NCBI GenBank assembly: GCA_003141205.1
Contig: PLLD01000281.1
Span: 1 to 36,553, forward strand
Reading direction: 5' to 3'
Length of the DNA: 36,553 bases
Source: Gemmatimonadota bacterium
GTDB lineage: Bacteria > Gemmatimonadota > Gemmatimonadetes > Gemmatimonadales > Gemmatimonadaceae
This document shows positions 1-36,553 of this stretch, in pieces; position 1 is the first letter of the stretch; each line of letters starts with the position of its first letter. Under the pieces are notes generated by a model, which was given only the letters and a program-made list of their open reading frames with translations, was not told the origin of the DNA and did no database searches. The position numbers were made by a program, and so were the translations under genes.

Positions 1-200
1 CCGGCGGCCGCGCCCGCCCCGCCTTCAACCTTACTTAACCCATTGCCGCCCAGTAGATTACAGCATTGATGCCGAGCAACACTCGCCCGCCCCGTCGCGG
101 GCCCGGCCGCGCATCCGCGGCCCATCGCCCCGCGCTGCGAGCACCCATCGCCGCGGCCGCCCCTCCAGTGGTACACACACAAGTGAATAATCCCCAAACG

Positions 201-1886
201 ATGGGGATGGGCGCTCCCCTCATGGCGCCTAACGCCGCCCTGCTCATCGATTTCGACAACGTCACGATGGGGATCCGATCCGATCTCCAGACCGAGCTGC
301 GGAACCTGCTCTCGTCGGCGATCATCAAGGGGAAGGTCCAGCTGCGCCGCGCCTACGCGGATTGGCGCCGCTATCCCCAATACGTCGCCCCGCTCGCGGA
401 ATCGTCGATCGACATGATCATGGCGCCGGCGTACGGGTCATCGAAGAAGAACGCCACCGACATCCGGTTGGCGATCGATGCCCTCGAGCTCGTGTTCACG
501 CGTCCCGAGATCGGCACGTTCATCCTGCTGTCCGGCGATTCGGATTTCTCGACGCTCGTGATCAAGCTCAAGGAGTACGGCAAGTACGTGATCGGCGTCG
601 GCATTCGCGAGTCCTCGAGCGATCTGCTCGTGATGAATTGCGACGAGTACTACAGCTACAACGCCCTGGCCGGATTGGTGCGGGCCGGAAGCGCGCAGGA
701 CGATATGGCCGCGCGGCGCGATCCGTGGGAGCTGGTCGCGGAAGCGGTCGCCCGCATGCAGCGCAACGGCGACGTCATGCGCGCCGACCGGCTCAAGCAG
801 GTGATGCAGGACATCGATAGCTCGTTCGACGAGAAGAATCTGGGCATGTCGAAGTTCTCCCGCTTCGTGCAGGAGGCGGCGCACCGCAAGCTGCTCGCGC
901 TTACGAAGCTCGAAAACGGCCAGCTCGAGATCGGCCCGCCGCGGCAGGACGCGACATTTGCGGGCGAGCTGCCGGTGGCCGACTCGACGCCGCCGGTGCT
1001 GATGCACGATGGTATGGGAGCGGACCACGCCGATGGAGCGGCGGGGGAGCCGGCGGTCGAGGACCGGCCGCGGCGCTCACGGCGCGGTCGGGGTGGCCGG
1101 CGGGGTGGCGCCGGGCGCGAGCGGGAGGCGCCGGGATCGGTGCCCGTGGCGGCCACGGTGGGAGAGGCCGTCGCCGGTCTGATCCCGGTTGGAGATCTAG
1201 GGCCGGACGAGGCCGCGCCCGAGGAGGTCGTACCGGTCCGGGCTGTCACGCCCGCGCTCTCGGTAGGCCACGCGGGGGAGCGGCTGACGCGCGAGGAAGC
1301 GTTCGACCTGGTGCGGCGCACGGCCGCCAAGCTCGTGCACGGCGACGAGGCGGTGCCGGCGGCGGCCATGCGTGCGGCCGCGCACGATCTGCTCGGCCAC
1401 GACAGCGAAAGCCTGGCCGAGCGCAATTTCTTCCGCATCCTGCAGGACGCGCACGACGCGGAGGTCATCGATCTCCGGCGCCGCGGCGCCGACTACGAGG
1501 TGGCGTTGCCCGCCGCCGTTCCGCCGGTGGCGGAACAGCTGCAGTTCACGGCTGCCTCGCATGCCGCGGCCGCTGGGGCCGCGGGTGGGATGGCATCCGG
1601 CGGAGCGGCGCATCCGGCCCCGCGCGGAATCCGTCCGCGCAGTGTGGTGCGGAGCAGGAGTGCCCCGCGCGGCCGGGCGGCACCGGCTGGCCCCCCGCCG
1701 GAGCTGCTCAGCGTCGGTGTGGTCGAAGGCGGTCGCTCGCGTTCCGCGCCCGTCGCCGCGCCGGTGGAGGAAGTCGAGCCCGCAGAGGAAGCGGCCGTGG
1801 AGGAGACTCCCGCCGCCCGTCCGCGGCGCCCGCGCGCCCGAGGCACGACGACGCGGAGCCGACCGACCAAGACCGGCGACGCCTGA
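201..1886 (+). CDS. NYN-domain (PIN-like) protein with OST-HTH/LOTUS domains
   Basis: The N-terminus carries a NYN/PIN-like nuclease fold: LLIDFDNV supplies the first acidic cluster, ILLSGDSDF the second, and a conserved KNATDIRLAIDAL stretch lies between. After about residue 165 comes an OST-HTH/LOTUS-like helical domain (DPWELVAEAV to LEIGPP), and a second related helical segment follows an Arg/Gly-rich linker (LTREEAFDLV to YEVALP). The last ~100 residues are Ala/Pro/Arg-rich low complexity. Known relatives are presumed RNA-binding or RNA-cleaving proteins (LabA/MARF1 type); the substrate is unknown. Start choice is open: a frame without stops runs back to TTG 66, but the leader before ATG 201 is AT-richer and the conserved domain begins at about 237. 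ATG 207 and ATG 222 are also possible. The glycosylase gene follows after 9 bases. Confidence 0.85.
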   Translation: MGMGAPLMAPNAALLIDFDNVTMGIRSDLQTELRNLLSSAIIKGKVQLRRAYADWRRYPQYVAPLAESSIDMIMAPAYGSSKKNATDIRLAIDALELVFTRPEIGTFILLSGDSDFSTLVIKLKEYGKYVIGVGIRESSSDLLVMNCDEYYSYNALAGLVRAGSAQDDMAARRDPWELVAEAVARMQRNGDVMRADRLKQVMQDIDSSFDEKNLGMSKFSRFVQEAAHRKLLALTKLENGQLEIGPPRQDATFAGELPVADSTPPVLMHDGMGADHADGAAGEPAVEDRPRRSRRGRGGRRGGAGREREAPGSVPVAATVGEAVAGLIPVGDLGPDEAAPEEVVPVRAVTPALSVGHAGERLTREEAFDLVRRTAAKLVHGDEAVPAAAMRAAAHDLLGHDSESLAERNFFRILQDAHDAEVIDLRRRGADYEVALPAAVPPVAEQLQFTAASHAAAAGAAGGMASGGAAHPAPRGIRPRSVVRSRSAPRGRAAPAGPPPELLSVGVVEGGRSRSAPVAAPVEEVEPAEEAAVEETPAARPRRPRARGTTTRSRPTKTGDA

Positions 1887-1895
1887 CGTAGCGGC

Positions 1896-2552
1896 ATGGT
1901 GGGGCGCGCGAACCGGCGCCGGCGCGCGCTGTCGCGGGCGTTCTTCTCCCGGGACACGACGCTGGTGGCGCGGGAGATGTTGGGAGCGATCCTCGAGTGC
2001 CGCGGCGACGGCGGCGTCACGAGCGGCCGCATCGTCGAGACCGAGGCGTACCTCGGCGGGGATGATCCCGCATCGCACGCCGTCGTGGGGCGCACGTCGC
2101 GCACGGAGCATCTGTTCGGCCGGCCGGGGAACGCGTACGTCTATTTCATCTACGGCCGCTACTGGTGCGTGAACGCCGTCACGGAGCGGGCGGGTCGCGG
2201 ACACGCCGTGCTCGTGCGTGGGATCGAACCGGTCGACGGCATCGATCTCATGCGCGCGCGGCGCGGGATATTCGGCACCGAGCGCGGCCTCACGAACGGG
2301 CCGGCCCGACTCTGTCTCGCTCTCGGGATCGACGGCCGTCTGAACGGGGTATCCCTACAGCGCGGCCCGCTCGTCCTCCGCGAAGGCTGTGCGATTCCCG
2401 ATGCCGCGGTGTCCGTGTCGCAGCGGATCGGACTCACGCGCGCAGCGGATTGGCCGCTGCGCTATTACGTCACGAGCAATCCCCATGTCTCCCGCACTCC
2501 GTCCGCATTTTCGGTTGGCAGGTATGCCGCGGCGCCCGGCGCGCGGAGTTGA
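1896..2552 (+). CDS. mpg: 3-methyladenine DNA glycosylase (AAG/MPG family)
   Basis: This enzyme excises alkylated purines such as 3-methyladenine and hypoxanthine, starting base-excision repair. The protein of 218 residues has the family signature GRIVETEAYLG. By alignment from memory with human AAG, Glu50 is the water-activating glutamate, Tyr52 and His61 line the base pocket, and YVYFIYGRYWCVN contains the later pocket Tyr and Asn. The length matches the compact bacterial form. ATG 1896 lies 9 bases after the NYN gene, so the two are probably co-transcribed. Its last 29 bases overlap the signal-peptide region of the following dipeptidase, in another frame. Confidence 0.93.
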   Translation: MVGRANRRRRALSRAFFSRDTTLVAREMLGAILECRGDGGVTSGRIVETEAYLGGDDPASHAVVGRTSRTEHLFGRPGNAYVYFIYGRYWCVNAVTERAGRGHAVLVRGIEPVDGIDLMRARRGIFGTERGLTNGPARLCLALGIDGRLNGVSLQRGPLVLREGCAIPDAAVSVSQRIGLTRAADWPLRYYVTSNPHVSRTPSAFSVGRYAAAPGARS

Positions 2553-3906
2553 GCGGCGCGTCGCCGGCATCCTGGCGGCGACGGTGGCGGCGAGCGTGGC
2601 GGCGGCCATGGCCGCCTGCGCGCACGCCCAGCATGGCACCCCGCCCCGCGCCCTGGCCGGCACAGCCCGTCCGGATACGGCGATGACCGCGCCCTCTCCC
2701 ATGTTTCGCGCCGCGCGCCCGCGCGGGGTGTCCGACGACGCCATGCGCATCTTCGATGGCGCGGTCGTGATCGACACGCACAATGACATGCCGACGAAGA
2801 TGCTGGACGACAAGTACGATCCGGACGTCCGGCATCCCGCGGGATTCGGACCGGGGCAGGGGAATACCGATCTACCGCGCCTGCAGGAATCGGGGCTGAC
2901 GGCGGAATGGATGTCGGCCTGGGTGGACGCGACCTACGCGCGGCAGCAGCCGGACGGATCCTTCGCGCGCGTCACGCGCTATCTGGACGCGATCCACGCG
3001 TGGGTCGGCCGGCATCCGGACCGGCTCGTGTTCGCGACGACCGCGGCGCAGGTCGAGCGGGCGAAAGCGGACGGGAAGGTTGCGATCCTGATCGGGGTCG
3101 AAGGTGGGCACGCGATCGAGAACTCGCTCGACAATCTGCGCACCCTGTACGCGCGCGGGGCGCGCTACATGACGCTCACGTGGAACAACGGGAATGACTG
3201 GGCGGGCTCATCGATCGGGGTCAACGGGACCCGCACGGGCGGGCTCACCCCCTTTGGGCGCGATGTCGTGCGCGAGATGAACCGGCTCGGGATGCTGGTC
3301 GATGTGTCGCACGTCTCGGACGCGACGATGGCCGATGTGCTGGCGACGACTACCGCGCCGGTGATCGCATCGCATTCGAGCGCGCGGGCGCTGAACGAGC
3401 ACCCGCGGAACGTCACCGACGCCGAGATCCGCGCCATCGCGGCGACGGGCGGTGTCGTGAATGTGAATTTCTTCTCGCGATTCATCGATCCGGCCTATCG
3501 GCGGGCCGATGATGCGCTGGACGCGACGATGCAGCGCAAGCGGGCCGAGCTCATGCGGCGCGGGCCGCTCGATACGGCGACGCTGAACGCCGAGCTCGCG
3601 AAGGAGCGGCGGCCACTCGAGGCGTCGCTGCCGGTCACGCCCTTGTTGGTTCTGCTGGACCACATCGATCACATCGCCAAGGTCGGCGGCGTGGATCACG
3701 TGGGGATCGGCAGCGATTTCGACGGTGTGACGGCGCTGCCCGAGGGCATGGAGGACGTCACCGCGCTCCCGCGCATCGCGCAGGGACTACTCGACCGCGG
3801 CTATTCGGCCGAGGACATCCGGAAGATCCTGGGCGGCAACATGCTGCGCGTCATGCGGAAGGTCCTGGATCACGCGGGCGCCGCGGCGGCGCCCGCATCG
3901 CGCTGA
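2524..3906 (+). CDS. Exported membrane dipeptidase, peptidase family M19
   Basis: The protein is a zinc dipeptidase of the renal-dipeptidase type, expected to split dipeptides in the periplasm. Visible motifs in order: IDTHNDMP (His86 and Asp88, zinc ligands), GVEGGHAIE (bridging glutamate), VDVSHVSD (His), ASHSSARAL (His) and GIGSDFDG (Asp). These are the full M19 metal set. ATG 2524 is chosen because it gives an Arg-rich start followed by an Ala-rich hydrophobic core, a normal signal peptide; the frame is open back to 2389 but that part lies over the glycosylase gene. An MAAC at residues 29-32 could be a weak lipobox. The gene converges on the outer-membrane protein gene, with a tandem stop repeat between them. 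Confidence 0.93.
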   Translation: MPRRPARGVERRVAGILAATVAASVAAAMAACAHAQHGTPPRALAGTARPDTAMTAPSPMFRAARPRGVSDDAMRIFDGAVVIDTHNDMPTKMLDDKYDPDVRHPAGFGPGQGNTDLPRLQESGLTAEWMSAWVDATYARQQPDGSFARVTRYLDAIHAWVGRHPDRLVFATTAAQVERAKADGKVAILIGVEGGHAIENSLDNLRTLYARGARYMTLTWNNGNDWAGSSIGVNGTRTGGLTPFGRDVVREMNRLGMLVDVSHVSDATMADVLATTTAPVIASHSSARALNEHPRNVTDAEIRAIAATGGVVNVNFFSRFIDPAYRRADDALDATMQRKRAELMRRGPLDTATLNAELAKERRPLEASLPVTPLLVLLDHIDHIAKVGGVDHVGIGSDFDGVTALPEGMEDVTALPRIAQGLLDRGYSAEDIRKILGGNMLRVMRKVLDHAGAAAAPASR

Positions 3907-3907
3907 C

Positions 3908-3940
3908 GTTTCTTAGTCGTTTCTTAGTCGTTTCTTAGTC
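3908..3940. repeat. 11-bp tandem repeat (x3) giving stops in all frames
   Basis: Three perfect copies of GTTTCTTAGTC stand head to tail between two convergent genes. Because 11 is not a multiple of 3, the TAG of each copy falls in a different plus-strand frame, and the TAA of each copy falls in a different minus-strand frame. The first unit met by the minus-strand gene holds its stop codon (3935-3937). The plus-strand dipeptidase has already stopped at 3904-3906. Confidence 0.9.
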
Positions 3941-4663
3941 GTTCCCGCGTGCGCTGACCGCGTTGATGCGGAGACCGGCCTGGAACATGAAGAAGGCCTG
4001 ATTGGTGAAGAAGCGCGGGTCGCCCTCCGGTGCGCTCGTCGGGAAGAGCTTGGCCTGCCCATAGAGCGAGATGCGGTTGACGAGCTGCGCCTGCACACCG
4101 AGGACGATGAGCGGTGTGACCCATTGGGCCGCGTCGTTCCGATAGGTGTCCGTGTAATAGGTCGGGAACCACTGCGCGGCGTTGCCGTACGCGGGCGGAG
4201 TCGAGGTCATGACGGTGCCCTCGATGAAGTTGCCCGAGAGGCCGAGCCCGAGGTAGGGGCGGACGCGGCCGCTCCACGGGAACGCCAGCAGCGCGGCTTC
4301 CAGGTGCCGCGAGTTGTGCACCGTGGCCGTGGCGCCGTACGCCACATCACGGGACGTCGTAAAGGTCGTGTCCGAGTAATACCGGCCGACTTCGGTGTAT
4401 TGCAGGTTGTGGCCGGTGAAGAAGGTCTGGTCCAGCCCGACGAGCAAGGCGAAGTGGCGTCGCGTGATGAGCCAATCGAGACCGATCGATGGCGCGAGGG
4501 AATGCGCGGTCGAGGACGTCCAATACAGCATCGTCCCCCCGTTGATCCCCCAGAACCAGGAATTATCGAACAGCCGGTCCTCTGACTGGGCGTGTCCCAC
4601 GGCGGGAAGAACGGCGACGGCGAGAAGGGCAACGCCGGCCGCGAAGCGTCGGATCAGCCGCAT
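3935..4663 (-). CDS. Small outer-membrane beta-barrel-like protein, unknown function
   Basis: The start at ATG 4663 gives a typical signal peptide: MRLIRR, a hydrophobic core rich in Ala/Val/Leu, then VGHAQ as the cleavage region. The mature part of ~215 residues alternates polar and aromatic/hydrophobic residues in short stretches, for example FWGINGGTMLYW, HFALLVGLDQTFF, VRPYLGLGLSGNF and FFMFQAGLRINAV, which is the pattern of an outer-membrane beta barrel. I recognise no enzymatic motif. The frame is open upstream to 4717 but that would bury the signal peptide. It lies 155 bases downstream of kbl, after a GC hairpin, so it probably has separate expression. Its stop codon sits inside the 11-bp tandem repeat. 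Confidence 0.8.
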   Translation of the reverse strand: MRLIRRFAAGVALLAVAVLPAVGHAQSEDRLFDNSWFWGINGGTMLYWTSSTAHSLAPSIGLDWLITRRHFALLVGLDQTFFTGHNLQYTEVGRYYSDTTFTTSRDVAYGATATVHNSRHLEAALLAFPWSGRVRPYLGLGLSGNFIEGTVMTSTPPAYGNAAQWFPTYYTDTYRNDAAQWVTPLIVLGVQAQLVNRISLYGQAKLFPTSAPEGDPRFFTNQAFFMFQAGLRINAVSARGND

Positions 4664-4759
4664 GTGTCGGAAACCTCGTGCGAGTTGGAAAGTCGCCACC
4701 AAGCGAGATACGGGCACCAGCGCCCGCGGCTACCGCCACGACAGCGCGCCAGATTCACA

Positions 4760-4788
4760 GGGGGGACGAGGACCCCCCCCGGGGGGTC
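4760..4788. terminator. G/C-run hairpins between kbl and the barrel gene
   Basis: A run of six G (4760-4765), eight C (4773-4780) and six G (4781-4786) can form two exclusive hairpins: G6 with C6 across a 7-base loop, or GACCCCC with GGGGGTC across a short loop. The site is 31 bases past the kbl stop. There is no T tract, so this may be a Rho-independent-like terminator or a leader structure of the barrel gene. Which hairpin forms cannot be told from sequence alone. Confidence 0.45.
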
Positions 4789-4818
4789 ACAATGTCCGCC
4801 TCCCCGCCCAGCTCGTCG

Positions 4819-6060
4819 CTAATGCAACAGTCCAACCGTCTTCCCGACGGTCTTGAACGCCGCAATTGCCGCGTCGAGGTCGCTACGCGTATGGGCGGCC
4901 GACAACTGGCACCGCACGCGGGCCTGCCCCTGTGGCACCACGGGAAATCCGAAGCCGGTCACGAAGATCCCCTCCTTCAACAGGAGGTCGCTCATGCGAA
5001 TGGCTGTGGCCGTTTCCCCCACGATGATCGGGACGATCGGCGTCTCTCCCGGCAGGGGAGCGAATCCGGCCTCCGTGATCGCCTCGCGAAAGTATCGGGC
5101 GTTGTCGCGCAGGCGCGTGACACGCTCCGGTGCCGCCTCGATCGCCTGTACGGCGGCGAGCGCACTGGCGGCGACGGTCGGCGGCAGGGCATTCGAGAAG
5201 AGCTGCGGGCGGGAGCGCTGGGTCAGTATGTCGCACAAGGACTCGGGACCGGCCACGAACCCGCCCGCGGCTCCGCCCAGGGCCTTTCCCAGGGTCGACG
5301 TAATCACGTCGACTTGGCCGAGGACGCCGAAATGCTCCGCCGTGCCGCGGCCGGTGCGGCCGAGCACACCGGTGCCGTGGGAATCGTCGACGACGAGGAC
5401 GGCGCCGTAGCGCCGAGCGATCTCGAGGAGGTCGGGTAGCCGGGCGATGCTGCCCTCCATGGAGAACACGCCGTCGGACCAGATCAGGATGCGGCGCGCG
5501 GAGCGGTGCGCCTCGAGCTTGGCCACGAGATCGTCCATGTCCGAGTGCGCGTAGACGGCCGTCGTGCACTTGGTGATCGACTTTGCGAGCCGCATGGAGT
5601 CGACGATCGACGCGTGGTTGAGGGCGTCGGACAGAACGACGTCCCCCTCCTGCACGACGCTCGCGGTCAGCCCTTCATTGGCGTTCCACGCCGACACGTA
5701 GGTCAGCGCCGCCTCGGTGCCGACGAATCGGGCGAGCGCCGCCTCGAGCTCGCGATGGATCGTGAAGGTGCCGCAGATGAACCGGACGCTCCCGGTCCCG
5801 GCGCCGAAGCGGCGGAGCCCCTCGATCCCGGCGGCGACGACCGCGGGGTCGTCGCAGAGGCCGAGATAGTTGTTGGACGAAAGGATCAGGACCTCGCCCC
5901 GTCCTTCCATGCGGACCCGGGCCGACTGCGGCGAGTCGAGAAAGTTGAGCCGCTTGTACACCCCGTCCTGCTTGAGGCGATCGATCTGGGCCGCGAGGTC
6001 GCCCGCGAAGGCCGACCGGTGCGTGGTCGCGGCCTCGGCTGCGGACGTCTCAGTCGCCAC
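4819..6060 (-). CDS. kbl: Glycine C-acetyltransferase (2-amino-3-ketobutyrate CoA ligase)
   Basis: This PLP enzyme splits 2-amino-3-ketobutyrate with CoA into glycine and acetyl-CoA, the second step of threonine breakdown. The protein of 413 residues belongs to the alpha-oxoamine synthase family: SSNNYLGLCDDP near residue 61, DALNHASIVDS, VVDDSHGTGVLG (cofactor-binding Asp and His) and STLGKALGGAAGG with the PLP lysine at Lys259. BioF and serine palmitoyltransferase share this fold; the neighbouring tdh decides for Kbl. The start is taken as GTG 6060, which overlaps the stop of the small upstream gene by 11 bases, suggesting translational coupling. A longer frame to 6234 lies over that gene and has no family resemblance. 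Confidence 0.93.
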   Translation of the reverse strand: MATETSAAEAATTHRSAFAGDLAAQIDRLKQDGVYKRLNFLDSPQSARVRMEGRGEVLILSSNNYLGLCDDPAVVAAGIEGLRRFGAGTGSVRFICGTFTIHRELEAALARFVGTEAALTYVSAWNANEGLTASVVQEGDVVLSDALNHASIVDSMRLAKSITKCTTAVYAHSDMDDLVAKLEAHRSARRILIWSDGVFSMEGSIARLPDLLEIARRYGAVLVVDDSHGTGVLGRTGRGTAEHFGVLGQVDVITSTLGKALGGAAGGFVAGPESLCDILTQRSRPQLFSNALPPTVAASALAAVQAIEAAPERVTRLRDNARYFREAITEAGFAPLPGETPIVPIIVGETATAIRMSDLLLKEGIFVTGFGFPVVPQGQARVRCQLSAAHTRSDLDAAIAAFKTVGKTVGLLH

Positions 6061-6388
6061 GGCGGCGGAGCCCCACGCGGGCGCGCGCAAGGCGCTCGAG
6101 GTAGTCGGGCACCGCCTCGTGCGGCGGGCGTACCGGTATGGCGAACGCGGGATTGTCCGGCTGGCTGCCCCCTTCGTCGACGTAGAGGTCGCCACCCGCC
6201 GCCTCGACGGCGGTTTCCCAGCGCTCGACCGCATCGAGGAGGTCGGACAGCTGCTCGGCCGATTCGTGACCGGTGAGCGTGATGCTGCGCGCGCGCAGCT
6301 TCGCCGCGATCTCGCGAGCCGCGGCGGTCAGCTCCTCGGCGCGGTGCGGATCGAGCGCGTCATTGATGTCGTCGCGGGGCGGGGCCAT
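6050..6388 (-). CDS. Small acidic/helical protein between tdh and kbl, unknown
   Basis: A 112-residue protein starting at ATG 6388 (TTG 6415 is an alternative). The first two thirds look alpha-helical with regular Leu/Ala spacing (AEELTAAAREIAAKLRAR, AEQLSDLLDAVERWETAV); the end is Pro-rich and then Arg-rich (LARARVGLRRRGD). No signal peptide, membrane segment or catalytic motif is visible and I do not recognise the family. It lies 72 bases after tdh and overlaps kbl by 11 bases, so it belongs to the threonine-degradation operon. It might be an accessory or assembly partner, but nothing in the sequence shows that. Confidence 0.75.
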   Translation of the reverse strand: MAPPRDDINDALDPHRAEELTAAAREIAAKLRARSITLTGHESAEQLSDLLDAVERWETAVEAAGGDLYVDEGGSQPDNPAFAIPVRPPHEAVPDYLERLARARVGLRRRGD

Positions 6389-6460
6389 GGTATCCGGGGG
6401 AGGGAGGGAAGGCAACGAATGTCCGTATGAGTAATTAAATGGCGTTCGCGGCGCGGACGG

Positions 6461-7486
6461 CTACGCGATCTCGAAAATGACCTTGCCCGCCTCCCCCGAC
6501 CGGATCACGCGCATCGCTTCGTCGACGGCGTCGAGCGGGAAGCGGTGGGTGATGACGGGGCTGGGGTCGAAGGCGCCGGACCGAAGGAAGCGCGTCATCT
6601 GGATCCAGGTGTCGTACATCCGGCGGCCGACGACCCCGTACAGCGTGAGCCCCTTGAAGATGACCTCGGTCGCGAAGTCGATCGGCACGGCCGTCGTTGG
6701 GATGCCGAGCATCTGCACGCGTCCGCCGACGCGGACGAGGGCGAGGGCCTGGTGAATCGCGGCGGGCACCCCCGACATCTCGAGCACCACATCGACGCCC
6801 AGCCCGTCGGTCGCGCGCCGCACGGCCTCCTCGGCCTTGTCGGGGTGCACGACCTCGTCCGCGCCCATGGCGGCCGCGAGGGCCAGCCGCCGGTCGTTCA
6901 CATCGGACGCGATCACCCGCGCCGCGCCCGCCGCCTTGCAGATCCCGGCGGCGAAGATGCCGATGGGGCCGCAGCCGGTAATCAGCACGTACGCGCCCGG
7001 TATGTCGGCGGTGAGCGCCGTATGGAACGCATTCCCCATCGGATCGTGAATCCCGCCGATGTCGTAGGAGATCTTGTCATCCAGGTGCCACACGTTCGTC
7101 GCGGGCATCACGATGAATTCGGCGAAGCACCCATCGCGATCCACGCCGATGATCTTGGTGTACGGACACACGTGGGCGTTCCCGGTGCGGCACAGCAGGC
7201 AGCGTCCGTCGACGATGTGTCCCTCGGCCGTCACCCGGTCGCCGACCTTGACGTCGGTGACCAACGACCCGACGCGGACGACATCGCCCGCGAATTCGTG
7301 CCCCACGACGATCGGCGGCTTGACGCGCCGCCGGGCCCAGTCATCCCACTCGTAGATGTGGACGTCGGTGCCGCACACGCCGGCGCGGCGCACGCGAATC
7401 AGAACTTCATCGTCTCGGGGCGTAGGGTCGGGAACGTCCGCGAGCACGAGCCCGGGACCTGCGGAACCCTTGATCAGAGCTTTCAC
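6461..7486 (-). CDS. tdh: L-threonine 3-dehydrogenase
   Basis: A zinc-dependent medium-chain dehydrogenase that oxidises L-threonine with NAD to 2-amino-3-ketobutyrate, which Kbl then cleaves. The 341-residue length equals the E. coli enzyme. Visible are the catalytic zinc residues Cys38 (AGVCGTDVHIYEW) and His63/Glu64 (VGHEFAG), the Rossmann motif GCGPIGIFAAG, and the following acid ASDVND for NAD preference. The structural zinc lobe reads HIVDGRCLLCRTGNAHVC: Cys96, Cys99 and Cys107 are present, but the first of the usual four cysteines is Asp93. The start is GTG 7486, only 17 bases after the formate dehydrogenase stop, so it is in the same operon. Confidence 0.94.
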   Translation of the reverse strand: MKALIKGSAGPGLVLADVPDPTPRDDEVLIRVRRAGVCGTDVHIYEWDDWARRRVKPPIVVGHEFAGDVVRVGSLVTDVKVGDRVTAEGHIVDGRCLLCRTGNAHVCPYTKIIGVDRDGCFAEFIVMPATNVWHLDDKISYDIGGIHDPMGNAFHTALTADIPGAYVLITGCGPIGIFAAGICKAAGAARVIASDVNDRRLALAAAMGADEVVHPDKAEEAVRRATDGLGVDVVLEMSGVPAAIHQALALVRVGGRVQMLGIPTTAVPIDFATEVIFKGLTLYGVVGRRMYDTWIQMTRFLRSGAFDPSPVITHRFPLDAVDEAMRVIRSGEAGKVIFEIA

Positions 7487-7503
7487 TTGTAGGGGAAGGG
7501 AAG

Positions 7504-10497
7504 TCAGTCATCAGCCGCAACGAGAGGCTCGCCCACCCGGCGCACCTCGTCCGGCAGCTCGGCCACGTTGGCCACCGGCGCGGGCTCGACGCGCACCGCG
7601 CAGAACTTGAACTCGGGGATACCAGCGTACGGATCGAGGGCGGGGTTGGTCAGCAGGTTCGCCGCCGCCTCCCGGTAATGCATGGGAATGAACACCTGGT
7701 GTCGCGCGACGCGGGAGGAGATGCGCACGGCGATGCGAATGCTCGCGCGGCGCGAGGTGATCGACACATCGTCCCCGTCGCGCACTCCCAGCTCCGCCGC
7801 ATCGATGGGGGACAGCTCGACGGTCGGCGTCGACTCGCGTGCATCGAGCGCCGTGGACCGTCGCGTCATCGTCCCCGTATGCCAGTGATACATCTGTCGT
7901 CCGGTATTCAGTACGAAGGGGAAGGTCGCATCGGGCAGCTCCGCCGGCGGCAGGTACTCGACCGGCACGAACTTCGCCCGTCCATCGGCCGTTGGGAAGC
8001 GCTCGTCGAAGAGGAATGCCGTCCCCGGGTGCGTCGCGGTGGGCACAGGGTACAGCAGTCCGGGGCCTTTCAGGCGCGCGTGGCTGACACCACGCCATGA
8101 GGGCGTCACCCGGGCGATCTCGTCGAACACCTCGGACGCGGTCGTAAAGGGCGTCGGGAGACCGATCCGCCGCGAGAGGTCGATGATCGTGTCGAGATCG
8201 GGGCGCGAGTTCCCGGGCGGCTCGATCGCCTTGTGCGACAGCTGGATCCGGCGCTCCGTGTTCACGAAGGTCCCGGTTTTCTCGGCGAACGAGGAGCCGG
8301 GGAGCACGACGTCGGCGTACCGCGCCGTCTCCGTCAGGAACAGGTCGTGAACGACCAGGAACTCGAGGTTGTGGAACCACTCCTCGGCGTGTGCCACGTC
8401 GGGGTCCGAGATGACGGGGTTCTCGCCATAGATGTACATCCCGCGCACCGGACTGCCGGCTTGGACGATCTGCGTCACCTTGAGTCCCGCGACGAGTGGG
8501 ATCCGCTCGTCGGGGACTCCCCACTCCTGCGCGAAGACGTGCCGGATCGCGGGATCCTCGACCGGCTGGTAATCGGTGTAGAACATCGGGATCGCTCCGA
8601 CGTCGCTCGCGCCCTGGACGTTGTTCTGTCCGCGGATCGGCATCATCGCCGAGCCCAACCGTCCGATCATCCCGCAGGCGAGCATGAGGTTGAGGAGCGA
8701 CGTCACGATGTCGGTCCCCGTGTGGTGCTGCGTGAGCCCCATCGCCCAGAGCGTCGACGAGTTCGGACCGCGCGCGTAGATCTCGGCCGCGCGACGGATC
8801 AGGTCGGCGGGCACGCCCGTGATCGTCTCGGCCCGCTCCGGGGTGTACGGCGCCACGGCCGCGCGGACGGCGTCGAAGTCGTGCGTCCGCGCGGCGATGA
8901 AGGCCGTGTCCTCGAGCCCTTCGGCGAGGACGTGCTGCAGCATCGCGTTCAGCAGCGGGACGTCGGTCCCCGGCAGCATCTGCAGGTGGATCTTGGCGCG
9001 CGCGGCCAGCTCGATCCGCCGGACGTCGGCCACCATGAGGGTGGCGCCGCGCTTGACGGCGCGCTTGATCGCCGCGCCGAAGACCGGGTGCGATTCCGTC
9101 GTGTTGGCGCCGAGGATGAAGATGACGTCCGAGTCCTCCTCGACCTCGCGCATGGAGCCCGACGCCGCGCTCGTCGCCATCGCGCGTTGCATCGCGCTCA
9201 CCGACGACGAATGGCAGAGCCGAGTGCAGTGGTCGATGTTGTTCGTGCCGATGCCGGCCCGGAACAGCCGCTGCAGGACGTAGTTCTCCTCGTTGGAGCA
9301 CTTGGCCGATTGGAAGGTCGCGAGACTATCCGGGCCACGCTCGTCGCGCAGCCGCAGCAGCTCCTGCGCCGTGAGCTCCATCGCCTCGTCCCACGTTGCC
9401 TCCCGGAACGGCTCGTACCAGGACGCCGGCGTGGACGCGCGGTCGCGCGGATCGCCCAGGGGACTGTCGCCGGTCGGGGCGGTGCGGAGGGGATTCGTCT
9501 CCGGCCGGCGCTTGCGGCCGTGCCCCTCTCCCTCGACGTCCTTCCACGGCCCGCTGCGGCGGCCCCATTGGCTCGCGCCGTCGCGCGCGGGATCGAAGCG
9601 CCAGCGACCGCTCGCTTCCTTATACCAGCCGCGCCGGATCAGGGGGGATTTGAGCCGGTCGCGGTGGAGCACGAAATCGGTCCCGAAACGCCCCTTCACG
9701 CAGGTCGAGCCCTGATTGGGAGTGTCCTCCTCGATCCAGGGGCTGATGACGCGCACGACATCGTTGCCGCGGACCTCGAGATCGAGTTGGCAGCCGACGG
9801 CGCAGTACGGGCACACGGAGCGCACCGCGTGCGCCGCGTGCTGCATGACGTCGGCCGCCATCTTGGCGAGCGGGATGACGTCGTGGATCGCGCCGGTCGG
9901 GCACACGCGCACGCACTCGCCGCACCACGTACAGCCGGCGTGCTCCGGGTTGCCGTCCGCCCCGACGATGATCTCGGCGCGATCGCCGCGCTCGGCGACG
10001 TCCAGGACGCCGACGACCTGGATGTCCTCGCAGGCGCGGACGCAGCGCGTGCACAGGATGCAGGTCGACATGTCGTGCTGGATGATCGGATCGCCCTCGC
10101 GCTCGTCGCCCGCGCGCAGCGGGAGCGAGCTGCGGTGCCGGGTCGGGACGTCGTAGCGGCGCACCATCTGCTCGAATTCGTTGCGCGCGCCGCCCGCGGG
10201 GATGTCCTCCACCGGGTAGCGCTCGAGCAGCATCCCGAGCACGGCCTGGCGGCTCTTCACGGCGGCCTGCGACTCGGTGGTGACGACCATTCCCTCGGCG
10301 GCGGGGGTCGCGCACGCCGGGACGAGCTTCGGATTTCCCTCGACGGAGACGAGGCAGATGCGGCAGTTGCCGACGATCGGCAGCTTCGGGTACCAACACA
10401 GCGTCGGGATGTCGACGCCCATCGACCGCGCCGCGTCGAGGATCGTCGCGCCGGGCGAAACGGGGACTTCGCGGCCGTCGATGGTGAGCGTCAGCAT
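7504..10497 (-). CDS. Formate dehydrogenase-like molybdopterin oxidoreductase, alpha subunit
   Basis: A 997-residue single-chain enzyme with its own electron wire. Residues 1-75 form a 2Fe-2S ferredoxin domain (Cys34, 45, 48, 62). STCILCTRCVRAC and CTWCGECVRVCP bind two 4Fe-4S clusters. CPYCAVGC plus Cys266 bind the cluster of the molybdopterin domain. IDHCTRLCHSS places the Mo ligand at Cys428, so this is a cysteine, not selenocysteine, form, as in soluble FdsA/YjgC-type formate dehydrogenases. The C-terminus has the MoCo dinucleotide-binding barrel. A ~60-residue Arg/Gly/Pro-rich insert lies at about 300-362. ATG 10497 is chosen because the ferredoxin domain starts there; the open frame to 10707 translates a tandem repeat. 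No fdhD or NAD-binding subunit is present nearby. The substrate is inferred from family. Confidence 0.88.
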   Translation of the reverse strand: MLTLTIDGREVPVSPGATILDAARSMGVDIPTLCWYPKLPIVGNCRICLVSVEGNPKLVPACATPAAEGMVVTTESQAAVKSRQAVLGMLLERYPVEDIPAGGARNEFEQMVRRYDVPTRHRSSLPLRAGDEREGDPIIQHDMSTCILCTRCVRACEDIQVVGVLDVAERGDRAEIIVGADGNPEHAGCTWCGECVRVCPTGAIHDVIPLAKMAADVMQHAAHAVRSVCPYCAVGCQLDLEVRGNDVVRVISPWIEEDTPNQGSTCVKGRFGTDFVLHRDRLKSPLIRRGWYKEASGRWRFDPARDGASQWGRRSGPWKDVEGEGHGRKRRPETNPLRTAPTGDSPLGDPRDRASTPASWYEPFREATWDEAMELTAQELLRLRDERGPDSLATFQSAKCSNEENYVLQRLFRAGIGTNNIDHCTRLCHSSSVSAMQRAMATSAASGSMREVEEDSDVIFILGANTTESHPVFGAAIKRAVKRGATLMVADVRRIELAARAKIHLQMLPGTDVPLLNAMLQHVLAEGLEDTAFIAARTHDFDAVRAAVAPYTPERAETITGVPADLIRRAAEIYARGPNSSTLWAMGLTQHHTGTDIVTSLLNLMLACGMIGRLGSAMMPIRGQNNVQGASDVGAIPMFYTDYQPVEDPAIRHVFAQEWGVPDERIPLVAGLKVTQIVQAGSPVRGMYIYGENPVISDPDVAHAEEWFHNLEFLVVHDLFLTETARYADVVLPGSSFAEKTGTFVNTERRIQLSHKAIEPPGNSRPDLDTIIDLSRRIGLPTPFTTASEVFDEIARVTPSWRGVSHARLKGPGLLYPVPTATHPGTAFLFDERFPTADGRAKFVPVEYLPPAELPDATFPFVLNTGRQMYHWHTGTMTRRSTALDARESTPTVELSPIDAAELGVRDGDDVSITSRRASIRIAVRISSRVARHQVFIPMHYREAAANLLTNPALDPYAGIPEFKFCAVRVEPAPVANVAELPDEVRRVGEPLVAADD

Positions 10498-10551
10498 GTC
10501 CAGGCACCTGAGCGGCAGAAATGCACTCGCACCTGAATCGCAACATAAGCA

Positions 10552-10580
10552 TTGCGGTGCAAATTCGGGATTCCTATATT
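10552..10580 (+). promoter_or_regulatory. Candidate sigma-70-like promoter in the 304-base gap
   Basis: The gap 10498-10801 holds no gene longer than a few codons that I trust. TTGCGG (10552-10557) and TATATT (10575-10580) are spaced 17 bases apart and point toward the lysine-rich micro-gene, which would then have a ~215-base leader. The -10 is 5 of 6 to consensus, the -35 only 3 of 6. The gap also contains a 15-bp tandem repeat and a hairpin, listed separately. Confidence 0.3.
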
Positions 10581-10623
10581 CGCGCGGAATGCACTCGGGT
10601 ATTGCGCCCGATGTTGCATTGGT

Positions 10624-10653
10624 GGTTGCTTTTGTTGTGGTTGCTTTTGTAGT
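10624..10653. repeat. 15-bp tandem repeat (x2) in the gap
   Basis: Two near-identical units, GGTTGCTTTTGTTGT and GGTTGCTTTTGTAGT, lie head to tail. The stretch is T-rich and stands out against the GC-rich background. On the minus strand it encodes the Thr/Lys-rich part of a spurious upstream extension of the formate dehydrogenase frame. Confidence 0.75.
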
Positions 10654-10741
10654 TGCTCGAGCTTCACGTGTTGCGTCATCGAACGCGTGAGATCGCAGCC
10701 CCGCCACGTGCGCGCTTCTTCGGGCGAATGCGGTTGGGGTC

Positions 10742-10774
10742 CACTCACCGGCCCACGGTGGGGCCGGCCGAGTG
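10742..10774 (+). promoter_or_regulatory. Leader hairpin upstream of the lysine-rich micro-gene
   Basis: CCGGCCC (10748-10754) pairs perfectly with GGGCCGG (10761-10767) across a 6-base loop, and CACTC (10742-10746) pairs with GAGTG (10770-10774) as an outer stem. It ends 27 bases before ATG 10802, ahead of a GGAG ribosome-binding site. It could control translation of the micro-gene or act as a partial terminator. Confidence 0.5.
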
Positions 10775-10801
10775 ATTCACTCCAGAGATGGAGATGTCTG
10801 C

Positions 10802-10885
10802 ATGGCGACCAAAAAGAAAGGTGCGAAGAGGAAGGTGGCGAAGAAGGCCACCAAGAAGAAGGGCGCGAAGAAGAAGAAGAGATAG
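10802..10885 (+). CDS. 27-residue lysine-rich histone-tail-like micro-protein
   Basis: ATG 10802 opens a 27-codon frame closed by TAG. Of 27 residues, 14 are Lys and 2 Arg, with none acidic. The peptide is an internal duplication: ATKKKGAK occurs at residues 2-9 and again at 16-23, joined by a short basic stretch. A GGAG lies about 8 bases before the ATG, and the gene is bracketed by a leader hairpin and a perfect 10-bp stem after the stop, which is what a real transcription unit would show. The composition resembles bacterial histone H1-like (AlpA/Hc1-type) tails, so binding to DNA or RNA is a reasonable inference. It faces the opposite way from both neighbouring operons. Confidence 0.6.
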   Translation: MATKKKGAKRKVAKKATKKKGAKKKKR

Positions 10886-10902
10886 CGCCGGCGCTTCGCT
10901 GT

Positions 10903-10931
10903 TGGGGGCCGGTGCACTCGGCCGGCCCCCA
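10903..10931 (+). terminator. Perfect 10-bp stem-loop after the micro-gene
   Basis: TGGGGGCCGG (10903-10912) and CCGGCCCCCA (10922-10931) form a perfect 10-bp stem with a 9-base loop, 17 bases after the micro-gene stop. No T tract follows, but the position and strength fit a terminator. It could serve both strands. Confidence 0.55.
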
Positions 10932-10953
10932 CGGCATCCCCGCGACTGCTGGA

Positions 10954-10989
10954 CCGCGTGCTAGGCCGCGTGTTAGGCCGCGTGTTAGG
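10954..10989. repeat. 12-bp tandem repeat (x3) with repeated in-frame stops
   Basis: Units CCGCGTGCTAGG, CCGCGTGTTAGG and CCGCGTGTTAGG are consecutive. Read on the minus strand, the 12-base period keeps frame, so the small gene ending here meets TAA, then TAA, then TAG, twelve bases apart. Confidence 0.85.
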
Positions 10990-11146
10990 CCGCGATCGAC
11001 GCGGCGCCTTCGTCCCCGGCCGGTACGGGACCCCACACATACGCCGCGATCCGCGGCACGCTCTCGAGCTCCGTCTCCAGCGAGACGATGATTCCCGCGA
11101 CGTCGGACGCCGGACCCGCGTTCGCCGACTCGGCCCGCACACTCAT
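10985..11146 (-). CDS. Possible 53-residue small protein, unknown
   Basis: ATG 11146 opens a 53-codon frame (MSVRAESANAG at the start, PRIAAYVWGPVPAGDEG near the end). The composition is ordinary for a soluble protein and includes a helix-like IIVSLETELESV. It follows the methyltransferase-like gene on the same strand after a 228-base spacer in which I see only the end of a 23-bp tandem repeat. The frame is open back to 11224 but the upstream part is Arg-rich and not convincing. Its stop lies in the 12-bp tandem repeat. I do not recognise a family. Confidence 0.4.
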   Translation of the reverse strand: MSVRAESANAGPASDVAGIIVSLETELESVPRIAAYVWGPVPAGDEGAASIAA

Positions 11147-11350
11147 TCGTTGCTTCACGTGACGCTCCCGTCGATGGCTCGTTGCGCGCCGCGGGCGTGC
11201 GGCGCCGCCGGTGTAGCGAGGCATGGGGAGTGCCAGAGAGCGGCCGGGGGGAATGGGACGCCATGTAAGGACTTACGCGCCAGCCCGGAAAAACGATCCC
11301 GCGGCGTGTCGCAGTTGGACACGTGCGGGAGCCGTACGTCGTGTCAGTTC

Positions 11351-11396
11351 GCTACGCGGCGCTCTATCGCGCGGCTACGCCGCGCTCTTCCGCGCG
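11351..11396. repeat. 23-bp tandem duplication at the methyltransferase stop
   Basis: Two adjacent 23-base units (11351-11373 and 11374-11396) differ at three positions, both beginning GCTACGC and ending CGCGCG. The second unit encodes the last residues and the TAG stop of the minus-strand gene; the first repeats this tail in another frame. Confidence 0.75.
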
Positions 11397-12247
11397 AGGA
11401 ACGACCGGCTCGGCGCGGCTCCGTTGGCGGCGCCCGCGGCACCCGCCTCGCGCTCGACCGTGATCTCCCACCCGTCGTACTGGGCGCGGAGCTCGGTGAC
11501 CGAGAGTGCTTCGTGGCCCGCCACGATGGTCTCGACGAGATGAACGCCGCCATCGGCCGTCGCGTTCTTGAGAAGCTGGATCACATCGCGCCGTTCCGCG
11601 GGGGAGAGGCGGGAGAGCGCCGCCGGGGTGCAGACGACGGCGTTCAGCGGCGCGTCCGGCGTCCAGTGCTCGATGTCCGTGGCGCACGGGCGCACGCGCT
11701 CCGCGAGTCCGGCGGCGCCGGCCGCGCTGAGCACGCGCTCGAGCACATCGTCCGGGACATCGATGGCGGTGACGTCACACCCATTGGCCGCGAGATACAG
11801 CGCCACGCGCTCGGCGGTATCGCCCGCCACGAGCACGTGTGACTCGCCGGTGGAGCGGAGCGCGCGCACCAGCACGCTTTCCGGGCGCAGCCCCCAGTGC
11901 TCCGGGCGGCGGTATTGCTCGAGCATGCGGAGGGAGCGGCGGCGCCACGTGCGATAGGCGGGAATGCGCAGCCGGTGCATGATGATCCGGTCGACCTCTT
12001 CCCACAGCACCAGCTCCGTCAGGACCATCTGCGATTGGTCTTCGAGCGTGCGAACGGCGTCGTCTCCGATGCTCAGCAGCGAGTTGCGCGGGATCGAATC
12101 CTTGTAATTCTCGATCTCGCGCTCGACGTAGAGCTCGTAGTCATGCTTGAGCGAACGGGTGGTTCGGGACGCCACAAATGCCAAAGGTATGACGTGAACC
12201 CGATTGCGCAAGTCATTCGGCGCAATGTTGTTAGGCGGGCTCGACAT
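11375..12247 (-). CDS. SAM-methyltransferase-like protein of unknown substrate
   Basis: A 290-residue protein. The first ~130 residues are helical and charged, with DYELYVEREIENYKDS and an Arg-rich segment around YRTWRRRSLRML. From about residue 135 a class I methyltransferase-like core follows: HVLVAGDTAERVALYLAANG matches motif I and its helix, VTAIDVP the acidic end of strand 2, and LLKNATADGGVHLVETIV the later strands. The glycine loop (AGDTAE) is poor, so SAM binding is likely but not certain. ATG 12247 overlaps the upstream CDF gene by 17 bases, which implies coupled translation at the end of the long rho operon. Confidence 0.75.
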   Translation of the reverse strand: MSSPPNNIAPNDLRNRVHVIPLAFVASRTTRSLKHDYELYVEREIENYKDSIPRNSLLSIGDDAVRTLEDQSQMVLTELVLWEEVDRIIMHRLRIPAYRTWRRRSLRMLEQYRRPEHWGLRPESVLVRALRSTGESHVLVAGDTAERVALYLAANGCDVTAIDVPDDVLERVLSAAGAAGLAERVRPCATDIEHWTPDAPLNAVVCTPAALSRLSPAERRDVIQLLKNATADGGVHLVETIVAGHEALSVTELRAQYDGWEITVEREAGAAGAANGAAPSRSFLARKSAA

Positions 12248-13100
12248 GAACGGTCACCTCCGATGCGCCGAGGGCCGACCGGATCCGGGCTTCAACGGCA
12301 TCGGCGATGGCGTGCGCCTCCGCCACGGTTGCGTCGCCCGGCACGCCGATCGTGAGCTCGGCGAAGAGCACGCCGGACGGGGTCGAGCGCGAGCGTACGC
12401 CGCTCACGCGGACGACATCGGGGATCTCGCGCACGAGGCGTTCGATCTGCGCGGCATCGACGCCCCGCTCGTCGACGAGGATCGGGACGGACTCGCGCAG
12501 AATGCGGTAGCCGTTGCGCGCGATGATGAGAGCGACGACGATCGCGAGCGGCGCATCGAGCCCGCCGCGTCCGATCCGCGACAGCACGAGTGACGCGATC
12601 GCGAGGAGCGTGACGTACAGATCGCCGGTGGTGTGCGCCGCATCCGCGAGCAGGAAGGTGCTCTCGAGCTCCTGGCCGCGCTGCCGCTCGTACCAGAGGA
12701 CGACGCCCTTCAGAAGAGCGGTCCCGCCGAGCAGCGCGATCTCCGTCGTGCTCGGGCTCCGCGGCTCGATGCGATTGACGAGCTGCGACGTCGCCTCGCG
12801 CAGCAGCTCGAAGCAGGAGATGGCGAGGAAGGCCACGATCGCGAGCGTGCCCAGCGACTCGAACTTCTCGTGGCCGTACGGATGCTCGGCGTCGGGCGCG
12901 CGCGCGGCGACCGCGACCATCGTCATCCCGAGGACGTTGTTGAGCAGGTCGAGCCCCGACTCGAGGGCCGACCCGATCACCGTGAGTGCCCCCGTGCGGT
13001 ATCCGACGATGAGCTTGAGGACGACGATCGCCAGATTGAGCGCGAGCACCACGGCGAGGGCGCGCTGCACGGCGCGGGAGCGGGCGCGGGAGACGGTCAT
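12231..13100 (-). CDS. Cation diffusion facilitator (CDF) metal transporter
   Basis: A 289-residue inner-membrane protein with about six hydrophobic segments and a C-terminal cytoplasmic domain of ~80 residues (VRSRSTPSGVLFAELTIGV). Family marks: HPYGHEKFE after the second segment, and the transport site in helices 2 and 5. Helix 5 has the standard His156-x3-Asp160 (AAHTTGD). Helix 2 reads Glu47-x3-Asp51 where Asp or His is usual at the first position, so metal choice (Zn, Mn, Fe or Co) cannot be guessed safely. CDF proteins export divalent metals using protons. ATG 13100 starts 9 bases after the rlmI-like stop. Confidence 0.92.
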   Translation of the reverse strand: MTVSRARSRAVQRALAVVLALNLAIVVLKLIVGYRTGALTVIGSALESGLDLLNNVLGMTMVAVAARAPDAEHPYGHEKFESLGTLAIVAFLAISCFELLREATSQLVNRIEPRSPSTTEIALLGGTALLKGVVLWYERQRGQELESTFLLADAAHTTGDLYVTLLAIASLVLSRIGRGGLDAPLAIVVALIIARNGYRILRESVPILVDERGVDAAQIERLVREIPDVVRVSGVRSRSTPSGVLFAELTIGVPGDATVAEAHAIADAVEARIRSALGASEVTVHVEPA

Positions 13101-13109
13101 GGGAGGATC

Positions 13110-14291
13110 TCAGTCGAGCGCTTCAATCAGAGCGCCTTTGAGGTACCCGGTCTCGGGGATCGTGAGAATCTCCGGGTGATCGGATGGCTGACCCAGAACC
13201 GCGCGCAGCATGAGGCGGCGGCCGCTGTCGGACGCGGCGGCCCGCAGCAGCTCGAGGAATTCCGCCTGCGAGAGATGATGGCTGCAGCTCGCCGTATACA
13301 GGAGGCCGCCCGGTGTGAGCAAGCGCATGCCGCGGAGATTGATCTCCTTGTATCCGCGCACCGCGGCGGGCAGGGCGCTGCGCGTCTTGGCGAACGCGGG
13401 GGGATCCAGAACGACGGTGTCGAACCGCTCGCGCGCGCGATCGGCCGATTTGAGATAGGCGAACGCATCCCTCTCCTCGAAGGCGATGTGGGTGAATCCG
13501 TTGAGCGCGGCGTTGCGCGCCCCGCGCTCGAGTGCGGGGGCCGACGTATCCAGGGCGACGACGCTGGCCGAGCGCTGCGCGAGGTGCAGCGCGAAGGATC
13601 CGTGGTAGCTGAAGCAGTCGAGCGCGCGGCCGCCCGGGCGCGCCAGCTCGCCGACGAGCGTCCGGTATTCCCGCTGGTCGAGGAAGGCGCCGGTCTTCTG
13701 CCCGTCCCATGGAGCGGCGAGGTAGCGCACGGCGCCTTCGCGGACCTCGATCTCGCGGGGCACGTCACCGGCGAGAACCTCCACGGCCGCGGCCAGCCCC
13801 TCGCGCCGGCGGGACGCCACATCGTTGCGCGCGAGGATCCCGGCCGCGCCGGTGAGCTCCACGAGCGTTGCGACGAGCATCTCGCGCAGGCCGTCGATGG
13901 CCGCGTGCAGGAGCTGGACGACCAGCCACTGGTCGTACCGATCGCAGATGAGACCGGGCAGCCCGTCCGCCTCGCCGTACACGAGGCGGTACGCGGTAGC
14001 CGTGGCGGCGAGGGGGGCGCGGCGCGCGATCGCCGTTTGGAGCCGGCAGCGCCACCAGTCCGTGTCGATGTTCGCCGCCGGATTGCGATCGATGACGCGC
14101 AGCGAGATCTCGGAACGGGGGCTCCAGAGCGCCCACCCGAGGCGGTGTCCGCGCGGGTCGCGCACGCCCACGATCCCGGGCGCGGGAGAGCGCGGCCGCT
14201 CGACGACGTCGCTGCGGAAGACCCACGGGTGGCCCGAGGCGATGCGCGCGGCCCCGCGCGATGCTACGACGGCGTGGTCCGCGTCACCCAC
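13110..14291 (-). CDS. rlmI: RlmI-like 23S rRNA (cytosine-C5) methyltransferase
   Basis: A 393-residue protein, almost the length of E. coli RlmI (396), which methylates a cytosine of 23S rRNA. The N-terminus is a PUA-type RNA-binding domain (GHPWVFRSDVV). The catalytic half shows TGAFLDQREYR, then motif I as LDCFSYHGSFALHLAQ, the acidic VVALDTS, motif IV as VVLDPPAFAKTRSA, and a conserved TASCSHHL. GTG 14291 is chosen because it lies just before the PUA domain; it overlaps the end of thiE by 28 bases. A longer open frame to 15032 is only antisense or shifted reading of thiE. Target base is inferred from family, and RlmK/RlmL-like relatives are possible. Confidence 0.88.
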   Translation of the reverse strand: MGDADHAVVASRGAARIASGHPWVFRSDVVERPRSPAPGIVGVRDPRGHRLGWALWSPRSEISLRVIDRNPAANIDTDWWRCRLQTAIARRAPLAATATAYRLVYGEADGLPGLICDRYDQWLVVQLLHAAIDGLREMLVATLVELTGAAGILARNDVASRRREGLAAAVEVLAGDVPREIEVREGAVRYLAAPWDGQKTGAFLDQREYRTLVGELARPGGRALDCFSYHGSFALHLAQRSASVVALDTSAPALERGARNAALNGFTHIAFEERDAFAYLKSADRARERFDTVVLDPPAFAKTRSALPAAVRGYKEINLRGMRLLTPGGLLYTASCSHHLSQAEFLELLRAAASDSGRRLMLRAVLGQPSDHPEILTIPETGYLKGALIEALD

Positions 14292-14929
14292 GCATCGATT
14301 CGGCTGCGGACGTCGTGGGCCGCGCGCTCGGGATCGGGCGCGCCAAAGATCGCGGCGACCGCCGCGACGCCGGCGGCGCCGGCGGCCATGGCATCCCCCG
14401 CGGTCGCGGCGGTGATCCCGCCCACGGCGACCGCCGGAATCCCGACCATCTGGGCGAGTCGGGCAAAGGTGGCGAGTCCGATCGCGCTGCCGGCGTCGGA
14501 CTTGGATCGCGTCGGATAGAGCGGGCCGATTCCGACGTAGTCGGCCCCCGCGGCGTCGGGGACCTCGGCATCGGCGCCGACCGACGCTCCAATGAGAAAG
14601 CCGGGCGGGGCGACGCGCCGGACGGCTGCGGCGGGCGGATCGTCGTGGCCCAGGTGTACGCCTGCCGCGCCCCGCGCGAGTGCGACGTCCGCCCGGTCGT
14701 TGAGCACGAGCGGCACGCTGGCGGGCAGCGCGGCGAGGAGCGCCCCCGCGACGTCCGCGAGCAACCGCGCGTCGGCCCCCTTGAGCCGAAGCTGGATCAT
14801 CGTGGCGCCTCCCCGAGCGGCGGCGCAGGCGCGCGCGACGAGAGCATCGCGTCCGTCGTGGATGTCGTCGGTGATCGCGATCAGGTGCCAGGGTGCGGGC
14901 GCCACGGGCGTCACGGGGGCAACGGTCAT
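14264..14929 (-). CDS. thiE: Thiamine phosphate synthase
   Basis: ThiE joins the pyrimidine and thiazole halves of thiamine to give thiamine phosphate. The 221-residue TIM barrel shows the family landmarks in order: MIQLRLKGADA, LVLNDRADVALA, GVHLGHDD, GASVG, YVGIGPLYPTRSKSDAG (pyrophosphate grip) and AVGGITAATA. ATG 14929 overlaps the mltG stop by four bases (ATGA), and its 3' end overlaps the rlmI-like start by 28 bases. No other thiamine gene is nearby, so it is a passenger in the housekeeping operon. TenI-type regulators share the fold, but the active-site segments here look complete. Confidence 0.92.
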   Translation of the reverse strand: MTVAPVTPVAPAPWHLIAITDDIHDGRDALVARACAAARGGATMIQLRLKGADARLLADVAGALLAALPASVPLVLNDRADVALARGAAGVHLGHDDPPAAAVRRVAPPGFLIGASVGADAEVPDAAGADYVGIGPLYPTRSKSDAGSAIGLATFARLAQMVGIPAVAVGGITAATAGDAMAAGAAGVAAVAAIFGAPDPERAAHDVRSRIDAWVTRTTPS

Positions 14930-15891
14930 CGATGCCCGCGGATGGCGTTCTTCGCCTGGTCGTGCTCGGCGAGCGTCGTACGAAACTCGTGGTGCCCGTC
15001 GGGCGCCGCGACGAAAAACAGGTACGGCACATCCGCGGGGGTCACCGCCGCCTCCAGACTCGCGGCGCCGGGCGAGCCGATCGGGCCGGGGGGGAGTCCC
15101 GGGTGCTTGTACGTGTTGTAGGGCGATTCGACGGCCAGATCCCTGTAGTACATCCGCTCGACGTGGTGGCCGAGCGCGTACTGCACCGTCGGATCGGCCT
15201 GCAGGGGCATGTGCAGGCGGAGACGGTTGTGGTAGACCGCGGAGATCACGGCGCGCTCCTCCGGAAGCCGAGCCTCCTTCTCGATGATGGACGCGAGGGT
15301 GACCGCGTCGTGGCGGCTGAAGCCGAGCGCCTCGCAGCGCGCGTTCCACGCCGGGTTCCATGCGCGCTCGAATTCGTGCGTCATGAGGGCGACTGCGACG
15401 CGCGGCGGGGTTCCGTCCGGAAAGGAATAGGTCGCGGGGAACAGATACCCTTCGAGCGTGGCGGCGGGATCCGCGAGGGCGCGGCGGAGCGTGCTGTCGC
15501 GCACCGCGGCGGCAACGGAATCGGAATCGGCGCCGATCGTGCGACCGAGGAGCGGTGCGATCTCCGTCAGGTCCCATCCCTCGGGAATCGTCATCACATG
15601 CAGGAGGCCGCGCCCGTGCGTCAGCGCCTCGAGGGTCGCCGACCATCCGATCCCCGGGTACAGGAGATACGTCCCGGGGCGGATCGCGCGGTCGCGGTGG
15701 GACATCGACGCGTACACGCGAAAGAACGTCGGCCATGCGATGACGTGAGAATCCGCCAGCGCGAGAGCGGCCGAGCGGAAGGTCGCGCCGGTGGGGATGA
15801 CGACACGGACCGGCTCCTGGTGGGACGACCCCACACAGGCGGCCGCCGCGAGGGCCGCGATGAGGCTACCGCTGCGGCAACGCCAGTGCAT
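14926..15891 (-). CDS. mltG: Endolytic murein transglycosylase MltG
   Basis: MltG cleaves nascent glycan strands at the inner membrane and sets their length. The 321-residue protein has the YceG-like landmarks: FRSAALALADSHVI (LysM-like part), IPEGWDLTEIA, LEGYLFPATYSF, then LASIIEKEARLPEE with the catalytic glutamate at Glu204, and VYHNRLRLHMPLQADPTVQYAL. The start at ATG 15891 gives a short hydrophobic segment ending in AAAC (Cys19), so it could be a lipoprotein instead of the usual transmembrane-anchored form. It overlaps ruvX by 26 bases and thiE by 4. Confidence 0.93.
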   Translation of the reverse strand: MHWRCRSGSLIAALAAAACVGSSHQEPVRVVIPTGATFRSAALALADSHVIAWPTFFRVYASMSHRDRAIRPGTYLLYPGIGWSATLEALTHGRGLLHVMTIPEGWDLTEIAPLLGRTIGADSDSVAAAVRDSTLRRALADPAATLEGYLFPATYSFPDGTPPRVAVALMTHEFERAWNPAWNARCEALGFSRHDAVTLASIIEKEARLPEERAVISAVYHNRLRLHMPLQADPTVQYALGHHVERMYYRDLAVESPYNTYKHPGLPPGPIGSPGAASLEAAVTPADVPYLFFVAAPDGHHEFRTTLAEHDQAKNAIRGHR

Positions 15892-16327
15892 GCTGGAGCA
15901 GCACGGTGGCGGACAGGGCGTCCACGTCTTCCTTGCGTCCGCGGGTCGACCCTTCGAGAATGCGCACGGCGCGCAGCGCGGCCGCCGTCGTGAAGCGCTC
16001 GTCGACGAATCGGATGGGCAGCCCGCTCCGGCGCCCGAGCGCGTCGCCCACGCGGCGGATCTCCGCGGCCCACGGTGTCTCCTCTCCGTCGGAATCGAGG
16101 GGAAGGCCGACGACGACGCAGACGGCATCCAGGGTCACGGCGCGGCGGGCGAGCTCCGCGACCGGCGGGCGCTGCCCTGTGCGGCGCATGATGACGCCGG
16201 CGGGGGATGCGATCGTTCCGGTGGGATCGCTCACCGCGAGCCCGATCCGCCGCTCGCCGTAATCGACGGCCATCCAGCGTCCTTCGCGTGCCGTCTTCTC
16301 GCGTGTGGTCTTCGCGCGTGCGGTCAT
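15866..16327 (-). CDS. ruvX: RuvX/YqgF RNase H-fold nuclease
   Basis: A 153-residue RNase H-fold protein of the YqgF family, implicated in 16S rRNA 5'-end maturation and once proposed as a Holliday-junction resolvase. Landmarks: MAVDYGERRIGLAVSDPTG (first catalytic Asp and nucleotide-binding Gly), VVVGLPLDSDGEE, FVDERFTTAAA (catalytic Glu) and EDVDALSATVLLQ (final Asp). The first ~18 residues are a basic extension; ATG 16273 just before VDYG would remove it. It starts 31 bases after rho and overlaps mltG, the common order in many bacteria. Confidence 0.92.
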   Translation of the reverse strand: MTARAKTTREKTAREGRWMAVDYGERRIGLAVSDPTGTIASPAGVIMRRTGQRPPVAELARRAVTLDAVCVVVGLPLDSDGEETPWAAEIRRVGDALGRRSGLPIRFVDERFTTAAALRAVRILEGSTRGRKEDVDALSATVLLQHALALPQR

Positions 16328-16358
16328 CTCGCCTCCGGGCGGGGCGGCGCGCCGGCCA

Positions 16359-17642
16359 TCAGCCTTCGGCCATGCTGATGAAGAACTCCCGATTGTTCTT
16401 CGTCCGCACCATGCGTTGCAGGAGGAAGACGATCGCCTCGTCCTCGGGCATGTCGCCGAGGAAGTTGCGCAGCAGGAAGATGCGGTTGATCTCGGACGGG
16501 TCGAGCAGCAGCTCCTCCTTTCGCGTTCCGGATTTCGCGATGTTGATCGCGGGATAGACGCGGCGGTCCGCGATCTTGCGATCGAGCACGAGCTCCATGT
16601 TGCCCGTGCCCTTGAATTCCTCGAAGATCACGTCGTCCATGCGCGACCCGGTTTCGACGAGGGCGGTGGCGACGATGGTGAGCGAGCCGCCCCCATCGAC
16701 CTTGCGTGCGGCGCCGAAGAAGTACTTCGGCTTCTGCAGCGCCTGCGCTTCGACGCCGCCGGAGAGGATGCGTCCGGAGTGGGGCGCGAGCGCGTTGTAC
16801 GCCCGCGCGAGCCGCGTGATCGAGTCGAGGAGGATCACGACATCGCGGCCGGCCTCGACCAGCCGCTTGGCCTTCTCGATGACCATCTCCGCGACCTGGA
16901 CGTGGCGGTCGGGCGGCTCATCGAACGTCGAGCTCACGATCTCCGCGCCCGGCACGCAGGCGAGTGTGTCGGTCACCTCCTCGGGGCGCTCGTCGATCAG
17001 GAGGATGATGAGCGTGATCTCGGGATGGTTCTCGACGATGGCGTTGGCCATCTTCTGCAGAAGGATCGTCTTGCCCGCCCGGGGCGGGGCGACGATCAAC
17101 CCGCGCTGCCCTTTCCCGACCGGCGTAATGATGTCGACCACGCGCATGCTGAGGTCGCCACTGGCGGACTCGAGGTGGATGCGTTGGTCGGGATAGCGCG
17201 GGCGGAGGGTGTCGAAGGCGGGGCGGGGGGCGCCGAGGACCGGCTCGCCGCCGTTGATCGTTTCGACGCGGACGAGGGCGAGGTAGCGCTCCCATTCCTT
17301 CGGGGCGCGGATCTGGCCGAAGATCGTGTCGCCCGTGCGCAGGTCGAAGCGCTTGATCTGCGATGGGGAGACGTAGATGTCGTCGGGGCTGGCGAGGTAG
17401 CTCCAGGCCTCGCTTCGGAGGAAGCCGTACCCTTCGACGAGCGTCTCGAGGACGCCCGTCGCGCGCACGGGGACGTCGGACGTGAGGATGTGCTGTTCGA
17501 TGCGCAGCACGAGGTCGGGCTTGCGCAGGCCGGGGGCCAGGGCGACGCCGAGATTATCTGCGATGCCCTGCAATTCCGCGACGCTCTTGCGTCGGAGGTC
17601 GGCGATTTCGGGAGGCTGCGCCGTAGAGATGTCGATGGCCAT
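16359..17642 (-). CDS. rho: Transcription termination factor Rho
   Basis: Rho is the hexameric RNA helicase that releases transcripts. The 427-residue length is close to the E. coli protein. The N-terminal helical part ([18 protein letters not shown]) precedes the cold-shock-like RNA-binding domain ([15 protein letters not shown]). The motor has Walker [13 protein letters not shown], Walker [17 protein letters not shown], the catalytic and Q/R-loop region [14 protein letters not shown], and [12 protein letters not shown]. There is no long acidic insert between the RNA-binding and motor parts. ATG 17642 is 10 bases from a degenerate tRNA on the same strand. It leads the long minus-strand operon. 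Confidence 0.97.
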
Positions 17643-17652
17643 CAGCGGGGAA

Positions 17653-17722
17653 TGCGCGAGGCGGGATTTCGAACCCGCGACCTTCGGCTCCGGAGGCGGA
17701 GCTGGTTGAGTAAAGGTCGCGC
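17653..17722 (-). pseudogene. Degenerate tRNA-Arg(CCG)-like remnant
   Basis: The 3' half looks like a tRNA: anticodon loop CTCCGGA with CCG, a 5-base variable region, T stem GCGGG/CCCGC around TTCGAA, and acceptor arms GCGCGAC/CTCGCGC that pair at 6 of 7 positions. Against a working tRNA: the T loop has 8 bases instead of 7, the anticodon stem has a C-C mismatch, only 15 bases remain where the D arm should be and they do not fold, and no CCA is encoded. I read it as a decayed tRNA-Arg gene upstream of rho. Confidence 0.55.
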
Positions 17723-17810
17723 CGGTTCGCGCTCGTGCGCGCTGGGTATGCTAGTGCATCATCCTCACTTCCGCTAGCTCGTACGGGACCGTCGCCGCCG
17801 GGCGCTACTC

Positions 17811-17839
17811 CTGCCACCCGCGGCCGCACGAGATATAAT
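17811..17839 (+). promoter_or_regulatory. Strong sigma-70-like promoter for the S9 peptidase
   Basis: A perfect TATAAT (17834-17839) lies 17 bases from CTGCCA (17811-17816), which matches the -35 consensus at four positions. It points at the peptidase gene starting at 17934, leaving a leader of roughly 85-90 bases with CGGAG as ribosome-binding site. The A/T-rich -10 is conspicuous in this GC-rich window. Confidence 0.6.
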
Positions 17840-17933
17840 GAGCGCACGCACCGCCACGTGCGCCCCGTTGGGATGCTGATGTTGCCGCATGCCAGCGGGC
17901 GCCGAGCCTCATCGATTTCCCGGAGCACTCGTC

Positions 17934-20072
17934 ATGACCCGATGCGCCCTGTCCGGACCGCTCGCATGCGCCGCTGTCATCGCGCTGATCGCGCCGCTCC
18001 CTGTCCGCGGCCAGGGGGACGCGGCCGCCGGGGCGGGGGCGTGGACGCCGGAGGCCACACAGGCGTTCACGCAGGCACGTGACGCGCAGGTCTCGCCGGA
18101 TGGCCGCTGGGTGGCATTCGAGACGGGGCGCAGCGATCTCGCGGCCAACCGGCGATCGGCGGCGATCGGCATCGTCTCTACCGCGGGCGGCGCGGTCCGC
18201 GTTCTCGCGCCGACGCTGAGCGGCAACGCGGATGCCACGCCGCGCTGGTCCCCTGACGGGCGCCGGCTTGCCTTCCTGACTCATGGATCCGGCGGAGCCG
18301 GCGCAGCCGGCGGCACGGAGCTCTGGACCATGGCGGCGGACGGGCACGACCGGCGGCGCGTCTGCGCGATCATCGAGGGCGATCAGCAGTTTGGCGACGA
18401 CGAAGAGGGCGATACGTACGCCTGGTCGCCCGATGGACACTGGTTCGTGTTCGCGGGGATCGATCCGGCCGCACCGGCGCCCGGCCACGATCCCTACGTC
18501 ATCACGCGCTTCATGTATCAGTCGTACGCGGACTATGCGGACGCGCGTCCCACGCAGTTGTGGATCGTGGCGGCGCAGGGCGGCGCCCCCCGCCGGGTGT
18601 CCGACGGGCAGCACGCCGATCTCGCCCCGGCGTGGTCCCCGGATGGCCACTCGATCGTATTCGTGTCGAACCGCGAGCCCGATCCGGACCTGCACCGCAA
18701 GGATGACCTGTGGGTCGTGGATGTCGCGGGCGGATCGCTCCGGCGCCTGACGGATGGCCCGGGCTCCGCGGTACGCCCGGTGTGGTCGCCGGACGGCCAC
18801 TGGATCGCGTACCTCGGGACGCGGCGCAAATGGGCGACCTACGACAGCATGGCGGAGGACTACCATGCCTGGGTGATCCCCGCGGCGGGCGGCGCGCCGC
18901 GGGACGTGAACGCCGCGCTCGACCGACGCACGGCGAGCGTGGCGTGGGCGCCCGACTCGCGCGCGGTGCTGTTCACGGCGGAGGACCGGGGACGGGTGCT
19001 TCCGTATCGCGTGCCGATCGACTCGGGCGAGTCCCGTCCCCTCTTCGAGCGTGACGTGACGGTCGACGCGCCCTCGGTGGCGCCGAATGGCCAGCTGGCC
19101 TTCACGCTGACGTCGACGACGCAGCCGAGCGAGGTGTGGACGCTGGATCCCGAGCGGGGGGGAGGGACGCCGCGGCAGGTCACGACGCTCAACGCGGCCG
19201 CTCTGGCCACGCATCCCGTGCGCGACGCCGACACGGTGTGGACGCGCAGCACCGAGGGTGCGGCGATAGAGGGGTGGCTCATGCGTCCCGCGGGCGCCGA
19301 TACGGGGCACCGCGTGCCGCTCATTCTCTTCGTTCACGGCGGTCCGCACGGACAGTACGGGTACCGGTTCACGCCGGAGTACCAGATGTACGTCGCGCGT
19401 GGCTACGCGGTGTTGTATGTGAACCCGCGCGGCTCGACCGGCTATGGCCAGGCATTCGCGGACGCCTGTCTCGGCAACTGGGGCGGAGTGGACTACACCG
19501 ATCTCATGCTGAGCGTCGATCGCATCGTCGCGACGCATCCGGAGATCGATCCCGACCGCATGGCGGTCACCGGGGTCAGCTACGGCGGGTTCATGACGAA
19601 CTGGATCGTCACGCACACCGGCCGCTTTCGCGCGGCGGTCACGCGGGAGGGGATGTCGAACCTCATGACGGACCAGCTGCTGTCGGACGCGTGGGATCTC
19701 GAGGTCATCGAGTTCGGTCCCCAGTGGGGGCGGACGGCCGCGTATCTGCGCTGGTCGCCCATCGAATACATCGCCAACGCGGTGACGCCGACGCTCATCA
19801 TCCATGGCGGATCAGACCACGACGTGACGTTCGCGGAGGCCGGGCAGATGTACGCCGGTCTCCGGCTGCAGGGTGTGGAGAGCGAGTTGGTGATGTATCC
19901 GCGCGAGCCGCACGGCTTCCGGGAGCCCCGCCACATCGTGGACGCGTACGCGCGCATGCAGAGCTGGTTCGCGGCCCATCTCACCGGCAGCGCGCCCGTG
20001 GATCAGCGCTGGGATGCCGACCGGGGCGCCGAGCAGTGGTCGGGCGATGTGCCGGCACGCCAACGGCCGTGA
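17934..20072 (+). CDS. Exported S9 family (prolyl oligopeptidase-type) peptidase
   Basis: A 712-residue secreted serine peptidase. A signal peptide (MTRCALSGPLACAAV, then a hydrophobic core ending VRGQG) is followed by a TolB-like beta-propeller with repeated WSPDG units (for example WSPDGRRLAF, WSPDGHSIVF, WSPDGHWIAY), then an alpha/beta hydrolase. The triad is Ser549 (GVSYGGFMT), Asp628 (GGSDHD) and His660 (EPHGF); HGGPHGQYG forms the oxyanion region. This layout is that of acylaminoacyl-peptidase/dipeptidyl-peptidase relatives (S9C), which trim short peptides in the periplasm. ATG 17934 is preferred over 17889 because it restores the signal peptide and has CGGAG before it. Threonine synthase follows 10 bases later. 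Confidence 0.92.
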   Translation: MTRCALSGPLACAAVIALIAPLPVRGQGDAAAGAGAWTPEATQAFTQARDAQVSPDGRWVAFETGRSDLAANRRSAAIGIVSTAGGAVRVLAPTLSGNADATPRWSPDGRRLAFLTHGSGGAGAAGGTELWTMAADGHDRRRVCAIIEGDQQFGDDEEGDTYAWSPDGHWFVFAGIDPAAPAPGHDPYVITRFMYQSYADYADARPTQLWIVAAQGGAPRRVSDGQHADLAPAWSPDGHSIVFVSNREPDPDLHRKDDLWVVDVAGGSLRRLTDGPGSAVRPVWSPDGHWIAYLGTRRKWATYDSMAEDYHAWVIPAAGGAPRDVNAALDRRTASVAWAPDSRAVLFTAEDRGRVLPYRVPIDSGESRPLFERDVTVDAPSVAPNGQLAFTLTSTTQPSEVWTLDPERGGGTPRQVTTLNAAALATHPVRDADTVWTRSTEGAAIEGWLMRPAGADTGHRVPLILFVHGGPHGQYGYRFTPEYQMYVARGYAVLYVNPRGSTGYGQAFADACLGNWGGVDYTDLMLSVDRIVATHPEIDPDRMAVTGVSYGGFMTNWIVTHTGRFRAAVTREGMSNLMTDQLLSDAWDLEVIEFGPQWGRTAAYLRWSPIEYIANAVTPTLIIHGGSDHDVTFAEAGQMYAGLRLQGVESELVMYPREPHGFREPRHIVDAYARMQSWFAAHLTGSAPVDQRWDADRGAEQWSGDVPARQRP

Positions 20073-20082
20073 GCTGAAATCG

Positions 20083-21252
20083 ATGGCGAATATATCCTAC
20101 CTCGAGTGCACGAAATGCGGTGCCCAGCTGAGCGCGCAGGTGCCGCAGACGGTCTGTCCGCATGACGGCGGCTCGTTGTACGTGCGGTACGACCTGCGGC
20201 CGTACATCGGGCACCGGCCGTCGCACCCGCCGGGCCGGAGCGCGAGCATGTGGCGGTATTCGGGTGTGCTGCCCGACGTGCCGCCGATCTCGTTGGGAGA
20301 AGGGTACACGCCGCTGATCCAGAGCCGGCACAACCCGAACGTCTACATCAAGGATGAAGGGCTCAATCCGACGGGATCGTTCAAGGCGCGCGGACTCTGC
20401 GCCGCGGTCACGATGTGCAAGGCCTACGGCTTGACAAAACTCGCGATCCCCTCGGCCGGCAATGCGGCAAGCGCGCTCGCCGCCTACGCGGCGGCGGCAG
20501 GCATCGAGGCGCACATCTTCATGCCGGTCGACGTGCCCATGGCCAACAGGGTGGAGTGCCAGCAATACGGCGCCAAAGTGACGCTGGTTGAGGGTCTCAT
20601 CAGTGACTGCGCCAAAATGGTGGCCGCACGCCAGGCGACCGAACGGTGGTTCGACGTCTCGACGTTAAAGGAGCCCTTTCGTGTAGAGGGCAAGAAGACC
20701 ATGGGATATGAGATCGCGGAGCAGCTCGAGTGGACGCTGCCGGACGCGATCTTTTATCCGACGGGAGGGGGCGTCGGCCTGATCGGCATGTGGAAGGCCT
20801 TCGAGGAGATGGAGTATCTCGGTTGGGTGGGGAGCAAGCGGCCGAGAATGATCGCCGTGCAGGCTGCGGGATGTGCGCCGATCGTGCGCGCCTGGACCAC
20901 GCATCAGCAGGTCGCGACCTTCTGGGACGGTGCTCAGACTCTGGCGGCGGGCTTGCGCGTGCCGAAGCCGTACGCTGACTATCTCATTCTCTCGATCCTG
21001 CGCAAGAGCGGTGGCACGGCCGTCACGGTCACGGACGATGAGATGCTCGATGCGGTGCACGAGTGGGCGACGACCGAGGGGATCTTCGCCGCACCGGAGG
21101 GCGCGGCGTCACTTGTCGCGCACCGGAAATTGGTCGCCTCGGGGTTTCTCACCGCGAGCGACAGGGTCGTGCTGTTCAATACGGGATCCGGATTGAAATA
21201 CATCGACGTCGTCTCGGCGCATGCATCCCGGCGTCACGTAGGCCACGCGTAG
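20083..21252 (+). CDS. thrC: Threonine synthase
   Basis: This PLP enzyme converts O-phosphohomoserine to threonine. The 389-residue protein starts with a small zinc-ribbon-like segment (Cys9, Cys12, Cys25), typical of the shorter thrC type. NPTGSFKARG holds the PLP lysine Lys101, SAGNAASALAAYAAAAG the substrate loop, and YPTGGGVGLIGMWKAF the phosphate-binding glycines. A cysteate-synthase or other threonine-synthase-like activity cannot be excluded from sequence alone. It sits 10 bases after the S9 peptidase, which probably reflects shared transcription and not function. With tdh and kbl in the window, both synthesis and breakdown of threonine are encoded here, in separate units. Confidence 0.9.
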   Translation: MANISYLECTKCGAQLSAQVPQTVCPHDGGSLYVRYDLRPYIGHRPSHPPGRSASMWRYSGVLPDVPPISLGEGYTPLIQSRHNPNVYIKDEGLNPTGSFKARGLCAAVTMCKAYGLTKLAIPSAGNAASALAAYAAAAGIEAHIFMPVDVPMANRVECQQYGAKVTLVEGLISDCAKMVAARQATERWFDVSTLKEPFRVEGKKTMGYEIAEQLEWTLPDAIFYPTGGGVGLIGMWKAFEEMEYLGWVGSKRPRMIAVQAAGCAPIVRAWTTHQQVATFWDGAQTLAAGLRVPKPYADYLILSILRKSGGTAVTVTDDEMLDAVHEWATTEGIFAAPEGAASLVAHRKLVASGFLTASDRVVLFNTGSGLKYIDVVSAHASRRHVGHA

Positions 21253-21409
21253 CGAGGGGCCCAAGCTGTTGCGGAGGAAGGCGATGTCTGCCTCTTTCGG
21301 TCGACCGCCGTGGTGGCCCGGATTGCCGCGGGCTGGCAAGGTGTGTACTCTCAAGCGCTGCGGAAATGCCGCCGCAAACCCTCTGATCCAATCGATAGGA
21401 GGCTTATCC

Positions 21410-21847
21410 GTGAGACGCGTCAACATTGGCCGAGTGATCCTGGGCGGCATCGTCGCCGGGATCGTGGTAGACGTGTTGGGCTACCTCGTCGATGGCATGT
21501 TGCTCGCCCCACAGTGGGCCGCCGGCATGAAGGCCCTGGGCAGACCGGAATTCGCCACCTCTCAAATCGTGCTGTTCAACGTCCTCGGTCTGGCGCAGGG
21601 GCTCTTCGCTGTCTGGCTGTACGCGGCGATTCGCCCCCGCTACGGCGCGGGGCCAAAGACTGCCGTGTGCGCGGGGCTGGCGACGTGGGTTGCCATCATA
21701 CTGTTGCCGAACCTCGGCTTCATGTCGGCGAGCGGCCTCTTTCCCGCGAACCTGACACTCTGGACGAGCGCCGGAGGGATTGTCGAGCTGGTGATCGGGA
21801 CGCTGGTCGGGGCAGCCCTGTATCAGGAGGACGCGGCCGTGGCCTGA
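21410..21847 (+). CDS. Four-helix membrane protein, unknown function
   Basis: A 145-residue protein with four hydrophobic segments: VILGGIVAGIVVDVLGYL, IVLFNVLGLAQGLFAVWLY, VCAGLATWVAIILLPNLGF and GGIVELVIGTLVGAALY. The start is decided by an excellent ribosome-binding site: AGGAGG at 21397-21402, seven bases before GTG 21410. The frame is open back to 21269, but that part is Arg/Cys-rich and has no such site. I do not recognise the family beyond a small hydrophobic protein of the cytoplasmic membrane. The 157 bases before it, after thrC, hold nothing I can name. Confidence 0.75.
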   Translation: MRRVNIGRVILGGIVAGIVVDVLGYLVDGMLLAPQWAAGMKALGRPEFATSQIVLFNVLGLAQGLFAVWLYAAIRPRYGAGPKTAVCAGLATWVAIILLPNLGFMSASGLFPANLTLWTSAGGIVELVIGTLVGAALYQEDAAVA

Positions 21848-22001
21848 TTGGCCGGGGCGGTGCGGCTGAGGGACGAAACGATCTCGCCGCTAGAGCGTGC
21901 GGAGCAATCCGATGCCGAGCGTCAGGAGGCTCGCAGTGAGGGTCATGGCCCCGATGTAGACCAGCTTGACTGCACCGTTTCGTAGGAGAGTCTCGCTCCG
22001 C

Positions 22002-22379
22002 CTACGGCGCGCGCGCGCCCTCGGTCCGAAGGTTTCTCACCGAGTCGGCGCCGCTCGTCGCGTAGTGTGCCACGGTGATACCCACGAGCTTTCCGTCCTG
22101 GAGTCGGCTCACGGTGTGCGTCGTGACCATGACGTGCTTCCGTAGCACGCTCGGGTAGGGTCCGGCGTCCATGATGATGCTGTCACCGGCGACGACAACG
22201 CGCTCCGAGATGGGTGCCCGTTTGGGGAAGGTGATCGTCCAGCCCGCGGTGGTGGATGTCGCGTTTAGCACGAATGCGACGAGAGTACTGTCCCCCGCTG
22301 CGTTCATTGTGCGCATGTTCCACTTCCCGGCGAGGTCACCGAGCGACAGCGCGGCCGGTGGCGCCGGTGCTGCGGCAGG
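22002..22379 (-). pseudogene. Broken copy of the small lipoprotein gene at 33.8 kb
   Basis: From 22343 to the stop, the translation matches the lipoprotein at 33786-34277 almost residue for residue (GKWNMRTMNAAGDSTLV, WTITFPKRAP, VVAGDSIIMDAGPYPSVLRK, VSRLQDGKLVG). The promoter and leader are also shared, but the segment with the start codon and lipoprotein signal is gone. Leader and coding sequence are joined at the short shared word CTGCCGC, which lies 160 bases apart in the intact copy. An in-frame TAG stands upstream, and the only remaining start is ATG 22316, giving 104 residues without export signal. I call it a deletion pseudogene; a cytoplasmic short form is the alternative. Confidence 0.75.
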
Positions 22380-22401
22380 CGGTCGCGGTGCGTGCTCGCC
22401 A

Positions 22402-22431
22402 AGGATAGTCTCAACGCGCTAGCCGAGTCAA
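22402..22431 (-). promoter_or_regulatory. Promoter of the broken lipoprotein copy
   Basis: TTGACT (22431-22426 on the minus strand) and TATCCT (22407-22402) are separated by 18 bases. The same arrangement precedes the intact copy, so it was duplicated with the gene. Confidence 0.5.
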
Positions 22432-22449
22432 CGCGGCCGGCGCGGGGCG

Positions 22450-22519
22450 CGCGCGCCATATTCACAACTCATTAGTGATTCATGTGCGCCGGAACAGGCG
22501 GCCAATACGTTGTTGCGTC
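22450..22519 (+). repeat. Left copy of the ~60-base cassette-upstream element
   Basis: This sequence recurs at 35374-35434 with roughly 80% identity by eye. The core TCATTAGTGATTCATG (22469-22484) is identical in both, followed by GCCGGAAC and then ACGTTGT. Here it lies just upstream of the ECF sigma gene. Its recurrence 12.9 kb away suggests that it is the regulatory head of a repeated cassette. Confidence 0.75.
22491..22518 (+). promoter_or_regulatory. Candidate ECF-type autoregulated promoter
   Basis: GGAAC (22491-22495) is the classic -35 word of ECF sigma promoters. About 16-20 bases on, TTGCGTCC resembles a CGTC-type -10. Both words are kept in the second copy of the element (GGAAC at 35414-35418, then GTTGTGTCG). 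The transcript would begin some 25 bases before the sigma gene ATG 22551. The -10 assignment is uncertain. Confidence 0.4.
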
Positions 22520-22550
22520 CGCCGAGATGGTGCACTAACTATGGGCCGCG

Positions 22551-23204
22551 ATGACCCTTCGTAGCGTCCATCGGCCCGATGTATTGCTCGCGACCACGCC
22601 CGTTCTCGGCGCGGCGGTCGCGTTGGTGACGGACGAGCGTGCGCTGGTCGAGGGGATCCGTGCGGGGGAGGCGGGCGCATTTGAAGTGCTCTTCCACCGG
22701 TACTATTCGCCGCTCGTCGATTTTGCGTCGGGGTACCTCCCTGCCGGCAATGCGATGGACGCGGCCGAAGACGTCGTGCACGAGGTTCTGCTACGCGTCT
22801 GGCGCGATCGCGCGACGTGGGCGCTGCGGGGGACGCTCCGTGCCTATCTCTTTGGCGCCGTACGCAACCGCGCGCTCAATATGACTCGTCATGCGCGAGT
22901 AGCCGAGCGGTGGCGCCCCCTGTTTACATCTGACTATGGCGTGCCGGGATTGGCGGAGGGGGGTGTCGGTCCGGACGCGGCGATGGAGCGGGCATCGGAC
23001 GATGCGGTGCGCGACGCGAGGATACAGGCGGCCGTGGCGGCATTGCCGGCTCGTCAGCGCGAGGTCCTCCTGCTTCGCGTCGAGCGCGGCCTCTCGAACG
23101 CGGAGGCCGCCGAGGTGATGGGGATCGCGGCGCGCTCGGCGGAGACCTTTCATTGGCGGGCCGTGCAAGCGTTGCGCCGGTCGCTGGAAGGCATGGTCCG
23201 CTAG
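22551..23204 (+). CDS. ECF-family RNA polymerase sigma factor
   Basis: A 217-residue alternative sigma factor. Region 2 runs from about residue 40 (FEVLFHRYYSPLVDFASGYL, DAAEDVVHEVLLRVWRDR), including the -10 recognition helix, and region 4 from about 160 (LPARQREVLLLRVERGLS, NAEAAEVMGIA, HWRAVQALRRSL) with the -35 helix-turn-helix. The ~20-residue N-terminal extension before VTDERALVEG is unusual but could be leader. It is followed 75 bases later by a FecR anti-sigma gene and a TonB receptor with STN domain, so it is most likely released by a signal relayed through the outer membrane, as in FecI/FecR/FecA. Confidence 0.92.
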   Translation: MTLRSVHRPDVLLATTPVLGAAVALVTDERALVEGIRAGEAGAFEVLFHRYYSPLVDFASGYLPAGNAMDAAEDVVHEVLLRVWRDRATWALRGTLRAYLFGAVRNRALNMTRHARVAERWRPLFTSDYGVPGLAEGGVGPDAAMERASDDAVRDARIQAAVAALPARQREVLLLRVERGLSNAEAAEVMGIAARSAETFHWRAVQALRRSLEGMVR

Positions 23205-23279
23205 GACGGTCGCGGCCAAGGCGTCCGTGGGGAGCAACCCGGCGTCGTAGATATTGCGTGTAGCGTGTCGAACGGACGG

Positions 23280-24329
23280 ATGCCTCCCGACACGCCCGAG
23301 CCACACGTCACGGATATTGCGCTGCTCCTCCGTTTTTTGGCGGGGGACGCGACGCGCGCGGAGCAGGCCGTCGTGCACGGCTGGCTGCGCGTAGATCCGG
23401 CTGGGGAGCGAGCCGGGTTGCTCGAATCGCTCCGCCGCGGCGGCCGGCCGCAGGATCCCGCACTGCCGGCGGCAACCGTTGCGGGCGCGTGGTCGCGAAT
23501 GCGGCAGGATATGGGTGTCGGTCTCGACCGGGGGCCGGTCTCGACCCGCCCGGACTCCGCCACGCGGACGTGGTGGCGCGCGGTCCGCGTGGCGGGAGTC
23601 GTGTGTGCGGCGGCATTGTCGATCACGGTGTTCCGCGCGTCGCATCGCGGTCGCACGGAATGGCGCGAGTATACCACCGTCGCTGGACAGCGCGAATCCG
23701 TCACGTTGCCGGACGGCACGGAATTCACGTTGGCGCCGGCGAGTCGGCTCTCGGTTGCCGCCGATTACGCGGCCGGGAATCGTGCCGTGCGACTCGATGG
23801 CGAGGCGCTTTTTGCGGTCGTGCATGACGACCGGCATCCATTCTCGGTGCGCGCCGGCACCGCAGTGATAACGGACATCGGGACGCAATTCGATGTGCGC
23901 GCGTTCGGGGAGGATGCTTCCACGCGGATTGCGGTGGTGGAAGGGATGGTCGCGGTGGCGCGGGGGGCCGATCGCGACCGAGGGGCGACGAGGATGCCGC
24001 CCGTGCTGCGCGCCGGTGACGTGGCGATCGTGGACACGACGATCGGGGTGACGCACGGTGCGGATGTCACGGCGATGGTGGCTTGGGCGCACGGCGAATT
24101 GGTGTTCGTCGACGCTCCGGTGCCTGAGGCGTTGCGCTCGCTGTCCCGCTGGTACGGCGTGACGTTCGTCGCGGCCGATTCCGCCGTAGCGAAGCAGCAT
24201 CTCGCCGCGCGGTTCCCTCCGGAATCCGTGCAGGAGCTGGCCGATCAATTGGCGGTTGCGTTGGGCGCGCGATACGAGCGGTCGGGGACGACCATCGTAT
24301 TGCGCTCGATGCATCCGACTCACGAGTAG
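23280..24329 (+). CDS. FecR-type anti-sigma/signal-transducing membrane protein
   Basis: About 349 residues from ATG 23280; GTG 23265 in the same frame is an equal candidate. A cytoplasmic helical N-terminus (DIALLLRFLAGDATRAEQ) would hold the sigma factor. One transmembrane helix follows (VRVAGVVCAAALSITVF, about residues 105-121). The periplasmic FecR domain shows VTLPDGTEFTLAPASRL, LDGEALFAVVHD and DIGTQFDVRAF. The C-terminal part (ALRSLSRWYGVTFV to ALGARYERSG) resembles the DUF4974/STN-type domain that contacts the receptor. It is followed by the SusC-like receptor 12 bases on. Confidence 0.92.
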   Translation: MPPDTPEPHVTDIALLLRFLAGDATRAEQAVVHGWLRVDPAGERAGLLESLRRGGRPQDPALPAATVAGAWSRMRQDMGVGLDRGPVSTRPDSATRTWWRAVRVAGVVCAAALSITVFRASHRGRTEWREYTTVAGQRESVTLPDGTEFTLAPASRLSVAADYAAGNRAVRLDGEALFAVVHDDRHPFSVRAGTAVITDIGTQFDVRAFGEDASTRIAVVEGMVAVARGADRDRGATRMPPVLRAGDVAIVDTTIGVTHGADVTAMVAWAHGELVFVDAPVPEALRSLSRWYGVTFVAADSAVAKQHLAARFPPESVQELADQLAVALGARYERSGTTIVLRSMHPTHE

Positions 24330-24341
24330 GGGAGAATCAGC

Positions 24342-27300
24342 GTGCTGCGTCGCGCTCACCTGGCGTTGTGTCTGGCGTTGGTGGTCAGTAGCCCCCCCGT
24401 GCCTGTGGTCGCTCAGACCATGCAGGTTGCGGCTGTTCCGCCGAAGTTTCTCTCCGTTCCGGAGGGCGGAACGGCCCCGGTGGATGTGAGCGGGGCGCCG
24501 ATCCTGCAGCGTCGGGTGACGCTCGATTTCGATGCCGTGCCGTTGCATGCTGCGCTCGATGCGGTCACGAAGCAGACCGGGATCACGTTCGTGGCGAGCT
24601 GGGAGCTGGCGGCGCTGGGCACGCGGGTGTCGTTACATGCGGACCGGATTACGGCGGTTGCCGCATTGACGGAGCTCCTGGTGGGAGCCGGGCTCGACGT
24701 GCAGCTCACTCCCAACGGAGTCGCGACCCTTATTCCCCGTGCTGCCGTTCCGTCGCGGTATGCGGCTCGACAGGGCGCGGCGACGATCGCCGGCCACGTG
24801 ACCGACGGGGCGCTCAAGTCGCCGCTGTCTGACGTGTCGGTTCGGGTCGAGGGGACGGCGCTCCGCACTACGGCTAACACGGCCGGGAAGTACACGATCG
24901 CGGGCGTTGCAGCGGGGACCTATCGTATCACCGCCCGGCGCGTGGGATATCAGCCGCTCACGAAGGAGATCACCGTCGCGGGCGATCAGGTCGCCACGCT
25001 TGACTTCGCCCTGGTGGGGGCGCCGACGCGGCTCGACGAAGTCGTGACGACGGCCGTCGGTGAACAAAGACGCTATCAGGTCGGGAACGACATATCGGTG
25101 ATCAATGCCGACTCGATCGCGCCGACGGCGCCGATTACGAGCTTAACGGACCTGATCTCCTCCCGGGCGCCGGGCGTTACGGTGCTCGAGACGAGCGGAT
25201 TGACCGGATCCGGCGAAGCGATACGTATTGAGGGGCTCTCGAGCCTCGTCCTGCAGAACGACCCCATTCTGATCGTCGACGGCGTGCGCCAGGATAATTC
25301 GGCCGGGGGGGATCTCGCGGTATATGCATTGGGCGGGAGCCACCCGACGCCCAGCCGTCTCAACGACATCGATTTCAGCGACATCCAGACGGTCGATATC
25401 CTGAAGGGGCCGTCCGCAAGCACGGAGTACGGGACCGATGCGGCGAATGGCGTCATTGTCATTACGACGAAGCACGGAGCGACGGGCGCACCGCAATGGC
25501 GAGCGTCGGCGGAGCAGACGGAGAGCGGCATCCCTCAGCGCTTCGCGACCGGCTACTATAGCTGGGGCCACACGACGGATGGGACGAATACCGCGGTCGA
25601 TTGCCAGCTGAGCGCCCCCTATCCCCAGCTCGCGTTCGGCTCATCAGCGGGCAACTGCATTGTCGACAGCGTGACCCGGTGGAACCCGTTGAACCATGCC
25701 GCGACATCGATCTTCGGCACCGGGAATCGAGGGAAATACGACCTGTCGGTGAGCGGTGGATCGGATGCCGTCCGGTACTTCGTCTCCGGCGGCCTGTCGA
25801 ACGAGACCGGGGTGATCCAGATGCCGGCGGTCTTCAAGGAGGTAGCCGACACGGCGGGGCTGGGGTTACCGAACGCGGCGTTCGCCCCCAATAGCGAGCA
25901 ACAGCGGTCGGTACGCGCCAACACGTCGATCAAGCTCGGACCGACGGCGGACCTGACGGCGGCGGCCAGTTATCTCGCGACGTTCAAGGAGACGCCGAAT
26001 GCGTCGACGCTGTACGCCGGCGTCTTCAACGCGCCCGCCCTGAGCGACGCCGCGCATTACTACGGGTATGGATACTACGGCGGATCGTCCGCCTCACTCA
26101 CGCCGCTGTCGCAGCTGTCGGAGATCGGATCGCAGAACAGCGACCGTGTGACCGGCGGTCTCACGGCGAACTGGCGGCCGACGGGCTGGTTTGTCGGACA
26201 CGCGACCGTAGGCCTCGATCATGGGTCGCAATCGAGTCAATCGCTCGACTACCCCCTCGCCAACAGCGCATATGAGTACTCACCGCCGTCGCTGGGTATC
26301 GCCGATGTGACGACGGATGTGTACTCGGTGGATCTACGGGGCACGGTGACGGCATCTCTCTCGCGCGGGCTCCGCGCCGTGACATCGGGTGGACTCCAGA
26401 TGGTCGACACGCGGGTCGCCGGGCAAACCGCCTACTCGCGAAATATCACCGCCACGAACCTCACCCTGAATGGCGCGACCGGCCCCCTCGTAACGCAGAT
26501 CGGGACGCGGCAGGCCACGCTGGGTGGGTACGGGGAGGAGGAGCTGAGCGTCGCCGATCGGCTCTTCGTGACCGGAGCGCTCCGGATCGATGCGGCCAGT
26601 GGCTTCGGAGGGGCCTATGCCACCGCTGCGTATCCCAAGGCCAGCGTATCGTGGCTCGCCCTCGACGGCGGCCGTACGACCATCCGCGTGCGCGGCGCCT
26701 TCGGCGAATCGGGTGTGCAACCAATGAATGGGGCGGCGCTGCAATTGTATGGGCCGATCGTCGCGCCGGTCGGCAGTGGCGGAAGCTCGGTGCCTGCGAG
26801 CCTGGTGAGCTGGCCGGGAAACCCGAACCTTCGGCCCGAGCGCTCCGAGGAATTCGAGGGCGGAGTGGACGTCGGTGGATGGGGGAACCGCGTCAGCCTG
26901 GCACTCACAGGCTACTCCAAATCCACCCACGACGCATTGGTGAACGTCGATCTGGGCGGGACGCTGGGGGACTACACGTATCAGGAGAACATCGGCGAAG
27001 TGCGGAATACGGGGCTCGAAGGGAGCTTGACGGTGGGCGTGGTAGAGTCCCGCTCGGTCACCTGGGAGGTCGGGCTGAACGCCTCTGTGAACCACAACGT
27101 GCTGATCTCCCTGGCTCCCGGCGTGATCGCGCAAACGGTGAACACGTTCGCGGTACAATTCCGGCAGGCGGTGGCTTTCCCCCTGTACGGGATCTGGGCG
27201 CAGCCCTCGACATACACGGATGCGAACCACGATGGGATCATCGAGCCGAACGAGCTCACCGTAGGCGATTCCGCCGAATACTCCGGGTCGAGTCTTCCCA

Positions 27301-27812
27301 CGCAGGAGGTCTCCATCTCGACGCACCTGGGGCTCTGGAGGGGGGCTCTCGCGGTCGCGAGCCTTGTCGACTATCGCGGCGGCTATAGGATCGCGAACAC
27401 AGTCGGGGGGATCATGGATGGTTCCGGGAATTCGCCCGGGACGAACAATCCCACGGCGCCGTTGTGGCTGCAGGCCCGAGCCATCTCCAACAACATCGGG
27501 GCGGCTCCGGCGCTGGACGTAGAGGATGGGTCGTTCGTGCGGGTCCGGGAGGTATCGGTGACCTACACCGTACCGCACTCCCTAACGCGCAAACTGCGGC
27601 TGCAGAATCTCAGCGTGACCGGCGCGGTGCGGAACCTCGCGCTATGGACCCGCTATAGCGGCATCGATCCGGAGGTGAGCAACTCCGAGGGATCCAACGT
27701 CCAGCTCTCGCAAACGACGGGTGGGGCCGTGGTCAACAATGACGTGCGCTCGGACGCAGGCGCGGTGCCCTTGGCGCGGTACTGGGTACTTCGGCTCAAC
27801 CTGGGACTGTGA
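24342..27812 (+). CDS. SusC/RagA-type TonB-dependent receptor with STN domain
   Basis: A 1156-residue outer-membrane transporter. Order: signal peptide ending VVAQT; STN signalling domain at about 60-130 (LDFDAVPLHAALDAVTKQTG); carboxypeptidase-regulatory-like fold at about 147-225 (GHVTDGALKSPLSDVSV); plug with LDEVVTTAVGEQ as possible TonB-contact segment and ILIVDGVRQDN; then a long beta-barrel ending YWVLRLNLGL with a terminal hydrophobic residue. SusC-type receptors import large oligomers such as glycans or peptides with a SusD partner. The STN domain links it to the FecR gene upstream. The GTG start has GGGGAG in front. The ligand cannot be read from sequence; peptidase-like genes downstream hint at peptides. 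Confidence 0.92.
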   Translation: MLRRAHLALCLALVVSSPPVPVVAQTMQVAAVPPKFLSVPEGGTAPVDVSGAPILQRRVTLDFDAVPLHAALDAVTKQTGITFVASWELAALGTRVSLHADRITAVAALTELLVGAGLDVQLTPNGVATLIPRAAVPSRYAARQGAATIAGHVTDGALKSPLSDVSVRVEGTALRTTANTAGKYTIAGVAAGTYRITARRVGYQPLTKEITVAGDQVATLDFALVGAPTRLDEVVTTAVGEQRRYQVGNDISVINADSIAPTAPITSLTDLISSRAPGVTVLETSGLTGSGEAIRIEGLSSLVLQNDPILIVDGVRQDNSAGGDLAVYALGGSHPTPSRLNDIDFSDIQTVDILKGPSASTEYGTDAANGVIVITTKHGATGAPQWRASAEQTESGIPQRFATGYYSWGHTTDGTNTAVDCQLSAPYPQLAFGSSAGNCIVDSVTRWNPLNHAATSIFGTGNRGKYDLSVSGGSDAVRYFVSGGLSNETGVIQMPAVFKEVADTAGLGLPNAAFAPNSEQQRSVRANTSIKLGPTADLTAAASYLATFKETPNASTLYAGVFNAPALSDAAHYYGYGYYGGSSASLTPLSQLSEIGSQNSDRVTGGLTANWRPTGWFVGHATVGLDHGSQSSQSLDYPLANSAYEYSPPSLGIADVTTDVYSVDLRGTVTASLSRGLRAVTSGGLQMVDTRVAGQTAYSRNITATNLTLNGATGPLVTQIGTRQATLGGYGEEELSVADRLFVTGALRIDAASGFGGAYATAAYPKASVSWLALDGGRTTIRVRGAFGESGVQPMNGAALQLYGPIVAPVGSGGSSVPASLVSWPGNPNLRPERSEEFEGGVDVGGWGNRVSLALTGYSKSTHDALVNVDLGGTLGDYTYQENIGEVRNTGLEGSLTVGVVESRSVTWEVGLNASVNHNVLISLAPGVIAQTVNTFAVQFRQAVAFPLYGIWAQPSTYTDANHDGIIEPNELTVGDSAEYSGSSLPTQEVSISTHLGLWRGALAVASLVDYRGGYRIANTVGGIMDGSGNSPGTNNPTAPLWLQARAISNNIGAAPALDVEDGSFVRVREVSVTYTVPHSLTRKLRLQNLSVTGAVRNLALWTRYSGIDPEVSNSEGSNVQLSQTTGGAVVNNDVRSDAGAVPLARYWVLRLNLGL

Positions 27813-29215
27813 TGCGCCCGCGGATAGTCGTCCTAGCGGTAGGCGTCCTGACGCTGGGCGTCGCGTTTGGGTGCCGCCCGAGCGATGTCTTGAGCGTACC
27901 GGCACCCGACGGGGTCGTCGCGAGCAGCGCGCTGCAAAATCAAAACGGCGCGGAGAGCGCGCTCAATGGCGCGAAATTGCAGCTATTCGACGGGGCCGAC
28001 GGTAGCCTGAGCGACGGCGTGTTGGGCAACACCGGCCTGCTGTCGGACGAGTTCACCTTTAGCGGCTTCTCGGACCTCGGCTCGTATGCGAATGTCGACG
28101 CCCGGATGACGGCCGCGAGCCGGGGCTTTGCCGAGCCGGGCGATGCCCCCTGGGTGAAGTTGCTCCAGGCGCGGTCGGCGCTCGCGTTGGCGCTTCCGCT
28201 ACTCGAGAAATACGAGCCGGCGAGCGGGCGATCGAAGGTCGGTGAGGCGTACGCGCTTCTCGGGTATGCAGAGCTGCTCATCGCCGAGTCGTATTGCGCA
28301 GGCACGCCGCTCGATGGGCTGGTGCCGGGGGGCGGCGTGCAGTATGGGACGCCCCTCACGACGGACTCCCTGCTCGGACTCGCCCAGGCCCATTTCGACT
28401 CCGCCGTCGCGGCGGCCACCGGAAGCGACTCCGTGGTGGGACTTGCCAGCGTGGGGCTCGGCCGGACCCTCATGGACCGTGGCCAGTATGGGGCGGCGGC
28501 GATGGCGGTGGCAGGAGTGCCGATAAGCTTCGTGTATGCCGCGACGCTCGAGCAGAGCAACACGACGGCTCCCTTCATCGAGAATCTCTACGCACAGGCG
28601 ATACAGAACAATTTCAACGCGGCCTTCAACATCGCGGATGGCGAAGGGATCAATGGACTGAATTTCATCTCGGCACACGACCCCCGTCTGGCCATCGATA
28701 GCTCGATGCTGACGGCCGATGGCGGCACGTGGTATCTGCCGGCGAAGTTCGAGGCGAATCTGTCCTCCATCCCCCTTGCCACCGGAGTCGAGGCCGGTCT
28801 GATCGTCGCCGAAGCCGCGCTGCAGACGAGCGCTTCCACATGGCTTGCGGACGTGAACGCGTTGCGGGCGGCCGGGCCCAGTACTTACCTCGGCCTGGAC
28901 AGCGCCCTCGTGCCGTTGGCGGATCCCGGGACGGATAGCGGCCGCGTGAGTCTCATGTTCCGCGAGCGAGCGTTCTGGCTATTTGGGACGGGGACACGGC
29001 TCGGAGATCTCCGGCGGCTGGTTCGGCAGTATGGACGAGATCAGAGCACGGTATTTCCGTCGGGGCCCTACGCGAACGGCAATAACCCGTTTCTCCCCGT
29101 ACCGGTGCCGCATTACGGAGCGGACGTGGATCTGACCCTACCGACGCCGGCGGGCGGGGTCACGATCACCAACCCCAGTTACAAGGGATGCCTCGCGTCG
29201 ACGACCGTCGCGTGA
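27812..29215 (+). CDS. SusD/RagB-type outer-membrane lipoprotein
   Basis: A 467-residue lipoprotein. A signal peptide ends in GVAFGC with the lipid-bearing Cys near residue 21. The body is rich in helical repeats (YALLGYAELLIAESYC, GLAQAHFDSAVAAATG), as in the TPR-like scaffold of SusD, and the C-terminal part has FRERAFWLFGTGTRLGDL and NGNNPFLPVPVPHYG, typical positions of the family. SusD caps the SusC barrel and binds the substrate at the cell surface. ATG 27812 shares its A with the TGA of the susC-like gene (TGATG), so translation is coupled. The frame can also begin at GTG 27809. Confidence 0.85.
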   Translation: MRPRIVVLAVGVLTLGVAFGCRPSDVLSVPAPDGVVASSALQNQNGAESALNGAKLQLFDGADGSLSDGVLGNTGLLSDEFTFSGFSDLGSYANVDARMTAASRGFAEPGDAPWVKLLQARSALALALPLLEKYEPASGRSKVGEAYALLGYAELLIAESYCAGTPLDGLVPGGGVQYGTPLTTDSLLGLAQAHFDSAVAAATGSDSVVGLASVGLGRTLMDRGQYGAAAMAVAGVPISFVYAATLEQSNTTAPFIENLYAQAIQNNFNAAFNIADGEGINGLNFISAHDPRLAIDSSMLTADGGTWYLPAKFEANLSSIPLATGVEAGLIVAEAALQTSASTWLADVNALRAAGPSTYLGLDSALVPLADPGTDSGRVSLMFRERAFWLFGTGTRLGDLRRLVRQYGRDQSTVFPSGPYANGNNPFLPVPVPHYGADVDLTLPTPAGGVTITNPSYKGCLASTTVA

Positions 29216-29231
29216 CGATGAGGTACTTTAG

Positions 29232-30650
29232 ATGAGATCGGCCGCACGTGTTTGGACGCTCATTTGCTGGAGCGCCTGGACTGCGGGGTCGGCGGCGGCG
29301 GCGCGCGCCCAGCTCGCCCCCATTCCAGTGGATCAGCTGGATAGCACCGGGCACCGGCACAGTCCAGCGGCCCTCGGCACGCCGGACGAGTTGCGGGTCG
29401 ATGTGGAGCTCGCGGCCGAGGACGGTCGCGATGCGATCGCGCCCGCAGACACTCTTTATCCGAAGGATGCGCTGCGCGCGGCGACGGTAGCGCGCGCGCG
29501 GGTGTGGCTCGATTCCGTGGCGGCGAAACCGGTCCATGGGCTCCAGCTCACGCCATACGGCCAGCTGGCGGTGATGGGCGAGCAGGATGCGCTCGCACAA
29601 AAGGAGCTCGCGCAGCGCCTCGCGACGCCGGGGTTGTCGGTGGAGGACCGGGCCTTTGCGTTGAGCGCTGGCGCAATCGCCTTTGCCGATCGCGAGCACC
29701 CGCAGTGGCTATCCGTAGCAGAGCGGTATCTGGCCCAGCTCGTGGCACTTGGCGTCCCGGGCGACGCGTGGCAGTTCGCCGCCCGCGACCAACTCTCGGC
29801 CGTGTACTACGAGCTTGGCCGGCGCCCCGAGGCTCTGGCTCACGCACTCGGCGCTTATGCGCTGCTGCCGGACCTTCCCTTCGAGGAGCATATCCTTGGG
29901 ATGAACGGGGGATTGTATTTGCGGGTCGCGGACATCCTTCTCGGGACGCCGGGAATGGCGGACGGACGCAGCCGAATGCACGCCGTGGATTCCTTGATCG
30001 TTGCGATGGCGCATCCCGCGCCCGACCGAATTCAGCTCGATTCGGGGACGCTATGGCCGGGGCAGCGGATGATTCGGATGGTGCAGGCGGACAGCGCGTT
30101 TGTTTTCTCGATCGGGCAGCCTGGCGCTCCGGTTAGGGGAACCACGTGGATCAACGGGACCGATGCCGGCCCGCACGACCAACGGGTTGATGACGGGCGG
30201 GTCTACCTCCTCGATTTCTTCCCACTGGGCGCGCCGTCGATCCTGGCGGGGCAACTAAGCCTGGAACGTCTGCAGCGGCGCCTGGGCCCCGCCGTCCAAG
30301 TCATCGGAATTACCAGCGCGAGCGGCCATTGGGGCGAGCAGTTCGTCGACCCCGACGTCGAGATCCAACGATGGCAGCATTTCTTCGCGCAGGATCTTCG
30401 GCTGAGCTTCCCGGTCGCCATTTGGGCCAGACCCAAGGAGCAGACGCTGCAGGGCGGCATGCTGCCTCCGCAGAATCCCACCCTCGCTGCCTATCATATG
30501 CCCGGCGGATTCGGCGTGGTCGTCGTCGACGCGCGAGGGCGCGTGCGCCGCTTCTTCACCGCCGGGCGCGACCAGGAGGATGACATCGCCCAGTTCGTGA
30601 CGCAGATCGAGGCGGAGGGGACGGGCACCGCGCCACGTTCCGCGCGATGA
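29232..30650 (+). CDS. Exported thioredoxin-fold protein lacking all redox cysteines
   Basis: A 472-residue exported protein (signal peptide ending AARAQ). The middle is helical, TPR-like (YLAQLVALGVPGDAWQFAA, LGRRPEALAHALGAYALL). The last ~170 residues read as a TlpA/AhpC-type thioredoxin fold: GRVYLLDFFPLGAPS takes the place of the usual strand plus WCxxC, VQVIGITSASG the next strand, LRLSFPVAIW another, and MPGGFGVVVVDARGRVRRFF the cis-Pro strand and hairpin. Where CxxC should be there is Leu-Gly-Ala-Pro, and I find no Cys anywhere after the signal peptide. It therefore cannot do thiol chemistry and may be a binding module. The stop overlaps the TldD-like start (ATGA). Confidence 0.75.
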   Translation: MRSAARVWTLICWSAWTAGSAAAARAQLAPIPVDQLDSTGHRHSPAALGTPDELRVDVELAAEDGRDAIAPADTLYPKDALRAATVARARVWLDSVAAKPVHGLQLTPYGQLAVMGEQDALAQKELAQRLATPGLSVEDRAFALSAGAIAFADREHPQWLSVAERYLAQLVALGVPGDAWQFAARDQLSAVYYELGRRPEALAHALGAYALLPDLPFEEHILGMNGGLYLRVADILLGTPGMADGRSRMHAVDSLIVAMAHPAPDRIQLDSGTLWPGQRMIRMVQADSAFVFSIGQPGAPVRGTTWINGTDAGPHDQRVDDGRVYLLDFFPLGAPSILAGQLSLERLQRRLGPAVQVIGITSASGHWGEQFVDPDVEIQRWQHFFAQDLRLSFPVAIWARPKEQTLQGGMLPPQNPTLAAYHMPGGFGVVVVDARGRVRRFFTAGRDQEDDIAQFVTQIEAEGTGTAPRSAR

Positions 30651-32356
30651 GACCGGTGTCGGGCGGGGTCGAAGGGGCGGCGGGCCACAGTCAGCTCTCT
30701 ACGGGGAGCGCGGCACGGGGTTGCTCGCGCCGAGCGTTCGTCTCAGCTGCGTCGCTGGCGGTGGCGGGTATTGCGATCGGAGCGCGCCGTCTGTCGGCGG
30801 CGGAGCTGGCCACCGGGATTGCCCCCAACGCGCTCATGCCGGATCCGATGGACGCGGCCGGGTTGCGGGCGCTGGCGACGGCGGCGATCGACGCCGCGCG
30901 GAGTGCCGGAGCGACATACGCCGATGTTCGAGTGGGTGCGTCCCAACGCTTCTCTCTTGGAAAGACCGGAGGGGCCCTCGGGTTCTGGGCAGCGGGGGAT
31001 GTGTTGTTCGGGTTCGGAATCCGTGCGTTGGTCGGTGGCCGATGGGGCTTCGTTCACGGCGACGTGGCAAGCGCGGATGCCGTTGCGACCGCAGCCCGCG
31101 GCGCGGCGGCGCAGGGGAAGAACGGGGCCGGCGCGACATCGGCCGGGGCGGAGTATGCCCCGGCGGGTGCCGTCACCGGTGAATGGCGCACGCCGATGGT
31201 GATCGACCCGTTCGCGGTTCCCCTGCACGAGCAGATGGCGCTGATCCAATCCTGGCTGGACACGATGGCGGGGGTGCGGGGGCTCGACAGCCGGCCGAGC
31301 GTGGCGTGGCAGAGGGAGGTGAGGGTTTTCGCATCGACGGAGGGATCGCTCATCACTCAGCACTTCGGTCGCATCGATCCGGACTTCGACATTTCGGGGA
31401 CGCGCATGATGGGGGGGGAGACTGTCGAGATAAAAGTTCCGTCGTTCTACGCGATGGCGGGCGGGTACGAGGCGATGGCGCGCGAGTCGATTCATGAAGA
31501 GATAAAGGCGACCGCGGAGGATGTTCGGCGGATGGCAAGTCTCGAGGCGCGGACCCTCGATGTCGGGCGGTATCCCGTCGTCCTGGACGGGATGACGTTT
31601 GGGTCTCTGCTTTTCAGTACTGTCGGCCGGGCACTGGAGCTCGATCGCGCTCTGGGGGAGGAGGCGGACGCGTCGGGGACGAGCTATTTGGCCCCGCCCG
31701 CTAGCATCGTTGGAACGCCGGTTTTCTCGCCCGTGCTGAATGTGAGCACCGATCGCGCACTGCCCAGCGTGACGAGCGCGAAGTGGGATGACGAAGGGGT
31801 CGAGCCGGAGACGGGCCCCGTGATTAAGGGGGGGGCGCTGGTCGATTACGAGACGTCCCGGCAGGCGGCGTCGACGTTGCAGCCGTGGTACCATCGGCAG
31901 AGCCGGCCCGTTGCGTCGCGCGGGAGGGCGGTTGCGACTGCGTGTGACCAGGCCGTGCAGATCCGTTGTGGGCATCTCACGGTAACGCACGCGAGGGCGG
32001 CGGCGACGATCGACGACCTGATTCGCGGCATCCCGCGAGGACTTCTCGTTCGCGGCGGATATCAGATATCGACCGATCAGCAGCTCACGACCGGCAATGT
32101 GGATGCGTTCGGCGGTGCGCTCATCCTTCAGGTGGAGAAGGGGCGCGTGGTTCGGCGGGTCAGGAATGTTGGACTGGAATGGAGCACACTGCCGTTCCTC
32201 AAGACCCTTGCGGCTGTCGGAGATGCGAGCACGGTGGCTCACGCGACAGGGGAGAGCTACAAGGGCGTGCCCTGGCACGGCGCGCCGTATCACACGACGG
32301 CTCCGGCTGGGCTGTTCACAGAGGTCAGGGTGGTTGAGATCGGTGGAGCGATCTAG
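30647..32356 (+). CDS. Tat-exported TldD-like protein without the HExxxH zinc site
   Basis: A 569-residue TldD/PmbA-family protein. The N-terminus has a twin-arginine signal (CSRRAFVSAASLAVAG, Arg28-Arg29), so it should be exported folded. The family fold is seen in GATYADVRVG, GRWGFVHGD, TEGSLITQHFGRIDP and YPVVLDGMTFGSLLF. Active TldD proteins have HExxxH right after this last segment; here residues 323-328 are FSTVGR, while the flanking LELDRALGEEADASGTSY is kept. Both His and the Glu are gone, by several base changes, so a sequencing slip does not explain it. Known TldD-TldE pairs cleave unfolded peptides, such as microcin B17 leader. This one is probably a pseudoenzyme. It overlaps the thioredoxin-fold gene by 4 bases. 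Confidence 0.85.
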   Translation: MRPVSGGVEGAAGHSQLSTGSAARGCSRRAFVSAASLAVAGIAIGARRLSAAELATGIAPNALMPDPMDAAGLRALATAAIDAARSAGATYADVRVGASQRFSLGKTGGALGFWAAGDVLFGFGIRALVGGRWGFVHGDVASADAVATAARGAAAQGKNGAGATSAGAEYAPAGAVTGEWRTPMVIDPFAVPLHEQMALIQSWLDTMAGVRGLDSRPSVAWQREVRVFASTEGSLITQHFGRIDPDFDISGTRMMGGETVEIKVPSFYAMAGGYEAMARESIHEEIKATAEDVRRMASLEARTLDVGRYPVVLDGMTFGSLLFSTVGRALELDRALGEEADASGTSYLAPPASIVGTPVFSPVLNVSTDRALPSVTSAKWDDEGVEPETGPVIKGGALVDYETSRQAASTLQPWYHRQSRPVASRGRAVATACDQAVQIRCGHLTVTHARAAATIDDLIRGIPRGLLVRGGYQISTDQQLTTGNVDAFGGALILQVEKGRVVRRVRNVGLEWSTLPFLKTLAAVGDASTVAHATGESYKGVPWHGAPYHTTAPAGLFTEVRVVEIGGAI

Positions 32357-32358
32357 AC

Positions 32359-33777
32359 GTGCGTCTATCTCGGACGTCCGCATCGAGCGACGAGCCGGTC
32401 CTGACGCGCGCGCAGGCGCACGAGCTCGGGCAGAAGGCGTTGGGCATGACGTCTGCGGATATCGTCAGCATGGAACTCGTTCACACGACCCGGCAGATCA
32501 CGCGCATCGCTGGCGATCGGACACGCACCGGTGATGATGGCGACGAGCTCCGCATCACCGTCACGACCGGATACGGACAGAAGGGCACCGTATCGATGGT
32601 GACGAATCAGGTCGATGACGCGATGCTCAAGGGGGCGGTCGTCCGGGCTGAGGGTGCGGCGCGCGCTCTGACCGGCCCCCTGCGCAGTCTCCTCAATATT
32701 CCTCGGGGGCCGTAGCAATACCTGCCGGTCGACCTATGGCGGGATGCGAGCGTCGCGGCGCTGCGGGAAAGGACGACGGCGGCGTCGGACATGATCGACG
32801 TGGTGCGGTCGGCGGGATTGGTGGCGGCGGGGTTCGTGGGTGTTATGGCACGGTGCGCGGCGGTCATGAATAAGGATGGACTGGAGAGTTACTATCGCGA
32901 GACGGATTGCGAATGCACGATGACCGCGCGGACGGCGGATGGCACGTCATCCGGCTGGCATGGGCAGGCCAACCGCGACTGGGGGAAGGTCGAGGCGCAC
33001 GTGGTTGCGGCGACGGCGGTCGACATCGCGCAACGGGGAGCGAACCCCAAAGCGGTCGAGCCGGGGCGTCATGTGGCGATTCTGACTCCGCTGGCGGTCG
33101 TGCAACTCGTGCATCTCATGACGTCGGCATTCGACGCGATCCAGACCGATAGCGGCGGAACCCCGTTTTCCATGCATCCGACCGGGAGCAAGCGTGGGCT
33201 GCGTGTGTTCGATCGGCGGCTGAGCATGTCGTCGGATCCGGCGGATGCGGATGGCGGGTATCGCCCGGACTTTGCCGGTGGCATGCCGGAGCCCAAGATG
33301 ACGTGGGTGGAGAACGGGGTACTCACGAATCTGGCGTACAGCCCGTGGTACGCCATGGAGACGGGTCAGCGCTATGCGGGCGACCCCTGGTCGTTCCGGA
33401 TGAGTGGGGGATCGGCATCGATCGAGAGCATGATCGCCGCGTGCCAGGAAGGGATCCTTGTCAATCGCGTCTCGAATCTCGAGCTCAGCGACGCGTCCAA
33501 GGGAACGGTGACCGGTGTCACGCGCGACGGGTGCTTCCTGGTCAGGCAGGGCAAAATCGTCCAACCGGTCAAGAACTTTCGGTTCCGCGACTCGCCCTGG
33601 TTCTTCCTCAACAACATTCTTTCTCTAGGTGTCCCGGTTCGCGCCGCGTTTGGCTACACTCCGCCCGCCGCGGACGAATCCTTTGGCGATTCGACCGCGT
33701 GGCCTCGCCGCCCCATCATCGTGCCGCCGATGATGGTCCAGGACTTCAACTTCACATCGTTAGCGGAAGCGGTGTAA
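32359..33777 (+). pseudogene. TldE/PmbA-like partner interrupted by one in-frame TAG
   Basis: GTG 32359, two bases after the TldD-like stop, opens a frame of TldE/PmbA type (LTRAQAHELGQKALGM, ITVTTGYGQKG). It meets TAG at 32713-32715 after 118 codons, in the middle of a segment that reads GP-stop-QYLPVDLW. The same frame then continues without break to 33777 with clear family sequence (GLVAAGFVGV, ANRDWGKVEAHVVAA, FAGGMPEPKMTWVENG, GTVTGVTRDGCFLV, FRDSPWFFLNN). A single C-to-T change of CAG to TAG would explain the gap. The downstream half alone could start at ATG 32791 and give 328 residues. There is no signal peptide. Read as a nonsense pseudogene; stop readthrough or sequence error are alternatives. 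Confidence 0.85.
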
Positions 33778-33785
33778 TCGGTCCT

Positions 33786-34277
33786 TTACGGCGCGCGCGT
33801 GCCTTCGGTCCGAAGACTCCTCACCGAGTCCGCGCTCTTCGTCGCATAGTGTGCGACGGTCGCGCCCGCCAGCTTGCCGTCCTGGAGACGGCTCACACTA
33901 TGCGTCGTGACCATGAGGTTCTTTCGCAGCACACTTTGGTACGGCCCGGCATCCATGACGAGGCTGTCACCCGCAACGACGACGTGTACCGGTACGGGCG
34001 CTCGTTTGGGAAAGTTGAGAGTCCAGCCCGTCGGGGTAGAGGTCGCGTTCAGCACGTAGGAGACGAGGGTGCTGTCCCCCGCCGCATTCATAGTGCGCAT
34101 GTTCCACTTGCCGGCCAGGTCGCTGAGCGACAGGGCGGGTGGGGGCGGCGGCGCCGGGGCGGCAGCGGGAGGTGCGGCGGCGACCGCGGTCGAGTCCGGG
34201 TGGGCGGCAGGTTCGGACTTCTGGCAGGCGCAAAGAAGGGTCGCGTAGCAGCAGCACGCAATCGTGAGACGGCGCAT
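33786..34277 (-). CDS. Small lipoprotein with C-terminal lipocalin-like domain, intact copy
   Basis: A 163-residue lipoprotein. ATG 34277 gives MRRLTIACCCYATLLCAC with a lipobox at LLCAC, a Pro/Ala-rich linker, then a ~110-residue domain (LSDLAGKWNMRTMNAAGD, WTLNFPKRAP, VVAGDSLVMDAGPYQSVLR, VSRLQDGKLAG). Strand-turn-strand spacing with G-x-W near its start looks like a small lipocalin-like or DUF-type barrel; the ligand is unknown. CGGAG stands before the start. A truncated relative is at 22.0-22.4 kb. It converges on the TldE-like gene with only 8 bases between the stops. Confidence 0.85.
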   Translation of the reverse strand: MRRLTIACCCYATLLCACQKSEPAAHPDSTAVAAAPPAAAPAPPPPPALSLSDLAGKWNMRTMNAAGDSTLVSYVLNATSTPTGWTLNFPKRAPVPVHVVVAGDSLVMDAGPYQSVLRKNLMVTTHSVSRLQDGKLAGATVAHYATKSADSVRSLRTEGTRAP

Positions 34278-34344
34278 CGTACACTCCGTGTTCGAGGGCG
34301 CCGCGGCGCTGGTGCGCTGCGGCAGACGGTGCCCGTGCATTCCA

Positions 34345-34372
34345 ATGATAGTCAAGACGTTAGCGGAGTCAA
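34345..34372 (-). promoter_or_regulatory. Promoter of the intact lipoprotein gene
   Basis: TTGACT (34372-34367 on the minus strand) and TATCAT (34350-34345) with a 16-base spacer, each 5 of 6 to consensus. It is conserved in the duplicated copy and lies about 70 bases before ATG 34277. Confidence 0.55.
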
Positions 34373-34445
34373 CGTGGTCAGTGGAGGATCGGCGCGTGAC
34401 AAATCGTCAATCGCGCGGGGTGGGATGACTACGAGGGGGAAGTCA

Positions 34446-35306
34446 ATGGCGTCAGCACGGCCGCGGGGGGTCCCTGCGACGGGTGCCCATAGTTGGGTCG
34501 TCAGCCGCACGATCCTCGGCGGTGCGCTCCTGACCGTCGCCAGCGCCTGCGCGTCCGTGGCCACGACGCCGGCACCCGCACCCCTGGCGGGGCAGCGTAC
34601 AACTGGGGCCGGTCAGCGCCCGGTCTCGGCCGCGGGGCCCGGCATCCCGGACCTGCCGGATGTGGTGACCGTGGTCCCGTTCCAGCTCTACCAGCCCGAC
34701 ACAAGCTTAGGCTGGATCTATTTCCAGGCGGAACTGGACGGACGCCGGGGGACGTTCAGCCTCGATACGGGTTCGCCCCGCTTCTGGCTGAATCCGGAGT
34801 ATCTGCGGCCCAGCGCCACAGGCGGCATCGATACGGTCGCGGCGGGGGGCCCGCCCCAGGAGGGGTTTGTCACCGTGCACACGATGCACATTGGCACGCT
34901 GCTCCAGCATCTCGACACGACCGATGTCGGGCCGCCGGTGCCGTACCCTACCAATGGGAATATCATGCGCTTTGTGGGACACGAACTCGGGACGTTCGGG
35001 CTCCCTGCGATGGAGCCCTTCGAGACGATCATCGACTATGTGCACCAGCGCCTCATCCTGATTCGGCTCGACACGGCGGGCCGGCGGCTGGCGGCGGTCC
35101 CCGCCTACACCCCCGCGTATACGATGCCACTCCTGCCCGTGAACGAGCATTGGTGGGGCGTAGCGGCGCACACGGGCGACTCGGTCGGCACCTTAGTCGA
35201 TACCGGGGGGGCAGATGGTGCGGACGTCTTGGGCTTTGCATTTCTGAATAGACTGAGGGTGGTGGGGTTCAACTTGCGCACGCACCAACTCATGGTGTAC
35301 CGCTAA
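34446..35306 (+). CDS. Exported retropepsin-like aspartyl protease, two DTG motifs
   Basis: A 286-residue protein. ATG 34446 follows a strong GAGGGGGA ribosome-binding site; ATG 34425 is in frame but has none. The N-terminus has a hydrophobic stretch ending VASAC, a lipobox, so it is probably a lipoprotein. GTFSLDTGSPRFWL gives one aspartyl-protease motif near residue 115 and GTLVDTGGADGADV a second near residue 255. The end, GFAFLNRLRVVGFNLRTHQLMVYR in shortened form (FLNRLRVVGF, HQLMVYR), matches the closing strand of bacterial retropepsin-like domains. Two DTG copies in one chain would allow a pepsin-like pseudo-dimer. It is divergent from the lipoprotein gene and precedes the right cassette element. 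Confidence 0.8.
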   Translation: MASARPRGVPATGAHSWVVSRTILGGALLTVASACASVATTPAPAPLAGQRTTGAGQRPVSAAGPGIPDLPDVVTVVPFQLYQPDTSLGWIYFQAELDGRRGTFSLDTGSPRFWLNPEYLRPSATGGIDTVAAGGPPQEGFVTVHTMHIGTLLQHLDTTDVGPPVPYPTNGNIMRFVGHELGTFGLPAMEPFETIIDYVHQRLILIRLDTAGRRLAAVPAYTPAYTMPLLPVNEHWWGVAAHTGDSVGTLVDTGGADGADVLGFAFLNRLRVVGFNLRTHQLMVYR

Positions 35307-35373
35307 TCGCCACGACTCCTCACCTCTTCCTAGTCTACCGCGCGGGCTGATTATAGGATCTAGCGGACGTTAC

Positions 35374-35434
35374 GCGCGTCGTATTCCCCATTCATTAGTG
35401 ATTCATGCGTGCCGGAACGTGCGCGTAGCACGTT
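35374..35434 (+). repeat. Right copy of the ~60-base cassette-upstream element
   Basis: This matches 22450-22519, with TCATTAGTGATTCATG (35392-35407) and GGAAC (35414-35418) conserved. No sigma gene follows; instead similarity fades at TATGGG, where the IS fragment starts. The 150-base stretch from 35307 to 35455 holds nothing else I can identify. Confidence 0.75.
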
Positions 35435-35455
35435 GTGTCGTACGTCAGTGATTAT

Positions 35456-35755
35456 GGGTTCTTCCGCACTTTTGGTGATGGGGTCCAGGTGTAGATTCGT
35501 GCGCGGCGCCCATCTTGGAGGCCGGTCTGAACACGACACCGCTGCTGCCCGCCCCGGCAGAATTGCACCTGTCGCACCTCGCCGTGGACGATCGCGGCAT
35601 CACCGTCGTAGCGACGACCCGCCGCCCGGAGGCGCTGTGTCCGTGCTGCGGCACGCGGGCGGTGCGGGCCCACAGCCGCTACACCCGCACGCTCGCCGAT
35701 CTGCCCTGGCACGGGCTCGCCGTGCAGCTCGTCGTCACCACGCGGCGCACAGTAG
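35456..35755 (+). mobile_element. Truncated ISL3-like insertion sequence, left end
   Basis: The fragment begins GGGTTCTTCCGCACTTTTGG, which fits ISL3-type terminal repeats as I remember them, then carries the start of an ISL3-type transposase. Similarity to the family stops at about 35748. The right end and most of the transposase are missing, so the element was cut by a deletion that brought the TPR gene next to it. Confidence 0.65.
35515..35748 (+). pseudogene. N-terminal fragment of an ISL3-family transposase
   Basis: About 78 codons from TTG 35515. The hallmark is the N-terminal zinc-binding and HTH start of ISL3 transposases: LHLSHLAVDDRGITVVATT, then CPCCGTRAVRAHSRYTRTL and ADLPWHGLAVQLVVTTRR. 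In complete members the next residues are RFFC and further zinc cysteines; here the frame turns into unrelated sequence after TTRR. The DDE catalytic domain is absent, so it is inactive. Confidence 0.75.
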
Positions 35756-35800
35756 CGGTACCACCGCCTACAACTTTCCAGGCGCGGCGCCCTGCCCCAA

Positions 35801-36553
35801 CTACCTGTTTGGGCCGAGCCCCATCCGCCGCACGAGCTCCGGGTACCTCGGATCGCTGCGCAGCGGGTCGAGCAGCGGGTCGTTGAAGTTCTCCGGAAGG
35901 AAGATGTCGCGCTCGTCGATGCCCTTGTGCAGCCACCGGAACGCCTCCGTCTTCCGCCCCAGCGCGGTGCATACGATCGCGAAGGCGAACGGCGTCACAT
36001 ATTCGTGCGCTGATCGCTGCTCCAAGTCGTGCAGCACCACGATCGCCGCCTTCCGATTGCCCGAGGCGGCATAGGCCGCGGCGAGAGCCGCCGGGACGTG
36101 GGCGTACTTCCCGCCCAGTTCGAGCGCGTGCTGCAGCGAGATGATTGCCTCCTGGTATCGCCCCTTGCCGATCTGAGCGAACCCGAGCTCCATGTAGCTG
36201 TGCCCGAAGTTCGGGTCGAGCCGGAGGATGCGCTCGAGCTGGGCGATCGCCTCGTCGTCCCGGTGCATGGTATAGAGGACCCAGCCTACCTCCGATCCGA
36301 TGACCCGGGACAAGGGATCGAGCTCCGCGGCTCGTCGCATCTCCAGCAACGCCTCCTCGAGGCGCCCACGTCCGGTCAGGAAATCGGCATACCAGTGGTG
36401 CGCGTTCGCGTAAGCCGGGTCCTGGGCGATGGCCCGCTTGAACAGCGCGTCGGCCCGCGTCCAGTTCCACTCGTTGAGCATCGTTCCGTACGCGAGTGAG
36501 GTGTACGCCTCGGCCAGCGTGCTGTCGAGCGCGAGCGCGCGCTCCGCCGCGGC
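35801..36553 (-). CDS. Tetratricopeptide-repeat protein, C-terminal part (start outside window)
   Basis: The frame is open through the right edge, so the N-terminus is missing; ATG 36481 is internal, because the TPR pattern continues upstream of it (ERALALDSTLAEAYTSLAYG). At least 250 residues are seen, made of TPR units of ~34 residues, such as DALFKRAIAQDPAYANAHHW, LLEMRRAAELDPLSRVIG, AIAQLERILRLDPNFGHSYM and AIISLQHALELGG. The ending with DIFLPENFNDPLLDPLRSDP is a common tail of TPR-bearing Ser/Thr kinases and winged-helix regulators in related phyla, so the missing part may be such a domain; that is inference. An IS fragment abuts its 3' side. Confidence 0.85.
   Translation of the reverse strand, partial: AAAERALALDSTLAEAYTSLAYGTMLNEWNWTRADALFKRAIAQDPAYANAHHWYADFLTGRGRLEEALLEMRRAAELDPLSRVIGSEVGWVLYTMHRDDEAIAQLERILRLDPNFGHSYMELGFAQIGKGRYQEAIISLQHALELGGKYAHVPAALAAAYAASGNRKAAIVVLHDLEQRSAHEYVTPFAFAIVCTALGRKTEAFRWLHKGIDERDIFLPENFNDPLLDPLRSDPRYPELVRRMGLGPNR

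Follow-up and report, generated by a model that had tools for sequence, protein, structure and literature searches.

A lysine-rich microprotein gene and its covarying RNA leader in Gemmatimonadaceae

Architecture of the locus

Does a frame of only 27 codons, crowded between RNA hairpins in a Gemmatimonadaceae genome (82.6% complete, 344 contigs), represent a gene, and if so, what might its product and its RNA do? The frame runs from an ATG at 10802 to a TAG at 10883–10885 of the window, by which we mean the whole 36,553-nt stretch analysed. The peptide, MATKKKGAKRKVAKKATKKKGAKKKKR, has 16 basic residues of 27 (14 K and 2 R) and carries ATKKKGAK twice, at residues 2–9 and 16–23; four of the eight codons differ between the two copies, every difference being synonymous. 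The first-pass annotation had described this locus as a Lys-rich 27-residue micro-gene with a duplicated ATKKKGAK and its own ribosome-binding site, and the features listed in Table 1 agree with it on each of these points. It had also placed the gene between two perfect hairpins, which is correct for the 11-bp stem downstream but not for the leader hairpin, where a 1 × 2 internal loop (A10747 opposite C10768–C10769) separates an outer stem of 5 bp (10742–10746/10770–10774) from an inner stem of 7 bp (10748–10754/10761–10767). A third hairpin of the segment (hairpin 2), which contains the Shine-Dalgarno (SD) sequence, had been overlooked, as had the longer H1-like orthologues, the covariation of the leader and a SWIB gene that shares it.

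Table 1 Features of the micro-gene locus in the window
Feature	Position	Strand	Basis
Leader hairpin 1	10742..10774	+	Fold; covariance models R1/R2
Hairpin 2, CTCCA-GAGA-TGGAG, sequesters the SD	10780..10793	+	Sequence, fold, SD pairing over 93 leaders
SD, GGAG, 8 nt 5′ of the start codon	10790..10793	+	Same 8-nt spacing in 55/93 leaders
ORF, 27-aa H1-tail-like polycation	10802..10885	+	Sequence, orthologues, codon constraint, synonymous-only repeat differences
Downstream stem-loop, perfect 11 bp, GC-rich, no T-run	10903..10931	+	Such a stem in 90/95 relatives
C0, convergent methyltransferase-like neighbour; site marker, outside the unit	11375..12247	−	In 36 fetched loci; weak Methyltransf_25 match

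Segment 10735–10945 folds at −103.6 kcal/mol (z = −5.3), and none of 200 shuffled sequences is as stable. Hairpins close to start codons are common; the arrangement of hairpin and ORF seen here is more than chance, since 124 of the 148 genomes surveyed in the family carry the leader. A strong stem 3′ of the stop codon is likewise the rule among relatives (90 of 95, compared with 12.8 in shuffles) and is followed by at least three T in 63 of them. A T-run is a feature of the textbook intrinsic terminator, and the stem in the window probably marks the transcript end or acts as a 3′ stabiliser. Just past it (about 10952–10990) lie tandem copies of GGCCGCGTGTTA, at 10964 and 10976, preceded by a variant.

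Distribution and synteny

A protein search with the 27-mer against 59 relatives returned only the query itself, because short low-complexity queries fail, and the family was therefore searched at the DNA level and then with a covariance model of the leader. The DNA search revealed short Lys-rich ORFs in surroundings like those of the window ORF. The covariance model, R1, was trained on 25 leaders (alignment A1) and extends up to the start codon; its training set holds no Lys codon and no SWIB leader, so that the sequence downstream of each match serves as an independent test. R1 places the leader, mostly in single copy and mostly at one syntenic site, in 33 of 35 genera as well as in the 124 genomes, with the proviso that the surveyed genomes are mostly drafts and absence may reflect gaps. 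The 10802–10885 frame is a genuine gene, held at one place across nearly all Gemmatimonadaceae.

C0 marks that place. Of the loci fetched from some 34 genera, 36 share it on the downstream side, and because it adjoins short and long forms of the micro-gene alike, both occupy one site. A C0 tree puts the switch between short and long forms at an estimated four or so changes, of which well-supported branches force only one. C0 matches no family above cut-off, Methyltransf_25 falling just below; nearly every genome of the order has it, and its orientation relative to the micro-gene is almost always convergent. Upstream of the micro-gene, the fetched loci often carry TldD/TldE-type genes or a zinc-binding dehydrogenase, and in several relatives a PmbA/TldD gene pair lies directly upstream. 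The window has such a pair elsewhere: a PmbA/TldD-type protease gene (PF19289) at 32359–33777 (+), one frame with a single in-frame stop near 32713, adjoins a second at 30647–32356 on its upstream side.

Sites in neighbouring groups were located by searching for C0 through the order and then reading the site. Three g5 genomes carry Lys/Arg-rich ORFs there that R1 had not reported, and the leader model therefore misses some true members. In the sister family f3, five of five genomes (L277, L278, L281, L282 and L287) have a K-rich ORF of 20–21 aa at the same site. The leader in front of it has diverged so that R1 detects it barely or not at all, yet it keeps the same plan of a hairpin with a six-base loop beginning AC, followed by the SD. 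The f2 sites examined show no ORF or leader of this plan, with the exception of a K/R-rich ORF of 62 aa near the site in L280. A pattern scan of named genomes gave mostly Gemmatimonadota, Gemmatimonas included; the leader model rejects its matches in Myxococcales, Planctomycetota, Oscillospiraceae and others. Leader-like matches outside the family (f2, f5, f10 and others) have unrelated proteins behind them and are attributed to chance, as are L065 (ExbD-like), L155 (ParB-like) and L216.

The encoded polycations

Sorted by what lies behind the leader, 115 distinct leader–ORF pairs divide into 95 H1-like polycations, 19 SWIB proteins that have a Lys-rich tail, and a single chance match. The 95 H1-like ORFs are 41% Lys and 28% Ala, with seven acidic and two aromatic residues over the whole set, a composition that has the general marks of H1-like polycations (Lys/Ala-rich, nearly free of acidic and aromatic residues, of low complexity). 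Their length ranges from 14 to 137 aa, and the frame always begins at the same place. Among 25 nearest-neighbour pairs of equal length, the first, second and third codon positions have changed 30, 20 and 91 times. Of the codons that changed, 67% did so synonymously; random single changes would give 21%, by a rough estimate that leaves transition bias out of account. An H1-like tail can thus be reduced to a bare 14–27 residues and still persist as a single-copy gene throughout a family. Genes of this kind are probably invisible to standard annotation, and the length series at one site amounts to a natural experiment on how much tail suffices.

No Pfam or NCBIfam model passes its cut-off on the 27-mer. 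HC2 (PF07382) leaves the 27-mer unmatched and matches a single long orthologue below threshold (30.3 bits, cut-off 40); the NCBIfam Hc2 and Burkholderia H1-like models reach 20–21 bits against cut-offs of 135 and 80, and the SWIB domain (PF02201) is not matched in the 27-mer. We therefore assign the locus neither to Hc2 nor to SWIB nor to a known RNA family, and treat it as a gene for an H1-like polycation whose leader is new to the libraries. A literature search for H1-like proteins in Gemmatimonadetes found nothing relevant.

Comparison with known polycations is nonetheless instructive. Chlamydial HctA (Hc1) and HctB (Hc2, PF07382) are likewise Lys/Ala-rich, and Lys-rich repeats make Hc2 variable in length (PMC2848022); both are well over 100 aa, whereas the Gemmatimonadaceae forms measure 14–48 aa in most genera. 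The small RNA IhtA represses the translation of HctA and has a second DNA-binding protein, DdbA, under its control as well (PMC4355289, PMC8343073), whereas the predicted control element of the micro-gene is a leader hairpin in cis, with no small RNA known. The parallel with Chlamydia would be one of working and not of descent. The C-terminal H1-like domains of AlgP and PhaF in Pseudomonas resemble the peptide as low-complexity, Lys/Ala-rich disordered tails that bind DNA and are linked to granules (PMC9239181); they differ in being domains of larger proteins, the Gemmatimonadaceae peptide being free-standing and without KPAA repeats.

The leader RNA

Of the 10 base pairs of hairpin 1, 8 show compensatory changes on alignment A1, made with MAFFT, and all 10 do so on A3, a broader alignment fitted to the model. 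In A3, 94.6% of the cells are paired; no shuffle reaches that value, and the signal vanishes when the partners are slid. The six-base loop reads ACCGGG in 92 of 95 H1-type leaders and 18 of 19 SWIB-type leaders. The window leader, which matches R1 at 56.5 bits, is an exception with ACGGTG. The SD nucleotides have a mean paired probability of 0.89 across 93 leaders compared with 0.61 in their shuffled counterparts (Wilcoxon p = 4e-15, the sequences being related to each other), and the SD is paired by its 5′ side in 74 of the 93 and by its 3′ side in 6.

Rfam 15 gives no match at gathering score, either for the window or for 13 related loci. The leader is a compact, covarying RNA element new to Rfam, whose function we predict from its structure. 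Like the autoregulatory leaders of bacterial ribosomal-protein genes, it combines a covarying hairpin with SD sequestration ahead of a small basic protein gene; it matches none of the Rfam families, and the protein encoded behind it is no known ribosomal protein. Two further pairings were considered, a pseudoknot between the loop GGG of hairpin 1 and the anti-SD CUCC, and loop–loop kissing through the CCGG palindrome, which the window loop breaks; the sequences vary too little to decide on either.

SWIB genes sharing the leader

In some genera the leader occurs a second time, ahead of a gene for a SWIB-domain protein (PF02201, E 5.6e-26) whose tail is Lys-rich, and several of these leaders were already found by R1 despite its training without them. 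Genera g12, g18 and g23 carry this leader type on a SWIB gene with an H1-like tail. In g18 (L314, about 1430–1480) the 8-bp stem is unrelated in sequence but presents the loop ACCGGG, followed by CTCCT-GAC-AGGAG over the SD; either duplication or convergence of the element could account for it. Of 59 family genomes, 54 contain SWIB genes, against none of 14 control genomes; most genera have them without the leader, and the window genome has one, with a Lys-rich tail and no visible leader of this type. The SWIB proteins share with the window peptide the same kind of N-terminal tail (MAAKKKAAKKPAKK...) and differ in that the window gene consists of the tail alone, without the SWIB domain.

Proposed function and alternatives

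On balance, we consider the locus to be a translationally controlled gene for an H1-like microprotein that compacts nucleic acid. Gene, orthology, coding constraint and RNA structure are direct observations, while binding of nucleic acid by the polycation, and reading of the leader loop by a trans factor or the product, are what we infer from them. By default, hairpin 2 would hide the SD and keep translation low. A factor that reads the loop of hairpin 1, be it a protein, a small RNA or, by feedback, the peptide itself, could then shift hairpin 2 and so set the dose of peptide; an invariant loop on varying stems suggests such recognition in trans. The disordered Lys/Ala peptide would bind DNA or RNA through its charge and help to condense the nucleoid, perhaps together with the SWIB protein. 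The loose constraint on length is expected if charge density, and not a fold, is what matters. Several points count against this reading: the window loop departs from ACCGGG, the SWIB gene of the window genome has no visible leader of this type, and shuffled leaders already attain considerable pairing of the SD. Ribosomal RNA or polyphosphate might also be what the polycation binds. Compaction of nucleoid or RNA, which the first-pass annotation had proposed, is the most plausible role of the peptide.

The sharing of the leader with SWIB genes suggests a chromatin-type setting. We raise more tentatively, as a prospect with somewhat less than even chances, a dedicated, RNA-controlled chromatin regulon in which one leader type, an ACCGGG-loop hairpin followed by an SD hairpin, would govern the core H1-like microprotein and, in some genera, a SWIB protein of chromatin type, and would be read either by a common trans factor or by the polycation. 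A leader tied to both kinds of gene offers a direct handle on polycation dosing in bacteria.

A polyphosphate-granule or condensate protein is an unlikely identity for the peptide, although it has a precedent in AlgP of Pseudomonas, an H1-like protein with KPAA repeats that associates with polyphosphate granules (PMC9239181), and the literature describes Gemmatimonas aurantiaca as a polyphosphate accumulator; against this, PP_kinase (PF02503) is not found in the window genome, itself 82.6% complete. Roles on polyphosphate and on DNA are compatible and need not exclude each other. It is quite unlikely that the product is a small basic protein of the ribosome, comparable to bTHX or eL41, under a ribosomal-protein-style autoregulatory leader. 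Its size and charge, its near-universal single copy in the family and the structured leader over the SD would fit such a protein, whereas a tenfold range of length, low complexity, the lack of a family match, absence from the site in most f2 genomes examined and a leader common to SWIB genes would not.

A structured non-coding RNA with an incidental ORF would explain the strongly structured, covarying leader and the shortness of the frame, and conservation of the hairpins without the frame is the outcome that the first-pass annotation had named as pointing to it. Both prove to be conserved, with the frame under protein-level selection: it is kept at 14–137 aa from the same start place, and its changes are mostly synonymous, those between the two window repeats entirely so, which makes this explanation very improbable. 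A stretch of Lys codons with a terminator-like stem behind it recalls a leader-peptide attenuator, in which ribosomes stalled on those codons would act through the stem beyond the stop to control a lysine-related gene further downstream. The first conserved gene on the downstream side converges on the micro-gene in 36 of 36 loci, leaving no operon to attenuate, and orthologues reach 137 aa, so that we give this model hardly any credence. The antimicrobial part of the first-pass interpretation falls away while the micro-gene with its ribosome-binding site and hairpins stands: a secreted or antimicrobial-like peptide would be short and cationic as this one is, but the 27-mer has no signal peptide and no hydrophobic face, and a conserved core gene that is single-copy and syntenic, has orthologues as long as 137 aa and counts no exporter or immunity gene among its conserved neighbours is almost certainly something else.

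Other features of the window

Two paralogous ORFs on the reverse strand, at 22002–22316 and 33786–34355, lie about 11 kb apart and share MRTMNAAGDSTLV...VSRLQDGKL..., one of them being apparently shorter. Between 22551 and 29215 (+), the translations of a row of genes read as an ECF-type sigma factor, an anti-sigma-like protein, and large SusC/TonB-receptor-like and SusD-like proteins, and this row appears to be a nutrient-uptake cluster.
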